Shown here piece after piece: positions 1 through 64,000 of a DNA stretch of 64,000 nucleotides (position 1 is the stretch's first letter; the number at the start of each line of letters is the position of its first letter). The DNA is taken from NCBI RefSeq assembly GCF_000621705.1, contig NZ_JHXO01000007.1, positions 372,001 to 436,000 on the forward strand, in the 5' to 3' direction. Position numbers and translations under genes: made by a program. Below the pieces are notes generated by a model that was not told the DNA's origin, did not search any database, and saw only the letters and a list, made by a program, of their open reading frames with translations. This stretch comes from Prolixibacter bellariivorans ATCC BAA-1284 (GTDB taxonomy: Bacteria > Bacteroidota > Bacteroidia > Bacteroidales > Prolixibacteraceae).

Positions 1-1151
1 TCCATTGTAATCAGTGTCGACGCAGAATTCAGGGTCGCACTCACACTCGAAGACATAGCAGCCAGCAAACCGGCAATGACCAGTCCGAGAACTCCTTTTG
101 GCAACAAACTGTAAATCAACACCGGATAGGTCAAGTTGGGACATTGTGACAGGTTGGTACACAACATTCTGGCTCCGGTGGCATCGTTCACGGTATAATA
201 GTGCAAACTACTAATATCCATTTTGGAATACAGTACAATCGCTATCACGCCAGGAAGTACCATAATAAAGATTACCGGAAGCTTCAGTAAACCAGCGAAT
301 AATGCCCCCCAGCGACCATGGTTCAGGTTTTTGGCACTCAATACGCGCTGAACCATGAATTGGTTGTTGGCCCAGAAGTAGAATCCCAACAGCGGAACAC
401 CAAATACCAAACCGGTCCAGGGCATTAACGGATCTTTGCTTGATTTCACCAGACTGAAAATTTCTTTAGTGGTCGTATGCAGTTTTCCGGCATCAATCTG
501 CGCGTGCAGGCCATTCATTAAACCGGACCAGCCTCCTACTGCCGAAAAAGCATAGTAAGTAAGTATGGTAGAGCCAACGACCAGAATCATGGCCTGGATA
601 ACCTCGGTGTGAACCACCGATGATAAACCACCCGGAATAGTATAGGCAGCAGCTGCCAGCGCCAGAACAATGATGATTACCGTGGAATTGACTTCCGGGA
701 AAATGAGTTTCAGAATCAGGTTACCGGCATAAAGTCCGGCTGCTGTATCGATAATGACATTCCCGACGACGGTAATAAACGAAAAATAATACCGCGAGCG
801 GCTATCGTAACGGCGTTCGAGAAACTCCGGCATGGTGTAAACTCGCGATTTCAGATAAAATGGCAGAAAGAAGACGGCGAAGAAAACCAGAACTACAGCG
901 GCCATCCATTCGTAATTATAAACAGCCACATTGGTTTTAAATGCATCCGAAGCCAGGCCGATTAATGTACTACTCCCAATATTCGCGGCAAAAAGCGAAA
1001 TACCGACAATCGGCCAGGTCATGTTTCTTCCCGCCAGGAAATATTCTTCCGAGTCCTTTCTCTTAGCTTTTTTGAGACCATAAATGATGATACCAACAAT
1101 ATAAACGATGATGATACCAATATCAAGCGGGCTCAGACTTAAGTCTTTCAT
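1..1151 (-). CDS. Sodium:solute symporter (SSS/SGLT family), C-terminus cut by window edge
   Basis: This is an inner-membrane sodium-coupled sugar symporter. The N-terminal 383 residues are visible and the rest lies beyond position 1. The ATG at 1149-1151 opens with MKDLSLSPLD and a first membrane helix. The hallmark stretch EEYFLAGRNMTWP follows, then GISLFAANIGSSTLIG, TMPEFLERRY and the conserved YTIPGGLSSVVHTEVIQ. These are typical of bacterial SGLT-like proteins. The gene follows the sucrose phosphorylase by 9 bases on the same strand, so the two are probably co-transcribed. From that context I infer that sucrose, or a related sugar, is the cargo; the sequence alone does not settle the substrate. 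Confidence 0.93.
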   Translation of the reverse strand, partial: MKDLSLSPLDIGIIIVYIVGIIIYGLKKAKRKDSEEYFLAGRNMTWPIVGISLFAANIGSSTLIGLASDAFKTNVAVYNYEWMAAVVLVFFAVFFLPFYLKSRVYTMPEFLERRYDSRSRYYFSFITVVGNVIIDTAAGLYAGNLILKLIFPEVNSTVIIIVLALAAAAYTIPGGLSSVVHTEVIQAMILVVGSTILTYYAFSAVGGWSGLMNGLHAQIDAGKLHTTTKEIFSLVKSSKDPLMPWTGLVFGVPLLGFYFWANNQFMVQRVLSAKNLNHGRWGALFAGLLKLPVIFIMVLPGVIAIVLYSKMDISSLHYYTVNDATGARMLCTNLSQCPNLTYPVLIYSLLPKGVLGLVIAGLLAAMSSSVSATLNSASTLITM

Positions 1152-1160
1152 TACTTAGTT

Positions 1161-2624
1161 TTATATAAGGTCCAGATTTTGTTCTCCGTTGGGAGAAGAA
1201 TAGTTGATTGACATTTGCATATTGTTTAGGTCGACAAATAATTGCGTGAATTCGTCCCCTTTACTCCAGTTCAATTTCAATTCATCGTTTTCCCCGTCCA
1301 CAATTTCAAATTCTCCATTGAAAGCTGGATGGGAATTGCGGAATTCAATCAACTTTCTCAGATTTCTTACAATAGGTTTTCGCAACGACTCGTCCACTTC
1401 ATTCGCTGTGTAATAATGCCGGTTGATATCCCTACCAACATTTGTTTTTTCAAGAAGTTTCATGTCGTTGCTTCCCGCAAATAATCCCATATAATAAACT
1501 TGCGGGATTCCGGGTGAAAAGAATTGAATGGCGCGGGCGATGAGGTAACTGTTTTCATCGCGTCCCAACGCATCAAAGTAGGTACAGTTAACCTGATAAA
1601 GATCGAGATTGGAAGCAGCAGCGCCCGTGGCTTTTTTGCTTTCTTCTCCGGAATTCTCATGAATTTTCCGGACAATATGGTCAATGTCTTTGTCGTCAAT
1701 CAGACCTGCCTCTCCCTGCTCCGAGGCTACATCCACAATACCAATTCCGTCATGTGTATCCAGCACGGTAAAAGCATTCCGCGGACTCATACGCAACCAT
1801 TTTTTCAGATTGGTTGCATTTTTATGAAACAGTGTATCGAGCACCAGCACCGGTAGGGCAAAGTCATAGATATAATCGACCTTCTCAGCTATACTGATTT
1901 GTGTTTTGTAATGGGAATGAATTTCCACGAGCACATTCATATCTCGCTCGCGGGCTTTTTGTGTCAAAGCTTCGATGAACGAAAACGTTTGATCGATCAT
2001 AAAGCAGGAAGTTCCCGGGAGTTTGATGGCATAGCCCGCAGCATCGAGTCGAATCATGCGAATGCCTGCATCCTGAAAGGTGTCCAGAATGCTTTCCAGG
2101 TATGCTTTCCCCGGCTCGCTGTTGACATCAATATCGATTTGGTTACTGGTAAAGGTTGTCCAGACAAAGCGTTCGGTTCCATCTTTAAACTGAAAACGGG
2201 AGAATGGAAAACCTGGGCGTGGGCGGTAAATTTTTAGTAAATCCTCATCGGTCGCTCCTTGCGGGAAAATCTTCCGGTAGGTAAGAAACATATCGGCAAA
2301 CGGAGAACTTTCGCCTTTTTCCAAATAATCGAGAAACTGTTGCGATTCAGCGGAAACGTGGTTCACAATTAAGTCAGCCATTACATCAACATCCCGGCTT
2401 AACGCTTTGATATCCTCCCAGGTTCCCAAACGGGGATCTACCTTTCGGTGATCGATGGGATCAAAACCAGCATCTGCCCGATCGATGGGATAAAAAAACG
2501 GTAACAAATGAACGCCACTAAATAGCGGCTTCAGTTCTTCCCGAAGTAATTGTTGATGTAGTTCATTTATATTCCGGCAACTGAACCGGTCAATATACGT
2601 AATCAGCTGTACTTTGTTCTCCAT
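1161..2624 (-). CDS. gtfA: Sucrose phosphorylase (GH13_18)
   Basis: Cytoplasmic enzyme that converts sucrose and phosphate into alpha-glucose-1-phosphate and fructose. The frame is open upstream to a TTG at 2699. I chose the ATG at 2624 because known sucrose phosphorylases begin in the same way (xxNKVQLITY). From that start it has 487 residues, close to the usual ~500. Family motifs seen are AGFDPIDH, IYRPRPG, IRLDAAGYAIK (nucleophile Asp194), LVEIHS (acid/base Glu234), VLDTHDGIG (Asp292) and AAASNLDLYQVN; the spacing matches Bifidobacterium sucrose phosphorylase. It sits between a TonB receptor and an SSS symporter, opposite a LacI regulator. Relatives acting on sucrose-6-phosphate, glucosylglycerate or glucosylglycerol exist, but overall similarity favours sucrose. 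Confidence 0.92.
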   Translation of the reverse strand: MENKVQLITYIDRFSCRNINELHQQLLREELKPLFSGVHLLPFFYPIDRADAGFDPIDHRKVDPRLGTWEDIKALSRDVDVMADLIVNHVSAESQQFLDYLEKGESSPFADMFLTYRKIFPQGATDEDLLKIYRPRPGFPFSRFQFKDGTERFVWTTFTSNQIDIDVNSEPGKAYLESILDTFQDAGIRMIRLDAAGYAIKLPGTSCFMIDQTFSFIEALTQKARERDMNVLVEIHSHYKTQISIAEKVDYIYDFALPVLVLDTLFHKNATNLKKWLRMSPRNAFTVLDTHDGIGIVDVASEQGEAGLIDDKDIDHIVRKIHENSGEESKKATGAAASNLDLYQVNCTYFDALGRDENSYLIARAIQFFSPGIPQVYYMGLFAGSNDMKLLEKTNVGRDINRHYYTANEVDESLRKPIVRNLRKLIEFRNSHPAFNGEFEIVDGENDELKLNWSKGDEFTQLFVDLNNMQMSINYSSPNGEQNLDLI

Positions 2625-2735
2625 ATCAGGGTATTCAATCTCAATTCGCGTTGGTTTTGGAGGGAAGGAAAACCAACGCCTTCCTCCCCTCCTTTCCAAA
2701 CTTACCTATGCAATTTCAAGTAATCCCTCATTACA

Positions 2736-5390
2736 TCAGAATGAATAGGTAACGGTCATGGTTGTTGCTCGTCCGGTAATCGGGCGGGCACGCATGTAGT
2801 TGACTGCATTATTCGTAAATGGATCTGCTTCCATTTCAGTAAAACCAAGTGTATTGGTTAAATTATTTACATTCATCCTCACTGATAATCCTTTTGTGAT
2901 GGAATAATTGGCAAAAGCATTCAGGTATACAAATCCTGGCAACACAACCGAATTGTCATCCTGTGAATATACTTTGGTTGTACCTACCATGCTCACTCCC
3001 AATGCTCCCTTACCAATTGTGTACGATGGACTGATGTTGTACATCAAGGTAGGAACTCGGCGTGGCGTATTACCTACGTTATCCGCTGTGAGACTCTTGG
3101 TAATTTCTGCTTTCGTAAAAGTACCACCCGAATTGATATTCAGATTTCCTGTCCGGATGACCGCCTCCAGTTCAGCACCATATGCTTTGTATTTATTATT
3201 GATGATCTTGTTGAACTCTGTATTCTGCTCATCCACGTGGTTGTAAAAACTTGTCAGGAAGATACCGGCAACCGGTGAGTTGTATTTAAATCCCAACTCA
3301 GCTTGCTTAAGACCATCGTTGCTGAGTCCTTTAACGGTTTTACCAGCATCGGTAATAAAAGGCGTGTACAACAGACGATCGGCATTGGCACGTCCACCTT
3401 TGCTATAGCGGGCGAAGACAGCTTTATGTGAATCGAATTTATAGTTGGCACCAACTGAATAAGACACATAATGGAATGTATAATCTACCGGATGTGGATT
3501 CGAGTTGTCCAGAATGGTCACGCTCTGTTCTACCGGCGAAATATTACCGTCTTTATTTACGTCAACCTGTGCCTGCTCATTGCCAAGGTAATAACCGAAA
3601 GCATCGCCCATATCGTAACGAACACTTGCATCAACATTCAACTTATCAGTTACATCTACCCCCATGTTAGCATACGGTGCATCAATGGTGTAAGTCATAT
3701 CGTATCCACGAGTACAACAGTTACCCCATGCCGGAACGCCATGTGCCGTAAGACCGCCTTCGCTGTAGAATGAATTATCCGCGCTGGCAACGTTCATCAA
3801 CCGTGGCTGATTCTGAACATCGGTCAGATATGTTTGCCACAACCAGGTCATCGCAATACGCTGCGAAGCGTGATAATAACCAGCAGTTACGTGGAAGTTG
3901 TCCAGCTGTTTCGAGATATGTATATCGTTGGTGAAATTGTCCAGGTTGTTCAGTTCCACATCGAACGTATGCAACATCATCAGCAAGCCGTTTCCATTCA
4001 AGTTGGAAAGTTGGGACTGCGTTAGTGGTGTACCTGCATTCGCACCGTTTGCATAGCTCAATGTATACCCGGCTCCTGCCAGACTGGTTGCCATTTCGTC
4101 AGCTGGCTTAATGCTTACCGGGAAAGGTGAGTTAAATGAACCGTGGTTGAACGCTAACTGTCCTCTGTCATGAACCGTCCAACCATTACCCAGATCGAAA
4201 TTGAATTCAGCTCCCACTGCATCAGAAATTGGATGCATTCCGTCGGCCATATTGAACGACTTACTGTTTCCGTTAGCATCAACTGACAGTTGGTGAAGAA
4301 AGTAAGGACTTTGCAAGGCATCGTGCTTTACATCAAATCCGGGAATCGATTTGTAAGTAGGATTCGAACCGGTACCGGTTACCATTACCGGCATGGGCAT
4401 GTACGAAATAGCCCGGTCGTTCAGGTGCTTCAGATATAACCGCACAAAGCCTTTATCAAACTCTTTGGTGAAATTAGCTTTAATCTGACCACCTTTATTG
4501 GCCGTAAATCCAGCGTTACGCGGACCGACACCTTCGCGATAGAAACCACCGATGTTAAAACGGAAACCATCACCAATCGGTGCTCCATAGTCGAAATCGG
4601 TTCGGAATGACTGGTAATCAATACCAACGGTTGTTCCGATACTTCCACCTTTTTTCACGCCGGTTTTACTGATGAAATTGATGATACCGGCTGGCGAGTT
4701 ACTGGCAAGCGTCGATGCGCTACCACCTTTCAGTGCCTCGATACGGGCAACGGTTTGATCGGAACGCAGGAAAATATCGGCGTTACCAAAAGAGATATCA
4801 CCAAATTGCATTACCGGCATACCATCTTCCTGAAGTTGCAGGAACTTAGCACCTCCGGTTGAAATTGGTACACCACGCACCGAAATGTTGGCGTTACCTT
4901 CACCTCCGGTTGATTCGGAGTGAACACCCGGAATATTCTTGAATAATTCAGCAGTTGTGGTGGCACTAAACTGCTCCATCGCCTTCGGTTTCAGACTCGT
5001 CAACGAAACACTTGAGTTGATGGCAGATTTAGGATTTACCACACCGGTCACAACTACCTGATCCAGACCGATGAGGTCCTGCGACAGCGTAAAATTAACC
5101 GTTGCAGTTTGACCGGCAGTAACTGTCACACTTTTTTGCGACTTACTGTAGCTGATAAACTGCGATACGAGATCGTAAGAACCAGCCTTTACCTTGGTAA
5201 GTTGGTAATTTCCGTTCGCATCGGTAATTGTACCTGTATAAGTGCCTTTAATCAAAACACTGGCGCCCACCAGCGGCTCACCGGTCTTTTTGTCGGTGAT
5301 TTTCCCTTTAATAATTCCGGTTCCCTGGGCAAGTGAGATAACAGGGACCATTAGCAGCATCAGGGTGAGCTGCATTAATTTCCGTTTCAT
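2736..5390 (-). CDS. TonB-dependent receptor with CarboxypepD_reg domain
   Basis: Outer-membrane active importer of 884 residues. Residues 1-21 form a signal peptide ending SLAQ. A carboxypeptidase-regulatory-like domain (about 25-105, GKITDKKTGEPLVGASV) is followed by the plug (about 120-245, with ISVRGVP and VARIEALKGGSAST) and then a 22-strand-type barrel ending in the aromatic MTVTYSF. No SusD-like partner gene is next to it, so it belongs to the single-component receptors rather than a classical SusCD pair. It lies 111 bases upstream of the sucrose phosphorylase on the same strand and diverges from a LacI gene, so uptake of sucrose or a sucrose-containing oligosaccharide is the likely role (inference from context). 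Confidence 0.93.
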   Translation of the reverse strand: MKRKLMQLTLMLLMVPVISLAQGTGIIKGKITDKKTGEPLVGASVLIKGTYTGTITDANGNYQLTKVKAGSYDLVSQFISYSKSQKSVTVTAGQTATVNFTLSQDLIGLDQVVVTGVVNPKSAINSSVSLTSLKPKAMEQFSATTTAELFKNIPGVHSESTGGEGNANISVRGVPISTGGAKFLQLQEDGMPVMQFGDISFGNADIFLRSDQTVARIEALKGGSASTLASNSPAGIINFISKTGVKKGGSIGTTVGIDYQSFRTDFDYGAPIGDGFRFNIGGFYREGVGPRNAGFTANKGGQIKANFTKEFDKGFVRLYLKHLNDRAISYMPMPVMVTGTGSNPTYKSIPGFDVKHDALQSPYFLHQLSVDANGNSKSFNMADGMHPISDAVGAEFNFDLGNGWTVHDRGQLAFNHGSFNSPFPVSIKPADEMATSLAGAGYTLSYANGANAGTPLTQSQLSNLNGNGLLMMLHTFDVELNNLDNFTNDIHISKQLDNFHVTAGYYHASQRIAMTWLWQTYLTDVQNQPRLMNVASADNSFYSEGGLTAHGVPAWGNCCTRGYDMTYTIDAPYANMGVDVTDKLNVDASVRYDMGDAFGYYLGNEQAQVDVNKDGNISPVEQSVTILDNSNPHPVDYTFHYVSYSVGANYKFDSHKAVFARYSKGGRANADRLLYTPFITDAGKTVKGLSNDGLKQAELGFKYNSPVAGIFLTSFYNHVDEQNTEFNKIINNKYKAYGAELEAVIRTGNLNINSGGTFTKAEITKSLTADNVGNTPRRVPTLMYNISPSYTIGKGALGVSMVGTTKVYSQDDNSVVLPGFVYLNAFANYSITKGLSVRMNVNNLTNTLGFTEMEADPFTNNAVNYMRARPITGRATTMTVTYSF

Positions 5391-5442
5391 AGTTTTTGGA
5401 TTTATGTGATTTCAAATACAAATTTTCAAACCGAAATTCTTC

Positions 5443-5456
5443 GAAAACATGTTTTC
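5443..5456. promoter_or_regulatory. 14-bp perfect palindrome upstream of the TonB receptor gene
   Basis: GAAAACATGTTTTC reads the same on both strands and lies 53 bases upstream of the receptor start codon, inside the divergent region shared with the LacI gene. The position fits a regulator binding site. The sequence differs from the CG-centred palindrome further along, so a second regulator is possible. Confidence 0.4.
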
Positions 5457-5541
5457 ATTTGTACCAATCAGATGACAAATCTATATTCCCAACTTTCCAA
5501 AAACAATAGATTTACAGGTGGTTGAAGCCCGCTTTTCATTT

Positions 5542-5563
5542 CAACCGGTTTCGCAACCGGTTG
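5542..5563. promoter_or_regulatory. LacI-type operator candidate
   Basis: Two 9-bp arms, CAACCGGTT (5542-5550) and AACCGGTTG (5555-5563), are exact inverse complements around the spacer TCGC. A second, overlapping 14-bp palindrome, CGCAACCGGTTGCG, covers 5552-5565 and has the central CG usual for LacI-family sites. The element lies about 70 bases before the LacI -7 box. A closely similar element occurs at 21568-21583. Confidence 0.6.
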
Positions 5564-5630
5564 CGGTTGATAACTTTTTCATTGTTCTTTAACATTTACG
5601 TTACGAAGAATTAATACTGGAAGAAATTTC

Positions 5631-5638
5631 TACCTTTG
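5631..5638 (+). promoter_or_regulatory. -7 promoter element of the LacI gene
   Basis: TACCTTTG matches the Bacteroidota -7 consensus TAnnTTTG. Transcription should begin about 5-7 bases after it, near 5643-5645. That would leave the ATG at 5641 outside the transcript and favours the ATG at 5662 as the real start. Confidence 0.6.
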
Positions 5639-5661
5639 AAATGTCATCAGCTAAACCAAGC

Positions 5662-6672
5662 ATGAGTCAGAGTATTACGATCAAAGACATCGCACAACTC
5701 CTGGGATTATCCAAATCGACTGTCAGTAGGGCACTGAAAGACCATCCTGACATTAGCCCTGAAACGAAACGAGCAGTTAAGGAAATCGCTGAAAGACTGC
5801 ACTACAAACCAAACCATGTGGCCATTTCGCTGCGCCACCGTAAAAGCAGGATGATTGGTTTGCTGGTTCCCAATATCTCCTACTTCTTTTTCCCGTCAGT
5901 TATCGAGGGTATTGAAGAAATTGTGCATCAGCACGGCTATCAGCTGATGATTCTCCAATCAAATGAATCGTACGACCGGGAAGTCAACGGCATTGATACC
6001 ATGCTGGCCAATAATGTGGAAGGTATTCTCGCTTCGGTTTCCCGGAGAACGGAAGATTTCAGCCATTTCAAGAATGTGATCGACCGTGATATTCCCATTG
6101 TATTCTTCGACCGTGTTCCCGAAGAAATCAAAGCTGATATGGTTCTGGTGGATGATATCCGCGGAACCTACGATGGAGTAAAGCATTTGCTGGAGACCGG
6201 AAGAAAGCGTATTGCCATATGTATTGGTCACCCCAATCTGCTTATCAGTAAAAATAGGCTGAAAGGATATAAAATGGCTTTGCATGAAGCAGGAATGGAA
6301 ATTAAAGACGAATACATTATTTCCGGACAGTCAATCGACGAAGTGGAGAGTGCAACTCACCAGTTATTGAATCAGGATACGCCACCCGATGGAATTTTTG
6401 CCATCAGCGACCTCACCATGACGGGGATAATGAAATCCATTTACACAAATCGTCTCCGAATTCCTGAGGATATTGCCGTCATTGGTTTTTGTGAAGAACC
6501 ATTTAGTACCATGTACAATCCGCCTTTATCAGCCATCCAGCCTATGGGTTTCGAGATTGGCAAAATAGCCACTGAAGTATTATTCAATCGCATACAGGCG
6601 GAACATAGCTTTATGGTAACGCCGGAAATTCACAACATCACCAGTAGAATGGTCATTAGAGGGTCAACCTGA
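5662..6672 (+). CDS. LacI-family transcriptional regulator
   Basis: Sugar-responsive DNA-binding regulator. From the ATG at 5662 it has 336 residues: an N-terminal helix-turn-helix (ITIKDIAQLLGLSKSTVSRA), the hinge YKPNHVAISLRHRKSRMIG, and a periplasmic-binding-protein-like sensor domain (IGLLVPNISYFFFPSVIEGIE to the C-terminal region with EEPFSTMYNPPLSAI). The frame is open from an ATG at 5641, but that codon is too close to the -7 box at 5631-5638, and LacI proteins usually start just before the HTH. Divergent placement from the receptor-phosphorylase-symporter genes, with CG-centred palindromes between, suggests it controls that locus with sucrose or a breakdown product as effector. Confidence 0.92.
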   Translation: MSQSITIKDIAQLLGLSKSTVSRALKDHPDISPETKRAVKEIAERLHYKPNHVAISLRHRKSRMIGLLVPNISYFFFPSVIEGIEEIVHQHGYQLMILQSNESYDREVNGIDTMLANNVEGILASVSRRTEDFSHFKNVIDRDIPIVFFDRVPEEIKADMVLVDDIRGTYDGVKHLLETGRKRIAICIGHPNLLISKNRLKGYKMALHEAGMEIKDEYIISGQSIDEVESATHQLLNQDTPPDGIFAISDLTMTGIMKSIYTNRLRIPEDIAVIGFCEEPFSTMYNPPLSAIQPMGFEIGKIATEVLFNRIQAEHSFMVTPEIHNITSRMVIRGST

Positions 6673-6720
6673 TTTTTTTAAAATCGATTTTCTTCCCGGC
6701 TACCGAAAACCACCACTCTT

Positions 6721-6751
6721 TTTGCCTTTCCTTTTATTCCTGCTAACTTTG
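6721..6751 (+). promoter_or_regulatory. Bacteroidota-type promoter (-33/-7) of the DUF6544 gene
   Basis: TTTG at 6721-6724, a 19-base spacer, then TAACTTTG at 6744-6751. This matches the consensus TTTG-N19-TAnnTTTG fully and is the clearest promoter in the window. It predicts a start near 6757 and a leader of about 23 bases. Confidence 0.75.
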
Positions 6752-6779
6752 ATCGAATTGAACTTAAAGTCCGATAAAT

Positions 6780-7598
6780 ATGAGCATTGTACTAATGATT
6801 GTTGCCGGAATTGTTGTTTTATCACTGTTGGTCATCATCATCGGTTCGCTGGTATTTAAAGGAAAAATATCACTAGAGGTAAAACGCTTGATGTCAGCTG
6901 GCAAAGGTATCGTTCCGGGCGTTATCAGAGACGATAAACTTGAAGGACTTCCGGAACCGGTACAACGGTATCTTAGGTATGCCGGAGTGGAAGATAAAAG
7001 AGAGTTGCTCCGGTTACGCATCAGCCAGAAAGGGGAAATCAGAACAGACAGGGAGCAGAAATGGATGCCTTTCAGAGCCGAACAATTTGTTTCTACCGCA
7101 AAGCCAGGTTTCCTATGGCGGGCCAACACTTTCCCCGTCCTGGTAAGAGATATGTTCGACGGCAAAAGAGGGAGTATGCGCATCAATTTTCTCGGTTTGC
7201 GTAACCTGGCTGTGGCCGAAACCCGTGAGGTCGATCAAGGCTCTTTAATGCGCTATTTAGCGGAAATGGTTTGGTATCCGACAGCTTTTCTTCGGGACGA
7301 AATAACATGGCATCCAATGGATGAAAATTCTGCGATGGCTACCATTATCGCAGGTGATTCAACCGCTGAAGGTGTATTTCATTTCAACGCCGCCGGCGAG
7401 GTTGAAATGTTTACGGCCAAACGCTACCGAGAAATACATGGCCATTTTGAGCTGGATAAATGGGTGGCACATCTGGAGGAATACCGTGAGGCAGAAGGTT
7501 TCAAGATTCCTTTCAAAGGAACAATCAGCTGGAAACTCCCGGAAGGTGATTTGGATTATTTCCGTTTCGAATTAACCGGTTACAATCGAATCACCTGA
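6780..7598 (+). CDS. DUF6544 family membrane protein
   Basis: 272 residues. An N-terminal membrane helix (residues 2-28) is followed by a soluble domain opening with LEGLPEPVQRYLRYAG, the signature I associate with DUF6544 proteins. Later segments such as RAEQFVSTAKPGFLWRA and MVWYPTAFLRD also fit that family, whose biochemical role is not known to me. The gene is transcribed alone, from a consensus promoter at 6721-6751, between the LacI gene and opposite-strand genes. No catalytic motif is evident. The family call rests on recalled sequence patterns and would need a profile search. Confidence 0.7.
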   Translation: MSIVLMIVAGIVVLSLLVIIIGSLVFKGKISLEVKRLMSAGKGIVPGVIRDDKLEGLPEPVQRYLRYAGVEDKRELLRLRISQKGEIRTDREQKWMPFRAEQFVSTAKPGFLWRANTFPVLVRDMFDGKRGSMRINFLGLRNLAVAETREVDQGSLMRYLAEMVWYPTAFLRDEITWHPMDENSAMATIIAGDSTAEGVFHFNAAGEVEMFTAKRYREIHGHFELDKWVAHLEEYREAEGFKIPFKGTISWKLPEGDLDYFRFELTGYNRIT

Positions 7599-7633
7599 AA
7601 ATAATGGCAGCCATTAATTATTGAAAGAAAAAA

Positions 7634-7661
7634 GGCCATTCTCCCCGTAAGGAAAATGACC
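7634..7661 (-). terminator. Rho-independent terminator, minus strand
   Basis: Arms GGCCATTCTCC (7634-7644) and GGAAAATGACC (7651-7661) pair with two G-U pairs around a 6-base loop. On the minus strand the hairpin is followed by TTTTTTCTTT. It sits just after the stop of the small coding remnant at 7691-7789, and supports that remnant having once been a transcribed gene. Confidence 0.6.
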
Positions 7662-7690
7662 ATTATCTCAAGTTTGGGAAGTGTTTTCAG

Positions 7691-7789
7691 TTATTTACGT
7701 AACTTGAGGAAATCTTGTTTCATTCTTTCCAAATCGGCCAGTCGGTCTTTAATTTCCTGCTCGTGCTCCAACTCTCCTCATTTAACATG
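7691..7789 (-). pseudogene. Remnant or frameshifted small coiled-coil protein gene
   Basis: On the minus strand a frame ending at 7691 reads ELEHEQEIKDRL, then ADLERMKQDFLKLRK and a TAA stop. This is a charged heptad-like helix of the kind seen in short coiled-coil proteins. Upstream the frame hits a TGA just before GELEHEQ. An ATG at 7789 begins MLNEE in the next frame. Removing one GA from the GAGGAGAG run at the junction would join the two into a 31-residue protein. A terminator-like hairpin follows directly. I read it as a small gene broken by a 2-base slip, or the tail of a deleted larger gene. Function unknown. Confidence 0.35.
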
Positions 7790-7830
7790 GTGAGGCCTTC
7801 TGATAAACAGGATTATCTGCCAATGCAAAA

Positions 7831-7854
7831 AAAGGACAGCCTAAGCCGTCCTTT
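7831..7854 (-). terminator. Terminator of the Sel1-repeat gene
   Basis: Arms AAAGGAC (7831-7837) and GTCCTTT (7848-7854) enclose a 10-base loop. On the minus strand the hairpin is followed by a run of T. It lies 26 bases past the stop codon of the gene at 7880-8887. Confidence 0.7.
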
Positions 7855-7879
7855 AAAAAAATAAATTTTTCAGAATATC

Positions 7880-8887
7880 TTAAAATAGTGAAGTCGTGTG
7901 GGATTTATCCGCTTTTCTTTCTTTTTTCTCGATGTTTCGCTTTTCGTTTTTACCCAAAAAGTCATCCAGCTTATAACGCTTCCAATATTTTAACGTTTCA
8001 CTTTTCAGGAATTCACTCTTTGCTTCGCCGTAATATTCGTTGAAATATTTGGCCGCCTGCTTAAGATTTCTCCGCGCAACATCGCCCAGTACATAATTCA
8101 TTGCGATATAAAACTTGGCCACCACGTCTCCATTTTCACTGGCTTTCTTATAATAACTGAGCGCTCTTCTGTGATTCTTCTCTACCCCCTGCCCTTTTTC
8201 ATACATGGTACCAATATTATACAATGCAGCATGTTCATTTTGCGCTGCTGCTTTTTTGAACCAATCCATGGCCTGTCCATAGTCCTTTTTGCGGCCAATG
8301 CCCATCAGGTAAATATTTCCCATCTCGGTTTGTGCCAACCGATATCCGGCCTCTGCTGACTTCTCATACCAGTCATACGATTGGGCATCTGCTTCCTTTT
8401 CGCCAAACTCCTTATCAGCATAAGCCTTGGCTAACAAATACATATAAACACTATCGCCGTTTTCAGCACATCGCCTCATCCAGTATAGCGCTGCTTCCCT
8501 TTCAGGCTGTACTTTGTCGAAATGATGATATAACTCCTTCTGTGCATCCAGATTTCCGTCATATCCAGCCTTCTTTTGCCAATATCGCGAACTGTCAACG
8601 TTTTGCGAAAGGCCCAGTTTTCCGAATTGATATAACTGACTCAGCCGGTATTCAGCTTTTTCATATCCCGCCTCCGCCGATTTGAAATACCAATACCTCG
8701 CAGCTTTAGGGTTTCGGTTTACTCCATGGCCTGCTTCGTAGTACGTCGCAAGCGTAAACTGTGCTACCGGATCATTGGAAACTGCTTTACGCTGAAGTTG
8801 TGCAATATCGACTTGTTGAGCTCTTACAAAGCCACTTACCCCCAGAAGTAATACAATGAGACCTATTCTGAATTGAAATTTTTTCAT
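7880..8887 (-). CDS. Secreted Sel1-like repeat (SLR/TPR) protein
   Basis: 335 residues from the ATG at 8887 (an upstream GTG at 8893 is in frame but less likely). A signal peptide ending VRAQQ is followed by about seven Sel1-like repeats of ~36 residues. Examples are AQFTLATYYEAGHGVNRNPK, AQTEMGNIYLMGIGRKKDY and ALYNIGTMYEKGQGVEKNHR. A basic C-terminal tail (KNEKRNIEKKERKADK) ends the protein. Such alpha-solenoids act as protein-binding scaffolds, here presumably in the periplasm or at the outer membrane. It has its own promoter-like element upstream and a terminator downstream, and no operon partner. No enzymatic domain is visible. Confidence 0.85.
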   Translation of the reverse strand: MKKFQFRIGLIVLLLGVSGFVRAQQVDIAQLQRKAVSNDPVAQFTLATYYEAGHGVNRNPKAARYWYFKSAEAGYEKAEYRLSQLYQFGKLGLSQNVDSSRYWQKKAGYDGNLDAQKELYHHFDKVQPEREAALYWMRRCAENGDSVYMYLLAKAYADKEFGEKEADAQSYDWYEKSAEAGYRLAQTEMGNIYLMGIGRKKDYGQAMDWFKKAAAQNEHAALYNIGTMYEKGQGVEKNHRRALSYYKKASENGDVVAKFYIAMNYVLGDVARRNLKQAAKYFNEYYGEAKSEFLKSETLKYWKRYKLDDFLGKNEKRNIEKKERKADKSHTTSLF

Positions 8888-8928
8888 AATCACGCGGTTT
8901 TTCGGCGAAGAAGGATTTTCTTTTCTTT

Positions 8929-8936
8929 CAAAGATA
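8929..8936 (-). promoter_or_regulatory. -7 promoter element of the Sel1-repeat gene
   Basis: TATCTTTG on the minus strand, 41 bases upstream of the ATG at 8887, matching TAnnTTTG. No clear -33 TTTG is seen at the expected distance. Confidence 0.5.
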
Positions 8937-9321
8937 TTACGTTTATTTGAAAGTTTTATTGTTTAATTTTTAGGATTTTTTCAAGGAATTCTAACTCATT
9001 CAATGGACGTTAGCGTTATTTCTTCCGGTAAACCAGATTAATATAACATAAAAATACACAAAAAAAGTTCAGGTTAAAAACTTAAACATATCTGCTGCCT
9101 AAGCTGAGAGCCATCGGCCTGTCCCCGTGTTATTATCATCGCTTACTGCGATAAATTCAAAAAAACACACGCCATCCTACACTAATGCATATCAATTATT
9201 GCACGCCCTTCACGTGTTTGTTGTACCAGGAAACAAAAAAAAATCATTTCGATAGGGGGATTTTCGAAGAAAGTTGTCACAGCATCGACGAAACAATTTA
9301 TTAAACGTAATAGAGAAAAAA
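8937..9321. other. Intergenic region between divergent genes, no gene seen
   Basis: About 385 AT-rich bases between the Sel1-repeat gene and the GVxNI-repeat gene. I see no credible coding frame and no consensus TAnnTTTG box for the rightward gene. A GC-richer patch around 9095-9130 (CTGCTGCCTAAGCTGAGAGC onward) stands out, but I cannot assign it to an RNA family. Confidence 0.4.
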
Positions 9322-10467
9322 ATGAACAAGGTTTATTTCTTATTAGCGACGATGCTGTTCGTTTTAGGCATTGTAAAAGTAACTGAAGCCCAGAATGAAA
9401 AAAAAGCTCAGGTTACATTCTTCTACCCCATTGGTTCTTCCGGCCTCAATTCAACCAATTACAATTACCACTTTTCTTTCAATACCATTTATGGAATTAC
9501 TGGTGGTGTAAACGGCTTTGAATTAGGTTCTGTTGGGAACATTGCCAGAGGTAATGTAAAAGGATTACAAATCGCCGGAGTTTTCAATATAGCTACTCCA
9601 GGCAGTTTGGCAGGGACAATTAGGGCTGCAGCAGACAGTAGCGAAACCGCAAATGGCTTACAACTTGCCGGGGTAAGTAACATGGTGAAAGGAAATCAAA
9701 AAGGGTGGCAAATAGCCGGAGTTTGCAACACAACCACCGGAAATAGCTCTGGCGTTGTCCTGTCAGGCGTTTCAAACATAACCCGGAAAGATGTAAACGG
9801 AGCAATGGTTTCTGGTGTTTTTAATTCCTCCAGAGCAATAAAAGGGGTGCAGTTATCGACCATTAATATTGCTACGAAAAGTGTAACCGGAGCTCAAATT
9901 GGGGTAGTGAATATTGCTCCCAGAGGAAAAGGATTCCAATTAGGAGTAGTCAATATTGGCCAAACTGCCAGTGATTCGATTATACCTCTTGGACTACTTA
10001 ACATTTTTAAAGATGGTTACTATGCTTTTGAATTGTCAACCGACGAAAAATTATTCAGCCAAATCTCATACAAGATGGGGGTTGAAAAGCTGTATACCAT
10101 TTTTCAGTTTGGCGTTAGCTTTCGTAACAATACGCAGTTTTACAGTGCGGGATCTGGCCTGGGAAGCATCTTCGATATCACTCCAAAGAATAAAATCAAC
10201 CTGGAGCTCATTACGACCCAATTTTTCGAAAATGATTTTAAATACATACCTGATTTCCTGAATCAAGCTAATCTGGATTATCAATATAATTTGACCAAAC
10301 ACATCGCTTTAAAAATCGGACCAACATTCAATTGTTATATTGAAAAGAACAATAAGAAAACAAATGATGCTATTCGGATCCCTTATTCTATTATTGAAGC
10401 CAAAGGCCGTTACCACACGACCTCCCTATGGATTGGCGCAAACGCAGGAGTAGTAATCAAATTATAA
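9322..10467 (+). CDS. Secreted GVxNI-repeat (LA_2272-like) surface protein
   Basis: 381 residues from the ATG at 9322, chosen because a clear signal peptide (to VTEAQ, residue 23) starts there; the frame is open from 9274. About nine repeats of ~20-24 residues follow, of the pattern GxQ(L/I)AGVxNI, for example KGLQIAGVFNIA, NGLQLAGVSNM and GAQIGVVNIAPRG. A C-terminal region of about 140 residues with alternating hydrophobic strands resembles an outer-membrane barrel or beta sandwich. The repeats recall the LA_2272-type surface lipoprotein repeats of Leptospira; no lipobox is present here. The protein at 12111-13991 shares the pre-repeat region, repeats and C-terminus. Likely cell-envelope location; function unknown. 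Confidence 0.75.
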   Translation: MNKVYFLLATMLFVLGIVKVTEAQNEKKAQVTFFYPIGSSGLNSTNYNYHFSFNTIYGITGGVNGFELGSVGNIARGNVKGLQIAGVFNIATPGSLAGTIRAAADSSETANGLQLAGVSNMVKGNQKGWQIAGVCNTTTGNSSGVVLSGVSNITRKDVNGAMVSGVFNSSRAIKGVQLSTINIATKSVTGAQIGVVNIAPRGKGFQLGVVNIGQTASDSIIPLGLLNIFKDGYYAFELSTDEKLFSQISYKMGVEKLYTIFQFGVSFRNNTQFYSAGSGLGSIFDITPKNKINLELITTQFFENDFKYIPDFLNQANLDYQYNLTKHIALKIGPTFNCYIEKNNKKTNDAIRIPYSIIEAKGRYHTTSLWIGANAGVVIKL

Positions 10468-10572
10468 AAATCAAAATTATCATTGTTGCTGCGGATCGTT
10501 TTTTTCTCATACTTTTATACAGCAATTACTAATTTCGATATTGAGATCGATTCGCAGCTACAATCTTTTTGA

Positions 10573-11172
10573 ATGGAAGCTACCGGTACTAAATGGCAAA
10601 CAAAATCTGGTTTCGAAATATTGTTTAGAAAACACTATTCAGTTCTGTGTGCCTATGCTTATGGTTTTGTAGCCGACTACGGTCTGAGTGAGGATATTGT
10701 TCAGGAAGTGTTTTTCAAATTATGGACGGACAAAGGGAGAATTGCCATAGAAACATCCGTTAAGGCCTATCTATATCAAATGGTTCGTAATACGTCGCTT
10801 AATTATTTAAAACACAAAAACGTGATAAAACAATATGAAATAGCAAATAAAGATGAGAGCAACTATATAGGAGAAAGCCTGGATGAACTGCTAATCGGGA
10901 AAGAACTAAACGCTAAAATTCAAGCAGCAATTGAAAAATTACCGACCGAACGTCGGAAAGTTTTTTTGCTGAGCCGAATGGACGGATTGAAATATAAAGA
11001 AATTGCTGAAAAGCTCAATATCTCAATCAAAACCGTTGAGAACCAAATGGGAAAAGCACTTTCCACTTTAAGAACGGAACTGGCAGGAGAATCCCCGTTG
11101 GTTTTATTTGCTTTGTTTTACAGGGCACGAACAATAAATAAGCAAACATTACATAACCAAAAGTGTGAATAA
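10573..11172 (+). CDS. ECF RNA polymerase sigma factor (FecI-like, Bacteroidota type)
   Basis: 199 residues. Region 2 lies at about 14-80 (ILFRKHY, SEDIVQEVFFKLW, VKAYLYQMVRNTSLNYLK). Region 4 lies at about 115-168 (LPTERRKVFLLSRMDGLKYKEIAEKLNISIKTVE). No extra domain is present. It should direct RNA polymerase to a small set of envelope-related promoters, probably including its own operon. Its stop codon overlaps the start of the FecR gene by 8 bases, which implies translational coupling. The third gene of the operon carries an STN domain, so the set looks like a cell-surface signalling relay. Confidence 0.95.
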   Translation: MEATGTKWQTKSGFEILFRKHYSVLCAYAYGFVADYGLSEDIVQEVFFKLWTDKGRIAIETSVKAYLYQMVRNTSLNYLKHKNVIKQYEIANKDESNYIGESLDELLIGKELNAKIQAAIEKLPTERRKVFLLSRMDGLKYKEIAEKLNISIKTVENQMGKALSTLRTELAGESPLVLFALFYRARTINKQTLHNQKCE

Positions 11173-12121
11173 GAAGTCGAAACATATCGATGATGCTTTA
11201 TTAGCCAAATTTCTGTCGGGCGAAGCGACTTCCGCCGATAAGGAAATGGTTTCCGAGTGGATGGAGGAATCGGAACAAAACATGGCTTATTTTGAGAGTT
11301 TCGCAACCATTTGGTTAAACAGCACTGCCGATGAAAAAAAACGTCCCAATCCGGAAGCAGCCTGGCATAAGATGGAACCCCTACTCGCTAAGGCGAGGTA
11401 CAAAATCATCCTTCCATACCTGGGAGCAATTGCAGCGATTCTGATTATTGCCTTTTTCCTATTCACTCCGGAAAAATCTGACAAAGTAACATTTACAGCC
11501 GATAATCAGTCTCAAAAGGAAGTTCTGCCGGATGGAACGGAGGTTATTCTCGATGCTGGCTCAAAGCTTGACTACTTTTTCGATAAGAAATCAAATATCC
11601 GAATAGCCCATCTCACAGGAAAGGCCTTTTTTCATGTAAAAAGAGACACTGCACATGCGTTTATCGTTAAAACTCTTTATGGGCAAGTAGAGGTTCTCGG
11701 CACACAGTTTAATGTGAACGTGATTAGAAATGACGGGGTTTATGTTGATGTCCTGTCTGGTGTTGTGAAGCTTTCGAAACCAGATGTAAATTCGTTGACG
11801 CTTCGCAAAGGAGAAAGTGGTTTTATTCCGGCCGATAATAACCTGATTAGGGAAACAAAGCAGGCCCCTTCAGAATTCTTCAGCATTGACAAGACGTTAA
11901 TTTTTAACAACGTACCTCTTGGTGAGGTATTTTCGAACCTTGAGAAATGTTATTCCGTCAGAATTGATATTGATAATCCGGTCAATACAAACTTGCGCTT
12001 TACTTCGCAGTTTAAAGACAACAGCATTAACGAAATTCTGAATGTAATTACCCAGACCTACGGATTGAAATTTAAAAAATCGAATAATGAATATTATATT
12101 ACCCTAAAAAGTGAAGATTAA
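11165..12121 (+). CDS. FecR-type anti-sigma factor
   Basis: 318 residues starting at a GTG that overlaps the sigma gene by 8 bases. The N-terminal cytoplasmic part (1-78) would hold the sigma factor. One membrane helix spans 81-100 (IILPYLGAIAAILIIAFFLF). The periplasmic FecR domain (about 110-205) has QKEVLPDGTEVILDAGS, VLGTQFNV and VDVLSGVVKL. A DUF4974-like C-terminal domain (about 245-315, LIFNNVPLGEVFSNLEKCY) has the STN-like fold used to contact a receptor. In FecIRA-type systems this protein receives a signal from the STN domain of an outer-membrane receptor. Here the adjacent STN protein is not a TonB receptor. Confidence 0.94.
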   Translation: MNKKSKHIDDALLAKFLSGEATSADKEMVSEWMEESEQNMAYFESFATIWLNSTADEKKRPNPEAAWHKMEPLLAKARYKIILPYLGAIAAILIIAFFLFTPEKSDKVTFTADNQSQKEVLPDGTEVILDAGSKLDYFFDKKSNIRIAHLTGKAFFHVKRDTAHAFIVKTLYGQVEVLGTQFNVNVIRNDGVYVDVLSGVVKLSKPDVNSLTLRKGESGFIPADNNLIRETKQAPSEFFSIDKTLIFNNVPLGEVFSNLEKCYSVRIDIDNPVNTNLRFTSQFKDNSINEILNVITQTYGLKFKKSNNEYYITLKSED

Positions 12122-13991
12122 GTATTTCATTCTGTTTTTTCTGAGCTTTTTGTTTCTCAGTCAAGTCGCAAAAACGCAAAATCTGCTGAATATTAGAATT
12201 AATATTAATGTTCAGCATACAACCATTGGCGAAATACTTCATGACATTGAAAAACAGGGAAACTTCTTTTTTGCTTACAATCCCGACAACATCGACGAAA
12301 CCAAAACCGTGTCTCTCTCAGCCCGGGATATTAAAGTTCGTGATGCGCTAAAGGAATTGTTTCAACATGAGGCAACGTTCCAACAAGTCGAAAATCATAT
12401 CATCATCAACAGCACACCAAAAAGCGAAGCGAAAAATTCATTCCAAATCACTGGTTACATCGCCAATAGCTCAGATGCACCGCTGGACTCTGCCATTGTT
12501 TATGACCCGGAAAATCAAAAACTGGTCATTAGCCAGAAAGACGGCTCATTTGCCTTTGATTTTGACACAAATGATAAAAACATCAGCCTTTTCGTCAGAC
12601 TTCGCTCTTATAAAGACACGGTTATATATGTTACCCCGGGAAACCAGAGAATCGATTTGAGGCTGCGCCAGAGGGAATCTTCTCCCATCGCCCTGACTCC
12701 CATCGGAACGGAGGATGCTGAGCTGAAACTGAAAGACTTCGAAAATTTGTCACTGGTGCAAAGGCTCGTACCTCCGGAAGCAATTTATGCCTCCTCCAAT
12801 CTTAGTACCGAAAAAATAATGCCGGTACAGCTTTCTTTTTTGCCCAAAGCCGGCACCAATTCTTTTGTCAAAGGATTAAGAGTCAACCATGCTTCTTTCA
12901 ATATCCTGGCGGGCTATTCAAAAGGGCTAAGCGGAGCAGAATTTGGTGGGATTGCCAATATTATTCAACAAGAAGTCAGAGGTTTCCAGGCTGCGGGCAT
13001 TGCCAACGTTGTTTTAGGTGATGTACATGGAACACAATTTTCGGGAATCTACACCATGGACCTAAGCAATGTCGACGGTTTTCAGGTGAGTGGTGTATAT
13101 AACTCTCTGCGGGGTACTATTTCCGGGGGTCAAATCAGTGGCATTTCAAATATTGCCATGAAAACTGTCAATGGAGCCCAGGTTGCCGGTGTTTTAAATG
13201 TAGCGAAAGGAAAAGTAACGGGAGTTCAGATAAGCGGTGTGATTAATATCGACCACGATGAGGCATCCGGGGCCGAAATTGCCGGAGTAGCCAACATTTC
13301 GAAAAAAATGGCCACAGGTCTGCAACTGGCGGGGATATATAATGAAAGTGGAGAAATAAACGGTATGCAACTTTCCTCGCTAATCAATCTGAACCGAAAC
13401 AATGCTAAAGGAGCTCAAATAACGACGATTCTGAATAAAACAAAGACGTTAAACGGCTTGCAATTCGGACTTGTTAATATCGCAGACACCATCAATGCGG
13501 GCTTTCAGGTAGGTTTGATTAATATTGTGAAACACGGCACCTACTCGCTTGAGTTATCTCATAACGAAACTTTTCCAATCGATATTAATTTTAAAACCGG
13601 AAATCCGAAACTATATTCAATAATTAATCTGGCTGCAGAAAATAATAGCTTAGGATTCGGATATGGTCTCGGGAGTAACTTCCCGTTAAACAAAAAATTT
13701 GCTTTTTGGTCAGATATCAGTAGCACTTCCATACATGATTCTAAAAAGCTGACAGCTCAAGGTCTTAAATTAACCATGAGACATGGATTGAATTATGATC
13801 TATTTAAACACCTCAGTCTCAGAGGCGGTATTTCCGAGAACTATTTTATTCCCAAAAAATCAGCGGAAAAGCCAACAGGAGAAATTCTAATCACAAGCAA
13901 TGCTAACCACATTGAAGGAGCGCTCCAGAACGGCAAAAACAGCTTTTGGAGTGGATGGTTTTTGGGAATACAGATATCCAACGTATTTTGA
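12111..13991 (+). CDS. STN + CarboxypepD_reg-like + GVxNI-repeat envelope protein
   Basis: 626 residues from a GTG that overlaps the FecR stop by 11 bases. The signal peptide is residues 1-22. An STN domain follows (about 28-100, HTTIGEILHDIEKQGNFFF, VSLSARDIKVRDALKELF), then a carboxypeptidase-regulatory-like domain (about 108-188). The repeat region (265-475) has about ten GxQxAGVxNI units, and the C-terminal ~150 residues look strand-rich. The repeats and both flanks resemble the protein at 9322-10467 (compare GLINIVKHGTYSLELS with GLLNIFKDGYYAFELS), so the two are paralogues and this one gained a signalling N-terminus. STN and CarboxypepD_reg domains are usual at the front of TonB receptors, but no plug or TonB barrel is visible here. 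Likely the signal-input partner of FecR. Confidence 0.8.
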   Translation: MKIKYFILFFLSFLFLSQVAKTQNLLNIRININVQHTTIGEILHDIEKQGNFFFAYNPDNIDETKTVSLSARDIKVRDALKELFQHEATFQQVENHIIINSTPKSEAKNSFQITGYIANSSDAPLDSAIVYDPENQKLVISQKDGSFAFDFDTNDKNISLFVRLRSYKDTVIYVTPGNQRIDLRLRQRESSPIALTPIGTEDAELKLKDFENLSLVQRLVPPEAIYASSNLSTEKIMPVQLSFLPKAGTNSFVKGLRVNHASFNILAGYSKGLSGAEFGGIANIIQQEVRGFQAAGIANVVLGDVHGTQFSGIYTMDLSNVDGFQVSGVYNSLRGTISGGQISGISNIAMKTVNGAQVAGVLNVAKGKVTGVQISGVINIDHDEASGAEIAGVANISKKMATGLQLAGIYNESGEINGMQLSSLINLNRNNAKGAQITTILNKTKTLNGLQFGLVNIADTINAGFQVGLINIVKHGTYSLELSHNETFPIDINFKTGNPKLYSIINLAAENNSLGFGYGLGSNFPLNKKFAFWSDISSTSIHDSKKLTAQGLKLTMRHGLNYDLFKHLSLRGGISENYFIPKKSAEKPTGEILITSNANHIEGALQNGKNSFWSGWFLGIQISNVF

Positions 13992-14034
13992 TTCTCCCGG
14001 TCGAATTTTTCACCCACAAGTGATAAAAAAACAA

Positions 14035-14064
14035 AAACTCCGCATCAATATGATCGTGGAGTTT
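14035..14064 (+). terminator. Terminator of the sigma/FecR/STN operon
   Basis: Arms AAACTCC (14035-14041) and GGAGTTT (14058-14064), followed on the plus strand by AGTTTTTGTGTT. It lies 44 bases after the stop at 13991. Confidence 0.6.
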
Positions 14065-14245
14065 AGTTTTTGTGTTGACCAAACCTGAGAAATGTCGAAC
14101 TTTTTGCTTGAAGATTGCAATACTCTGATTAAGTTTATGATTGCTGAAATTCAGAAGCAGAAACTTCATTTCTAATAAAACTGCAAACTAGTAGACAAAA
14201 GATTACAAAGCATTAATTTACTAGTTTTTAACAATATAATTCCGT

Positions 14246-17200
14246 ATGAGTAAAGCAGGAACTTATTCAAACCAGGGAGATGATTATCAAAGAGCAATAG
14301 CTATAAACTGGCTAATTGAATTATTAACCAATGATGCAATTGAATATATACAGGTAGAGTCCAATGGATTATCTGGAATAAAAGAAAAAGTTCCGGTTGA
14401 CGATATTGTCGTTGTCTGTAAAAATGGCTCAAGAAGGCACATTCAAGCCAAAAAAAATCAAACAAATGCTAAAGTATGGTCAATAAAGGATTGGGGAAGC
14501 GAACTACCAAAGATTCTTCTTCAATTAGAACAAGGCGAACACATTACTGTTGAATTGTACTCGTCCACGCCGTTAGGGCAATTTACAACCCTACCTGAGG
14601 AATGTCGCATACACCCAAATTTCGGTGATTTTAAAGAGCAGTTAAGCAGGCCGAAAACCGAAGCACTTTCCATATTGGTAGATGAATGGGAGCGTTCTGA
14701 AGAAGAAATTTTCTACTTATTAAAAAGAGTCCGTACTGGTTCACATCATAATACTGAAAAGTGGATTAAAATGAACGAGGAGTCTTTGAGCAGACTCGTG
14801 ACACATCCGGCTCTTGCGTTAGACACGCTGGAAACTTTTGTAAACAGATACCAATCAAAGGACTTAGTCGGCAAATTCGAAATCAGGGCACAAGATGTAT
14901 GGGGAGAATTAGCAGGTAAAGGATTAACAAGACTACCGAATTTCAGCAAAAAAGAAATTATTCAGCAATTCCAAAGAACATCAGTCATTGGCAGAAATGA
15001 TTGGAAAAGAACCATTACAGGCGAAAAGATAAGAAGGAAAGAACTTGATGACACGCTGAAACAAATTCGAGAAAATAAAAGGACCATTTTAATTCAGGAT
15101 GGACCAGGTAGTGGAAAAACATGCTTGCTATTGGACCTGGCTGATGTGATTGATGGTGACAACAAGTTTCAGTTGCTATTTATAAAAGGGGATCGGTTTG
15201 CCAAGATTAATTCCGAGGAGAATTCCCTACCCAAAGAAATTGTGGAAAGTTGCGGCTTGTTAAGCTCTGTTTCACATGTTGTAGTTGTTATAGATTCTTT
15301 GGATGTTCTTTCCTGCCAACGCGATCACGCCGCACTAAATTTCTTTCTAAAGCTAATTGATCAACTACAGATTATACAAAATGTCACAGTTGTCGCAGCT
15401 TGTCGGGAATTCGATTTAAAATACGACCCAAAACTTCGTGATCGAAAATGGGATGTTCAGATTAAGCTTAGTGACTTTAACTTTCAAAATACTGTCATTC
15501 CAATCCTAAATAAGTTAAATGTTAATGTTGGACAATTAAATCCAGATTTGAAGGAGTTGCTGTGCCTTCCTCAAAATTTAAGCCTTTTTGAAAGATTATC
15601 AGGTTTTCAAGGTGTATTTAATGTTCGTACCACCTACGATTTATATAAGGCTTTTATCGATTTTTCATTGTTACAAGATACAGATCTTGTAGATCACATT
15701 TTTGAAAAAATATTTTCTTTTGCGGACAAGCTGTTAAAAGAGAGGGAGCACAGTCTTCCTAAAACGGTGATAAATATTGACGAACACATTCTTCACCACT
15801 TGATAAGTAAAGGTGTTCTAAACGAGGAAGCTGATGGCAAAGTGGGTTTTAGTCATCAAACCTTGTTTGATAATTTTGTAGCAAACAATGCTTTAAAAAG
15901 CGGAATTACACTTACTCAACTGATATTGAGTCATCCCCCTTTACCTTTTTACCGGCCATCAGTCCGCAGTTATTTGTTTTTCGTGAGGAGTCAATCGTTT
16001 AAATCCTTTAGCCAAAATATTCGCAAAACTCTTTCAAATGATGATATAGCTTATCATTTCAAAAGGTTAGTAGTGGAAACATACGCTGAAATGATTCCCA
16101 AAAATGATGATTGGAATTTGATAAGATGGATGTTTTTGAGGCAAAATGATCTGTTTAAAAGGTTTCTTGATGCTTTAACATCAAGTCATTGGTTTGAATT
16201 AATTGCAAACAAATGGTATCCATCTTTTGCTCATCAGCCAGATAATTATGAATGGCTTTTCACCTTCTTATGGAAACTGGATGCATGGATGAATTTTTAC
16301 CCCAATGAGACTGTAGAAATATGGAATAATGCTCTAAAGGAAAACTGGGGCGGAAATAGTGTATGGATAATATGTCATAGCTTGACACGATTTAAGCATT
16401 ATCGTGTTGATGGTGTAAAAGATCTTATTCACACGCTTAAAGAATCCAATAATACGGACTCTCATTCTATGGGAAAAATTTACTGTAATTACATAGAAGC
16501 TACAGGCGATGGTTATGAAACGTTGTGGGATTGGATGACTCGTGATATTTCGATAAAAGAAATGAGCAACTGGGGTAAAGAAAATGAACTGTATTGCGAA
16601 AGCCATGACCTAAAAGATGGTACTTTTCTTCAAAAACATCTTATAAAATCAGAAGAATTTCGAAATCTTGTATTGAAGTCATTATTGAACTGGGTGAAAG
16701 GCTCTTCTTATTGGAAAGAAGATGGACTGACCTACAAATTATTAGAATACACAAGTATTCCGAATAATATTTCTCGTTCTGGCAGCATCTATATCGAGAA
16801 TATATCAATATTGATGCAAGCTGTAGAAGAAGCGTTTTTGAACCATGCAAAAAATAATACTGAATGGTGGAAGAAAGAGGAAACAAAACTGAGAACATCT
16901 AAAGAATTGGCTTTTCGATATATATTGATCAAGGCATATTTGGAAAATATTGAGACAAATTTAGATGGAATAACCAGTCAACTATTGGACAAAGAGCTTA
17001 TTGAAGCTGGTGAATTAAACTATGAATTGGGTTTACTAATAAATGAATCTTTTCACCTGCTTCCAGAGCAAATTCAAGATAAAATAGTAAATGTAATTGA
17101 AAACTTATTCCCTGAGCATACGGAACAAGAAGAACATGTTAAGAATTGGCATAATCGTGTTAAGTTTGAATTATTTGTCCGAATACCAGCTTATTTGAGA

Positions 17201-18811
17201 GCAAATAGTGTAAATAATTTCATTAACAAGTTTATACCACAATTTGGTTACTACCTCCCCGTTAGGGAAAAATATTCAAGTGGTGGATGGGTAGGTTCTC
17301 CGGTAAGCGCCGAAATTTTAGATAACTTAAGTATTGAAGCGTTGTTCACCCTTTTCAACTATTATAAGGATTACAAAGGGCATAGTTTCCATCCAGCTGA
17401 TGATAATAAAGGAGGATTGCCACAATTAAGCAGTACTCTTTCTATCTTGGCTAAGAATAACCCTGCTAAATACCTAAAAATAATAAACAACCCTAAGTTC
17501 GATAAATTTTCAGATTCAATTGAAGAAGCAATATTGGATGGGGTCGGCTATCATATTAGTTGTAGATTAGGGAAAGTAAATGACAGTAGTTATAAACCAA
17601 TAAGCCCCCTGCCTGACATCAATAATATCGCTCATAATCTGCTTGACAGAATAGAAATAAATCACTCTTCATTTCAAAAAGATATTACTTATGCAAGGAT
17701 GATTGAAAATTGTATTGAAGCATTGCCAAGTGAAGAGGATTTAAAGCGGGCTACTAAATTACTTTTACCTTTGAGTAACCATCCTGATCCAGACGGCAAG
17801 AGGTTAAATATTCAAGACCTAAATGGCGATAAAGTTACATCTAATGATATTTTAACCAAATCATTAAACTGCACAAGAGGTGTTGTAGCCAACTCTGCTA
17901 TAGCAATATTGAATAAGTTACTGGATTTGGGGGTAAAACCATTTGTATCCATTACTAGCTTAACAGAGAAACTGGCAAACGATAAGGCACAAGAGGTTCA
18001 AGCTGCTTTACTATGGGGTCTGCCTTACACAGGTTATAAAAGCAAAGAATTGGGTTGGCAGATTTTTAATATCATCTTTAGTAAGAAGCAAACACTTTTG
18101 TGGGGGGCAGGCGAAAAATTCTTGTATCATCAATACTACCAAAATTATGAAATGGTAAGACCATGCCTGGAGCGGATAAAAAATGAAGCAATAAATGAAG
18201 CGGGGGCAACGTGGGGTAGACTTTCTGCTTTGTGTATGATTCAAGGCCATATTAATCAACAAGTTTTCTTCAGTGAATTAAAAGAAATAAATAAAAAAGA
18301 TGTTTGGGATGGAGCATTAAGTGTATTTATAGCCAATTTGGAGAAAAATAAAGATGGATTATGTCAAGAATCATTTAGAGTGTTTATTAAGGAAAACAAC
18401 ATTCAGAAGGAATTCGGACATAAAATAGATGGAGCTTTTAGGCTAGATGAAAAAGGTAAATACATCAATGTTGAAACGGGTAAGTTATTCATAAACTCTT
18501 TGATTCTAGATGATGATAAAGAGCCCCAAATGCATTCTTTTATCGACTGGATCGAATATCAAGCAATAATTGATCCGGTGGTGGCATTAGAGTTATGCGA
18601 AAGCTTGCTTTCTAAATTGCAATCATTTGAATCCCAACCACGTTTATGGCATTCAAAACCTTTGATTTCTACATTAACCACAATTTTGCGCGAGGCAGAT
18701 GAATTGGATGATTTAGAACTTATTAATCGAGCTGTGCATTTGCAAGATCAATTCTTATTAATGGGGATTGATGGAATGAATGAATATTTTGCAGAGGCTG
18801 CAACGTTGTAA
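14246..18811 (+). CDS. Avs-like defence protein: Cap4-type nuclease + STAND ATPase + helical repeats
   Basis: 1521 residues in three parts. Residues 1-210 resemble Cap4/DUF4297 dsDNA nucleases: DDYQRAIAINWLIELL, then PD-(D/E)xK candidates Glu38, Asp52 (VDDIVV) and Gln67-Ala-Lys69 (IQAKK). Residues 245-560 form a P-loop ATPase with Walker A GPGSGKT (286-292) and Walker B VVVVIDSLD (Asp350). The rest, about 950 residues, is predicted helical and repeat-like without a recognised enzyme motif. The order effector-STAND-long helical sensor is that of Avs anti-phage proteins, which sense a phage protein, oligomerise and cut DNA. The gene stands alone with its own flanks and is clearly more AT-rich than its neighbours, which suggests transfer. 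The family assignment is inference from motifs; the trigger is unknown. Confidence 0.75.
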   Translation: MSKAGTYSNQGDDYQRAIAINWLIELLTNDAIEYIQVESNGLSGIKEKVPVDDIVVVCKNGSRRHIQAKKNQTNAKVWSIKDWGSELPKILLQLEQGEHITVELYSSTPLGQFTTLPEECRIHPNFGDFKEQLSRPKTEALSILVDEWERSEEEIFYLLKRVRTGSHHNTEKWIKMNEESLSRLVTHPALALDTLETFVNRYQSKDLVGKFEIRAQDVWGELAGKGLTRLPNFSKKEIIQQFQRTSVIGRNDWKRTITGEKIRRKELDDTLKQIRENKRTILIQDGPGSGKTCLLLDLADVIDGDNKFQLLFIKGDRFAKINSEENSLPKEIVESCGLLSSVSHVVVVIDSLDVLSCQRDHAALNFFLKLIDQLQIIQNVTVVAACREFDLKYDPKLRDRKWDVQIKLSDFNFQNTVIPILNKLNVNVGQLNPDLKELLCLPQNLSLFERLSGFQGVFNVRTTYDLYKAFIDFSLLQDTDLVDHIFEKIFSFADKLLKEREHSLPKTVINIDEHILHHLISKGVLNEEADGKVGFSHQTLFDNFVANNALKSGITLTQLILSHPPLPFYRPSVRSYLFFVRSQSFKSFSQNIRKTLSNDDIAYHFKRLVVETYAEMIPKNDDWNLIRWMFLRQNDLFKRFLDALTSSHWFELIANKWYPSFAHQPDNYEWLFTFLWKLDAWMNFYPNETVEIWNNALKENWGGNSVWIICHSLTRFKHYRVDGVKDLIHTLKESNNTDSHSMGKIYCNYIEATGDGYETLWDWMTRDISIKEMSNWGKENELYCESHDLKDGTFLQKHLIKSEEFRNLVLKSLLNWVKGSSYWKEDGLTYKLLEYTSIPNNISRSGSIYIENISILMQAVEEAFLNHAKNNTEWWKKEETKLRTSKELAFRYILIKAYLENIETNLDGITSQLLDKELIEAGELNYELGLLINESFHLLPEQIQDKIVNVIENLFPEHTEQEEHVKNWHNRVKFELFVRIPAYLRANSVNNFINKFIPQFGYYLPVREKYSSGGWVGSPVSAEILDNLSIEALFTLFNYYKDYKGHSFHPADDNKGGLPQLSSTLSILAKNNPAKYLKIINNPKFDKFSDSIEEAILDGVGYHISCRLGKVNDSSYKPISPLPDINNIAHNLLDRIEINHSSFQKDITYARMIENCIEALPSEEDLKRATKLLLPLSNHPDPDGKRLNIQDLNGDKVTSNDILTKSLNCTRGVVANSAIAILNKLLDLGVKPFVSITSLTEKLANDKAQEVQAALLWGLPYTGYKSKELGWQIFNIIFSKKQTLLWGAGEKFLYHQYYQNYEMVRPCLERIKNEAINEAGATWGRLSALCMIQGHINQQVFFSELKEINKKDVWDGALSVFIANLEKNKDGLCQESFRVFIKENNIQKEFGHKIDGAFRLDEKGKYINVETGKLFINSLILDDDKEPQMHSFIDWIEYQAIIDPVVALELCESLLSKLQSFESQPRLWHSKPLISTLTTILREADELDDLELINRAVHLQDQFLLMGIDGMNEYFAEAATL

Positions 18812-18901
18812 TTCACTTATCATTAATCACTGCATTCTTTCAGGCATCCAGCGCAATGTTCTTGCTTTAAAAAGTTTTCCTTTCTGTTTCCATCAAAAAA
18901 C

Positions 18902-18925
18902 AAAAGCCGCATGATAGCGGCTTTT
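18902..18925 (-). terminator. Terminator of tRNA-Arg
   Basis: Arms AAAAGCCGC (18902-18910) and GCGGCTTTT (18917-18925) around a 6-base loop. On the minus strand it is followed by GTTTTTTG. It lies directly after the tRNA 3' end, between the tRNA and the Avs-like gene. Confidence 0.8.
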
Positions 18926-18927
18926 CG

Positions 18928-19001
18928 TGATCCAGGCGGGACTCGAACCCGCAACCGGCAGCTTAGAAGGCTGCTGCTCTATCCAGTTGAGCTACCAGAC
19001 C
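18928..19001 (-). tRNA. tRNA-Arg (anticodon TCT)
   Basis: 74 bases on the minus strand. The D arm is GCTC/GAGC, the anticodon loop CTTCTAA reads anticodon TCT (codons AGA/AGG), and the T arm is GCGGG/CCCGC around TTCGAGT. The acceptor stem GGTCTGG pairs with CTGGATC through three G-U wobbles, which is weaker than usual but still pairs. The discriminator is A and no CCA is encoded. A -7 box lies upstream and a hairpin terminator follows. Confidence 0.95.
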
Positions 19002-19019
19002 ATCCCTTATTTTGCGGTG

Positions 19020-19027
19020 CAAATATA
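19020..19027 (-). promoter_or_regulatory. -7 promoter element of tRNA-Arg
   Basis: TATATTTG on the minus strand, 18 bases before the mature tRNA 5' end; matches TAnnTTTG. Confidence 0.55.
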
Positions 19028-19028
19028 T

Positions 19029-19067
19029 AAAATATCCCCGTTACCTAAAGGAAAACGGGGATATTTT
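19029..19067 (-). terminator. Terminator of asnA
   Basis: A perfect 14-bp stem, AAAATATCCCCGTT (19029-19042) with AACGGGGATATTTT (19054-19067), and an 11-base loop. Its A/T-rich base gives a T-rich tail on the minus strand. It sits 15 bases past the asnA stop. Confidence 0.85.
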
Positions 19068-19082
19068 GCCTGATTTTATTCC

Positions 19083-20117
19083 TTAAACCAATACAATATT
19101 ATGATCAGCACATTGTTGCACCATATCTTCCGGCCACAAACTGGCCTGTACCTCACCAATATGGGCTTTCCGAAGGAAATACATACACAGACGCGACTGG
19201 CCGATACCACCACCAATGGACAGCGGCAATTCACCTTTCAGCAGCTTTTTATGAAACAACAATTGTTTGCGTTCCTCCGTGCCTGTCAGTTTTAGTTGTT
19301 TTTCCAGAGCCTTCTTATCGACGCGAATTCCCATTGACGACAATTCGAAAGAGCGATTCAGTATACTGTTCCAAACAATGATGTCACCATTCAAACCTTT
19401 GTACCCATCGGAGTTGGAAGATGACCAATCGTCATAATCCGGAGCCCGACCATCGTGAACCTCACCATTAGCCATCGTTCCGCCAATTCCAATAATGAAG
19501 ACTGCACCGTAGGCTTTAGCTGCCTCGTCTTCTCTTTCTTTCGAAGTAAGATCCGGATAACGCTCCGCCAGTTCTTCCGCATGAATAAACGTTATCTCAT
19601 CGGGCAGTGATGGTTTCAGTTTCGGATAGTTTTCGTACACCATAAACTCGGTTCGCAACAACACAGAATAAATCTGCCGAACCACTTTTTTAAGGAAATC
19701 CAATGTACGCTGGTCAGAGGTAATTACCTTTTCCCAGTCCCACTGGTCGACGTAGAGAGAATGAATATTTGAAAGCTCTTCATCGGCCCGAATGGCATTC
19801 ATATCGGTATAGATACCGTACCCTACCGGGATTCCGTACTTCGCCAACATCATTCGTTTCCATTTGGCCAGCGACTGAACTACTTCAGCCTCTTGATCAT
19901 CGAATTCCTTTACGGGAAATGAAACAGGACGTTCCACGCCATTCAGGTCATCATTCACACCGGTTCCCTTCAAAACGAAAAGCGGAGCAGTTACCCTTCT
20001 CAATCGCAGTTCTGCAGATAGGTTCTCCTGGAAAAAATCCTTCACAAACTTGATGGCCTTCTCCGTATTCTTCAAATCAAGAAGCGGCTTGTAATTCTCA
20101 GGAAAATAAAGATTCAT
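19083..20117 (-). CDS. asnA: Aspartate-ammonia ligase AsnA
   Basis: 344 residues. Cytoplasmic enzyme that makes asparagine from aspartate, ammonia and ATP (releasing AMP and pyrophosphate). It has the class-II aminoacyl-tRNA-synthetase-like fold. Recognised segments include LRLRRVTAPLFVLKGTGVNDDLNG, VVQSLAKWKR, SLYVDQWDWEKV and the C-terminal LPLSIGGGIGQSRLCMYFL. The length is slightly above the 330 of the E. coli enzyme and the frame is intact. It is transcribed alone, ending in a strong terminator just before the tRNA-Arg promoter. Confidence 0.97.
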   Translation of the reverse strand: MNLYFPENYKPLLDLKNTEKAIKFVKDFFQENLSAELRLRRVTAPLFVLKGTGVNDDLNGVERPVSFPVKEFDDQEAEVVQSLAKWKRMMLAKYGIPVGYGIYTDMNAIRADEELSNIHSLYVDQWDWEKVITSDQRTLDFLKKVVRQIYSVLLRTEFMVYENYPKLKPSLPDEITFIHAEELAERYPDLTSKEREDEAAKAYGAVFIIGIGGTMANGEVHDGRAPDYDDWSSSNSDGYKGLNGDIIVWNSILNRSFELSSMGIRVDKKALEKQLKLTGTEERKQLLFHKKLLKGELPLSIGGGIGQSRLCMYFLRKAHIGEVQASLWPEDMVQQCADHNIVLV

Positions 20118-20314
20118 ACGGTTTTCATTTTATCATCAATCGACACACGAAAAGCAGATACAGCTTTCCTGCTTCTACCACACGTGTTTGGATTCATTAG
20201 TTTTATTCCACCAAATGTAACAGATTTGAATATTCGGCCGGTTCAAAATATTAGTTTCAAAAACATATCCTGACATTTGCTTATTATCAGAAAACTTACC
20301 CTGAAATAGCCAGC

Positions 20315-21403
20315 CTAGTCCTTATTTCCCATCGAATCGTACATGTAAACCGCAAAAGTGGCCAGCCAATGCGACCCGACATAGTTCTCCGATAATACGT
20401 GAGGCAAAGCATCAGCAGCATGTTGGTGTGCCGATTGAATCAACTGCCGGGCCATCACACTTTCCGGCGGAAACGCTTTGGCTATATCGAACATACACCA
20501 TGCCCGACTCAGATTCAGGCCATCGAGATGGACACCTTTCGGATCATGGCGATCACTCACAACAGCCGGCTCTTGCAGCGATTCCGGTATGCGTGGCATG
20601 AAATCTCTGAACCAATTTTGAAAAGCTTTGCGATCGAGAACACGCAGCATCAGGTCGGCTTCGATAAGTGAAGGCGATAAGAAATCATCGCCACCCGGTT
20701 CCCAACCAGCCGGTATATCCTTGTCATTCTCGTAATAAAACAAAGCTCGTTCCTTCAGCAAATTTTCAAAGGTCGAATCCCGGGTTACTTTCGCATAATC
20801 CAACGCCAGCAATAATCCCAAAGCCGTATTTTCGTGCACACCTCTCCGGATGGGATAATACAATCCCGGCAGGTAAAAATGATACCGCTGAACAATTTCT
20901 TCCGCCAGCGGAGCCAGCGCCTTCGCCCACTGTTTTCCGTTCGGATTATCCCAGGTAAGCAATTCAGCCTGCAGTTTCAAAAGCCAGCCCCATCCATATG
21001 GACGTTCGAAACTTTCGCGCCCCGGCGCCTGAAAGTAGGCGATTTCGGTTTGCATATTCTCTTTGGTAAAATGACGGTCAAGCACATCGATGATTTGTTT
21101 ACGCTGCGGTAAATCGGGGTACATTTTCAACAAGCGAACGAGCAACCAATGTCCGTGTACGGCTGAGTGCCAGTCGAAACAACCGTAAAAAGCCGGATGC
21201 AACCGATTCGGAGTCTGTGCATCCTGTGGCCCGTTCATGGTATGACTGATTTTATTTGGGTAAATCTTATCGACATTCTTCAATACCAGGTCGGCAAATT
21301 GAGCGGCTTTTTGCGGCGTTAACTCCGGAACCACCGGTGTTTGTCCGCTTACCGGGAGAAGAAAACTGGCAAGTAATAACATGGCTAAAATTATTTTTCT
21401 CAT
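20315..21403 (-). CDS. DUF2891 family secreted protein
   Basis: 362 residues from the ATG at 21403 (the frame extends to a TTG at 21409). A signal peptide ends near VSGQ (residue 21). The mature part holds conserved DUF2891 segments: HPAFYGCFDWHSAVHGHWLLVRL, RPYGWGWLLKLQAEL, EPGGDDFLSPSLIEADLMLRVL and HLDGLNLSRAWCMFDIA. Aromatic and His/Asp/Glu-rich conserved motifs suggest an (alpha/alpha)-barrel enzyme, perhaps carbohydrate-active, but no activity is known to me. It is transcribed alone. An inverted repeat 165 bases upstream (21568-21583) resembles the operator candidate next to the LacI gene at 5662, which hints at shared sugar-linked control. Confidence 0.82.
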   Translation of the reverse strand: MRKIILAMLLLASFLLPVSGQTPVVPELTPQKAAQFADLVLKNVDKIYPNKISHTMNGPQDAQTPNRLHPAFYGCFDWHSAVHGHWLLVRLLKMYPDLPQRKQIIDVLDRHFTKENMQTEIAYFQAPGRESFERPYGWGWLLKLQAELLTWDNPNGKQWAKALAPLAEEIVQRYHFYLPGLYYPIRRGVHENTALGLLLALDYAKVTRDSTFENLLKERALFYYENDKDIPAGWEPGGDDFLSPSLIEADLMLRVLDRKAFQNWFRDFMPRIPESLQEPAVVSDRHDPKGVHLDGLNLSRAWCMFDIAKAFPPESVMARQLIQSAHQHAADALPHVLSENYVGSHWLATFAVYMYDSMGNKD

Positions 21404-21567
21404 TATCAACAGGTTTATGTCGGTTAAATAAATTGAATCGTCTGCTATCTGACTTCCCTTTCCAGGAAGAAATGAAATGACGTGAAAAAATTAAACTTTT
21501 TTATCACAGCGTTAAAGTAAAACACCGTTTTAATCCAAAAAAAAGATTTATTTGCAACTGCTAATCT

Positions 21568-21583
21568 ACCGTTGCGAAACGGT
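21568..21583. promoter_or_regulatory. Operator-like inverted repeat similar to that at 5542-5563
   Basis: On the minus strand the arms ACCGTT and AACGGT flank the spacer TCGC. At 5544-5561 the arms are ACCGGTT and AACCGGT around the same spacer. The site lies between the DUF2891 gene (minus) and the RimB-RimK gene (plus). Confidence 0.45.
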
Positions 21584-21669
21584 TGTAAAAAACAAGTTAT
21601 CAACAAGGTGAAGAGCGATATTTAACTGAATTCCGATAAGAAGAATGAAATATCGCATGAAAATTTAAC

Positions 21670-23052
21670 ATGATAAACGAAAACAAGATCATTGTCGGAA
21701 GCGAAGAATGGTGCTCACTTCCTGGTTTGAATGTCCCTGCCATTAAAGCGCGGGTTGATTCGGGAGCGAAAACCTCCTCCATTCACGCTATAAATATCCA
21801 ACTTTTCAAAAAGGAAGGTGTTCCGTGGGTCAACTTCGACATTCCCCCCATTCAGAACGATGGAAAAACGTCGGTTCATTGTGAAGCCGAAATTATTGAT
21901 CGCCGAACCGTGAAAAGTTCGAGTGGCATCAGCGAACGCCGCTATGTCATCAAGACAATGGTTGCTTTGGGTGATGCTTCGTGGGAGATTGAACTGACGC
22001 TGGCCAACCGCGATTCGATGGGATATCGCATGTTGTTGGGCCGGGAAGCCATGAGTGGCCGTATGCTCGTCGATCCGGAAGCTCGTTTTCTGTTTGGACA
22101 GAAATCGACTGACCACCTGAATGAGTTGTACCAGCCCAACCAGCCGGCACGACAGGGACTGAAAATCGGGTTGCTGGCTTCTGACCCGAACCTGTACAGC
22201 AACCAGCGCATTATGGAGGCCGGCGAATCACGCGGTCATGAGATGCACTTCCTGAATATCCGGCACTGTTACATGAAACTGGATGCCACGAATCCGGAAA
22301 TTCACTACCGTGGAGGACGGATTCTGAATGACCTGGATGCTGTTATTCCACGCATTCGCCCCAGTCAGACTTTCTACGGATGTGCCCTTACCCGGCAATT
22401 TGAGGCATTGAAGATTTTTGCACTCAATTCGGCGGCAGCTATCAGCCAGTCGCGCGATAAGCTTTTCTCATTGCAATTGCTGTTGCAAAACGGTTTGGAT
22501 ATTCCCACTACGGGTTTTGCCAATTCGCCGCTCGATACGTCGGATTTGATTAAAATGGTAGGCGGCTCACCGCTTATCGTGAAGCTGCTGGAAGGTACAC
22601 AGGGCAAAGGAGTCGTTCTCACCGAAACGAAGAAGGCAGCCGAAAGTGTCATCAATGCGTTCAAGAGTCTGCATGCCAACATCCTCGTGCAGGAGTTTGT
22701 CAAGGAAGCCAATGGGAAAGACATTCGCTGCTTTGTGATCGATGGCAAGGTGGTTGCTTCTATTCAGCGGGAAGCGGCCCCCGGAGAGTTCCGGGCCAAC
22801 CTGCACCAGGGCGGAACTGCTTCCATCGTAAAAGTGACTCCCGAAGAAAAGCGCATCGCCATCAAGGCGGCCAAAACCATGAACCTGAAAGTAGCAGGTG
22901 TCGATATCATTCGTTCGGCAAAGGGACCACTATTATTGGAAATCAACTCCTCGCCCGGATTGGAAGGGATCGAATCGGCAACGAACAAGGACATTGCCGG
23001 AAAAATGATTGCCGCCATTGAAAAACACGTGGGCTGGAAGATGGAGAACTGA
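21670..23052 (+). CDS. RimB-RimK fusion: retropepsin-like protease + ATP-grasp glutamate ligase
   Basis: 460 residues with two domains that are usually separate proteins. Residues 5-150 are an ATP-dependent zinc protease/RimB-like domain with the aspartic-protease-like [14 protein letters not shown] (Asp31) and [11 protein letters not shown]. Residues 160-455 are a RimK ATP-grasp ligase: [84 protein letters not shown] and [14 protein letters not shown]. In E. coli RimK adds glutamates to ribosomal protein S6, and RimB works in the same system. The fusion would place modification and trimming in one protein. Substrate unknown. A hairpin terminator follows. Confidence 0.9.
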
Positions 23053-23077
23053 AAATTGCAGCTTGGCTGATAACAGG

Positions 23078-23117
23078 AAAAGGCTGTCTATGAAGTCATG
23101 GATAGCCTTTTTTTTTT
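23078..23117 (+). terminator. Terminator of the RimB-RimK gene
   Basis: AAAGGCT (23078-23084) pairs with AGCCTTT (23104-23110), extended inward by imperfect pairs, and is followed by a run of T to 23117. Confidence 0.75.
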
Positions 23118-23132
23118 AATGAGATTCGTTAA

Positions 23133-23552
23133 TCAATGCAACAACTGGTCGGCTTCCAACTTATCAAACGCCTTCAGCACTCCTTCCACCTGCGCTGGTT
23201 CTTGTAAATAGGTCTCGCGGTCGAAATATTGAACAGCCGCTATCTCACTGCCCAGCACAATCTTTTGGTCTAATAATTCATACAAATAGCACTCCTGTTC
23301 CATCATTAAGCGCTCTTCACCATAAGCGAGAGCGGTAATATGGCAATAATACTGTAACAAATCAGGCTTTAGCTGTAGGTTCAACTCTTCTCGAATTTCC
23401 CGGTGAATCGATTCCAGAGCGGTCTCGCCGTTATCGATCTTCCCTCCCGGCAGATACCAGGCCTGCTTGTTCCTGCTGTAGGCCAACAATAACCTATTGT
23501 CTTTAATCACTAATAATCCTGCCGTTGGCAGACTTCCGTTGGTGTCGGGCAT
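23133..23552 (-). CDS. Nudix hydrolase
   Basis: 139 residues, a single Nudix domain that hydrolyses a nucleoside diphosphate linked to another group. The Nudix box is complete: Gly37-x5-Glu43-x7-Arg51-Glu52-x2-Glu55-Glu56, starting in LPGGKIDNGET. The N-terminal strand pattern (TAGLLVIKDNRLLLAYSRN, then AWYLPGG) is that of MutT/ADP-ribose-type enzymes, but the substrate cannot be read from the sequence. It stands alone, convergent with the RimB-RimK gene and divergent from the MFS gene. The 41-bp tandem repeat array lies in its upstream region. Confidence 0.92.
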   Translation of the reverse strand: MPDTNGSLPTAGLLVIKDNRLLLAYSRNKQAWYLPGGKIDNGETALESIHREIREELNLQLKPDLLQYYCHITALAYGEERLMMEQECYLYELLDQKIVLGSEIAAVQYFDRETYLQEPAQVEGVLKAFDKLEADQLLH

Positions 23553-23668
23553 ATTGTACCAGTTCTATTTAAGTTTCTTTCTCCATAAACCAATCCTGAA
23601 GAAAATAGTTTTCTCTACACCAACTCCTGCGATCAACTTTATTGCTGCATTGCAACAACCTGGCAATC

Positions 23669-23960
23669 GGCAGTGCCTTCGTTCCATTTAAATGAACGGC
23701 CTATCGCTGGCTAAATGCTCTGTTTAATTTACATGAACTACATGGCGGCAGCCAGATGCCCCGTTTAATTCAAATGAACGACCTGGCGGTAGCCAGATGC
23801 TCCGTTTAATTCAAATGAACGACCTGGCGGTAGCCAGATGCTCCGTTTAATTCAAATGAACAGCCTGGCGGCAGCCAGATACTCCACTCAATTCAAATGA
23901 ACAACCTGGCGGCAGCCAGATGCTCCATTTAATTCAAATGAACAGCCTGTAGCCAGCCAT
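23669..23960. repeat. 41-bp tandem repeat array (about seven units)
   Basis: Near-identical 41-bp units start at 23751, 23792, 23833, 23874 and 23915. Degenerate units start near 23669 and 23710, and the array breaks off near 23955. Each unit opens with GCCAGATGCTCC, continues TTAATTCAAATGAAC and ends CCTGGCGGTA or CCTGGCGGCA. At each junction CTGGC and GCCAG form a small hairpin with a 4-base loop. There are no variable spacers, the period is not a multiple of three, and both strands carry stops, so it is neither CRISPR nor coding. It fills the divergent region between the Nudix and MFS genes. Confidence 0.93.
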
Positions 23961-24083
23961 GTACGTTCTCCAGACTAAAAGAACTGTCTGGCCAGAGCCA
24001 GGCGATACGTATGAACGAAAATAGTCAACATAGCCCCCCGGGAATGATCATACTAAATTAATTGGCCATACCGGAAGCTTCGT

Positions 24084-24091
24084 TATTTTTG
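24084..24091 (+). promoter_or_regulatory. -7 promoter element of the MFS gene
   Basis: TATTTTTG fits TAnnTTTG. A TTG at 24062-24064 is 19 bases upstream, as expected for the -33 element. Transcription would begin only 2-4 bases before the ATG at 24100. Confidence 0.6.
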
Positions 24092-24099
24092 CACGCGTT

Positions 24100-25293
24100 A
24101 TGGGGAGCTCCTACAGCCAAAATATCTTCCGGCTCTACATCATCAAATGTGCCAAATGGTTCATGCTGGTGATGCCCATTGTCGTCCCCTTTTATCAGGA
24201 CAACGGTCTCAGCATGCACGATGTGTTTTTCCTCCGGGCTATTTACTCCGTCGCTATTGTATTGCTCGAAATTCCTTCCGGGTACTTTGCCGATGTATGG
24301 GGCCGAAAAACCACGCTGGTGGCCGGAACGGTAATGGGAGCCGTTGGCTTTGGTATTTACAGCTTCTCCTACCGGTTTGGTGAATTTTTGGTAGCCGAAA
24401 TGGTACTGGGCGTTGGGCAAAGCCTTATTTCCGGCTCCGATTCAGCTTTGCTGTATGATTCGCTGAAAGCCGAAAAACGTGAATCGGAGTACCTGAAGCT
24501 GGAAGGACGCGTGACCTCCATCGGAAACTTTGCCGAGGCCATTGCCGGTGTGCTGGGCGGATTGTTGGCGACCTTGAGCCTGCGCTATCCGTATTACGGG
24601 CAAACCTTGGTAGCCCTCATTGGCGTTCCCGCTGCGCTTTCGCTGAAAGAACCTCCCCGCGACGATCGACATGCAAAGCCGGGGTGGAAAGACATTCTGC
24701 AGGTTGTCAGCCATTCTTTGGTCGAGAACAAAAAACTGCGCACCGCTATTTTATACTCCTCCGTCATCGGGACAGCCACCTTAACAATGGCATGGTTCGT
24801 CCAACCCTTTTTCAAGGAGATATCGCTGCCACTTTCAATGTTCGGCGTTCTTTGGACCGTGCTAAATCTATTGGCCGGCTTGGTTTCTATCATCGCCTAC
24901 AAGTTTGAAGATGCACTGGGTCAAAAACGAACGGTCTTCCTCATTCTGGTGTTCATCACCGGTTCGTACGTAGCGATTAGTCAAACCATGACAGTTTGGG
25001 GAATTGCAATTCTGGTGATCTTCTATTTTGTCAGGGGAATTGCCACGCCGGTGCTGAAGAACTACATCATTCAGTACACCACGTCGGCCAACCGAGCCAC
25101 GGTACTTTCGGTGCGAAGCTTTGTCATCCGGATTATCTTTGCCGGTGTGGGACCGTTTTTGGGTTGGTACACCGACCAATTCTCGCTGGGATCAGCGCTG
25201 GCTATCGCCGGAATGGTTTTCTTCACCGGCGGATTTATCGTCCTTCTGCCCTTCCTGCAAAACCGTTCGCGGATGCGGCAGGCCAACCAATAA
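24100..25293 (+). CDS. MFS transporter (drug/multi-substrate type)
   Basis: 397 residues with about 12 membrane helices, an inner-membrane secondary carrier. The A-motif region reads GYFADVWGRKTTLVAG between helices 2 and 3. The first half contains IFRLYIIKCAKWFMLVMPIV and SLISGSDSALLYDSLKAEKR, a segment common in Bacteroidota MFS proteins related to the DHA/tetracycline-type exporters. No substrate can be inferred. The start codon is very close to its -7 box, so the transcript has almost no leader. It converges on the MBL gene with a 2-base gap. Confidence 0.88.
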   Translation: MGSSYSQNIFRLYIIKCAKWFMLVMPIVVPFYQDNGLSMHDVFFLRAIYSVAIVLLEIPSGYFADVWGRKTTLVAGTVMGAVGFGIYSFSYRFGEFLVAEMVLGVGQSLISGSDSALLYDSLKAEKRESEYLKLEGRVTSIGNFAEAIAGVLGGLLATLSLRYPYYGQTLVALIGVPAALSLKEPPRDDRHAKPGWKDILQVVSHSLVENKKLRTAILYSSVIGTATLTMAWFVQPFFKEISLPLSMFGVLWTVLNLLAGLVSIIAYKFEDALGQKRTVFLILVFITGSYVAISQTMTVWGIAILVIFYFVRGIATPVLKNYIIQYTTSANRATVLSVRSFVIRIIFAGVGPFLGWYTDQFSLGSALAIAGMVFFTGGFIVLLPFLQNRSRMRQANQ

Positions 25294-25295
25294 AC

Positions 25296-26060
25296 TCAAT
25301 TCACCTTCAACACTTCACCATCATATCCCAGCTCTACGCCTTCTGGTAATTCTTTCATCACCTCACTATGCAGTCCCATTTGGTGGCTGATGTGTGTGAT
25401 ATACGCTTTGCGCGGACCAATTTTCCCGATGATATCGATGGCTTCGCCCAAGCTCAGGTGCGAAATATGCGACTCTTTCCGCAAGGCATCAATCACCACG
25501 ACCTCTACCCCTTTTAGTTTCTCCAGCTCTTCGTCAGCAATCGTGCTGAAATCGGTGAGATAAGCAAATTTCCCTACCCGGAAACCGTACACCGGCAACC
25601 GGTGGTGCATCACCCGAATGGGAACAATATCGAGCGATCCAACTGTCAAAACCGAACCATCAATAGGCACCAGGTTCATTTGCGGAATACCGGGATATTT
25701 CTCTTCGCTGAAAACATAGTCGAAGATGGTCCGTAAGTTCTTATCGACACGAGCTTCGCAGTAAATATCGATGGGGGCTTTTTGAATCCAGTTGAAACTG
25801 CGGATGTCATCGAGGCCGAAGATATGGTCGGCGTGTTCGTGCGTTAACAGAATAGCATCGATATTTTGCACCTTCTCCCGCAGCATCTGCTGACGAAAAT
25901 CAGGCCCGGCATCCACCACAACGCGGGTACCGTTTTCTTCAATCATTATCGAACTTCGCAATCGCTTATCGTGTGGGTCAGTTGAACGGCAGACTTCGCA
26001 ATTGCAGGCAATTACCGGCACTCCCTGCGAAGTTCCTGTTCCCAGTAATGTTATTTTCAT
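25296..26060 (-). CDS. MBL-fold metallohydrolase (PhnP-like)
   Basis: 254 residues. The metallo-beta-lactamase motif is THEHADH (73-79), with downstream metal-ligand histidines in MHHRLPVYGF and a late ITHISHQ. The N-terminus LLGTGTSQGVPVIACNCEVC includes Cys19, Cys21 and Cys24, a C-x-C-xx-C set that in PhnP binds a structural zinc. PhnP is a cyclic phosphodiesterase in phosphonate use; homologues in Bacteroidota occur outside phosphonate operons, as here, so the physiological substrate is open. It is transcribed leftward, divergent from the RsmI-like gene. Confidence 0.9.
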   Translation of the reverse strand: MKITLLGTGTSQGVPVIACNCEVCRSTDPHDKRLRSSIMIEENGTRVVVDAGPDFRQQMLREKVQNIDAILLTHEHADHIFGLDDIRSFNWIQKAPIDIYCEARVDKNLRTIFDYVFSEEKYPGIPQMNLVPIDGSVLTVGSLDIVPIRVMHHRLPVYGFRVGKFAYLTDFSTIADEELEKLKGVEVVVIDALRKESHISHLSLGEAIDIIGKIGPRKAYITHISHQMGLHSEVMKELPEGVELGYDGEVLKVN

Positions 26061-26292
26061 GTTGAATTTTCTTTTTAACCATCTCCGGACTTTTCGCGGT
26101 AGCAGAATACAAATACCCTGTTACTACCAGCCTAAACTGAGGAATTATGTCTTGCGGAGATCGCAACAATCGGCCGGAAATCGACGATTCCTGCCGACGA
26201 TTGATTCCAAAAATAACAAAAATAAACCATCGCTATGGAAAAAGCCGATTCGGTTCGCAAAGAAAAACGGATCATTCACAGACAGGTTTTGC

Positions 26293-26300
26293 TACCTTTG
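26293..26300 (+). promoter_or_regulatory. -7 promoter element of the RsmI-like gene
   Basis: TACCTTTG with its last base only 6 positions before the A of the ATG at 26306. A start 4-6 bases downstream would give a leaderless or nearly leaderless mRNA. Confidence 0.5.
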
Positions 26301-26305
26301 CGCAA

Positions 26306-27019
26306 ATGAAAAAAACAGCAAATCTATACCTCATACCGACTACGCTTGGCGATACCGAACCCGGCCATGTCGTTCCCGCCACACTCGTTGAAACCGTGCG
26401 TTCATTGCGGTATTTTATTGTCGAAAACGTTCGTACGGCACGCCGTTACCTGAAGAAACTGGACCGCGATATCGATATCGATGCGCTGGAGTTCATGGAA
26501 CTGAATAAGCATACCGACCGGAAACAGCTGGAACGTTTCCTGCATCCCGTTTTAAACGGAAACGATACGGGCATCATTTCGGAAGCCGGTTGTCCCGGTG
26601 TGGCAGATCCCGGCGCCGATGTGGTCAAGCTGGCCCATGAGAAAGACATTCGCGTGATTCCCATGGTCGGCCCCTCGTCTATTTTGCTTTCGCTGATGGC
26701 TTCCGGAATGAACGGACAAAACTTCGCCTTTGTGGGTTATCTCCCCATTCCGAAAGGAGAACGGCAGCGCGCCATTAAAGATTTGGAGCGACGTTCGGCC
26801 ACCGAACACCAAACGCAGATTTTCATTGAGGCACCCTACCGAAACATGAAACTGCTGGAAGATATTTTGCAGGCTTGTCATGACCAAACAAGGCTTTGCA
26901 TCGCAGCCGACATCACGCTGGAAAGCGAATACATCAAAACGCAATCGGTTGCTCAATGGAAAAAAGGATTGCCGGAACTGCACAAAAGACCAGCGATTTT
27001 TCTGCTTCATAAAGACTGA
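26306..27019 (+). CDS. SAM-dependent methyltransferase, RsmI-like (tetrapyrrole methylase fold)
   Basis: 237 residues from the ATG at 26306. The frame is open from 26147 but the added N-terminus is not family-like, whereas MKKTANLYLIPTTLG is. Conserved features are NLYLIPTTLGD, FIVENVRTARRYL, TGIISEAGCPGVADPG and VIPMVGPSSILLSLMASG, FAFVGYLP and IFIEAPYRN. RsmI 2'-O-methylates C1402 of 16S rRNA. This protein is shorter than RsmI (about 280) and belongs to a Bacteroidota paralogue group, so an rRNA target is likely but not certain. Confidence 0.85.
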   Translation: MKKTANLYLIPTTLGDTEPGHVVPATLVETVRSLRYFIVENVRTARRYLKKLDRDIDIDALEFMELNKHTDRKQLERFLHPVLNGNDTGIISEAGCPGVADPGADVVKLAHEKDIRVIPMVGPSSILLSLMASGMNGQNFAFVGYLPIPKGERQRAIKDLERRSATEHQTQIFIEAPYRNMKLLEDILQACHDQTRLCIAADITLESEYIKTQSVAQWKKGLPELHKRPAIFLLHKD

Positions 27020-27057
27020 AGTCGAGCACGATAGCTGCACATGCACAACAACAACCG

Positions 27058-27087
27058 TTTGATTTTAGCCACAAATCAATATATTTG
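27058..27087 (+). promoter_or_regulatory. Promoter (-33/-7) of the BASS transporter gene
   Basis: TTTG at 27058-27061, an 18-base spacer and TATATTTG at 27080-27087; the start should lie near 27093, leaving a ~15-base leader. Confidence 0.6.
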
Positions 27088-27107
27088 GGCTCTGAAAGTC
27101 TAATCCT

Positions 27108-28109
27108 ATGTTTGAAGATTCTCTGCAAGTATTGGATCACGTGCGCCTGCATTTTAGTCCGGCCGGAATCCTGGCTCTAAACATAGCACTGGCCTTTATC
27201 ATGTTTGGTATTGCGCTGGATATTCATGTTTCCGATTTCCGTAAAATTATCACCCGCCCGAAATCGACCCTAACGGGAATGGTTTCTCAATTTCTGCTTC
27301 TACCGGCTCTTACCTATTTACTCGTTCTGTTTTTGCGCCCGACGCCAACTGTGGCCCTGGGAATGATTCTGGTAGCTTCGTGTCCCGGCGGAAATATTTC
27401 CAACTTTATTTCGTCGCTGGCGAAAGGAAATACCACTTTATCCATTGGCTTATCGGCCATTGCAACACTTGCTGCCACATTCATGACACCACTAAACTTC
27501 GCCTTCTGGGGAAGTCTATATACACATTTTTACAACCGCCACGATGCTGAAGCATTATTGCGTCCTTTGCATATTGATTCCGGACAAATGTTTCAGACGG
27601 TGTTTATTTTGCTTGGTATTCCGTTGGTGCTGGGATTGATTTTTGCCCGCCGTTTTCCCCGTTTAACGGTTAAAATACGTGGCCCAATCCGGAAATTGTC
27701 AGTTGGCATTTTCATCGCCTTTGTGGTGATTGCATTGGCCAAGAATTTTGAGTTCTTCATCCAGTTCATCCATTTGATTTTCATTATTGTATTAATTCAT
27801 AATGCACTGGCTCTGGTCACCGGCTATAGCGCCAGCAGCCTGATGAAGTTACCACAAACCGATCGGCGTACGATTGCCATCGAAACGGGTATTCAAAACT
27901 CGGGTCTGGGACTTGCTTTGATCTTCAATCCCAAAATATTCCCGCCCGATATGGAATTGGGCGGCATGGCCATCATTGCTGCCTGGTGGGGCATCTGGCA
28001 TATCGTTTCCGGCTTGAGCCTTTCGTGGTTCTGGTCCCGTAATCCTGTAACTGACGAATCGGATAAAGAACAAGTGGCGAATGTTCACAGCCATGTGGAA
28101 GGGAAATAA
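27108..28109 (+). CDS. Bile acid:sodium symporter (BASS) family transporter
   Basis: 333 residues with about ten membrane helices. Family motifs include LALNIALAFIMFGIALD, the region VASCPGGNISNFISSLAKGN, and IAIETGIQNSGLGLAL, whose Glu and Asn line the sodium sites in BASS proteins. Bacterial members carry organic anions such as pantoate, pyruvate or bile acids; the cargo here is unknown. The acyltransferase gene starts 9 bases after its stop, so the two form an operon from the promoter at 27058-27087. Confidence 0.92.
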   Translation: MFEDSLQVLDHVRLHFSPAGILALNIALAFIMFGIALDIHVSDFRKIITRPKSTLTGMVSQFLLLPALTYLLVLFLRPTPTVALGMILVASCPGGNISNFISSLAKGNTTLSIGLSAIATLAATFMTPLNFAFWGSLYTHFYNRHDAEALLRPLHIDSGQMFQTVFILLGIPLVLGLIFARRFPRLTVKIRGPIRKLSVGIFIAFVVIALAKNFEFFIQFIHLIFIIVLIHNALALVTGYSASSLMKLPQTDRRTIAIETGIQNSGLGLALIFNPKIFPPDMELGGMAIIAAWWGIWHIVSGLSLSWFWSRNPVTDESDKEQVANVHSHVEGK

Positions 28110-28118
28110 AGAGAACTT

Positions 28119-29468
28119 ATGGGCAAGATATATCGCTACTCCATCGCATATGATTTCGTTCGCGTACTCGTAAAAACATCGCATCGGCTGTTTTACAGAA
28201 AAGTAATTGTAACCGGAAGGGAGAATATTCCCAAAGACAAACCCGTCATCTTTGCCCCAAATCATCAGAACGCCCTAATGGATCCGCTGGCGTTGGTTTG
28301 CACACTTCCATCCCAAATTGTTTTCCTCGGTCGGGCCGATATATTTAAAAGTGCAACGAACCGCCCGTTCCTCCGTTTTCTTAAAATTATTCCGGTATAC
28401 CGAATTCGTGACGGAGTGGAGAACCTCGGGAAAAACGAAAAAACCTTCAGGCAGACCATCGAAATTTTGCAGCATAAAACGCCACTCTGCCTTTTCCCGG
28501 AAGCTCGACACACCGATAAGCGCAGTCTGTTACCGCTCAAAAAGGCTGTTCCCCGGATTGCTTTTCAGGCTGAAGAAAGTGGTGGTTTGGGGAAAGATTT
28601 AGTGATCATCCCGGTGGGCATCTTTTACAGCGATTACCAGAATACGCAATCAACTCTTCAAATCAACTATGGCACCCCATTAGAAGTTAATGACTTTCTG
28701 TCTTCCTACCGGGAAAATCCGCAGCGCGCTCAGTTGGAGCTGCGTGATGCAATACAGGAAAAGTTATCGCCGTTGATGATTGATATCCGGGACACCGAAC
28801 ATTACGAGTTGTATGAAGCGATTAGGCTGCTGTACAGGAAAACCATGCTGAAAGAAGCAAACCTTTCGGCCAGTTCGTTGAAGGACCATTTTCTAGCCGA
28901 CCAACTCACCATTCAGAAATTGGAAAAAGCGGCAGAAAATGATGATTCTTTTATTGAGTCGCTATCTGGTAAAGTACAGAAATACGATGAGTTACAATGC
29001 GAACTAAAAATTAAAGAAGAGGCGCTGGAAAGAGAACTTTATACACCCGGAAAAGCATTTATAACCGGTTTAGGTTTCCTATTAGTCTCTCCGATTATCG
29101 CCTTTGGTTGGTTGCATCATGCGCTCCCCCACTACTACCTGAAAAGGCATGTTAACAGGAAGATAGAGGATTCACAAATGAGGAGTTCATTCTATTTTGT
29201 ACTGGGAATGCTGGCCTTTTCAGCCATGTATGTTGTTGGATTATTGACTGGGGGAAGACTATTCCCCGGATGGTGGAAAGTGCTTTATCTTATCGCCATG
29301 CCAGTGAGTGGAGTTTTTGCTTACCGGCTAATCCGTTGCTGGAGAATTTTTCGAAACCGGCTTCGTTTGCGTTTTGGATTATCGAAAGAACAACAAAATC
29401 AGTTGCTCAACTTTAGGAAAGAAATTATTTCCGCTTGTCAGAAAGCATTTTCCGCACAAAAACAATAG
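28119..29468 (+). CDS. PlsC-like glycerol-phosphate acyltransferase with C-terminal membrane region
   Basis: 449 residues. The acyltransferase domain (about 25-215) has APNHQNALMDPL, where His49 and Asp55 are five residues apart rather than the usual four, and the third block CLFPEARHTDK in place of FPEGTRS. A middle helical part (about 230-310) is followed by hydrophobic segments around 318-340, 358-376 and 386-405, giving membrane attachment. Enzymes of this type acylate (lyso)phosphatidate in phospholipid synthesis; this longer form is common in Bacteroidota in addition to the short PlsC. It is co-transcribed with the upstream BASS transporter and converges on the next gene with a 2-base gap. 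Confidence 0.88.
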   Translation: MGKIYRYSIAYDFVRVLVKTSHRLFYRKVIVTGRENIPKDKPVIFAPNHQNALMDPLALVCTLPSQIVFLGRADIFKSATNRPFLRFLKIIPVYRIRDGVENLGKNEKTFRQTIEILQHKTPLCLFPEARHTDKRSLLPLKKAVPRIAFQAEESGGLGKDLVIIPVGIFYSDYQNTQSTLQINYGTPLEVNDFLSSYRENPQRAQLELRDAIQEKLSPLMIDIRDTEHYELYEAIRLLYRKTMLKEANLSASSLKDHFLADQLTIQKLEKAAENDDSFIESLSGKVQKYDELQCELKIKEEALERELYTPGKAFITGLGFLLVSPIIAFGWLHHALPHYYLKRHVNRKIEDSQMRSSFYFVLGMLAFSAMYVVGLLTGGRLFPGWWKVLYLIAMPVSGVFAYRLIRCWRIFRNRLRLRFGLSKEQQNQLLNFRKEIISACQKAFSAQKQ

Positions 29469-29470
29469 AA

Positions 29471-30565
29471 TCAAGCTAATGCGCTATTCTGGTCACGCAA
29501 TTGATTCATCATCTTGAACTCAAATTCGAAGTTAGGTGTAAATACATCTTTACCCAGATTCTTTTCTATTTGAGCACGGCTCCAGAATTTTCCCTCCGTA
29601 ACTTCGTCGGAGTGTAAACGGATTTTCTTGTAATCGTATGAGAGGTAACTGTACACCAGTTCGGCTTCAACTTCGGTCTCCCATTTGTAACTGGCCATCG
29701 GACGCGCCTGAAAATCCGTCAAACCAATTTCCTCATATGCTTCGCGCTTCAATGCCGTCTCTACAGATTCACCGAAAGAAATATGACCGCCCACGGCTGT
29801 ATCCCATTTACCGGGCTGTACCAATTTATTTTCCGGTCTCTTCTGCAGGTAAATATGTCCCTTCGGATTAAAAACATGAAGATGCACCACCGGGTGCAAA
29901 ATTTTCTGGCCGTTGTGACAAGCCGAGCGAGGAGCTTTCCCAATCACTTTTCCCGTTTCATCTACTACTGGTAACCACTCTTCGTCATCGGCTATAATCG
30001 GCATTTTTCCGTGCATGCGTTTGTTGCGAAACCATTCGAAGGCAAAATACGCCGCGAAAATCAGGTAAAATAATCCTCCGCTGATGAAAACCCAGGCCTC
30101 TTTACTCATGTAAAAGGCAGAGAAAACAATCAGGCCGGTATGCGCCAGAAAAATCCAGAACATATTCCGAAGGTTCCGCTGCATCTGTACCTTTTGCTGC
30201 TCGTTGAACGAAACATCCTTCATGTAACGTCCGGCCATCATCTGCACGATATTCAATTTACCAAAGGCAGAAACCCCCAAAACAGCACAAAGAATCAATT
30301 CGATCAATGCGGGCTTCAGTTTGAAGAAGATATCGTTGTCGAGTAGAATGGAAATCAGCGAAAGAACCACAAGCAAAGCCGTATCGATAAGCACAAATTT
30401 CTCGAGGCGTCGCTCTTTGATTCCGGTTATGATTAACTCAATAACTCCAACACCTACCGCAACGGCAATACCAACCTGGGTTCCCCATATTTCATCCGCA
30501 AGGATAAAAACAAAAAGCGGGATAAACCCTGGCAACAGTTTTTTGATGAGATCCGTACGCGTCAC
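29471..30565 (-). CDS. Membrane-anchored Nudix hydrolase (YciB-like membrane domain + IDI-like Nudix)
   Basis: 364 residues in two halves. Residues 1-180 hold about five membrane helices (LLPGFIPLFVFILADEIWG, ALIELILCAVLGVSAFGK, MFWIFLAHTGLIVFSAFYM and others) and resemble the YciB/septation protein A-like family. Residues 190-350 are a Nudix domain like that of isopentenyl-diphosphate isomerases: PVVDETGKVIGKAPRSACH, HPVVHLHVFN, then Nudix box Gly260-x5-Glu266-x7-Arg274-Glu275-x2-Glu278-Glu279-x-Gly281. The box is intact, so hydrolase activity is likely, held at the inner membrane. Substrate unknown; a membrane-linked diphosphate is a reasonable guess. Confidence 0.85.
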   Translation of the reverse strand: MTRTDLIKKLLPGFIPLFVFILADEIWGTQVGIAVAVGVGVIELIITGIKERRLEKFVLIDTALLVVLSLISILLDNDIFFKLKPALIELILCAVLGVSAFGKLNIVQMMAGRYMKDVSFNEQQKVQMQRNLRNMFWIFLAHTGLIVFSAFYMSKEAWVFISGGLFYLIFAAYFAFEWFRNKRMHGKMPIIADDEEWLPVVDETGKVIGKAPRSACHNGQKILHPVVHLHVFNPKGHIYLQKRPENKLVQPGKWDTAVGGHISFGESVETALKREAYEEIGLTDFQARPMASYKWETEVEAELVYSYLSYDYKKIRLHSDEVTEGKFWSRAQIEKNLGKDVFTPNFEFEFKMMNQLRDQNSALA

Positions 30566-30590
30566 GTTACCAATTCATTTATTGAAAAAA

Positions 30591-30611
30591 ACCGCGGTGA
30601 AGTTCCGCGGT
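30591..30611 (-). terminator. Terminator of the FKBP gene
   Basis: Arms ACCGCGG (30591-30597) and CCGCGGT (30605-30611) with a 7-base loop, followed on the minus strand by TTTTTT. It sits between the FKBP stop (30618) and the start of the Nudix fusion gene. Confidence 0.85.
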
Positions 30612-30617
30612 CCGTAT

Positions 30618-31175
30618 TTAAAATTGTCGTTCGATTATCACTGGATCGGAATTGCTTTTTATCACTTTGTAGACCGTGACATGGAATACAAGCGTTGAAT
30701 AGGCAGGGACACCCGATTGAGGCGTTCCACTATATCCCAAAGTTGATGGGATAATCCATACAGCTTTCTCCCCTTCTTTCATTTGCTGAATGGCTTCTTC
30801 CCAGCCTGATATTACAGAGCCGGCACCAACTGTAAAGGTGAATGGTTCGTAATCACCAGAGCTATCAAATACATAACCATCCTGAACACCGGTTGAATCA
30901 GTACTTTCAATCAAATTTCCGGTATAAAATACCTTTACCTGATCACCAACAGTAATCGAATCGGCTCCCGCTGGCGCGTCTTGTTCTTTAATGACATAAA
31001 GTCCTGACGGGGTTGGTTGTGCATCCGGATAATACTTTGCGACATATTTATCCCGTAATTCCACTTCCAATTCCCTGGCTTTTTGGCGGCTTGTTTTACT
31101 GCAGGAAACAAACCCCACACCCAACACAACAACCAGTAATAAAAAATTTAATCCCCTACGTTTCATATATTTCAT
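30618..31175 (-). CDS. FKBP-type peptidyl-prolyl isomerase lipoprotein
   Basis: 185 residues; an ATG at 31166 (three codons in) is equally possible. The lipoprotein signal ends VGFVSCSK with Cys25 as the lipidated residue. A short helical linker precedes the FKBP domain (about 70-175): ITVGDQVKVFYTGNLI, GYVFDSSGDYEPFTFTVGAGSVISGWEEAIQQMKEGEKAVWIIPSTLGY and STLVFHVTVYKV. The protein should speed proline isomerisation of envelope proteins in the periplasm. It is transcribed alone from a -7 box at 31188-31195. Confidence 0.93.
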   Translation of the reverse strand: MKYMKRRGLNFLLLVVVLGVGFVSCSKTSRQKARELEVELRDKYVAKYYPDAQPTPSGLYVIKEQDAPAGADSITVGDQVKVFYTGNLIESTDSTGVQDGYVFDSSGDYEPFTFTVGAGSVISGWEEAIQQMKEGEKAVWIIPSTLGYSGTPQSGVPAYSTLVFHVTVYKVIKSNSDPVIIERQF

Positions 31176-31187
31176 ACATTAACTATT

Positions 31188-31195
31188 CAAACTTA
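31188..31195 (-). promoter_or_regulatory. -7 promoter element of the FKBP gene
   Basis: TAAGTTTG on the minus strand, 12 bases upstream of the first ATG (31175), predicting a leader of about 6-16 bases depending on the start codon used. Confidence 0.55.
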
Positions 31196-31295
31196 CGTAT
31201 GTCGGTCTTCAGATACCCTTTTAGCTCCGACTGATTTAAAATTTCAGCGCTAATTTATTAAAATTCGGTTCACCTTTCCCATTCCTTTCCCGAAT

Positions 31296-32345
31296 TCATT
31301 GTCTGAGTTTCCGGTGCTCAGCTTTTAGTTTTGCAGAAAACTCAGGCAACAACTCTTCAAACTTCTTAATGGTATCGGCGAGCGATAATCTTGATTCTCC
31401 TCCGGAAGCATTTATATGACCTCCGCCGTTAAAATGCATACTGGAAAATTCGTTTGTTGGGAAACCTCCTTTTGAACGGAAAGAGATTTTCACTAAATCG
31501 TCCTTTTCCATAAACAAAGCAGTAAATATTACATCGCTTATCGAGAGCGGATAGTTCACAAAACCTTCCGTATCACCTGGCTCAAAATGGTAGCTCTCCA
31601 ATTCTTCCCGACTCAATGAAATATAAGCTGCATGGTATTCCGGAAAAACCTTCATTTTTTTATCCAAGCTGTAACCTAAAAGCCGCATTCGGTGTGCCGA
31701 AAAGTTGTTATAAATGTGGTCGTTGATTCGGTCCTTATCAACTTCTTTTTCCAATAACCGGCTAACCACTTCGTACATATCAGGAGATGAAGCATTGTAA
31801 CTGAAAGAACCGGTGTCGGTAATCAATCCGGTGAACAATGCTTCAGCAGCATCTTTATCGAGGTGTTTATCCAAATCCAGGCTTTCTACAAACCGGTATA
31901 CCAATTCCGCTGTTGAGCTGGCCTCGGTATGCGAAAACATCAATTCTGTCACATCAGCCGGATCGGGATGATGATCAATCAGAATAATGGGTTTGGTTAC
32001 CTTTTCAATAAGTGCTCCCAGCTGATTACCAGCTCTGTCCGGAGCGTTAAAGTCGAGCAGGAAAACCAAATCGGCGTGATTGAGAATTTCTTCACAAACA
32101 GCTGGTTCATGCTCAAACACTTTCACTTCATCTGTTCCATTCACCCACTTCAGGAAGGCTGGATAATCTGTCGGCGAAAGAACCGTTGGTGCATATCCCG
32201 CGTTCTTCAGCACTCGCCACAATCCCAAACTTGAACCAACAGCATCACCGTCCGGATTCACATGCGGTATGATAACAATGTTCCGAACATTTTCACTCAG
32301 CACTTCCTTTACTTTCGCTATTGTTTCGGGGGATAATTTTCTCAA
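31296..32345 (-). CDS. DHH phosphoesterase, NrnA-type (oligoribonuclease/pAp phosphatase)
   Basis: 349 residues from a TTG at 32345. The frame runs on to 32468, but the -7 box TATCTTTG at 32373-32380 lies inside that extension, and family proteins begin near LSPETIAKVKE. Motifs: HVNPDGDAVGSSLG (His28, Asp32, Asp34), VFLLDFNAPDR, ILIDHHPDP (DHH), TDTGSFSYNAS and the DHHA1 motif FNGGGHINASGG. NrnA enzymes degrade nano-RNAs and 3'-phosphoadenosine 5'-phosphate. It is transcribed divergently from ndk, with about 317 bases between their starts. Confidence 0.9.
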   Translation of the reverse strand: MRKLSPETIAKVKEVLSENVRNIVIIPHVNPDGDAVGSSLGLWRVLKNAGYAPTVLSPTDYPAFLKWVNGTDEVKVFEHEPAVCEEILNHADLVFLLDFNAPDRAGNQLGALIEKVTKPIILIDHHPDPADVTELMFSHTEASSTAELVYRFVESLDLDKHLDKDAAEALFTGLITDTGSFSYNASSPDMYEVVSRLLEKEVDKDRINDHIYNNFSAHRMRLLGYSLDKKMKVFPEYHAAYISLSREELESYHFEPGDTEGFVNYPLSISDVIFTALFMEKDDLVKISFRSKGGFPTNEFSSMHFNGGGHINASGGESRLSLADTIKKFEELLPEFSAKLKAEHRKLRQ

Positions 32346-32372
32346 AATTGATCTCTTTTTAAAGGTAAGATG

Positions 32373-32380
32373 CAAAGATA
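32373..32380 (-). promoter_or_regulatory. -7 promoter element of the NrnA-type gene
   Basis: TATCTTTG on the minus strand, 27 bases before the TTG start; it decides against the longer frame. Confidence 0.6.
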
Positions 32381-32649
32381 GGAATATTGGTTGTTTCGCA
32401 CCTGAACATTTTAAATTATTTCCCTGACTCTTCACCGGAAGAAACCTAAAAGTCTGAGACGGATCCAATTTCAGAAAAAATTGATACTATGTTTAACAGC
32501 AACTAATTATTAGCGGTCAGTCTATTCAATTTCCTAATTTTGATTGAAGAGAAATCAATGTGATTTTCGAACAAAAATACTGTTTGCCATCCGTTATAAA
32601 TGGTTACCCTGATGAACTCATCGGTCATACGGATGTTTCTATTCGCAAC

Positions 32650-32657
32650 TAAATTTG
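32650..32657 (+). promoter_or_regulatory. -7 promoter element of ndk
   Basis: TAAATTTG ends 6 positions before the A of the ndk ATG at 32663, the same short distance as for the RsmI-like gene, again implying almost no 5' leader. Confidence 0.5.
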
Positions 32658-32662
32658 TCAAC

Positions 32663-33130
32663 ATGGCTGGAAATACAACGCTAACGATGATTAAACCCGG
32701 AGCCGTTCGCCGTAATTTGATTGGTCCCATTCTCGGCATGATTACAGAACATGGTTTCAAGGTGGAAGCACTTAAACTAACGAAATTATCGGCAAGACAA
32801 GCTGCCAAATTTTATGAGGTTCACAGAGGAAAACCCTTTTACGATGGTCTGGTCAACTACATGTCTTCCGGTCCCATCGTGGCTGCCATCATAAGAAAAG
32901 ACAATGCTGTAGCTGAATTTCGCGAACTCATCGGCAACACCGATCCGGAAAAAGCCAGTGAAGGTACCATACGAAAATTATTTGCCGAGTCGCTTTCGCA
33001 CAATGCCGTTCATGGTTCCGATAGTGACGAAAATGCTGCTAAAGAAGCTGCCTTTTTCTTCTCTGAAACGGAAAGATTTTGCCCAGAAGAATGGCATTGC
33101 GATGAAGATATGGAAGCTTATCCGCAATAA
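32663..33130 (+). CDS. ndk: Nucleoside diphosphate kinase
   Basis: 155 residues from the ATG at 32663; the frame is open from 32600 but MAGNTTLTMIKPGAV is the family start. It transfers the gamma phosphate of ATP to other NDPs through a phospho-histidine, here His117 in SHNAVHGSDS. Other motifs are KPGAVRRNLIG, ALKLTKLS, RGKPFYDGLVNYMSSGP and EEWHC near the end. A slightly longer loop and tail than the 143-residue E. coli enzyme is normal for Bacteroidota. Transcribed alone, with a strong terminator. Confidence 0.97.
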   Translation: MAGNTTLTMIKPGAVRRNLIGPILGMITEHGFKVEALKLTKLSARQAAKFYEVHRGKPFYDGLVNYMSSGPIVAAIIRKDNAVAEFRELIGNTDPEKASEGTIRKLFAESLSHNAVHGSDSDENAAKEAAFFFSETERFCPEEWHCDEDMEAYPQ

Positions 33131-33151
33131 AATAATTACTCCTTTCTGATG

Positions 33152-33189
33152 AAATTAAAACCTGCTTCAATTGAGGCTGGTTTTAATTT
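33152..33189 (+). terminator. Terminator of ndk
   Basis: A long near-perfect hairpin: outer arms AAATTAAAACC (33152-33162) and GGTTTTAATTT (33179-33189), with the interior also largely self-complementary. Works on either strand. Confidence 0.75.
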
Positions 33190-33292
33190 TGGCAACAATC
33201 ATCCACTTGATAATCAATCCTAACAAAGTGTTCTGTCCATTGTACAGAAAATCGTTATCTTGAGGCGCTTAATCAATAGATCTATCCGAATC

Positions 33293-34630
33293 ATGAGAAA
33301 TCACTTGTACTTTGTCACCTTCGTGGCGGCCCTTGGCGGACTGATGTTTGGATTCGAGACTGCCGTCATCAACGGAACAATTTTTTATGTGCAGCAATTC
33401 TTCGGCTTTTCTGAAGCGATGAAAGGTGTGGTAGTGAGTATGGCACTGGTTGGCTGTATCATCGGAGCACTTTTCATTGGAAAACCCGGCGATATATTCG
33501 GTCGGCGCCAGATGCTGAAAGTAATGGCTGTTATGTTCCTCCTTTCGATGATTGGTGCCGGATTGGCTACCAACCTGACCGTTTTCATTACGGCCCGCTT
33601 AATTGGCGGAATTGCAGTAGGTGGCGCATCAGTGCTAACTCCCATGTATATCTCCGAAATTGCCCCGCCCAAACTGCGAGGACGATTGGTTGCCACTAAT
33701 CAGCTAGCTATTGTCACCGGTATTTTGATGGCATTCTTCTCCAACTACATCATCGACAGCATTGGACACAGTAACTGGCGCTTGATGTTTCTGGCCGGAA
33801 CCATTCCGTCAGGCGTTTATTTCCTTTTGCTTTTCTTCATCGACAGAAGTCCGCGCTGGTTGGTGAAAATGAACCGTATCGACGAAGCGCTCGCTGTTAT
33901 TCACAAGGTCAATCCGCACCAGGATGCGGAAATCATGATGAATCAGATCAGGGATTCGCTCGACCAAAACGTGATGAAGAAGTACTCATTCATGTTCAAG
34001 CCTCCCTACCTGAAATTAGTGTTGATTGGCATTGCGGTCGGGATGTTTAACCAAATGGCGGGAATCAACGTCATCATGTACTATTCCACCGATATTTTCC
34101 GGGTTGCCGGTTTCTCTGCCGAATCTGCTATGTTCCAGTCTGTGTTGATTGGTATAACCAACCTGGCTTTTACCATTGTTGCCATGATTTTCATCGACCG
34201 GTTCGGGCGTAAATTCCTGCTTTATGTGGGGGCTACCGGTATGTCTGTATTTCTCGGGTTGTTTGCCTGGTCGTACATCACCGGTAATTATGCAGGATAC
34301 CAGTTGCTGGCTTACCTTGTTGGGTACATTGCGTTTTTCGCTTTCTCGCAGGGAGCTGTCATTTGGGTTATTCTGTCGGAAATGTTCCCCAACAATGTTC
34401 GTTCGCGGGGAGCAGCCATCGGATCTTTCTCTCACTGGTTTTTCAACTTTGTAATAGCGCTGTTGTTTCCGTTGGTATCGGCAAAAATTGGCGTCGGATG
34501 GGTTTTTGCATTCTTCTTCGCCGCTACGTTGTTGAGTATCCTATTCTATCACTTTGCATTAGTCGAAACAAAAGGCAAATCGTTAGAAGAACTGGAAATG
34601 GAAACCATCGGCCGAAAAGTTTCTTCCTGA
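33293..34630 (+). CDS. Sugar porter family MFS transporter
   Basis: 445 residues from the ATG at 33293 (the frame is open to 33260, but the first helix begins with RNHLYFVTFVAALGGLMFGF). Twelve membrane helices. Sugar-porter signatures: GDIFGRRQ in loop 2-3, ISEIAPPKLRGRL after helix 4, IDRSPRWLVKM before the central loop, GMFNQMAGINVIMYYS in helix 7, IDRFGRKFLL, and a C-terminal VETKGKSLEELE. These place it with XylE/GLUT-type sugar:H+ symporters. The next gene on the strand is a polyol dehydrogenase, so a polyol or pentose is a plausible cargo. Confidence 0.93.
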   Translation: MRNHLYFVTFVAALGGLMFGFETAVINGTIFYVQQFFGFSEAMKGVVVSMALVGCIIGALFIGKPGDIFGRRQMLKVMAVMFLLSMIGAGLATNLTVFITARLIGGIAVGGASVLTPMYISEIAPPKLRGRLVATNQLAIVTGILMAFFSNYIIDSIGHSNWRLMFLAGTIPSGVYFLLLFFIDRSPRWLVKMNRIDEALAVIHKVNPHQDAEIMMNQIRDSLDQNVMKKYSFMFKPPYLKLVLIGIAVGMFNQMAGINVIMYYSTDIFRVAGFSAESAMFQSVLIGITNLAFTIVAMIFIDRFGRKFLLYVGATGMSVFLGLFAWSYITGNYAGYQLLAYLVGYIAFFAFSQGAVIWVILSEMFPNNVRSRGAAIGSFSHWFFNFVIALLFPLVSAKIGVGWVFAFFFAATLLSILFYHFALVETKGKSLEELEMETIGRKVSS

Positions 34631-34657
34631 TTTCCCTATAACTGATAATATTTTAAC

Positions 34658-34702
34658 GACGCAATTTTCAAGGCCGAATGCTTTGATTTTGCGTCTTTTT
34701 TT
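34658..34702 (+). terminator. Terminator of the sugar porter gene
   Basis: GACGCAA (34658-34664) pairs with TTGCGTC (34689-34695), followed by seven T residues. It separates the transporter from the dehydrogenase gene. Confidence 0.8.
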
Positions 34703-34900
34703 ATATCTTATCCTAATCAATTAAGATTTACAGACACAAGGTATATCAAGACAACTTTTCGCAGAGTTTATTTTCCTGTTGTAATCCGGTAAATTGGAAG
34801 ATTTTTCGCCCCCTTTCTACTGGCTTAGGTAAATGCAGCTTGTGCTGGAATGTTGAAATAAGAACCGAAGCCTGACAATAAAAACTGAAACAGTATCGCC

Positions 34901-35968
34901 ATGAATAAATACATGAAAACTTTTGCACTGACCGGCAAAGAAAAGATGGAAATACAGGAGCGTCCCATGCCAGAGATTGTAAATGATACCGATGTTCTCA
35001 TACGAATGATACGTGTTGGGGTTTGTGGCTCCGATATGCATTATTACAAAGAAGGCGGTATCGGAAGTCAGGTCATCAGCTATCCGTTTACGCCGGGCCA
35101 CGAAGGGGCTGGTATTGTAGCTGCTGTAGGCAAAAGTGTTCAGCACGTAAATATTGGTGATAGAGTGGCTATCGACCCGGCTATGTCTTGTGGTCATTGT
35201 GATCAGTGTGAAGCGGGACGGCCTCACACCTGCCGCAATCTTAAATTTCTGGGCAATCCCGGTCAGGCCGAAGGCTGTCTTTCCGAATACATAGTCATCC
35301 CCGAGAGCTCCTGTTTTGCCATCAACAATCGTTTGGGATTTGATGAAGCCGTGGTTTCAGAGCCGTTGGCAATTGGGTATTATGCCACCAAACTGGCCGG
35401 CGATTTAAAAGGAAAATCCATTGGAATTTTAGGATTCGGACCTATCGGGATGAGTGTTTTACTTCCGGCACAGTTACAGGAACCTGCTAAAGTATATGTG
35501 ACCGATAGACTCGAACACCGGCTGAAAATTGCCCGGGATTCCGGAGCCGGCTGGACCGGTAATCCCGATGAAACGGATGTAGTAAGTGAAATCACCCGAA
35601 AAGAACCTCTGCAACTTGATTTTGTATTCGAATGCTGCGGGAAACAGGAAGCTGTCGAGCAGGCTATTCAGTTGCTCAAACCGGGTGGAACTTTACTTAT
35701 AGTCGGCATACCAGAATTCAGTCACTGGTCCTTCCCTGTCGATGAACTTCGCCGAAAGGAAATTACCATTAAAAATGTTCGTCGCCAAAATGGTTTTACC
35801 CGGCCGGCACTCGATTTAATGGCCGATAGCACCATGGATGTTTCTCCGATGGTCACTCACCATTTCCCGTTTGAAGAGACAGACAAAGCTTATGCTTTGG
35901 TAGCCAATTACGAAGATGGTGTGATGAAAGCCATGATCGATTTTTCCGCCGGACGTTACGACGACTAA
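34901..35968 (+). CDS. Zinc-dependent sorbitol/xylitol dehydrogenase-like (MDR family)
   Basis: 355 residues; an ATG at 34913 (MKTFALTGKEK) is also possible. Catalytic zinc ligands Cys42 (VCGSDMHYY) and His67-Glu68 (PGHEGAG) are present, as are the four structural-zinc cysteines 97, 100, 103 and 111 (CGHCDQCEAGRPHTC). The Rossmann motif is GILGFGPIGMSV. Overall arrangement, including NLKFLGNP and VRRQNGFTRPALDLM, is that of NAD-dependent polyol dehydrogenases. It would oxidise a sugar alcohol to a ketose in the cytoplasm. A sugar porter gene lies upstream, separated by a terminator. Confidence 0.88.
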   Translation: MNKYMKTFALTGKEKMEIQERPMPEIVNDTDVLIRMIRVGVCGSDMHYYKEGGIGSQVISYPFTPGHEGAGIVAAVGKSVQHVNIGDRVAIDPAMSCGHCDQCEAGRPHTCRNLKFLGNPGQAEGCLSEYIVIPESSCFAINNRLGFDEAVVSEPLAIGYYATKLAGDLKGKSIGILGFGPIGMSVLLPAQLQEPAKVYVTDRLEHRLKIARDSGAGWTGNPDETDVVSEITRKEPLQLDFVFECCGKQEAVEQAIQLLKPGGTLLIVGIPEFSHWSFPVDELRRKEITIKNVRRQNGFTRPALDLMADSTMDVSPMVTHHFPFEETDKAYALVANYEDGVMKAMIDFSAGRYDD

Positions 35969-36025
35969 CAAAAATCTCATCTCAAGAAAAACAGTTAAAG
36001 CCGTTTTTGGACAGGTGAGGAATTG

Positions 36026-36033
36026 TATCTTTG
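36026..36033 (+). promoter_or_regulatory. -7 promoter element of recQ
   Basis: TATCTTTG, with a TTTTTG 16 bases upstream. It overlaps a TTG-started extension of the reading frame, so translation must begin downstream, at 36050. Confidence 0.6.
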
Positions 36034-36049
36034 GGCATTTTTCATATCC

Positions 36050-38161
36050 ATGATATACGAAACCCTCAGGAAATACTTCGGTTACGAAACCTTCAGGCCA
36101 TTACAGGAAGAGATTATTCAGGCAATACTTGATGGTCACGATTGCCTCGCTATTATGCCTACCGGCGGTGGAAAATCGCTTTGCTTTCAGCTTCCGGCTT
36201 TGGTACAGAAAGGAACGGCTATCGTCGTTTCACCGCTCATTTCCTTGATGAAAGACCAGGTAGATGCGCTGCGTGCCAATGGAATCGGTGCCGCCTACCT
36301 GAATTCAACCATTTCACCTTCTGAATCAATTCAAATCTTCCGGGACGTCATTTCAGGGAAAATCAAATTGTTGTATGTTTCCCCCGAAAAACTGCTTTCG
36401 CAGGATTTTTACCGTCAAATCAAAACCATAGATATCAGCCTGTTTGCGATTGACGAAGCACATTGTATTTCACAATGGGGACACGACTTTCGTCCGGAAT
36501 ACACCCAATTGAACTTTCTTTCGCGCGAATTCAAGGCTCCCATTATTGCATTGACGGCCACTGCCGACCGCATTACCCGGAGCGATATTATACAACAACT
36601 AGGTTTGCGAAAACCACAGACCTACATTAGTTCTTTCGACCGCGAAAACCTGAGCATTACCGTCCTTCCCGGAAGGGAAAAATATGAAAACATCAAACGG
36701 TTTATTGGCAAACGAAAAAACCAGTCCGGCATTATTTATTGCCTGAGCCGAAAACAAACCGAACAACTGGCCAACAAACTTAACGGCGAAGGGCTTGATG
36801 CCGTAAGTTATCATGCCGGCATGAAAGATTCCGAACGGCAAGCTGCTCAGGAGGATTTTATTAACGACCGCGTTCAGATTGTTTGTGCCACGGTAGCATT
36901 TGGGATGGGTATCGACAAGCCGAATGTCCGGTGGGTAATTCATTACAACTTGCCGAAAAACCTCGAAAGTTATTACCAGGAAATCGGACGAGCGGGCCGT
37001 GACGGACTTCCGGCCGATACCCTGCTTTTCTATTCCTACCGGGATGTGCTGACGCTGAAACAGTTTATTGAGGAAAGTACCCAGAAAGATTTGCTAACGC
37101 AGAAATTAGAACGCATGCAGCAATTTGCCGATGCGCGGACCTGCCGGCGACGAGTGTTGCTCAACTATTTCAACGAGGCTTACGATGAAGACTGCGGGAA
37201 CTGCGATGTCTGCCAGAATCCGCCGGCTGTTTTCGACGGCACGGTCATCGCGCAGAAAGCGCTTTCCGCCATTGCGAGAGTAAAAGAACAGATATCTTCG
37301 GGATTGTTAATTGATATTCTGCGAGGTTCTGCGCGAAAGGAACTGATTGATAACGGTTGGGCCGAAATTAAAACCTACGGGGCCGGCCGTGACATTTCTT
37401 ACCGGGATTGGCAAGAATATCTGCTTCAACTGCTGAATATGGGATTATTCGAAGTAGCTTATAACGACGGAAACAAACTGAAACTAACGTCGCTGAGCCG
37501 GGATGTCCTTTTCGACGGAAAGAAAATCAATCTGGTTTCGCCGGAAGAAGCAGAAAATCGCTGGAAGCAGCAGCAGGAAAAGAAACAGCCACAAAACAAA
37601 GTCGAAGAGTTGGACAATGCTCTTTTCGAACACCTCAGATCCGTTCGGAAGGAGCTGGCTGCAGAACGGAATGTACCACCCTACATCATCTTTTCCGATG
37701 CCACATTGAAACAAATGGCGACATCCAAACCGATCACCGAATTTGCCATGCGGCAGATTTCCGGTGTTGGCGAATTCAAATATGAACAGTTTGGCATTAT
37801 CTTCATTCGGGCTATCATGGATTTCAACCAATTTGGCAATACGAATGAAAAGCAAGCCACCAATCGGTATCAAAAAACCTACGATTTCCTGAAAAAGGGA
37901 TACAATCCGGAAGAAATTGCCGAACGGTTGAACCTGAACATTGTTACGGTTTGCTCGCATCTGGCTTATTTGTACGAAAGCGACTACGATATTTCACTAC
38001 AGGAGTTTTTGGAAAAGAAAGAGCTGCAAAAAATTGAAGCAGCATTACTGACACCCGGTTTAAAACACGAGCTGAAACCAATTTATGACCACCTGAACGG
38101 TGAGATTCCCTACCATAAGATTCGGCTGGGATTGAGTATTGCGAAGAAGGAGCAAGATTAG
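36050..38161 (+). CDS. recQ: ATP-dependent DNA helicase RecQ
   Basis: 703 residues from the ATG at 36050. Superfamily 2 helicase that unwinds 3' to 5' in recombination repair. Motif 0 FRPLQEEII, Walker A PTGGGKS, DEAH box AIDEAHCISQWGHDFRPEY, LTATAD, YHAGM, AFGMGIDKPNVR and QEIGRAGRDG are all intact. The zinc-binding subdomain has CRRRVLLNYFNE with CGNCDVC. A winged helix (about 410-490), an HRDC domain (about 525-605, LFEHLRSVRKELA) and a C-terminal helix-turn-helix (YNPEEIAERLNLNIVTVCSHL) follow. The stop overlaps the stop of the GH26 gene on the other strand by 4 bases. Confidence 0.96.
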   Translation: MIYETLRKYFGYETFRPLQEEIIQAILDGHDCLAIMPTGGGKSLCFQLPALVQKGTAIVVSPLISLMKDQVDALRANGIGAAYLNSTISPSESIQIFRDVISGKIKLLYVSPEKLLSQDFYRQIKTIDISLFAIDEAHCISQWGHDFRPEYTQLNFLSREFKAPIIALTATADRITRSDIIQQLGLRKPQTYISSFDRENLSITVLPGREKYENIKRFIGKRKNQSGIIYCLSRKQTEQLANKLNGEGLDAVSYHAGMKDSERQAAQEDFINDRVQIVCATVAFGMGIDKPNVRWVIHYNLPKNLESYYQEIGRAGRDGLPADTLLFYSYRDVLTLKQFIEESTQKDLLTQKLERMQQFADARTCRRRVLLNYFNEAYDEDCGNCDVCQNPPAVFDGTVIAQKALSAIARVKEQISSGLLIDILRGSARKELIDNGWAEIKTYGAGRDISYRDWQEYLLQLLNMGLFEVAYNDGNKLKLTSLSRDVLFDGKKINLVSPEEAENRWKQQQEKKQPQNKVEELDNALFEHLRSVRKELAAERNVPPYIIFSDATLKQMATSKPITEFAMRQISGVGEFKYEQFGIIFIRAIMDFNQFGNTNEKQATNRYQKTYDFLKKGYNPEEIAERLNLNIVTVCSHLAYLYESDYDISLQEFLEKKELQKIEAALLTPGLKHELKPIYDHLNGEIPYHKIRLGLSIAKKEQD

Positions 38162-39204
38162 TTCGGTGGAGTACTTTCCCGTACGAATTCCTTCCATTCG
38201 TCTAACGTGAGCGTGTTGGGAGCATCGTAAACAGCTTCGATATCAGCTGCTTTATTCTTTTCCGCCAGGTAACCACTCCAACACATAAACCAGCAATATT
38301 TCGGTTGATTCGCCAACGTGTCGGGCGGAGGCAATTTTCCTACTTCGCCCAAACCAATCGGTTTTCCGTTGGCCAACGTTAGTAAATCCTGATAATCCGA
38401 GCGCTGGAAATTCTCGCTGTACACGTCTGTTGCCAATACATCTACCACGTCGTCACCTGGATAAAAATCCGCATATGGCATTACGTTATTCCGGATTTCT
38501 GTTCCATTGAAAACCCAAATGAGGTTATTCAAATGATGCACGTTGATAAAACGGTCGAACAACATCCGGTAGAGCTTTTTGTATCGCTCCGGATTGCCAC
38601 ACCACCAAAACCAATCACCATTTGGTTCATGATACGGACGCCACAACACAGGCACACCGGCATCGCGCAACTCAGCCAAATAGCCGGCAATTACGTCGAC
38701 CTGATCGCACCAACGTTGATGAAGACGTGTTCCCGGAGTCAATAACTTCCTCCATTGCGTATCGGTCAACCTGGCCATTACATTGCCGTCGAAGGTTCCC
38801 GGCTCATCATCAATCGGGCGGATGGCATGCCACATCAGCGTGATCACAAAGCCCTGGTGATATTTGCGAATCGCCTCTTCCATATTCCGCTGTCTAAAAT
38901 TAACGCCATCAAGCGAATTGGCGAGGCTTTGACCAAATTCCTGCCCCCAAACGGCCGGATAATAACCTGTCAGCTGCTTCGCCTCTTCGGTTCGTCCGGA
39001 AATAAAAACCGGATGATTATGCTGCCCCGTCAAGGTATATTTCCCACTGACATCGTACAGCAATTGCAACAATTGCTTTGCCTCGGGTGAGGCATCCGGA
39101 TTCACTGTAAATGCACCGGGTGTCCATTCAAAAGAAAACTCCTCTCCTCTTTCACAACCGGAAATGAGACTCATCAACAAAAGGAAAAGAAATAACTTGC
39201 GCAT
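38158..39204 (-). CDS. GH26 beta-mannanase-like lipoprotein
   Basis: 348 residues. Lipoprotein signal with Cys17 (LISGCERG). The GH26 barrel begins near residue 35. The acid/base Glu193 sits in VLWRPYHEPNGDWFWW and the nucleophile Glu287 in GKPIGLGEVG; LTGQHNHP and WHAIRP are also family features. GH26 enzymes mostly cut beta-1,4-mannan, with some beta-1,3-xylanases and lichenases, so mannan is the likely substrate. It is anchored in an envelope membrane, possibly facing outward. It is not part of a visible SusCD locus, which is unusual for a polysaccharide-degrading enzyme in this phylum. Confidence 0.88.
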   Translation of the reverse strand: MRKLFLFLLLMSLISGCERGEEFSFEWTPGAFTVNPDASPEAKQLLQLLYDVSGKYTLTGQHNHPVFISGRTEEAKQLTGYYPAVWGQEFGQSLANSLDGVNFRQRNMEEAIRKYHQGFVITLMWHAIRPIDDEPGTFDGNVMARLTDTQWRKLLTPGTRLHQRWCDQVDVIAGYLAELRDAGVPVLWRPYHEPNGDWFWWCGNPERYKKLYRMLFDRFINVHHLNNLIWVFNGTEIRNNVMPYADFYPGDDVVDVLATDVYSENFQRSDYQDLLTLANGKPIGLGEVGKLPPPDTLANQPKYCWFMCWSGYLAEKNKAADIEAVYDAPNTLTLDEWKEFVRESTPPN

Positions 39205-39219
39205 ACCCGAAAAGAGTTT

Positions 39220-39261
39220 TGCACCATATCACCGGAAATTCCTTATCAATCAGATGGTGCA
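39220..39261. promoter_or_regulatory. Inverted repeat upstream of the GH26 gene
   Basis: TGCACCAT (39220-39227) and ATGGTGCA (39254-39261) are inverse complements 26 bases apart, 16 bases upstream of the GH26 start codon. It may be a regulator site or a leader hairpin. Confidence 0.3.
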
Positions 39262-39342
39262 GGTTTAGTTTCCTGTTAAGGTTACCATTTTACTATGGCA
39301 AGTGAAAGATAGGAAATTAATGTCTTTCATTGAAGAGACAGA

Positions 39343-40290
39343 CTACTGTAGTAAGCTTTCGGGAAAACTATCGGCATAATGTAAACCGATTCCTCGGGAC
39401 CTTAATTCCTCCGTAAACTCATCAACAATCAGCTGATTTCGTTCACTTTCCACAACCCGGCGAATCACAATTTCAATAATCTGCTTTGGATAATCAGCGG
39501 CAGCCTGCATGTAAATGCTCAGATCATTTTGTGTATTATCTCCGACCAACACAAAACTTTTGGCCGGGAAAAGCTGAATAATTTCTTCGAGAATTTCCAA
39601 CTTATGTAAATCCTTACGTGGTAGTTTTCTTCCGGTCAACACATGGCGCATTTTCCGGAAGTGCTTCAGAAAAACAGGTCCCGGAGGTAAGTTATTTTGG
39701 CGAAGGAAACGGTAAATCAACGGATACAGGTTTTGTTCGCTGTTCGATAAGTAAAACAGTGCTGCCCCATCTTCGTGTAAACGGTTCACCAACCGGACCA
39801 TGTTATCAACGGTTTTCCGCTTTTCAACACGGGTCAACATTAAGGTTTTAAATTTCAGAAGCTTTTTCGAAATAAACGAATGGAGCAACGTATCATCAAT
39901 ATCAGAAATCACCAGCGTATGTGCATCGAGATGGCGGACGTGCCGGGTGTACAAATTTTCAGGAATGTGTACTTCGGTATTTCCCATGATGCGCACTTCC
40001 TCTAAATGTGCAGGCGTTTTCTTAAAATTTCGCTTCCCAAAAAAAAGACCATTCCTGTCCGTTTTCATTTCGATGGTAGCAGAGTCAAAAACCAACTCAA
40101 CCCGGCAATTCCGACTTCGATTAGCCAGATACAAAGCGGCTAGTCGCCTGAAGGTTTCCATCCGGGAATAATCCGTGAATGAAAATTTCCGGTACCGGGT
40201 GTAAATCAGTTGCCCGAATACCAATGTTGTACTGCCGTTCGAAATGGCATGAAAACTAAGCAAGACCGGTTTCTTATTCCTCATCTTCAC
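39343..40290 (-). CDS. App1-type phosphatase domain protein (DUF2183, HAD fold)
   Basis: 315 residues. The N-terminal ~115 residues are strand-rich (VELVFDSATIEMKTDRNGLF). The DUF2183 phosphatase domain follows, with HAD motif I at TLVISDIDDTLL (Asp130, Asp132), a serine motif in ALFYLSNSEQNLYP, the lysine region KLEILEEIIQLFP and the acidic motif SFVLVGDNTQNDLSIY. Yeast App1 with this domain is a phosphatidate phosphatase. The gene overlaps the upstream diacylglycerol-kinase-like gene by 17 bases, so both are translated together. Opposing phosphatidate phosphatase and lipid kinase roles are therefore likely, although substrate is inferred from the yeast protein. Confidence 0.85.
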   Translation of the reverse strand: MKMRNKKPVLLSFHAISNGSTTLVFGQLIYTRYRKFSFTDYSRMETFRRLAALYLANRSRNCRVELVFDSATIEMKTDRNGLFFGKRNFKKTPAHLEEVRIMGNTEVHIPENLYTRHVRHLDAHTLVISDIDDTLLHSFISKKLLKFKTLMLTRVEKRKTVDNMVRLVNRLHEDGAALFYLSNSEQNLYPLIYRFLRQNNLPPGPVFLKHFRKMRHVLTGRKLPRKDLHKLEILEEIIQLFPAKSFVLVGDNTQNDLSIYMQAAADYPKQIIEIVIRRVVESERNQLIVDEFTEELRSRGIGLHYADSFPESLLQ

Positions 40291-41170
40291 CTCCTGTCAC
40301 AATTACCTTAACAGCCGATTCGATCATCGATATCGTCAGATGATCCACTTTGCCGATGTATTCTCCGTCAATCTGAAAATCGATTTTCCGGTCGATGGTA
40401 ATCTCAGCCTCCTTGCAGCTAATTACATCGGAATACATCTCTTCGTCGAGAAACAGTTCGAACTTGGTCAGCCCCAAATTGATCAATTCCTCGAGTTCTA
40501 TTTCCCGGAAATTACATATTTCAAAAAGACCGTCCGACATGGAACCATTTAGCGACAGATATATGCCGGTTCCAAATCTTCGCGCGTTGGCAAAAGCCAA
40601 CATGTAACCTTCTTTTTGATACTCACCTTCGGGCGTCTTAATGGTATACCGCATCAGTTCACTTTCCTGAAATGCACGAAACAGATGCTTGGCGTAACCA
40701 ACCATTCGCCTATCGCCAGATTTGGCATAGTTTTTCACAATCAACGCATTAACGCCAACATCTCCCAAATGTATTCCCAGATATTTCTGGTTAAATCGAA
40801 GCAAATCAATTGGCCGTGAAGTCTGTCCATTTACAGCCAACTCTACTGCTTCGGGCAATGTGTCTGGAATAGCCAGTTCGGTTGCCAAACCATTGGCCGA
40901 TCCCAAAGGCAAAATGCCTATCGGGGTGTCTTCATTGAGCAAGTTTCGGGCTACCAGCAAAACCGTACCGTCTCCACCACATGCAACCACCCTGTCCGGA
41001 CGATACCAATTGATTTCATGGCGCAAAGCTTCGTCATCATTCACTCCGGTCGTATATTGAAATTTGAAATCAAATTTCTCTCTCACTGCGAGCCAGTGAA
41101 TCCGGAGGATGGCTTCATCCTTATCAATGCCTCCGGAAACGGGATTCATGACAAATAAAATCTTTTCCAT
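40274..41170 (-). CDS. Diacylglycerol kinase family lipid kinase (YegS/DgkB-like)
   Basis: 298 residues. The catalytic domain opens MEKILFVMNPVSGG and carries the nucleotide motif VVACGGDGTV (65-70) and GILPLGSANGLATELAI. The C-terminal beta-sandwich includes FQIDGEYIGK. Such enzymes phosphorylate diacylglycerol or related lipids at the membrane face. It is the first gene of a two-gene operon with an App1-type phosphatase, overlapping it by 17 bases, which suggests a phosphatidate/diacylglycerol balance module. About 300 bases without genes lie upstream. Confidence 0.92.
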   Translation of the reverse strand: MEKILFVMNPVSGGIDKDEAILRIHWLAVREKFDFKFQYTTGVNDDEALRHEINWYRPDRVVACGGDGTVLLVARNLLNEDTPIGILPLGSANGLATELAIPDTLPEAVELAVNGQTSRPIDLLRFNQKYLGIHLGDVGVNALIVKNYAKSGDRRMVGYAKHLFRAFQESELMRYTIKTPEGEYQKEGYMLAFANARRFGTGIYLSLNGSMSDGLFEICNFREIELEELINLGLTKFELFLDEEMYSDVISCKEAEITIDRKIDFQIDGEYIGKVDHLTISMIESAVKVIVTGGEDEE

Positions 41171-41478
41171 TCAGCCAGCAACTATGATTGTGATAGCACG
41201 AAATCTATTGTTTATAAATGGAAAATAAGGATTGTTTGCGGTAAGAACAAATTTTTCATCTACAGCTGAATCGAATTCCCTGGGAGCTTATATAGTTTCG
41301 CAAAGACCTATTGTAAAAGACGACTCATTCTCTGCATTATTAAACAAGCAGAGTCTTCTATTAACAATCAAAGTATTGTGACCGAAATAAACCCAATGGC
41401 AACTGACTAAATACAGGTTGGATTCACTTACAATCTATGTATGCCATTGTCATCTGGAAACAAGCATTCTAAAATCAG
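41171..41478. other. Intergenic region, nothing recognised
   Basis: About 308 bases upstream of the lipid kinase gene. No coding frame of note, no TAnnTTTG box at a useful distance and no clear hairpin were found. Confidence 0.4.
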
Positions 41479-41637
41479 TTATTCTCTAAAATGAATATTT
41501 TCAATATCTGTGGTCCCTTTTCCGGATACAACATCCTTGATGTCGTTCCACTCCCACGCGACAACCAGCAGAAATACAATCAGTACGCCTGCCAGAAAAA
41601 ACAATAATTCACGCGGAGTTACTCGTTGAATCTTCAT
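41479..41637 (-). CDS. Small single-pass membrane protein (52 residues)
   Basis: An ATG at 41637 opens MKIQRVTPRELLFFLAG and the frame ends at a TAA (41479-41481). A hydrophobic helix spans about residues 11-28 (LLFFLAGVLIVFLLVVAW), followed by a polar tail WNDIKDVVSGKGTTDIENI. The composition, with basic residues before and acidic residues after the helix, gives a normal inner-membrane topology with a short periplasmic tail. I do not recognise the family. It lies alone in a gap between the lipid kinase gene and the FGE-like gene, on the same strand as both. Confidence 0.6.
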   Translation of the reverse strand: MKIQRVTPRELLFFLAGVLIVFLLVVAWEWNDIKDVVSGKGTTDIENIHFRE

Positions 41638-41756
41638 GGTCGGTTAATTTTTAGATTTGAGTCTTAATAAAATCTTTTACAACAATATTTATCGTTATAA
41701 GGTAATCTTTAAAATAGTGGACGATTAGCTGTTTAAATATCACCTCATACAAACAT

Positions 41757-41798
41757 AAAAAGGAAAGCTTACCCGAATAACAGGTAGCTTTCCCTTTT
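41757..41798 (-). terminator. Terminator of the FGE-like gene
   Basis: AAAGGAAAGCTTACC (from 41758) pairs with GGTAGCTTTCCCTTT (ending 41797) with one bulge and one mismatch; T-rich on the minus strand. It lies downstream of the gene at 41912-42853. Confidence 0.7.
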
Positions 41799-41911
41799 CA
41801 CACCAATGCCAAGATAGGAATATGGTATGAACTGTACAAGGATTTTAAAAAGTTATATCTATTATATGGACATATTTCTATTAGATGATGAAAATAGATA
41901 GAAAATGGACG

Positions 41912-42853
41912 TTATTTCACTATCTCTTGCTCTTTACCTATTGCACAACGAAAACCGGTATTGAACAGCGACGTTTCAATGGAATTCATCGATCTGCCGG
42001 AAACAGTATAACTATAAGCACCGTTGGCATCGAAAAAGAAAGAACCTCCCCGGATGACCCTGACATTCTCGGTTGGTTGATATTGGTACTGACTACCCGG
42101 ATAAGCCGCATAGACATCGGCACACCAGTTCCAAACATTACCGCCCATATCGGATAAACCACAGTCGGTTTTACCGTAATACCCTACCGGTGAAGTGTAT
42201 ACAAATCCATCGGCTCCCTGTTGAGCAGTCAATTGACTCCCCTGCCACACATTGGACTGATATTTACCATTAACGACCAACTCATTTCCCCAACTGAACC
42301 GGGATTTGCTTTTCCCTCCACAACGTGCTGCATACTCCCACTCTGCTTCCGACGGTAATCGCTTTCCTGCCCATTCGGCGTAAGCCGATGCATCATTCCA
42401 GCTGACCTGCGTAACCGGATGATTGCCCTGGGCCTTTGGTCCGTCTGGTCCAAAAGGATATTCCCAGGTAGCACCCGAAACAAGCTCCCATTGATTTTTC
42501 TGAAAATTGAATACTCCGGCATTTCCAAAATTTTCAGCATCAGTGATATAGCCTGTACTTTTTATAAACCGCCTAAAATCAACTACAGTTACGGGCGTCC
42601 TATCGATATAAAATGATTTAACAGTTACCTGATGAACCGGTTTCTCATTTGACAATCCACTGTCTGCCCCCATCATGAAGATACCACCGGCAAAATATGC
42701 CATACCTGATGTATCAGCTTTAGCATGACCAAGAGGCTTGTTCAATTCTGTTTTAACTGTGCCAGTGTTTCTCTCTGTCTTGTTTTCCCGTTGATGACAT
42801 CCTATCAGGAATAATGAAACAATGACTACAGGAACAAAAAATTGCTTCAACAT
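41912..42853 (-). CDS. Formylglycine-generating-enzyme-like (FGE-sulfatase domain) lipoprotein
   Basis: 313 residues. Lipoprotein signal with Cys19 (FLIGCHQ). The SUMF1/FGE-like C-lectin fold covers about 48-308: YFAGGIFMMGADSG, KPVHQVTVKSFYIDRTPVTVVDFRRF, HPVTQVSWNDASAYAEWAGKRLPSEAEWEYAAR, DMGGNVWNWCADVY, VIRGGSFFFD and TGFRCAIG. True FGEs convert a sulfatase cysteine to formylglycine. No sulfatase gene is in the window, and many Bacteroidota members of the fold have other or unknown roles (some are linked to gliding/secretion), so the activity is uncertain. Exported and membrane-anchored. Confidence 0.88.
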   Translation of the reverse strand: MLKQFFVPVVIVSLFLIGCHQRENKTERNTGTVKTELNKPLGHAKADTSGMAYFAGGIFMMGADSGLSNEKPVHQVTVKSFYIDRTPVTVVDFRRFIKSTGYITDAENFGNAGVFNFQKNQWELVSGATWEYPFGPDGPKAQGNHPVTQVSWNDASAYAEWAGKRLPSEAEWEYAARCGGKSKSRFSWGNELVVNGKYQSNVWQGSQLTAQQGADGFVYTSPVGYYGKTDCGLSDMGGNVWNWCADVYAAYPGSQYQYQPTENVRVIRGGSFFFDANGAYSYTVSGRSMNSIETSLFNTGFRCAIGKEQEIVK

Positions 42854-43021
42854 AAGCTTAGTTTTCAGGTTCGTTGATTTGTTGGTTGTTAATAATTCAG
42901 CTTTACACTCGTCTATTCTAAATAAAATAACGATGTTCTTTCAACCTTTAAATTACACATTCCTGAAATACAATATCTCCTGATTTTAGTATCTTTTCAC
43001 AATAATTGAACAAAACCTATC

Positions 43022-43456
43022 ATGTCGAATAAACTTTCTGTTCTACTCTTTGCATTTACCTTACTCTCCATTTTCCACCCTGATGCGATAAAGGCGTCGA
43101 ATCCGCTAAAACCATACCTGTGGAAAAACGTGGTGGTGCTTTATCAATTAAAAGAAGAACCGGTTAAAGAGGAACTTGCCTTTCAGCAAACCATCGATAA
43201 AAACTACCAGCTTTTCAAGCAAAATGAATTTGTATTCATCGATTTAACCGGAAAGAACTCGGGAAAATTGCATGCCCAATTGTCATCAGAGGAATTGGAA
43301 ATTCTCCGAAAACGCTTTAAAATAGAGGCAAATAAGTCAGTATACGTCATTGTCGGAATGGATGGATGGGAGAAATTCAGAGAAGCAGGACACTTTAATC
43401 CCAGTCATTTTATAAACATAATAATGCAATATTCGACTTCAAACTCCGAAAAGTAA
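43022..43456 (+). CDS. DUF4174-like secreted protein
   Basis: 144 residues. A signal peptide (to about residue 25) precedes a thioredoxin-like-sized domain: LKPYLWKNVVVLYQLKEEP, then FVFIDLTGKNSG, and SVYVIVGMDGWEKFREAGHFNPSHFINII. The pattern WKN-x-VV at the start and a GxDG-x-K/E-x-R element near the end recalls DUF4174 proteins. No cysteine pair is present, so it is not a redox thioredoxin. Role unknown; monocistronic. Confidence 0.6.
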   Translation: MSNKLSVLLFAFTLLSIFHPDAIKASNPLKPYLWKNVVVLYQLKEEPVKEELAFQQTIDKNYQLFKQNEFVFIDLTGKNSGKLHAQLSSEELEILRKRFKIEANKSVYVIVGMDGWEKFREAGHFNPSHFINIIMQYSTSNSEK

Positions 43457-43662
43457 TGAACAATTGCCATTTTATTATTGACTGATTATCTTTCAATTAA
43501 ACAATATATTTGCAAATACAGCCTAAAATTGTTAATAACTGTTAATTCAATTTGTGGCATTGTACCCTCCTTTTGCCGTAACTTTTTTCGAAACCTAAGA
43601 AAACTAAGTGACGTTACCAACTAATCCAATCATTCTAACGGGCATCTTTTAAAACCCCACTG

Positions 43663-44319
43663 ATGAAAAAAAGAGCCATATCCGGGATGATGATTTTTAT
43701 ATTTCTTTTTGCTTACCCTGGGAAAGCAGGTGTTGTGGATGACTATTCTTCCCCCCAAAATTCCCCCGAAAAGCTGATCGAAATTGAGACATCCCTTAAA
43801 AACAGCCCTGCCACCCAGCGACTGGTCAAGCACTGGCTGATTGGAGATACCGAAGGTTACATAACCGCCTGGTATTACCACGATAAACTGTTCCTCCTCG
43901 AGGAGTCCAGTTCTGAAGAGGGAGGCATGATGAAGCAGTCATATTTCATCGATGGTCAGCAACTGCTGATGGCTTCTTTCATACGAATGGAATACGGATA
44001 CGGCTCGCAGCCGGATGAAGTAAGATTCCTCGACACACGCCGTTGCTACGATAACGGAACATTGCAAACGATGTTTCGTCGGTCTGACTTCCTCAAGCAC
44101 CTAACCAATAACTGGACAACCGCTCTTGACGAAGAAACAAATGTTCCTTTCGAGAAGATAGATTTCCGGCAAGGTGCTTATTACGCAACTGATTTGAGAC
44201 AATTGGAGTATTTGCGCCTACGGTGGGAGAAGCACGGCGTTCTGCTACTGATGGAACACGCGTCCAACATGCAGGACAAACCATTGGAAGCTACCGCCCC
44301 TTTGCTGGCGCAGAAGTGA
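43663..44319 (+). CDS. Secreted protein of unknown function
   Basis: 218 residues. A signal peptide (MKKRAISGMMIFIFLFAYPG, cleavage near KAG) leads into a domain with HWLIGDTEGYITAWYYHDKLFLLEESSSEEGG and YFIDGQQLLMASFIRMEYGYG, a pattern of alternating strands that suggests a beta-rich fold. One cysteine, no metal or catalytic motif that I recognise. It converges on the ABC transporter operon with a 5-base gap. Probable periplasmic location. Confidence 0.7.
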   Translation: MKKRAISGMMIFIFLFAYPGKAGVVDDYSSPQNSPEKLIEIETSLKNSPATQRLVKHWLIGDTEGYITAWYYHDKLFLLEESSSEEGGMMKQSYFIDGQQLLMASFIRMEYGYGSQPDEVRFLDTRRCYDNGTLQTMFRRSDFLKHLTNNWTTALDEETNVPFEKIDFRQGAYYATDLRQLEYLRLRWEKHGVLLLMEHASNMQDKPLEATAPLLAQK

Positions 44320-44324
44320 CGAAA

Positions 44325-45329
44325 TTACAGTTCGCGCAAATACCGGCATAAATGATAAACCGAATAAAATGTCTTATCACTGTCCGCTGTTTGGACCTGC
44401 CAACATGGTGGTTCTGACCGGACAGTGATTTCAATATTGGTATCCGCTTCATTTGTTACTTCCAGTCCGTTTCTTTCCAGCGCTTTTTGCGTCCACAATA
44501 ATTCCGCCCCCTTTCCGGTCAATTGTACCGCATGCTTTAAATGCCTTTTGATACGGAAATCACCTTTTTCCATATCGAAAGTCAGGTCTGACTTTTGGAA
44601 CAGTAACGGAAACTGTCCATTTAAGATCAGATCTTCCGGTGCTCCCTGAACCACATCATCCTGCAGCATCAACCAAATCATATCGACTTCGCTGACGGCA
44701 ATATTCAAATCGTGCGTCGAAAAAATGATGGTTTTGTTTTTTTCGCGAGCCAGATGATGGAGTATACTAACGATCTCATATTTATTCGGGACATCCAAAA
44801 AAGCTGTGGGTTCGTCAAGAACAATGATATCGGTGTCCTGAGCCAGTGTACGGGCAATCATGGCCCGCTGACGTTCGCCGTCGGAAATTTGGTTGATGGG
44901 TCGTGTTTGGTAACCATCCAATCCCACCATCCGAATGGATTCATTGACAATTTGCCGATCTTCATCCGTTAATTTACCAAACCAGTTGGTATGCGGAAAC
45001 CGTCCTAATGCCACCATCTCAAAAACGCTGAGATTCGCTACCCGGATGATTTCGGTGGAAACAAAACTCATCATCGTCGCTAATTCCTTTTCCCGATAGG
45101 CACTGATGGATTTTCCGGAAACGGAAATGTCACCAGTAATGGGCGGTTGAAATCCGGCAAGTGCTCTTAGTAGCGTACTTTTACCAATTCCATTTCCACC
45201 AATGAGTGCAACGAGTTCGCCTTTTTCAGCGCCAAGCGATATTCCGCTCTTTACAATTCGTTCTTTGCCACGCGAATCGCGGTAACCCACTGATACCTGT
45301 TTCAGTTTTATGGTAGTGCTCTCACTCAT
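44325..45329 (-). CDS. ABC transporter ATP-binding protein (FecE/BtuD type)
   Basis: 334 residues. Walker A GGNGIGKST (44-52), signature ISDGERQ (a departure from the usual LSGGQ, though SDGE forms are seen in this phylum), Walker B DIIVLDEPTAFLD and the switch His in IIFSTHDLN. The usual domain ends near residue 250; the last ~80 residues are an extension (KGAELLWTQKALERNGLEV and on) that looks like a small alpha/beta domain. It powers the importer with the permease gene 1 base upstream. Cargo is a metal chelate, haem or corrinoid. Confidence 0.93.
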   Translation of the reverse strand: MSESTTIKLKQVSVGYRDSRGKERIVKSGISLGAEKGELVALIGGNGIGKSTLLRALAGFQPPITGDISVSGKSISAYREKELATMMSFVSTEIIRVANLSVFEMVALGRFPHTNWFGKLTDEDRQIVNESIRMVGLDGYQTRPINQISDGERQRAMIARTLAQDTDIIVLDEPTAFLDVPNKYEIVSILHHLAREKNKTIIFSTHDLNIAVSEVDMIWLMLQDDVVQGAPEDLILNGQFPLLFQKSDLTFDMEKGDFRIKRHLKHAVQLTGKGAELLWTQKALERNGLEVTNEADTNIEITVRSEPPCWQVQTADSDKTFYSVYHLCRYLREL

Positions 45330-45330
45330 G

Positions 45331-46392
45331 TCAACTCAACGCTCCTACTGTTTTCTTCCGCAAAATAATCCAAACAACCACCGGAATTCCCAGCAACGCT
45401 GTAACGGAATTAATCGGCAAAGTTGATTCTGAACCGGGAAGTTGTGAGATGATATCGCTGAAAAGCATAGTAGCTGAACCAAGTAGAATAGAACCCGGAA
45501 TCAGGCGTTGGTGACGCGCCGTTCTCAAGGCCATCCGAACGATGTGTGGAACGGCTATGCCGATAAAACCAATGGGACCACAGAAAGCAGTAATGCTTCC
45601 GGCCAAAATACAAGTCGAAATAAAAATCAACACGCGGGCCAGTTGCACATTCATTCCCATGCTTCGCGCATAATCTTCGCCCAGCAAAAAGGCATCGAGT
45701 AACTTGGCGGAAATAATCGCCAAAAACAGTCCCAACAGCACACCGGGCAAGAGCACATGAAGTTGTGCATTGGTCACACTTCCCAGACTTCCCATGGTCC
45801 AGACTACGAAGGATTTCAGCATCGATTCGTTACTGAAATACTGCATGATGTTCACAATGGCTGACGTAGCACTGGAAAAGAGTATGCCTAAAATCAAAAT
45901 GGTCATGATGTCTTTTACGCGAGCCGAAACAGCAAGAATCAATAAAAGAATGATAGCCGCTCCAATCCAGGCTGCTCCTGCAACCGACCAGGCGCCCATT
46001 ACGCTGAATGCCCCGGCAGCAAATAAATTTCCCGCGCCTAACACCAGCAATGCCACACCCAAACTTGCCCCGGAACTAATGCCCAACACATACGGTCCGG
46101 CCAATGGGTTCCGGAAAACGGTTTGCATTTGCAGTCCGGCAACTGACAATGCAGCTCCGGCCAACAAAGCTGTTAATGCTTTAGGCAAACGGAATTGACG
46201 AACGATGGTCACTAATTGCGAATCGACCTGACCGGGAGCAAAAAGCGCTTTTAAAATATTACTGAGCGAAATATGATAGGAGCCAATAAACAGATCGAGA
46301 ATGAAGAATATAACAACCAAAACAGCCAAAAGAAAAAGGCTTCCTTCCGGACGAAGACTTCGTTTTGTTTTTGTTGGGCTCGTATGATCCAT
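45331..46392 (-). CDS. FecCD-family ABC permease
   Basis: 353 residues with about ten membrane helices. Family motifs: LPKALTALLAGAALSVAGLQMQTVFRNPLAGPYVLGISSGA near the start, and FCGPIGFIGIAVPHIVRMALRTARHQRLIPGS near the end. The N-terminal 20 residues are basic and cytoplasmic. This is the dimeric inner-membrane channel of an iron-siderophore, haem or vitamin B12 importer. It is tightly packed between the binding-protein gene (3-base gap) and the ATPase gene (1-base gap). Confidence 0.95.
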   Translation of the reverse strand: MDHTSPTKTKRSLRPEGSLFLLAVLVVIFFILDLFIGSYHISLSNILKALFAPGQVDSQLVTIVRQFRLPKALTALLAGAALSVAGLQMQTVFRNPLAGPYVLGISSGASLGVALLVLGAGNLFAAGAFSVMGAWSVAGAAWIGAAIILLLILAVSARVKDIMTILILGILFSSATSAIVNIMQYFSNESMLKSFVVWTMGSLGSVTNAQLHVLLPGVLLGLFLAIISAKLLDAFLLGEDYARSMGMNVQLARVLIFISTCILAGSITAFCGPIGFIGIAVPHIVRMALRTARHQRLIPGSILLGSATMLFSDIISQLPGSESTLPINSVTALLGIPVVVWIILRKKTVGALS

Positions 46393-46395
46393 CTG

Positions 46396-47544
46396 TTAGT
46401 TTAATTGCCGGTAAAAATACAATTTTCCGTCGGTCACTTTATCGGGATGAAAGATGGTGACCAAATCTTTCAATATCAAATCAGGCCGGACAACCCCTTT
46501 TTCCCAATAATCATTACCTCCTCCGTCACTCATCCGGGCATTATTATTATAAACCTTATGCTTTTTTACCGGCGGCAAAGATGAAAAGCGCCCATCGACA
46601 GATAGCAAATCTTTGATTGATGCGGCCGTACCGCTGTTAATCCAGAAATCAGCTGATTTTGCTTTCATGAAAACATCTTCGATAGACACCACAAAAGCAT
46701 CGCGGGAAGTATTCTCATGCCAAAGGTATTCACCGCCGGCATCCCGAATCAGGTTGGCCAGGTTGGATTCTCCTCCCGCCATCCACCAGTTGTCCTTCCA
46801 GGGTAAACCGGCTAATACTTTGGGACGGTAATCCACATCTGCCACTTCCTCCTTAATTTGCTGGTAGCTGCTATCAATCCGGCTGAACCACTTCTTCGCT
46901 GCCATTTGCTTGCCATAGATCGCACCAACGAACTTTATCCATTCACATTTGGCCATTGAAGTACTTTCGAGATATTCTCCCACCAACATCACCGGAACTC
47001 CCAGATCCTTCAGTTTATTTAATTGCGCGCTTACCTCGCCATCAACACCGTAGGTTAACACCAAATCCGGCTTCAGGCTCAGTAACAATTCATAATTCAA
47101 GCCTTGTGCGTATCCTACTTCTGATAATTTCTTATCGTGATATCGTTGAATAATCGATGAATCGGAAACCAGATTGATGTCAGGAATTCCTACCAACGAA
47201 GAAGTTTCGTTCAGTGCTTCGAGAAATCCAAGTTGTGTAGTAGAGAGACAAACGACCCGTCGAACAGGAGTCCGCACGATGTTCTTCCCTTTCAGCGAGG
47301 ACGGCACCTTTTGATTTCGTGGTACCAGATAGTAACTGTACGAGATACCGGACGACTTCTGCCATGGGTTGAGCACCGTCAGCTTTTTATACGTTTTAAA
47401 ATCTTCGATGGTAAATCCCTGTGCGTATTTCACTGAAGTTGACACAGATGTAGTTTTCCCTTCCGGTGAACCGTGATTTTTTGACTTGCATCCAAACAGA
47501 AAAAATGGAATGAATAAGGCCAGAAATAAGAGTTTACGAAGCAT
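46396..47544 (-). CDS. ABC transporter substrate-binding lipoprotein (BtuF/FecB fold)
   Basis: 382 residues. Lipoprotein signal with Cys19 (FFLFGCKSK). Two-lobed helical-backbone binding protein: TPVRRVVCLSTTQLGFLEALNETSSLVGIPD, YELLLSLKPDLVLTYG, GVPVMLVGEYLESTSMAKCEWIKFVGAIYGK, VLAGLPWKDNWWMAGGESNLANLIRDAGGEYLW. It captures the ligand in the periplasm for the downstream permease and ATPase. In Bacteroidota this arrangement serves iron chelates, haem or corrinoids; no riboswitch was found upstream, so cargo stays open. First gene of a three-gene operon. Confidence 0.93.
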   Translation of the reverse strand: MLRKLLFLALFIPFFLFGCKSKNHGSPEGKTTSVSTSVKYAQGFTIEDFKTYKKLTVLNPWQKSSGISYSYYLVPRNQKVPSSLKGKNIVRTPVRRVVCLSTTQLGFLEALNETSSLVGIPDINLVSDSSIIQRYHDKKLSEVGYAQGLNYELLLSLKPDLVLTYGVDGEVSAQLNKLKDLGVPVMLVGEYLESTSMAKCEWIKFVGAIYGKQMAAKKWFSRIDSSYQQIKEEVADVDYRPKVLAGLPWKDNWWMAGGESNLANLIRDAGGEYLWHENTSRDAFVVSIEDVFMKAKSADFWINSGTAASIKDLLSVDGRFSSLPPVKKHKVYNNNARMSDGGGNDYWEKGVVRPDLILKDLVTIFHPDKVTDGKLYFYRQLN

Positions 47545-47560
47545 CCAATGAAAATTTTCT

Positions 47561-47568
47561 CAAAGATA
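47561..47568 (-). promoter_or_regulatory. -7 promoter element of the ABC importer operon
   Basis: TATCTTTG on the minus strand, 16 bases before the ATG at 47544, predicting a leader of about 10 bases. This leaves no room for an upstream riboswitch. Confidence 0.6.
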
Positions 47569-47592
47569 AGCCTAACTTTCGTTATCGAAAAA

Positions 47593-49800
47593 TCATCGTC
47601 CGGTTCTTAACCGGACTTTCATCACTTCTCTAACCTTATCGGTTTTTACCGCAATGAAATAAATTCCGGAATTGTGATTTCCAATGGAGACTTTTACTGG
47701 TTCATTTGTCAGGTAGCGTTGCTCCTGGTGTAAGGTCCTTCCCATTACATCCAGAATAGATATCTCCGCATTTCCTTCCGCTCCGTTATTTTGCAAATAC
47801 ACATAGTTGTTCAAACCACCAGTAGGATAATAAACCTCGAACTGCTTATCATGATAATTGGTATCCACAACATCCGTTGGTAAAACGTTGCAGGCATGAG
47901 CTTTGATGAGCAACGACGTTTTGATGCCGATGTCAGCAATCTGGTCAAACGGAAGCCAAGCTCCGTCAATTTTGCCATAAGCAGTATTCACCGGATAGGT
48001 AGCAGCGTCGCGGGCCGGAGCATTGAAAACAGCAATACTGTCTTGCGTATTATTGTAATCGAGATCGTAACCAACGTAAAACGTACCGGTGGTGGTTATC
48101 GGATTCGTCAATGGAATGTAATTCATCGAGGAATCCTGCAAACTACTTATCGAAACCGATTGGGTAGCTATCACATTGTTAGGCAAACCAGTGTTTGGGT
48201 CTGCATCGTAAACATTCAGGTTAAAAGACTTTCCTGCGGATATCGGACTCGTCACCGTTTGACTGAACGCGATGGCCACGGCCTGCAATTCAGCCTGCGA
48301 CGACTGATTAAACTTTTCAGCGTAAGCGCTAATTTTCAACGAGTTTTTTCCGGTTATATAACCTGAATTATCGGCCAGTTTCTGTTTTACATACTTTTCA
48401 CCGTACTGAACATTCGAAAACAGTTCGCAGGGATTAGGATTTGTTGCATACGGATCCAAGCCATTGACAGAAGTGCTTCCACTACCAGAAGGATCCAGCC
48501 AAATGGCCAATTGCATATTCGATGCGCTGTAGTAACTCCATTGCTTATTCAGCATGGCGAAGTAATCGTTCACGGGGTCCGCGCAAGTTGCTGCTCCACC
48601 AGTTAGTGTTCCAATCAACTGGTGACTGGAATTAACAATCAAACCGCTTCCGGAAGAACCTGCTTCGGTGGTTCCAACGTCCCAGCGATGAATGACCCAA
48701 AATGCATTGGAAATATACTTGGATGAAAAGGATCCCACTCCCGGCGAATCATTATCACGCGATAACTTCTTCACATCTCCGTTGGGATGATGAATCGCAA
48801 AAGTTGATGCAGGAATGGAAGCGCTGTTATTCCATCCGGAAAAATAAGGTCGGTAATTGGCTGGAGGCATGTTTTGCATTTCGACCAAAGCAAAATCGAG
48901 TGAATCGGAACGAGCCTTCAGAATGGAGCCGGAAACAGTTTGATCGACGTACCCGTCAATACTTCCCAGGTTCTGCCCACAATCCGGACTTTCGTAATTG
49001 AAATAGTAAACAGTTTGCTCCGCATCGGTTGCTGAAGTAATACAATGGCCAGCGGTTATTAAATAAGGGGTTCCATCCTGAGAGGTATTGTTCACCATGG
49101 TTCCTGAGCAGAGCTCACTTCCGGCTATAATCAACCGTACTTCCGATTGTTTTTGCAATGCCAAATCCTGCCCATCGGTGCAATAAACATCTACGTTGCA
49201 CAAACCTGCTTGACCAAGGGGCCGGTCTCCAAATGCATTTTTGTAATCATGATTGACCTTCGTAATACGCAGTTGGCCTGAAAATTCAGCGTCCGCCGGT
49301 TCGTCATATTCAACCACCATCTCATCGCCCGCCAAAGGACGAACAGCCAACGTCCCATAGCCGGATTCGTTGTTGGCAGTAAAGGCGCCCAATACTTTTT
49401 TATGATTAGGACTGTAAATAAAAAGTTTCGCATGGTCGGGCAGCTTAAACCGGTCGAAAATGACATTCAGGGAATAAGCTCCTTGTGACAGAATCTTCAC
49501 CCTCCAAATTTTGGTTCCATCAGCAGCCACCGTCCATGTCCCCGAATTCTGCGGAGTAATATCGACTTTGAAGGTGTGAGCAAACTTGTAGGGCTTCAGT
49601 CTCAAGCCACTTTGCGGTTCCGCTTTCATCAACTGCCTGTTGGATACATGCTCCATCCGGACAATCGGAATCACGACAGCCGCTTTTTCTTTTAAAGAAA
49701 AGGAAGCGGGCTGACCTCCATAAGAAATTTGCGCAGTCATGACCTCCGGGAAAAGTGACAATCCAAAAGCCAACAAAATGAAAATCACATGCCTGTTCAT
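47593..49800 (-). CDS. Secreted trypsin-like serine protease with T9SS sorting domain
   Basis: 735 residues from the ATG at 49800, where a signal peptide begins (NRHVIFILLAFGLSLFPE); the frame is open to 49848. A ~190-residue pro-region is followed by the protease domain with catalytic His252 (LITAGHC), Asp302 (SLDFALVEM) and Ser383 (AGSSGSGL), in the manner of lysyl endopeptidases; cysteines suggest disulfides. A jelly-roll-like region (about 470-640) precedes a type-A C-terminal sorting domain (about 655-735: ISILDVMGRTL, GIYFIAVKT). The protein should cross the outer membrane through the type IX system. Monocistronic. Confidence 0.9.
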   Translation of the reverse strand: MNRHVIFILLAFGLSLFPEVMTAQISYGGQPASFSLKEKAAVVIPIVRMEHVSNRQLMKAEPQSGLRLKPYKFAHTFKVDITPQNSGTWTVAADGTKIWRVKILSQGAYSLNVIFDRFKLPDHAKLFIYSPNHKKVLGAFTANNESGYGTLAVRPLAGDEMVVEYDEPADAEFSGQLRITKVNHDYKNAFGDRPLGQAGLCNVDVYCTDGQDLALQKQSEVRLIIAGSELCSGTMVNNTSQDGTPYLITAGHCITSATDAEQTVYYFNYESPDCGQNLGSIDGYVDQTVSGSILKARSDSLDFALVEMQNMPPANYRPYFSGWNNSASIPASTFAIHHPNGDVKKLSRDNDSPGVGSFSSKYISNAFWVIHRWDVGTTEAGSSGSGLIVNSSHQLIGTLTGGAATCADPVNDYFAMLNKQWSYYSASNMQLAIWLDPSGSGSTSVNGLDPYATNPNPCELFSNVQYGEKYVKQKLADNSGYITGKNSLKISAYAEKFNQSSQAELQAVAIAFSQTVTSPISAGKSFNLNVYDADPNTGLPNNVIATQSVSISSLQDSSMNYIPLTNPITTTGTFYVGYDLDYNNTQDSIAVFNAPARDAATYPVNTAYGKIDGAWLPFDQIADIGIKTSLLIKAHACNVLPTDVVDTNYHDKQFEVYYPTGGLNNYVYLQNNGAEGNAEISILDVMGRTLHQEQRYLTNEPVKVSIGNHNSGIYFIAVKTDKVREVMKVRLRTGR

Positions 49801-49918
49801 AAAAGGGGAAGTATTTACAAAGTAAATATAAGAAACTTCATTAATCAAAACGGTAGCTTTTTGGGAGCACGGCCGGTTTGTTTCACAGAATCGTTAATTT
49901 TATCATCCAAATCGTACT

Positions 49919-49943
49919 TGTCAGTGAGCGTTTTTCACTGACA
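49919..49943. promoter_or_regulatory. Hairpin upstream of the ThrRS editing-domain gene
   Basis: Perfect 9-bp arms TGTCAGTGA (49919-49927) and TCACTGACA (49935-49943) around a 7-base loop, 25 bases before the ATG at 49968. No poly-T tail follows, so it is more likely an operator or a 5' leader structure than a terminator. Confidence 0.45.
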
Positions 49944-49967
49944 GCAAAAAGAACAAACTATATTCAT

Positions 49968-50381
49968 ATGAAAGTTTTGGTTATTTATGCCGACCGGTTC
50001 GCTTATGAGCCTGCCATTAAGAATTTAGATGAAGTGGAAACCATTGAAAAAGGGGCAGCCCACGAAAACTGCATTGTTGCGTTTATCCAGATGGAGGAAG
50101 ATGATGAAGAGAAAAGCATAGCCAGCAGGGAAAAAAAACTGGTAAACCATTTGAAATGGACAGCCCGGAAGAATGACACGCAGTATATCGTCCTGCACTC
50201 ATTTGCCCACCTGTCCGAATCGAAAGCTTCGCCCGGATTTACCAAGGCCATTTTCGACGCAGCCGAAAAACGCCTGCAGAATGCTGAATACCAAACAGCG
50301 CAAACGCCTTTCGGCTACTTCCTCGATTTGGATATCAAAGCCCCGGGCCATTCATTGGCTCGTATCTGGGCTTCGTTGTAA
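49968..50381 (+). CDS. Free-standing archaeal-type threonyl-tRNA synthetase editing domain
   Basis: 137 residues from the ATG at 49968 (the frame extends to 49878). The sequence follows the N-terminal editing domain of archaeal ThrRS (PF08915-like): opening MKVLVIYADRFAYEPAIK, the central YIVLHSFAHLSESKASPG, and the end TPFGYFLDLDIKAPGHSLAR. In archaea this D-aminoacyl-tRNA-deacylase-like domain removes serine mischarged on tRNA-Thr. Here no synthetase is attached, so it would act in trans, or on another mischarged product. A strong hairpin lies just upstream. It converges on the next gene with a 2-base gap. Confidence 0.82.
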   Translation: MKVLVIYADRFAYEPAIKNLDEVETIEKGAAHENCIVAFIQMEEDDEEKSIASREKKLVNHLKWTARKNDTQYIVLHSFAHLSESKASPGFTKAIFDAAEKRLQNAEYQTAQTPFGYFLDLDIKAPGHSLARIWASL

Positions 50382-50383
50382 AA

Positions 50384-52243
50384 TCAACTTTTTCTTCGAA
50401 GCAAAACCACCCAATCTTTATCCTTGTCGGAAGGAGCACGTCCGAAATCGATCCACCCGTCTCCTGTGGTTGTTTCCATTGTTCCCTTTTGTAAGGCACC
50501 ACCGGTGCGGGGATTGAACCAGGAGATATTGTAGATTTCTCCTGCTTTGCTCACTTTAAATCGCGACCAGGTTGTTCCTTCGGCCAGGTATATGACATAT
50601 GTTTTTCCCGGATCTGCCAGACAATAGGATTGCTCTCTGTCGTTGGTGATAATCAGGTTATCGGCGGGTTGCATGTTTTGGAATGGCACATATTGTTGGA
50701 AGAAATCCGTAGCAATTTTAGTCTGCTTCCACAGATTCTCACGTGAGCGCCAATTTTCGCAGTTCAAATCGTTATTCGGGAACTTATATCCGAAGTACCA
50801 CTCCACTCCTGCTCCACCAGCCATCAAGCTACCCCACAAGCACTGGTGACGAATAGTATCGTGCTGCGCATCATTTTTATCGGGTAAGGCACCTTTCCAT
50901 GCCGGACCAATTTCGTCCAGAGTAACTACCCATCTATGTTGTGTGGTATCGGAATTCTGCCACCACTTTTTCGTTACCTGATGTACATCGTAAGGATTGC
51001 CCATCTGCAATGAAACACCATCCAGGGATTTAAATCCAAGCATGGGAATAAGAACCTTATCGCGATTTGCATTATCGGAATGTGTATGAATAACGATTGG
51101 ATGATGATACGGATCGATTTTGGCGAGATACGATGCCATCGATTTACGTTGCGCATCGTTTTGTCCGTTGGGTGTCCAGTCTGCAGGTCCGTTCTCTTCG
51201 CCTAAGTTCCAAACCAATGCCGGATGATGACCAAAGCGGGCAACCAATTCACGGTAGTAAAGCTTTCGCTGCGCATCGGTGTTTCCGTTATCAAGCAAGG
51301 TTTCATTCTCGGTTTCCTGCGTAACCACATGCTGCATAATTCCCAGCGAATCCATGTGGTCGAACACAATTTCCCACTGATCGAGTTTGGAGCAATCGAA
51401 GCGGTAGCGTTCATTTCTGCGCGACCAGGGCCAAACATCGTCGCCATCGCCCTGCACATTCATCGTCAGAAAATAAACCGAATTCATTCCCTGCGAGGCA
51501 AGATAATTCAATGCACCAATAATTCCTTTGCCTTTATCGCCGTGCCACACAGGATCGCCTTCATGCCAATCTTTGATGTGCGGTTCGTATTCATGAAGCT
51601 TTGGACCGGAGGCTGCTTCGCCTTCACGGTTTTGCAATGCTCCTGGTTTGTAGGTATCGTCAAATCCGGCATACGCCAGAAAATTCTCCGGACTGTCAGC
51701 ACCAGCTTTTAAGAAATATTTGCCAGAACCGGCAAATTTCAAATAATGGCCGCCTGTGTATTCAAGCCTTCCCTGTGCCCTGAAGTCACGTCCTTTCTTA
51801 TCCGACGGTGCTATTTCGAAACTACCTTCGAATCCATTGGGATTGACCGCCTCACCTTTCACGTCCGCGTTGTCGGCAATGGCTACATTTCGGCCTTTCA
51901 CAAACGAAACCTTGTAGTTCCAGGTACCGGTTTTATCGGGGCAAAACCGAACTTCCCATTTGTTTCCATACACGGCGCCTGATTCGGCTGCGTTCCCGTC
52001 GGCTGCAAAGAATCCGGGTACTACATACGTTTTGTTTCCATTGGTGAAAGTGGCTTCCAGCCGGTAATCAAGAAACGGATTGTCGGCTGAGAATTCAGCG
52101 ACCAACGGTCCTGTTATCATCAGGGTAACAGTGTGCCATTGTTTTAATTGGCCGGTAACTTTTACATCCGGTTCCCGATGATGATGGCAGCTTGTCAGCG
52201 AAAATACAGCAATTGCCAGGTAAAGCAAGAATAGTCTCCTCAT
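50384..52243 (-). CDS. DUF5060-domain glycoside-hydrolase-like lipoprotein
   Basis: 619 residues. Lipoprotein signal with Cys19 (FSLTSCHHH). An N-terminal DUF5060 beta-sandwich (about 30-145: VTLMITGPLVAEFS, PGFFAADGNAAE, TGTWNYKVSF) precedes a TIM-barrel-like domain (about 160-510), with HYLKFAGSGKYFLKAG, VVTQETENET, ALVWNLGEENG and WVVTLDEIGPAWKG as candidate acidic catalytic sites. A C-terminal beta domain (about 530-618: QSYCLADPGKTYVIYL, WFNPRTGGAL) resembles the putative collagen-binding domain PF12904. Probably a polysaccharide-acting enzyme at the cell surface; the substrate is unknown. Monocistronic. Confidence 0.83.
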   Translation of the reverse strand: MRRLFLLYLAIAVFSLTSCHHHREPDVKVTGQLKQWHTVTLMITGPLVAEFSADNPFLDYRLEATFTNGNKTYVVPGFFAADGNAAESGAVYGNKWEVRFCPDKTGTWNYKVSFVKGRNVAIADNADVKGEAVNPNGFEGSFEIAPSDKKGRDFRAQGRLEYTGGHYLKFAGSGKYFLKAGADSPENFLAYAGFDDTYKPGALQNREGEAASGPKLHEYEPHIKDWHEGDPVWHGDKGKGIIGALNYLASQGMNSVYFLTMNVQGDGDDVWPWSRRNERYRFDCSKLDQWEIVFDHMDSLGIMQHVVTQETENETLLDNGNTDAQRKLYYRELVARFGHHPALVWNLGEENGPADWTPNGQNDAQRKSMASYLAKIDPYHHPIVIHTHSDNANRDKVLIPMLGFKSLDGVSLQMGNPYDVHQVTKKWWQNSDTTQHRWVVTLDEIGPAWKGALPDKNDAQHDTIRHQCLWGSLMAGGAGVEWYFGYKFPNNDLNCENWRSRENLWKQTKIATDFFQQYVPFQNMQPADNLIITNDREQSYCLADPGKTYVIYLAEGTTWSRFKVSKAGEIYNISWFNPRTGGALQKGTMETTTGDGWIDFGRAPSDKDKDWVVLLRRKS

Positions 52244-52654
52244 ACGATATAATACTTATTTAGTATAATAACCTGAAAAATATCTGTTTTATTGCCTCTG
52301 TCTACAGCTCATAAAATCCCGGAACAAACGCTTTTTACTTGCCTGAGATACTAATCTTTCTTGCTTCTACCTGTAATCCCCTTGAATAGAACGAAATGTG
52401 AACTGGACTTACAAATCCGCTTTCATCTGCGAGTTCTCTCTCTCCCAACAGAATAAACTCAAGCATGAAGAATCTACTCTGTTCGGATATAGCTTTTCAA
52501 TCCTTAATTTATGTGTGTATAAATACCTTGACTCAAAGAATTGGGCCAAGAAAAAACACCTCATAACTGCAATATCTCGTTCTTTTCTGCATCCAATTTA
52601 GAAAAAGAGATGCTAATCGCCAACGAAACAGCAAATTATCTTCAATAAAGGGAT
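52244..52654. other. Intergenic region, nothing convincing
   Basis: About 411 AT-rich bases. A 67-codon frame at 52398-52601 has no family resemblance, signal or promoter and is treated as chance. No repeat or hairpin stands out. Confidence 0.4.
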
Positions 52655-53854
52655 TTATTCTTCGGTACCAACTTGCATACGATTACGCCATTGTGCCAGG
52701 GCCCAACCCATCACCAGGCTGGTGACCAGAATGGCAATTCCCAGAATCCCACTTTCAATTTCATGTACTTTGAATTCTTCCGGGATATCGAAGAAAAGAA
52801 GAATGGATATCAATCCGCGGGGAGCGATGAAAACTTCAGGAAAAATATCTTTGCCGACCACGGTTCGAAAAATGACAAAACGTATGAGGTACAGAATTAC
52901 CAAAAAGGCGAAACTGAGCAACAATACCTGCCAGTTCAACACATCGCCGATGGATATGGCCATACCGAATACCACGAAGAAGAAGGATCTTACCAGAAAG
53001 GACGTTTCTTCCGTTATCATTTTAAAACTATCGAACAGAACGCCTATGGCCTGATGATCGAAATATTTGGATAATTTTCCGCGAATAAACAAAAACTGAT
53101 TACGCAATACCAAACCAAAAACCAGGATGATAAGCAGGGAAGAAAGATGGAAGATTTTTCCTTCGGCATACAAAAGGATTAACAGTGAAAGAAACAGGAA
53201 AAATTTTGTTTTGATCACCACTAGCTTTTGAAAAATATAAAGGAGAATAAAACTTCCGATAAAGGAGATCAACACCGTTAAACTCAGATTCAAGCTAACA
53301 TTCCCAACTATTTCCCAAAAACCATTTGCATTGGTATTTTCCAACAAAATATAAAAAGCCATAATCCCGAAAATATCGGAAAGTGTACTTTCGTAGATCA
53401 TGAATTCTCTTCGTGTACGCGTCATCTTGTGTACGCTGGGAATAACGATGGCCGAACTGATGATGGCCAGTGGAAGCGAGTATAATAATGCGACCGTAAA
53501 TTCAAGTCCCTGAACAACGAACATCATCATTCCGGCAAAGCCGAAAGTGGTAATATTTAGTGTCAGAAATGCTACCAGCGTCGATTTCCAGATAACCGGC
53601 CAGCGCTCCGGTGAAAGCTTCAAATCGAGTGCTGCCTCCAGTACAATCATGATGAGACCTACTACCCCCAGCAGCTCCAGTGTTGGCATAAATGCCTGCT
53701 GAAATCCGGACAGGTCGAAAAAATATTTTACAACCATACCCAACGTAATCAACATTAATACACTGGGTATATTGGTCTTATTACTTAATACATTAAAAAT
53801 AAATGAAGTAATAACAATAAGACAGATGACTATAATCAGATGATAGGTATCCAT
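52655..53854 (-). CDS. Cation:proton antiporter (CPA family)
   Basis: 399 residues from the ATG at 53854. The frame opens at a GTG at 53920, but that codon lies inside the terminator hairpin at 53905-53947, so the later start is taken. About 12 membrane helices: LIIVICLIVITSFIFNVLS, IPSVLMLITLGMVVKYF, GVVGLIMIVLEAALDLKLS, and IISSAIVIPSVHKMTRTRREFMIYESTLSDIFGIMAFY near the unwound helix region. The family exchanges Na+ or K+ for H+ across the inner membrane. The short cytoplasmic tail lacks a TrkA or universal-stress domain. Confidence 0.9.
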   Translation of the reverse strand: MDTYHLIIVICLIVITSFIFNVLSNKTNIPSVLMLITLGMVVKYFFDLSGFQQAFMPTLELLGVVGLIMIVLEAALDLKLSPERWPVIWKSTLVAFLTLNITTFGFAGMMMFVVQGLEFTVALLYSLPLAIISSAIVIPSVHKMTRTRREFMIYESTLSDIFGIMAFYILLENTNANGFWEIVGNVSLNLSLTVLISFIGSFILLYIFQKLVVIKTKFFLFLSLLILLYAEGKIFHLSSLLIILVFGLVLRNQFLFIRGKLSKYFDHQAIGVLFDSFKMITEETSFLVRSFFFVVFGMAISIGDVLNWQVLLLSFAFLVILYLIRFVIFRTVVGKDIFPEVFIAPRGLISILLFFDIPEEFKVHEIESGILGIAILVTSLVMGWALAQWRNRMQVGTEE

Positions 53855-53904
53855 GTTGGCAGAAATATCGTTTGGTTCTAAAATAATATGAAACCATGTA
53901 AATA

Positions 53905-53947
53905 TAAAAAAGGTTGTCACGTATTAACGAAGCGACAACCTTTTTTT
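53905..53947 (-). terminator. Terminator of the ptb-buk unit
   Basis: AAGGTTGTC and GACAACCTT form a stem flanked by A and T runs on both sides, so it can act in either direction. On the minus strand it follows the buk stop. Confidence 0.85.
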
Positions 53948-53971
53948 AATGTATAGCAGGTATTCCTTAAC

Positions 53972-55051
53972 TTATCGGCTATAAACCCTCACTTTTGCTT
54001 CTCCTCTTACAACATTCAGCGCATTCATAGCAAGTGCTTTCATTTCATCCTGTCCAGGATAAATGTATACCTGGCTGATGAAATCGACCCGCTCACGAAT
54101 CAACGACATCAGGGTTTTATCATATGCCATACCGCCGGTAATCAGGATACCGTCGACGCGGCCTTTCAATACTGTAGCCATTTCGCCAATGGATTTAGCG
54201 ACCTGATATGCAAGGGCATTATGATAGAAAATGGCCCGCTCATCACCTTCGTTCACCGCCATTTCCACATCGCGGGCGTCATTGGTTCCCAGGTAAGCCA
54301 CAAAGCCGCCTTCACCGCTAATCATCGTTTTAATTTCCTCTTTCGAGTACTTATTACTGAAACACATGTCCACCAGCTGACCGGCAGGCAACGTGCCACT
54401 TCTTTCCGGAGAAAATGGTCCTTCGCCATCGAGCGCATTATTGGCATCAACCACCCGGCCGTTGTTGTGCGCCCCAATGGAAACACCGCCACCCAAATGA
54501 ACAACAATCAGGTTCATGTCGCTGTAAAGTCGTCCTAATTTGGCAGCGTGTTGGCGGGCAACTGCTTTCTGGTTTAAGGCATGGAAAATCGAACGACGCT
54601 CGAAGTTGGGATGTCCGCTCACACGGGCAATATCATTCATTTCATCGGTTACAACCGGGTCGGCTGTTAGAGCCAACGAATTGGGAATTTCCTGTGCCAG
54701 CTCGTAAGCGATCATCGAACCCAGATTGGAGGCGTGCATACCGCTAATGCCTATTTTGCAGTGCTCCACCATCCGCTCATTGATTTCATAAACGCCTGAT
54801 TCCAAAGGATGGGTCAAGCCTCCCCGACCAATAATCGCTGACATGCTATTCAAATCAATGCGATCGGCTTTCAGTTCTTCCAGAATGGCATTTTTCCGGA
54901 ATTCGTACTGTTCGGTAACCGTTTTATACTGATCCAGCTCCTCTTTTGAGTGCCGTAGCGTTTTCAGGAAAATACACCGGACATCCTCATACACGGCAAT
55001 TTTGGTAGAGGTTGAACCGGGATTGATAACCAATATATGTATATCTCTCAT
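53972..55051 (-). CDS. buk: Butyrate kinase
   Basis: 359 residues. ASKHA-fold kinase that turns butyryl-phosphate and ADP into butyrate and ATP. Family marks: ILVINPGSTSTKIAVYED, AIIGRGGLTHPLESGVYEIN, ALTADPVVTDEMNDIARVSGHPNFERRSIFHALNQKAVAR, MNLIVVHLGGGVSIGAHNNGRVVDANNAL and GPFSPERSGTLP. Branched-chain acyl substrates such as isobutyryl-phosphate are also used by members. It follows ptb by 12 bases and closes the leftward fermentation block. Confidence 0.96.
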   Translation of the reverse strand: MRDIHILVINPGSTSTKIAVYEDVRCIFLKTLRHSKEELDQYKTVTEQYEFRKNAILEELKADRIDLNSMSAIIGRGGLTHPLESGVYEINERMVEHCKIGISGMHASNLGSMIAYELAQEIPNSLALTADPVVTDEMNDIARVSGHPNFERRSIFHALNQKAVARQHAAKLGRLYSDMNLIVVHLGGGVSIGAHNNGRVVDANNALDGEGPFSPERSGTLPAGQLVDMCFSNKYSKEEIKTMISGEGGFVAYLGTNDARDVEMAVNEGDERAIFYHNALAYQVAKSIGEMATVLKGRVDGILITGGMAYDKTLMSLIRERVDFISQVYIYPGQDEMKALAMNALNVVRGEAKVRVYSR

Positions 55052-55063
55052 AAGATGAATTAT

Positions 55064-55996
55064 TTACTTAACCAGCATTGCTGCCAATGCGATTGAATAT
55101 AACTTGGTTTCGATGGAATCACCCCGCGAAGCGAGAACCGCAGGAACTTTAGCTCCTACCAGTGATGCTGCTGATTCGGCGCCAGCCAGTTTGGTATTGG
55201 TTTTATAGAATACATTACCCGAATTCAAGTCGGGGAACAGAAGACAATCGGCTTTTCCGGCAACCGGACTTTTGATGCCTTTTATTTGTGCTGCCTCTTC
55301 ATCAACAGCCGCATCCAGAGCCAGCGGACCGTCAACTACACAACCTTTAATCTGGCCGCGTTCATTCATTTTCGACAGAAGCGCTGCTTCCGTGCAGGAT
55401 TGCAAGCCGGGTAATACCAACTCAGTCGGCGCAATAGCTGCCACTTTCGGATTCTCGATTCCCAATGCTACAGCCGTTTGTACCATATAGTTAATCATCT
55501 GTACCTTTTGCTTCAAATCCGGCTCGGGAATAATCGCCACATCACTGGCAATGAGAAGTTTATGATGATTAGGAATTTCCATCGCGGTTACGTGGCTCAG
55601 TACAGCTCCAGGAGGTAACAAACCGTTTTCCTTATTGAGAATGGCCCGCATGAATTTATCGGTGCTAACCAAACCTTTCATGATAATGTCACCTTCGCCA
55701 TTGTTGATCATGGTGACCGATTCGGTCGCAGCCAACTGCTCATTGGGCTGATGGACAATGGTAAATTTGGCCGGATCAATATTTTCATGACGGCAAACAC
55801 CACCGATGACTTCCTCATCTCCCACCAGAATTCCTTCAATCAATCCCAGATCGATAGCCTTGCTGATGGCTACAATGGTATGTTCGTCGTTGGCATAAGC
55901 GGCTATTAATTTGCGCCGTGGACGGCCTTTTACCGCCTCAAAAAGATCTTCCAGTCGATTAATTCCCATAGGATAATCTGTTTTATCAAAATTCAT
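55064..55996 (-). CDS. ptb: Phosphate butyryltransferase
   Basis: 310 residues, in the PTA/PTB family, which exchanges CoA for phosphate on butyryl-CoA or similar acyl-CoAs. Features: RKLIAAYANDEHTI at the N-terminus, IMKGLVSTDKFMRAILNKENGLLPPGAVLSHVTAME, LIASDVAIIPEPDLKQKVQMI and SGNVFYKTNTKLAGAESAASLV. Bifunctional enoyl-CoA hydratase/PTA relatives are longer, so the single-activity form is indicated. Together with buk it gives one ATP per acyl-CoA. A second possible start lies at 55969. Confidence 0.94.
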   Translation of the reverse strand: MNFDKTDYPMGINRLEDLFEAVKGRPRRKLIAAYANDEHTIVAISKAIDLGLIEGILVGDEEVIGGVCRHENIDPAKFTIVHQPNEQLAATESVTMINNGEGDIIMKGLVSTDKFMRAILNKENGLLPPGAVLSHVTAMEIPNHHKLLIASDVAIIPEPDLKQKVQMINYMVQTAVALGIENPKVAAIAPTELVLPGLQSCTEAALLSKMNERGQIKGCVVDGPLALDAAVDEEAAQIKGIKSPVAGKADCLLFPDLNSGNVFYKTNTKLAGAESAASLVGAKVPAVLASRGDSIETKLYSIALAAMLVK

Positions 55997-56200
55997 TTAA
56001 CGATTTCGCTTCGAAACGGCGATAGTCTGTGTCATTCTTCTCTATTCACCATAACAATCAACTGCACAAAATGACTGTGGAACTTATCCATCCGTTTACA
56101 CATGTTGAAATTACGAAATGAAATATTCCCAAAACCTATGAAATGTTAGGATTTGGCATGATATAACATGCTCTTAAACTATTACTTTCAGGATGATAGA

Positions 56201-56249
56201 AAAGCCCCGTCCGGATAAGAAAATTCATCTTATGCCATGGCGGGGCTTT
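56201..56249 (-). terminator. Terminator after the first acetate kinase gene
   Basis: AAAGCCCCG (56201-56209) and CGGGGCTTT (56241-56249) with further imperfect internal pairing (GGATAAG with CTTAT). It separates ackA from ptb-buk, so the latter has its own promoter. Confidence 0.85.
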
Positions 56250-56302
56250 ACAATTCAAAACTTTCGTTGAAAATTCCGAAAGGCAACGTCTTTAATTTAG
56301 AA

Positions 56303-57508
56303 TTATTCTACATTGGTCAAGTTGTACGTTTCACGTGCAATAACCAACTCCTCATTAGTGGAAACTGTCATCACCGTTACATGAGAACCCGGGAGCGAAA
56401 TGATTTCATCCTGACCATGCAAGCCCACATTCTTCTCGTCATCGAAGATGATTCCTAAATACTGAAGATTTTTGCAGACTAAATCCCGGACATAATCATT
56501 GTTTTCACCAATTCCTCCGGTAAATACGAGTATATCCAGCCCGTTCAATTCAGCAGCATAAGCCCCGATGTACTGCTTCACCCGGTGAGCGTACATCTGC
56601 AACGCCAAACGGGCCCGCTCATTTCCCTCTCGTGCAGCCGTAGCCAAATCGCGCATGTCGGATGAAAGTTGCGAAATACCTTTCACGCCACTTTCCTTGT
56701 TCAGCATGTCGTTGAGTTCGTTACTATCCATACCTTCGCGGCAGCCAATATATAACAACGCCCCCGGATCGATAGAACCACTACGCGTTCCCATCATCAA
56801 CCCCTCGTTGGGCGTGAATCCCATCGAAGTATCAATCGATTTCCCGCCATCGATAGCCGTGATGGAAGCACCGTTCCCTAAATGACAGGTAATAATTTTC
56901 TGTTTTTTGATATCCCTTTTCAGGAACTTACAGGCTTTCTCAGCAACATATTTGTGGCTGGTTCCATGAAAACCGTAGCGACGAACCCGCAAACGCTCGT
57001 AATAATCATACGGCAACGAATAGAGATAAACCTCCGGTGTCATGGTCTGATGGAAAGCCGTATCGAAAACTGCTACTTGCGGTACGCCGGGAAGAAGCTC
57101 TTCCATTGCCTTAATCCCATCGTAGTTGGCCGGATTATGCAGCGGTGCCAGTTCGAAACAGTCGCTAATGCCCTTCTTTACATCTTCATCGATGATGCGC
57201 GCCTCGGTAAATGTTTCGCCGCCATGCGCTACACGATGCCCTACCGCTTCGATATCTTCCAGCTGATTCAAAACACCTACCTCCTGTTCGGTAAGCATCT
57301 TCAGGATAAGCCCAATACCTGTTTTGTGATTTTTGATTTCGGTCTTCACCAGGTAATCTTCCTGGTTAGGAACCTTATGCAACAAACAGCTTCCTTCGAT
57401 CCCGATTCGATCGACAATACCCTTTGCTAACAAATCCGCATTACCATGAATAGAGAGCAGCTGATATTTGATAGACGAACTTCCACAGTTCAGGACAAGG
57501 ATGTTCAT
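56303..57508 (-). CDS. ackA: Acetate kinase (paralogue 1)
   Basis: 401 residues. Converts acetyl-phosphate and ADP to acetate and ATP. Conserved blocks: ILVLNCGSSSIKYQL, AVGHRVAHGGE, LAPLHNPANYDGI, AVFDTAFHQTM, RRYGFHGTSHKYV, TCHLGNGASITAIDGGKSIDTSMGFTPNEGLMMGTRSG and ILVFTGGIGENN. All active-site residues of the family (Asn, Arg, His, Asp and Glu within these blocks) appear present. It is separated from the second paralogue by a terminator and from ptb by another, so it forms its own unit. Confidence 0.96.
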   Translation of the reverse strand: MNILVLNCGSSSIKYQLLSIHGNADLLAKGIVDRIGIEGSCLLHKVPNQEDYLVKTEIKNHKTGIGLILKMLTEQEVGVLNQLEDIEAVGHRVAHGGETFTEARIIDEDVKKGISDCFELAPLHNPANYDGIKAMEELLPGVPQVAVFDTAFHQTMTPEVYLYSLPYDYYERLRVRRYGFHGTSHKYVAEKACKFLKRDIKKQKIITCHLGNGASITAIDGGKSIDTSMGFTPNEGLMMGTRSGSIDPGALLYIGCREGMDSNELNDMLNKESGVKGISQLSSDMRDLATAAREGNERARLALQMYAHRVKQYIGAYAAELNGLDILVFTGGIGENNDYVRDLVCKNLQYLGIIFDDEKNVGLHGQDEIISLPGSHVTVMTVSTNEELVIARETYNLTNVE

Positions 57509-57531
57509 TTTGGTTTGATTTTTGGTTTGAA

Positions 57532-57564
57532 AAAAGCGCCGGAATTTTCACAACCGACGCTTTT
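57532..57564 (-). terminator. Terminator between the two acetate kinase genes
   Basis: AAAAGCG (57532-57538) and CGCTTTT (57558-57564), with CGG/CCG inside the stem. On the minus strand the hairpin ends in TTTTTT. Confidence 0.75.
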
Positions 57565-57577
57565 ATATTTCGTTCAA

Positions 57578-58783
57578 TTATTGATTCTTAACGATGGTTT
57601 CAGTGTCAATCGCAATCATCAGTTCTTCGTTGGTTGGGACGACAACCACTTTTACTTTCGAGCCTTCTTTGCTAATTAATTGTTCTTTGCCACGAAGACC
57701 ATTATTCAGGTCCTCATCGAGCTCAATTCCCAGAAATTCCAGATCTTCGCAAACGCCTGCACGGGTAATGTCGGCATTTTCGCCAATTCCGCCGGTAAAT
57801 ACCAGCGCATCAACTCCACCCATAGCCGCAGCATACGAGCCAATGTATTTCCGGATACGATAATCGTACATTTTCATGGCGAGCTGAGCGCGCTCGTTAC
57901 CATTCTCCAATGCAGCAATTTCAATATCACGGGCATCGGATGAAACACCACTGATTCCGAGCATTCCGGCATGTTTATTGAACAACGTTGATGCCGACTT
58001 GGTGCCGATTTTTTCCTTATCCATGATAAAGGTTACCGCACCTAAATCAATATCTCCGCTTCGGGTTCCCATAATGAGGCCTTCAACCGGTGTGAATCCC
58101 ATGGAGGTATCAACCGATTCGCCATTTTTCACGGCACATACCGAAGCTCCGTTACCTAAGTGGCAGCTGATAATCTTTGAATTTTCCTGATCGAGTCCCA
58201 AAATTTCAGCAGCTCTGCGCGCAACATACCGGTGACTGGTTCCGTGGAAACCGTAACGACGAATACCATATTTAGTATACAATGCGTAAGGAATTCCATA
58301 CATGTAAGCATGTTGCGGCATGGTCTGGTGAAACGCTGTATCGAACACCCCCACCTGGGGAACATCGGGCAAAAGCGCCTGCATTGCATAAATTCCTTTC
58401 AGGTTCGGCGGATTGTGCAACGGGGCCAGCTCAACACAATTCTCCATTTCCTGAATCACTTCATCATTAATGAAGACACTTCCTTTGAAAGCCTCACCAC
58501 CATGAACTACCCGGTGACCGACTGCTTCAATTTCTTCGAGTCCTGTTATACAGCCATGCTTTTGACTGGTCAATACGCCCAGTACATATTCAATACCAAT
58601 TTTATGGTCGAGAATTTCACCTTCGAACTTGACCTTGTCACCGGACTCCTTTTCATGTTTCAGGAAAGAGCCCTGCATTCCAATCTTTTCCACAACACCT
58701 TTGGCCAGCACAAGCTGATCAGCCATGTTGAAGAGCTGATATTTGATGGACGAACTTCCGCAGTTTAGAACTAATATTTTCAT
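57578..58783 (-). CDS. ackA: Acetate kinase (paralogue 2)
   Basis: 401 residues, the same length as its neighbour and clearly homologous along its whole length, yet with many substitutions. It carries the same blocks (ILVLNCGSSSIKYQLF, AVGHRVVHGGE, VFDTAFHQTM, RRYGFHGTSHRYV, SCHLGNGASVCAVKNGESVDTSMGFTPVEGLIMGTRSG, LVFTGGIGENAD). The divergence points to an old duplication, perhaps with a different preference such as propionate or a different expression pattern. It follows the 3-hydroxyacyl-CoA dehydrogenase gene by 72 bases and ends in its own terminator. Confidence 0.96.
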   Translation of the reverse strand: MKILVLNCGSSSIKYQLFNMADQLVLAKGVVEKIGMQGSFLKHEKESGDKVKFEGEILDHKIGIEYVLGVLTSQKHGCITGLEEIEAVGHRVVHGGEAFKGSVFINDEVIQEMENCVELAPLHNPPNLKGIYAMQALLPDVPQVGVFDTAFHQTMPQHAYMYGIPYALYTKYGIRRYGFHGTSHRYVARRAAEILGLDQENSKIISCHLGNGASVCAVKNGESVDTSMGFTPVEGLIMGTRSGDIDLGAVTFIMDKEKIGTKSASTLFNKHAGMLGISGVSSDARDIEIAALENGNERAQLAMKMYDYRIRKYIGSYAAAMGGVDALVFTGGIGENADITRAGVCEDLEFLGIELDEDLNNGLRGKEQLISKEGSKVKVVVVPTNEELMIAIDTETIVKNQ

Positions 58784-58855
58784 TTGATTATTTCCTTTCT
58801 GTCCGAACAGAATGAATGGTCTTTCAAACTGTCGGTAAAATATCGCCGCAGCGAA

Positions 58856-59836
58856 TTAAACATTGAATGTTTTGAAATGCGCATTATCTATCATTCTTCC
58901 ATTTTCGTCGTAGGTATAAAATCCTGCGCCGACCTCCTGGCCCATACGCTTGGCACGAACCAGTCGCTTCAAAATGGGAGACGGTTTATATTTGGTCTTG
59001 CCAAATTCGCTGTATAAATTATCCATCCAGCGAACCATCTTGTCCAATCCCAAAATATCGGCTAGTTCGAACGGACCGAACCGCATTCCAAAACCGATTT
59101 TCATCACTTTATCAATGTCGGGAAGTTCGCCTACTCCTTCCATCAAAACCTCACAAGCTTCGTTCAACAAAGATGAAAACAGACGAATGGAAATCAATCC
59201 GGCAGCTTCTTCAACAGGTATAACCAGCCGGTTGACCATCACTACAAACTTCTTCACCTTTTCGTAAACATCTTCAGAGGTGTACAAGCCTCTGACAACT
59301 TCGCAAACGCGAGCTTCAGGCGACTGCACGAAGAAATGCAAACTCACACAACGTTCCCGGTGTTTTAATTCGGAAGAAAGTTCCGTAATGATGATGGTTG
59401 TAGAGTTGGTCCCAATGATGCACTCAGGACTCACCACTTCTTCAATGCGGTGAAAAACCTCTTTCCGCTCATTGATTTTCCGCTCTTCATGAGCCTGCGA
59501 ACGAATTGCTTCAATCACAAAATCACAATCAGCCAAATCATTGTAATCCAGACTTCCCTTAATACGAGCCAGAATCGCTTTTTTCTCACTCTGGGTCATT
59601 CCCCAGCTTTCGATTCGCTGATCGAGCACTCTGCTCATCTGATCGTAAGCTTCCTGAATTTTCTCCTGCGAAAGCTCGATGAATACCACTTCGATGCCGT
59701 AAACACTGGCAATCCTGGCAATATTCTGTCCTACACTACCGCATCCAACAATTCCAATTTTCGAAAACAGCGTTTTAATCTGCTGCTTTTTACTGAGTCC
59801 ATAGAGTTCAATGGGCTCTACCTGAATCTCTGCCAT
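58856..59836 (-). CDS. 3-hydroxyacyl-CoA dehydrogenase (3-hydroxybutyryl-CoA type)
   Basis: 326 residues. NAD(P)-binding domain with KIGIVGCGSVGQNIARIAS, then FVIEAI and IIGTNSTTIIITEL. The C-terminal dimerisation domain has GFGMRFGPFELADILGLDKMV and GAGFYTYDE. In the first motif the usual MG pair of GxGxMGxGIA is replaced by SVGQN, but the glycines are kept. The enzyme interconverts acetoacetyl-CoA and 3-hydroxybutyryl-CoA in butyrate formation or short-chain fatty acid breakdown. It lies between pta and an acetate kinase gene, on the same strand, but no thiolase or crotonase is nearby. Confidence 0.9.
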   Translation of the reverse strand: MAEIQVEPIELYGLSKKQQIKTLFSKIGIVGCGSVGQNIARIASVYGIEVVFIELSQEKIQEAYDQMSRVLDQRIESWGMTQSEKKAILARIKGSLDYNDLADCDFVIEAIRSQAHEERKINERKEVFHRIEEVVSPECIIGTNSTTIIITELSSELKHRERCVSLHFFVQSPEARVCEVVRGLYTSEDVYEKVKKFVVMVNRLVIPVEEAAGLISIRLFSSLLNEACEVLMEGVGELPDIDKVMKIGFGMRFGPFELADILGLDKMVRWMDNLYSEFGKTKYKPSPILKRLVRAKRMGQEVGAGFYTYDENGRMIDNAHFKTFNV

Positions 59837-59907
59837 TTTTATATCGAAATCAAATATGAAATATCTCTGTTCGTATTTTCCTTTCGGGAAAAACCAATTG
59901 TATTCTT

Positions 59908-60900
59908 TTATTGTGCCTGGTTGGCAGTAATGGCGACCATGTTCACAATGTCACTGACCGAACATCCACGCGACAAATCATTGATGGGAGCTGCCATTCC
60001 CTGCAATACCGGTCCCACCGCTTCGGCGCCAGCCAAACGCTGCACCAGCTTGTAACCAATATTACCGGCTTCCAGTCCCGGGAATACTAACACATTCGCC
60101 TGACCAGCCACTTCGCTTCCCGGAGCTTTCAATTCCCCAACCTCTTTTACCAGGGCCGCATCCAGCTGCATTTCTCCGTCGATTTTTAATTCGGGGGCCA
60201 TGGATTGCGCCAGCTTGGTTGCCTGGGCAACTTTGTCGACCAAATCGTGTTTGGCACTACCCTTTGTCGAGAAGGAAAGCATGGCAACTTTGGGCTCCAT
60301 TCCAACAATTGCTTTGGCGGTTTTGGCTGTGGTTACCGCAATTTCAGCCAACTGCTGAGCGTCCGGATCGGGCATTACCGCGCAATCAGCAAATACCAAT
60401 ACGCCATCATGTCCAAATGATTTATCCTTCAGAAACATCATGAATGCTCCTGATACCACACTAACACCTGGCATGGTTTTCACAAATTGGAAAGCCGGAC
60501 GCAACACATCGCCAGTGGCATTAATCGCTCCGGCAATCTCGCCATCAGCATCGCCAGCCTTGATCATCATTGGTCCGTAGGTCAACGGATCGTTCAGCAT
60601 TTCCAGCGCCTCTTCCTTGGTCAGCCCCTTCTTCTTCCGGATTTCCACCATCAAGTCGGCGTAGGCATCACGCTTTCCGCTGGTCTTCGGATTGATCATT
60701 TCTGCTCCTTCGATGTTGGCACCACATTTTTTTGCCTCGTCCGCAATCTTACCCGGATCGCCCAATAACACGATTTTCGCAATTCCTTCTTTCAGGATAA
60801 TGTCCGTGGCTTTTAACGTTCTAATCTCCTCTCCTTCCGGCAGGACAATCGTCCGGTTCAGTTTCCGGGCCTGCTCTTTAATCTGATTCAATAATTCCAT
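59908..60900 (-). CDS. pta: Phosphate acetyltransferase
   Basis: 330 residues from the ATG at 60900; the frame extends to a TTG at 60939. The single-domain form of Pta: ELLNQIKEQARKLNRTIVLPEGEEIRTLKATDIILKEG, YADLMVEIRKKKGLTKEEALEMLNDPLTYGPMMIKAGDADGEIAGA, VFADCAVMPDPDAQQLAEIAVTTA, MLSFSTKGSA and NVLVFPGLEAGNIGYKLVQRLAGAEAVGP. It converts acetyl-CoA and phosphate into acetyl-phosphate, the substrate of the acetate kinases downstream. First gene of the leftward block, behind a -7 box at 60949-60956. Confidence 0.96.
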   Translation of the reverse strand: MELLNQIKEQARKLNRTIVLPEGEEIRTLKATDIILKEGIAKIVLLGDPGKIADEAKKCGANIEGAEMINPKTSGKRDAYADLMVEIRKKKGLTKEEALEMLNDPLTYGPMMIKAGDADGEIAGAINATGDVLRPAFQFVKTMPGVSVVSGAFMMFLKDKSFGHDGVLVFADCAVMPDPDAQQLAEIAVTTAKTAKAIVGMEPKVAMLSFSTKGSAKHDLVDKVAQATKLAQSMAPELKIDGEMQLDAALVKEVGELKAPGSEVAGQANVLVFPGLEAGNIGYKLVQRLAGAEAVGPVLQGMAAPINDLSRGCSVSDIVNMVAITANQAQ

Positions 60901-60948
60901 TACTATATGTCTTTTAAAACTTTTGACTTCAACCTTCAAAAATTACTG

Positions 60949-60956
60949 CAAAATTA
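60949..60956 (-). promoter_or_regulatory. -7 promoter element of pta
   Basis: TAATTTTG on the minus strand, 48 bases upstream of the ATG at 60900. A TTTG-like -33 element is not at the expected spacing. Confidence 0.45.
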
Positions 60957-61351
60957 CAGAAAATAGCCTGTCCTGAAAATGTAACAAAGTCATGTTTTCG
61001 TTAACGAATGATAACTTATTCAAATGAATGTTCGCTTTGCCCTCTGATGTATTCTCTTTATTCAAGCTACTTCGATTTTTTCAGACAAAAGGTTTCATTC
61101 GTCATGTTTTACAAACGGCCCATAACTTTTTCACTTATGCTAGTTAATTACACCGCTATGACTTGAATAAAGATTTCACATCCCTACCCGATCCACGACG
61201 CTTTGGTAGGTTGTATGACAACTTTAGGATGAAAACAAAACTACCAAAACAGTGCTCTATTCCCTAATTTTCAAAGCATTTAATGAGTATAAATAATTTG
61301 GATGTTGCATAACTGATCTTTTGTATCTTAGCTTCACCAAATCATTGAAAC
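60957..61351. other. Intergenic region between divergent pta and the FAD/Fe-S oxidoreductase gene
   Basis: About 395 bases with no coding frame I can support. TATCTTAG at 61324-61331, 20 bases before the rightward ATG, is one base off TAnnTTTG and may be that gene's -7 box. Confidence 0.4.
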
Positions 61352-64000
61352 ATGTCAAGTACCGAACTATTTGAATCACTGGCCAAGGAACTGGAAGGCG
61401 AACTATTTACCGATCAGGTACATCGCATCATCTATTCAACCGATGCATCATCCTATCGGGAGAAGCCCATGGCCGTGACGATTCCAAAGAATAAATCCGA
61501 TATCATCCGCATTCTGAAACATGCCCGCGAAAATCAGCTCTCCGTCATTCCCCGTGCTGCCGGAACTTCATTGGCCGGACAGGTAGTGGGAAGCGGCATC
61601 GTGATGGATATCTCGAAACACATGGACCGCATCCTGGAATTTAACCAGGAAGAAAAATGGGTGCGTGTGGAGCCGGGCGTTAACCTGGCGGAGTTGAACC
61701 TTTACCTGAAACCCTACGGATTGCAATTCGGACCGGAAACGTCAACAGCAAACCGTTGTCGTATTGGCGGCATGCTGGGAAATAACTCCTGCGGCCTCCA
61801 TTCGCTCATCTACGGAAGTGTTCGTGATCATATTCTGGAAGTAGAAGCTTTCCTGGCCGATGGCTCCGAAGTTACTTTTGGCCCTTTATCTAAAAAGGAA
61901 TTTGAGGCAAAATGCAACGCCGATCCCGAAAAGCTGGAAACGAAAATCTATCTCCAGCTAAAAGAAATGCTGGAGAACGAGGATACCCGCCGGAAAATTG
62001 AGGAGGTTTACCCTGAAAAGAGTGTGACCCGCCGGAACATGGGTTACGCCATCGACATTCTGATGGATACTGACCCGTTCGTTGGAAACGGCGTACCATT
62101 TAATATAGCCAAATTGCTGGCCGGTTCTGAGGGAACCCTTGCTTTCTCGACCTCCATCAAGCTGAACCTGATTCCGCTTCCGCCGAAAGTAAAAGGCGTG
62201 ATAGCGGCGCACTTTTCTTCACTGGAAGATGCATTCCGGGGAAATATTGTAGCGCTGCAACACAAGCCTGGGGCCATCGAAATGATGGACGACATTATTA
62301 TTGAGTGTACCAAAGAGAATATCGAGCAACGTAAAAACCGGTTCTTCCTGCAAGGGGAGCCGAAAGCCGTGCTCGTGATAGAATTTGCGCGGGAAACAAA
62401 AGAGGAAATTGAAGCCATCCACGAGGCGCTGGTGAAAGATATGGAAGAGGCCGGCTACGGTTATCACTTCCCGCTCATCTTTGGCGACGAGCAAATTCAG
62501 CGGGTTTGGAACCTACGTACCGCTGGCCTTGGATTGCTTTCCAATATTCCGGGCGACCGGAAAAGTACTACGGTGATTGAAGACACGGCGGTAAGTCCGG
62601 ATAAATTACCGGAGTACATGGCCGAATTTCAGCAGGTGCTCGACGGTCACGGCTTACAATGTGTTTTTTACGCTCATATTGCTACCGGGGAAATCCATCT
62701 TCGCCCGTTACTCAATCTGAAAGACAAAAAAGATCAGGAGCTGTATTCTACATTGGCGCAGGATGTAGCTGGCCTTGTGAAAAAATACCGCGGTTCCCTT
62801 TCGGGAGAACACGGAGATGGCCGCCTGCGCGGTTCGTTCATTCCGTTTATGTTCGGTGACGAAATATACGGGCTGTTCAAGGAGCTAAAGAAAACCTGGG
62901 ACCCGTGGAATATCCTCAACCCGGGCAAAATCACCGATGTGCCGCCGATTACGCAAAATCTCCGGTACAACCTCAACAACCATTATCCCGAAATAGAAAC
63001 CGTTAGCGACTTCTCGTCGACGAAAGGATTCCTGCGGGCTGTAGAAAAATGCAACGGCTCCGGCGATTGCCGGAAATCGGAAGTAGTGGGTGGAACCATG
63101 TGCCCAACGTTCATGGCTACCCGCGATGAAGACAAATCGACACGCGGACGAGCCAACATTCTGCGCGAATTCCTGCACCATTCCGAAAACGATAAGCCGC
63201 TCGACCATCCGGAGATATACCAGGTGCTCGATTTGTGTATCTCGTGTAAGGCGTGTAAGGCAGAATGTCCGTCGAACATCGACATGGCGAAATTCAAAGC
63301 CGAGTTCCTGCAATATTATTATGACGAGCACGGAGCACCGCTTCGCTCGAAACTGATTGCCTGGTTGCCCCGCATGAGCGGTTTGGCTTCAGCGGTTTCA
63401 CCACTGGCCAACTGGAACATGAACATGGGCCTCACCAAACGGCTTATCGGTTTTCACCCCAAACGCTCGATGCCAGCCTTCACCAGTAAAACGTTGAAAG
63501 GCTGGGCCAATAAAAACCGGCAACCAGAGGGTTTGAAAGGCAAAGTATACCTCTTCGCCGATGAATTTACCAACTACCAGGAATCTGATATCGGTATCAA
63601 GGCCATTCTGTTGCTGACGAAGTTGGGATATTCGGTCGAAATACCGAAGCATCGCGAAAGCGGCCGTACCTTTTTATCAAAAGGATTTATGCGCGAGTCG
63701 AAGAAAATAGCCAACGACAATGTGCGCATGCTGAAGGATAAGATTTCGGTGGAAACACCAATGATTGGCATCGAGCCGTCGACCATTCTTACCTTCCGGG
63801 ACGAATACCCCGAACTGGTAGATGAACCCCTACGCGAAGCTGCCGTATCGTTAGGCGAAAATGCCCTGCTGTTCGAAGAATTCTTTGTGCGGGAAATGGA
63901 AAAAGGTAACATCTCGGCGGAGCAGTTTACCACCGCACAACGCGAAATTAAACTGCACGGACACTGCCAGCAGAAAGCGGTAGCCTCTACGACGCCGACT
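61352..64000 (+). CDS. FAD-binding and (Fe-S)-binding oxidoreductase (GlcD-GlpC fusion), 3' end cut by window
   Basis: 883 codons are visible; the family is usually about 940-980 residues. The FAD (PCMH) domain is at about 40-270: VTIPKNKSDI, IPRAAGTSLAGQVVGSGIVMD, GNNSCGLHSLIYGSVRDHI (near 143). The FAD-oxidase C domain has HIATGEIHLRPLL and GEHGDGRLRGSF (near 484). The Fe-S part has CNGSGDCRK and CISCKACKAECPSN (near 629), and the CCG-type domain begins with LHGHCQQKA at the edge. Such proteins oxidise D-lactate, glycolate or D-2-hydroxyacids and pass electrons to the membrane pool. Beside the acid-producing block, D-lactate is a reasonable substrate (inference). Confidence 0.92.
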   Translation, partial: MSSTELFESLAKELEGELFTDQVHRIIYSTDASSYREKPMAVTIPKNKSDIIRILKHARENQLSVIPRAAGTSLAGQVVGSGIVMDISKHMDRILEFNQEEKWVRVEPGVNLAELNLYLKPYGLQFGPETSTANRCRIGGMLGNNSCGLHSLIYGSVRDHILEVEAFLADGSEVTFGPLSKKEFEAKCNADPEKLETKIYLQLKEMLENEDTRRKIEEVYPEKSVTRRNMGYAIDILMDTDPFVGNGVPFNIAKLLAGSEGTLAFSTSIKLNLIPLPPKVKGVIAAHFSSLEDAFRGNIVALQHKPGAIEMMDDIIIECTKENIEQRKNRFFLQGEPKAVLVIEFARETKEEIEAIHEALVKDMEEAGYGYHFPLIFGDEQIQRVWNLRTAGLGLLSNIPGDRKSTTVIEDTAVSPDKLPEYMAEFQQVLDGHGLQCVFYAHIATGEIHLRPLLNLKDKKDQELYSTLAQDVAGLVKKYRGSLSGEHGDGRLRGSFIPFMFGDEIYGLFKELKKTWDPWNILNPGKITDVPPITQNLRYNLNNHYPEIETVSDFSSTKGFLRAVEKCNGSGDCRKSEVVGGTMCPTFMATRDEDKSTRGRANILREFLHHSENDKPLDHPEIYQVLDLCISCKACKAECPSNIDMAKFKAEFLQYYYDEHGAPLRSKLIAWLPRMSGLASAVSPLANWNMNMGLTKRLIGFHPKRSMPAFTSKTLKGWANKNRQPEGLKGKVYLFADEFTNYQESDIGIKAILLLTKLGYSVEIPKHRESGRTFLSKGFMRESKKIANDNVRMLKDKISVETPMIGIEPSTILTFRDEYPELVDEPLREAAVSLGENALLFEEFFVREMEKGNISAEQFTTAQREIKLHGHCQQKAVASTTPT

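Follow-up and report, generated by a model that had tools for sequence, protein, structure and literature searches.

The window, the whole 64,000-nucleotide stretch of the Prolixibacter bellariivorans ATCC BAA-1284 genome analyzed here, encodes on its forward strand an intact open reading frame (ORF) of 1,521 codons, whose coordinates and length the first-pass annotation had given exactly. The features of the locus, in window coordinates, are as follows.

14050..18922, no strand: inserted segment of ~4.87 kb, gene plus flanks (empty site in genome G001; ends good to a few bases)
14246..18811, + strand: single gene for a nuclease-STAND-sensor protein of 1,521 amino acids (exact ORF; full-length homologue PDB 9n00, E 5.5e-183)
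14246..14845, + strand: N-terminal nuclease domain, residues ~1-200 (motif conservation and LmuA matches in relatives; domain end approximate)
14399-14401, + strand: nuclease motif residue D52
14444-14452, + strand: nuclease motif residues Q67-x-K69
14993..15865, + strand: STAND/NACHT-type NTPase core, residues ~250-540 (Pfam AAA, NACHT in the family, conserved residues; domain end approximate)
15101-15121, + strand: P-loop GPGSGKT, residues 286-292, within the NTPase core
15278-15295, + strand: Walker B VVVVID, residues 345-350 (D350), followed by D353
15878..18808, + strand: C-terminal region, residues 545-1521 (~975 residues), predicted sensor (profile match to the 9n00 chain)
18927..19001, - strand: tRNA-Arg(TCT) (ARAGORN), whose 3' end borders the insert

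The gene was horizontally acquired and stands alone. Its earlier description as AT-rich, monocistronic, adjacent to a tRNA gene, and acquired was borne out on each point: GC content was 35.4%, versus 44.4% in the rest of the window; the upstream same-strand gene ended 254 bases before the ORF, beyond the insertion boundary, while the tRNA and the gene downstream lay on the opposite strand, so that the gene is alone in practice; and a genome of the same genus (G001) was collinear with the window up to 14049 and resumed at 18923, with only 20 bases between, an empty site indicating that the gene arrived singly. The same tRNA-Arg was found at this site in G001, G002, and G003. A search for integrase-type attachment repeats flanking the insert gave exact matches of no more than 11 bases, the longest being A-rich, and therefore no site-specific element is claimed. 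Named by eye, the immediate neighbors (one with surface repeats, the other asnA-like) did not look like defense genes, an observation we count against an immune-receptor reading; the same was true of the peptidase and hut-like genes, likewise named by eye, beside the closest relative.

The N-terminal domain carries the D...QxK signature, which is the catalytic signature of Cap4/LmuA nucleases. In an alignment of 70 rows (69 relatives plus the window protein), Q15 was kept in 66, D52 in 63, Q67 in 65, and K69 in 64. Just two full-length nuclease forms departed at D52, Q67, or K69, namely L021 (D52E) and L043 (Q67E); the remaining departures were in proteins with other effectors (L016, L017, and L059) or in rows where the gene was split, met a contig end, or lacked its start (L025, L065, and L071). 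The PADLOC LmuA model matched 4 of the 6 relatives scanned (best E 4.2e-9) and Pfam Cap4_nuclease gave only weak matches, to 2 of the 51 members (E<=0.01, the lowest being 0.0024). The window protein itself matched neither at E<=1 in Pfam or PADLOC, which we also count against the receptor reading. The first-pass call of a Cap4-like nuclease is best restated as a probable nuclease of Cap4/LmuA type, its motif residues D52 and Q67-x-K69 having been placed correctly.

As in STAND receptors, the center of the protein is a P-loop NTPase with Walker A and B motifs: the P-loop and Walker B D350 reported earlier were both found in the ORF, and Pfam AAA matched residues 286-406 above its cut-off (E 1.8e-7). 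A match to nSTAND_NTPase5 (E 1.5e-4) fell below the Pfam cut-off, and NACHT matched 41 of 51 family members at E<=0.01. K291, D350, D353, and R387 were kept in all 70 alignment rows, partly by construction because relatives had been recruited with patterns spanning the P-loop and Walker B. The C-terminal region yielded no Pfam domain at E<=1 and no internal repeat by self-hhalign; its 54-row profile, searched against the PDB, found only the 9n00 chain besides one chance match at E 0.76. With the nuclease signature, the NTPase motifs, and a full-length homologue, the three-part layout proposed for the 1,521-residue protein is supported, the effector and the putative sensor flanking the NTPase as in STAND receptors. 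Its supposedly unusual size is not: the 62 full-length nuclease-type relatives, counted from the residue aligned to M1, measured 1,504 to 1,548 amino acids, and 59 of them 1,500 to 1,530.

The family was widespread yet sparse (91 confirmed stretches, 80 kept), the 70 rows of the tree coming from 9 phyla; with the source genome counted, it occurred in 2 of 61 relatives and 4 of 395 within the phylum. No match was found in the phages collection, in E. coli (queried with the DNA of a Klebsiella member, by which distant copies could be missed), or, in a first scan with a single sequence, in the genome contigs. Viral contigs gave none by single-sequence query and two by alignment query. Neighbors within 3.5 kb of relatives matched 120 PADLOC models at E<=1e-20, versus 12 for those beyond 6 kb (125 ORFs sampled per distance class), counts that refer to models rather than proteins and include many redundant models and at least one for a transposase (TnsB); an enrichment of defense genes near relatives is suggested only. 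No constant partner gene emerged: the largest single-linkage neighbor clusters comprised 16, 9, and 7 of 84 loci (L007 and L016 being one record) at varied distances, and a same-strand neighbor within 60 bases was present upstream at 14 of 81 loci and downstream at 6 of 76.

These surroundings bear on what such a protein would act upon. Five cyanobacterial plasmid records held most of the protein, and an integrase-like neighbor cluster (named by eye) was common to 9 of the 84 loci, making competition among elements plausible; the same machine might therefore have plasmids, integrative elements, or gene-transfer agents as its targets instead of lytic phages. We regard this as unlikely, as the models matched near relatives included GajA, PD-T4-6, and a type I methyltransferase, which are usually counted as anti-phage, although they may act on plasmids too.

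Unexpectedly, the NTPase/sensor body was also found with other effectors. At one Rhodoferax locus it carried a GT4-conflict glycosyltransferase, and in cyanobacteria bodies 65 to 73% identical bore four different armings: nuclease alone, caspase plus full-length nuclease, caspase plus nuclease remnant, and caspase alone. Caspase and nuclease shared one chain in L012 and L079, the nuclease was reduced to a remnant in L016 and L008, and it was gone in L017; a double-armed intermediate may therefore exist. The hypothesis that the caspase arrangement of cyanobacteria arose only once was rejected (AU p 0.000255) for a group that was named after its domains with an earlier tree already seen and in which 3 of 16 rows were fragments. 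Tentatively, and with somewhat more doubt than confidence, we propose that the body, which runs from residue ~240 to the C terminus, serves as a portable module recognizing a single conserved feature of phages outside the range of the Avs types tested, and that evolution rearms it with nuclease, GT4-conflict glycosyltransferase, or caspase; effector replacement may pass via the double-armed form, where the nuclease might be under the control of the caspase. This exchange of effectors for caspase and GT4-conflict modules, the retained nuclease signature, the patchy distribution, and the empty site make it highly improbable that the protein is an AAA ATPase with a regulatory or housekeeping role and a fused nuclease-like fold rather than an immune receptor, for all that its PDB homologue is named merely “AAA family ATPase.”

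The motifs, the matches to LmuA, AAA, NACHT, and nSTAND models, the sparse spread across phyla, the empty site, the neighbors of relatives, and the effector exchange lead us to consider it likely that the gene encodes a single-gene, Avs-like nuclease-STAND anti-phage receptor acting by abortive infection. Upon detecting a virus, the protein probably cuts DNA. In the predicted sequence of events, the C-terminal ~975 residues would recognize a conserved molecule of the invading phage, the central STAND ATPase would then switch and oligomerize, oligomerization would gather and activate the N-terminal Cap4/LmuA-type nucleases, and DNA cleavage would abort the infection. The subject is thus a whole receptor family beyond one gene: since one sensor body is combined with three or more effectors and the structure of a relative has been solved, the question of its ligand is directly testable, and the cyanobacterial series gives an uncommon look at a bacterial immune receptor changing its weapon.

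This kind of protein is already known. The 1,523-amino-acid protein of PDB 9n00, 9n01, and 9yix aligned with window residues 1-1515 and has the same nuclease, NTPase, and C-terminal parts at near-equal length, so that the first-pass suggestion of a new Avs type, in the sense of one unseen, falls. It scored 614 bits against the window protein, versus 2,430 for a Pseudomonas and 2,163 for a Tolumonas member, and therefore belongs to a large, mainly proteobacterial branch outside that of the window. Among the papers searched, few of them from subscription journals and none from bioRxiv, no description of it could be recognized.

Avs (AVAST) proteins, such as Avs4, also join effector, STAND NTPase, and large C-terminal sensor in a single chain; Avs1 to Avs4 are activated by phage large terminase or portal, AVAST models are included in PADLOC-DB 2, and solved Avs3 and Avs4 chains exist. 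Avs5 has the same layout, according to PMC12931631, and the main text of PMC13092281 mentions neither Avs nor caspase nor Cap4. Divergence from a named Avs type would fit this layout and the similar length (Avs4, at 1,579 positions, was the nearer in length of two NCBIfam Avs models compared), yet we consider membership in such a type very improbable: no NCBIfam or PADLOC Avs model matched the window protein at E<=1, consistent with the earlier failure to tie its sensor to a named type, no NCBIfam Avs model matched the six relatives at E<=0.01, and no common C-terminal sequence was detected, with a PDB search by the C-terminal profile bringing up no further chain of a named receptor at E<=10. 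Run against the genome of Klebsiella grimontii that bears family member L032, the Avs4 model (NF041815) had no match at E<=0.01; it gave below-cut-off matches in 5 of 14 control genomes, and at E<=1e-100 Avs4 proteins were found neither in 369 genomes nor in the controls. The Avs2 model (NF041813) matched a different ORF of the source genome, below cut-off (E 1.4e-5), and not the window protein, for which PADLOC at E<=1 returned only two PDC-M54A candidate models.

LmuA and Cap4 nucleases, which work with partners in Lamassu or CBASS, have the D...QxK signature in common with the window protein, and the LmuA profile matches 4 of the 6 relatives scanned; here, however, the nuclease is fused to a STAND receptor instead of acting with the Lamassu or CBASS partners. 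The coupling of caspase and nuclease in one defense system, suggested by cyanobacterial L012 and L079, recalls canu; according to PMC12799240, the canu prototype has the two as separate genes, with a nuclease related to MBL-fold pro-nucleases, whereas these family members hold both domains in one STAND chain with a nuclease of Cap4/LmuA type.

The window gene is a real, intact and acquired nuclease-STAND receptor gene, of a kind already known through a solved full-length homologue, and its relatives record the exchange of effectors unusually clearly. The first-pass annotation had proposed a single-gene nuclease-STAND protein, and the open reading frame was confirmed:

14246-18811, plus strand: 1521-residue protein with an N-terminal nuclease, a STAND NTPase core and a putative C-terminal sensor

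Pfam gave an AAA match at residues 286-406 (E 1.8e-7) and a below-threshold nSTAND_NTPase5 match, NCBIfam just two weak matches near the P-loop (E 0.11 and 0.13), and PADLOC a sole match to the candidate family PDC-M54A, spanning the NTPase part to residue 622; none of the Avs models tested matched the protein. A search of its own genome (E<=0.001) returned a single match place. By eye, a second STAND-like protein with a P-loop (1410 residues) is encoded on contig C6 of this genome (L114, 3933-8165), to which the Avs2 model aligned under its cut-off (E 1.4e-5).

In the PDB, phmmer aligned window residues 1-1515 with residues 1-1517 of the 1523-residue 9n00_A (E 5.5e-183; also 9n01 and 9yix). 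Profile searches matched the N-terminal 600 residues to the same chain at E 5.5e-293 and the C-terminal part at E 0, the latter with one other PDB match (E 0.76). These entries name the protein "AAA family ATPase," and literature searches by entry codes and related words found no paper describing it. The 9n00 protein scores 2430 bits with a Pseudomonas member and 2163 bits with a Tolumonas member, against 714 bits with a cyanobacterial member and 614 bits with the window protein, and is thus nearer to the first two.

In a genome of the same genus (G001), collinearity with the window breaks off after 14049 and resumes at 18923; the two stretches lie 20 bases apart there, and tRNA-Arg occupies the same site; the gene is therefore a presence/absence segment of ~4.87 kb touching the tRNA-Arg 3' end. 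Insertion is favored over loss because of its low GC content (35.4%) and rarity, which upholds the earlier proposal of an acquired gene. A further ~5-kb block (9100-14049) has the same tRNA-Arg border; judged by eye, it holds a sigma-factor-like gene, a FecR-like anti-sigma gene and a related pair of surface-repeat genes. G001 has this block, but two other comparison genomes, G002 and G003, lack it as well; the border is therefore an insertion site used repeatedly. By eye, the insert's ORFs include no integrase-like gene, and a search for attachment repeats around the insert was negative. The same-strand upstream gene stops 254 bases ahead of the start, beyond the insertion boundary. In Puteibacter caeruleilacunae (Prolixibacteraceae, Bacteroidota; L009), whose family label the window's genome shares, a 69% identical gene lies in a different setting, with a peptidase gene on one side and hut-like genes on the other (named by eye).

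No constant partner gene was found across 84 loci. At E<=1e-20, 120 PADLOC models were matched by neighbors within 3.5 kb (125 of 356 ORFs sampled) and 12 by neighbors beyond 6 kb (125 of 260); because the tallies are of models rather than proteins, with much redundancy and at least one transposase model (TnsB) among them, the excess of defense models near relatives' genes is suggestive only. An integrase-like family (named by eye) lies near the receptor gene in 9 of the 84 loci (e.g., L064, 8112-9578), suggesting carriage on integrative elements.

One alignment-query scan matched 133 stretches, of which 91 were confirmed and 80 kept, plus two viral contigs. In a 70-row tree, built by a quick method and containing several long branches and many metagenome-bin rows, sequences labeled Bacteroidota, Pseudomonadota, Thermodesulfobacteriota, Nitrospirota, Cyanobacteriota, Chlorobiota, Ignavibacteriota, Myxococcota and Minisyncoccota were interspersed. 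The family is rare inside any one group: it was met in 2 of 61 relatives and in 4 of the 395 genomes from the phylum at E<=1e-30, own genome counted in both, and a cyanobacterial query at E<=1e-40 met it in 2 of the 386 genomes from the cyanobacterial phylum. Full-length nuclease-type relatives span 1504-1548 residues, 59 of 62 falling within 1500-1530, so the window protein, contrary to the first-pass annotation, is not of unusual size. The nuclease signature was kept at D52 in 63, Q67 in 65 and K69 in 64 of the 70 rows; among full-length nuclease rows, the only departures were L021, with E in place of D52, and L043, with E in place of Q67. That K291, D350 and D353 do not vary is in part a consequence of how the rows were recruited, with search patterns that span these positions. 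Mean pairwise identity was 0.55 for residues 1-120, 0.34-0.42 for 121-240, 0.53-0.61 for 241-660 and 0.32-0.55 from 661 onward; by these values the C-terminal part shows moderate conservation, not hypervariability, which would fit recognition of a conserved target.

Avs receptors have a tripartite layout, as described in PMC12931631. The mode of action is probably analogous: from a resting state, binding of a ligand by the C-terminal region would throw the ATPase switch, followed by oligomerization, nuclease activation, and cell death or growth arrest.

The NTPase and sensor body (about residue 240 to the end) also carries other heads. One Rhodoferax locus, L059, the sole such case, bears a GT4-conflict glycosyltransferase head (E 4.3e-81); its body shares 56% identity with the body of the nuclease-bearing L045. 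Among cyanobacteria, the bodies of L011, L012, L016, L017 and L023 are 65-73% identical to one another and 57-61% identical to that of L018, and the heads take four states:

Head states among cyanobacterial relatives
Nuclease alone: L011, L023 and L018, plus split copies in L013 and L006
Caspase with a full-length nuclease that retains the D and K positions: L012 and L079 (L079 cut by a contig end and read by eye)
Caspase with a nuclease remnant that has N for D52 and lacks K69: L016 and L008 (plasmid copies, nearly identical)
Caspase alone: L017

The His-Gly and Asp-Cys-Cys motifs of caspases were visible by eye in the caspase heads. A single clade of the five caspase rows was rejected (AU p 0.000255), so the head was acquired, lost or swapped on more than one occasion. 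On the cyanobacterial conjugative plasmids L007 and L008, genes neighboring the caspase form include one for a protein with a trypsin-like peptidase domain (by its annotation in L008) and one for another caspase-family protein. On the Nostoc plasmid L006, the nuclease form is in two parts, with an annotated IS630 transposase gene between them.

No earlier report of a single-chain caspase-nuclease form was found in the literature searched, though one may still exist. Coupling of caspase and nuclease is itself known from canu loci; as described in PMC12799240, the canu prototype has separate caspase and nuclease genes and a different nuclease, whereas the cyanobacterial relatives L012 and L079 join both in a single chain.
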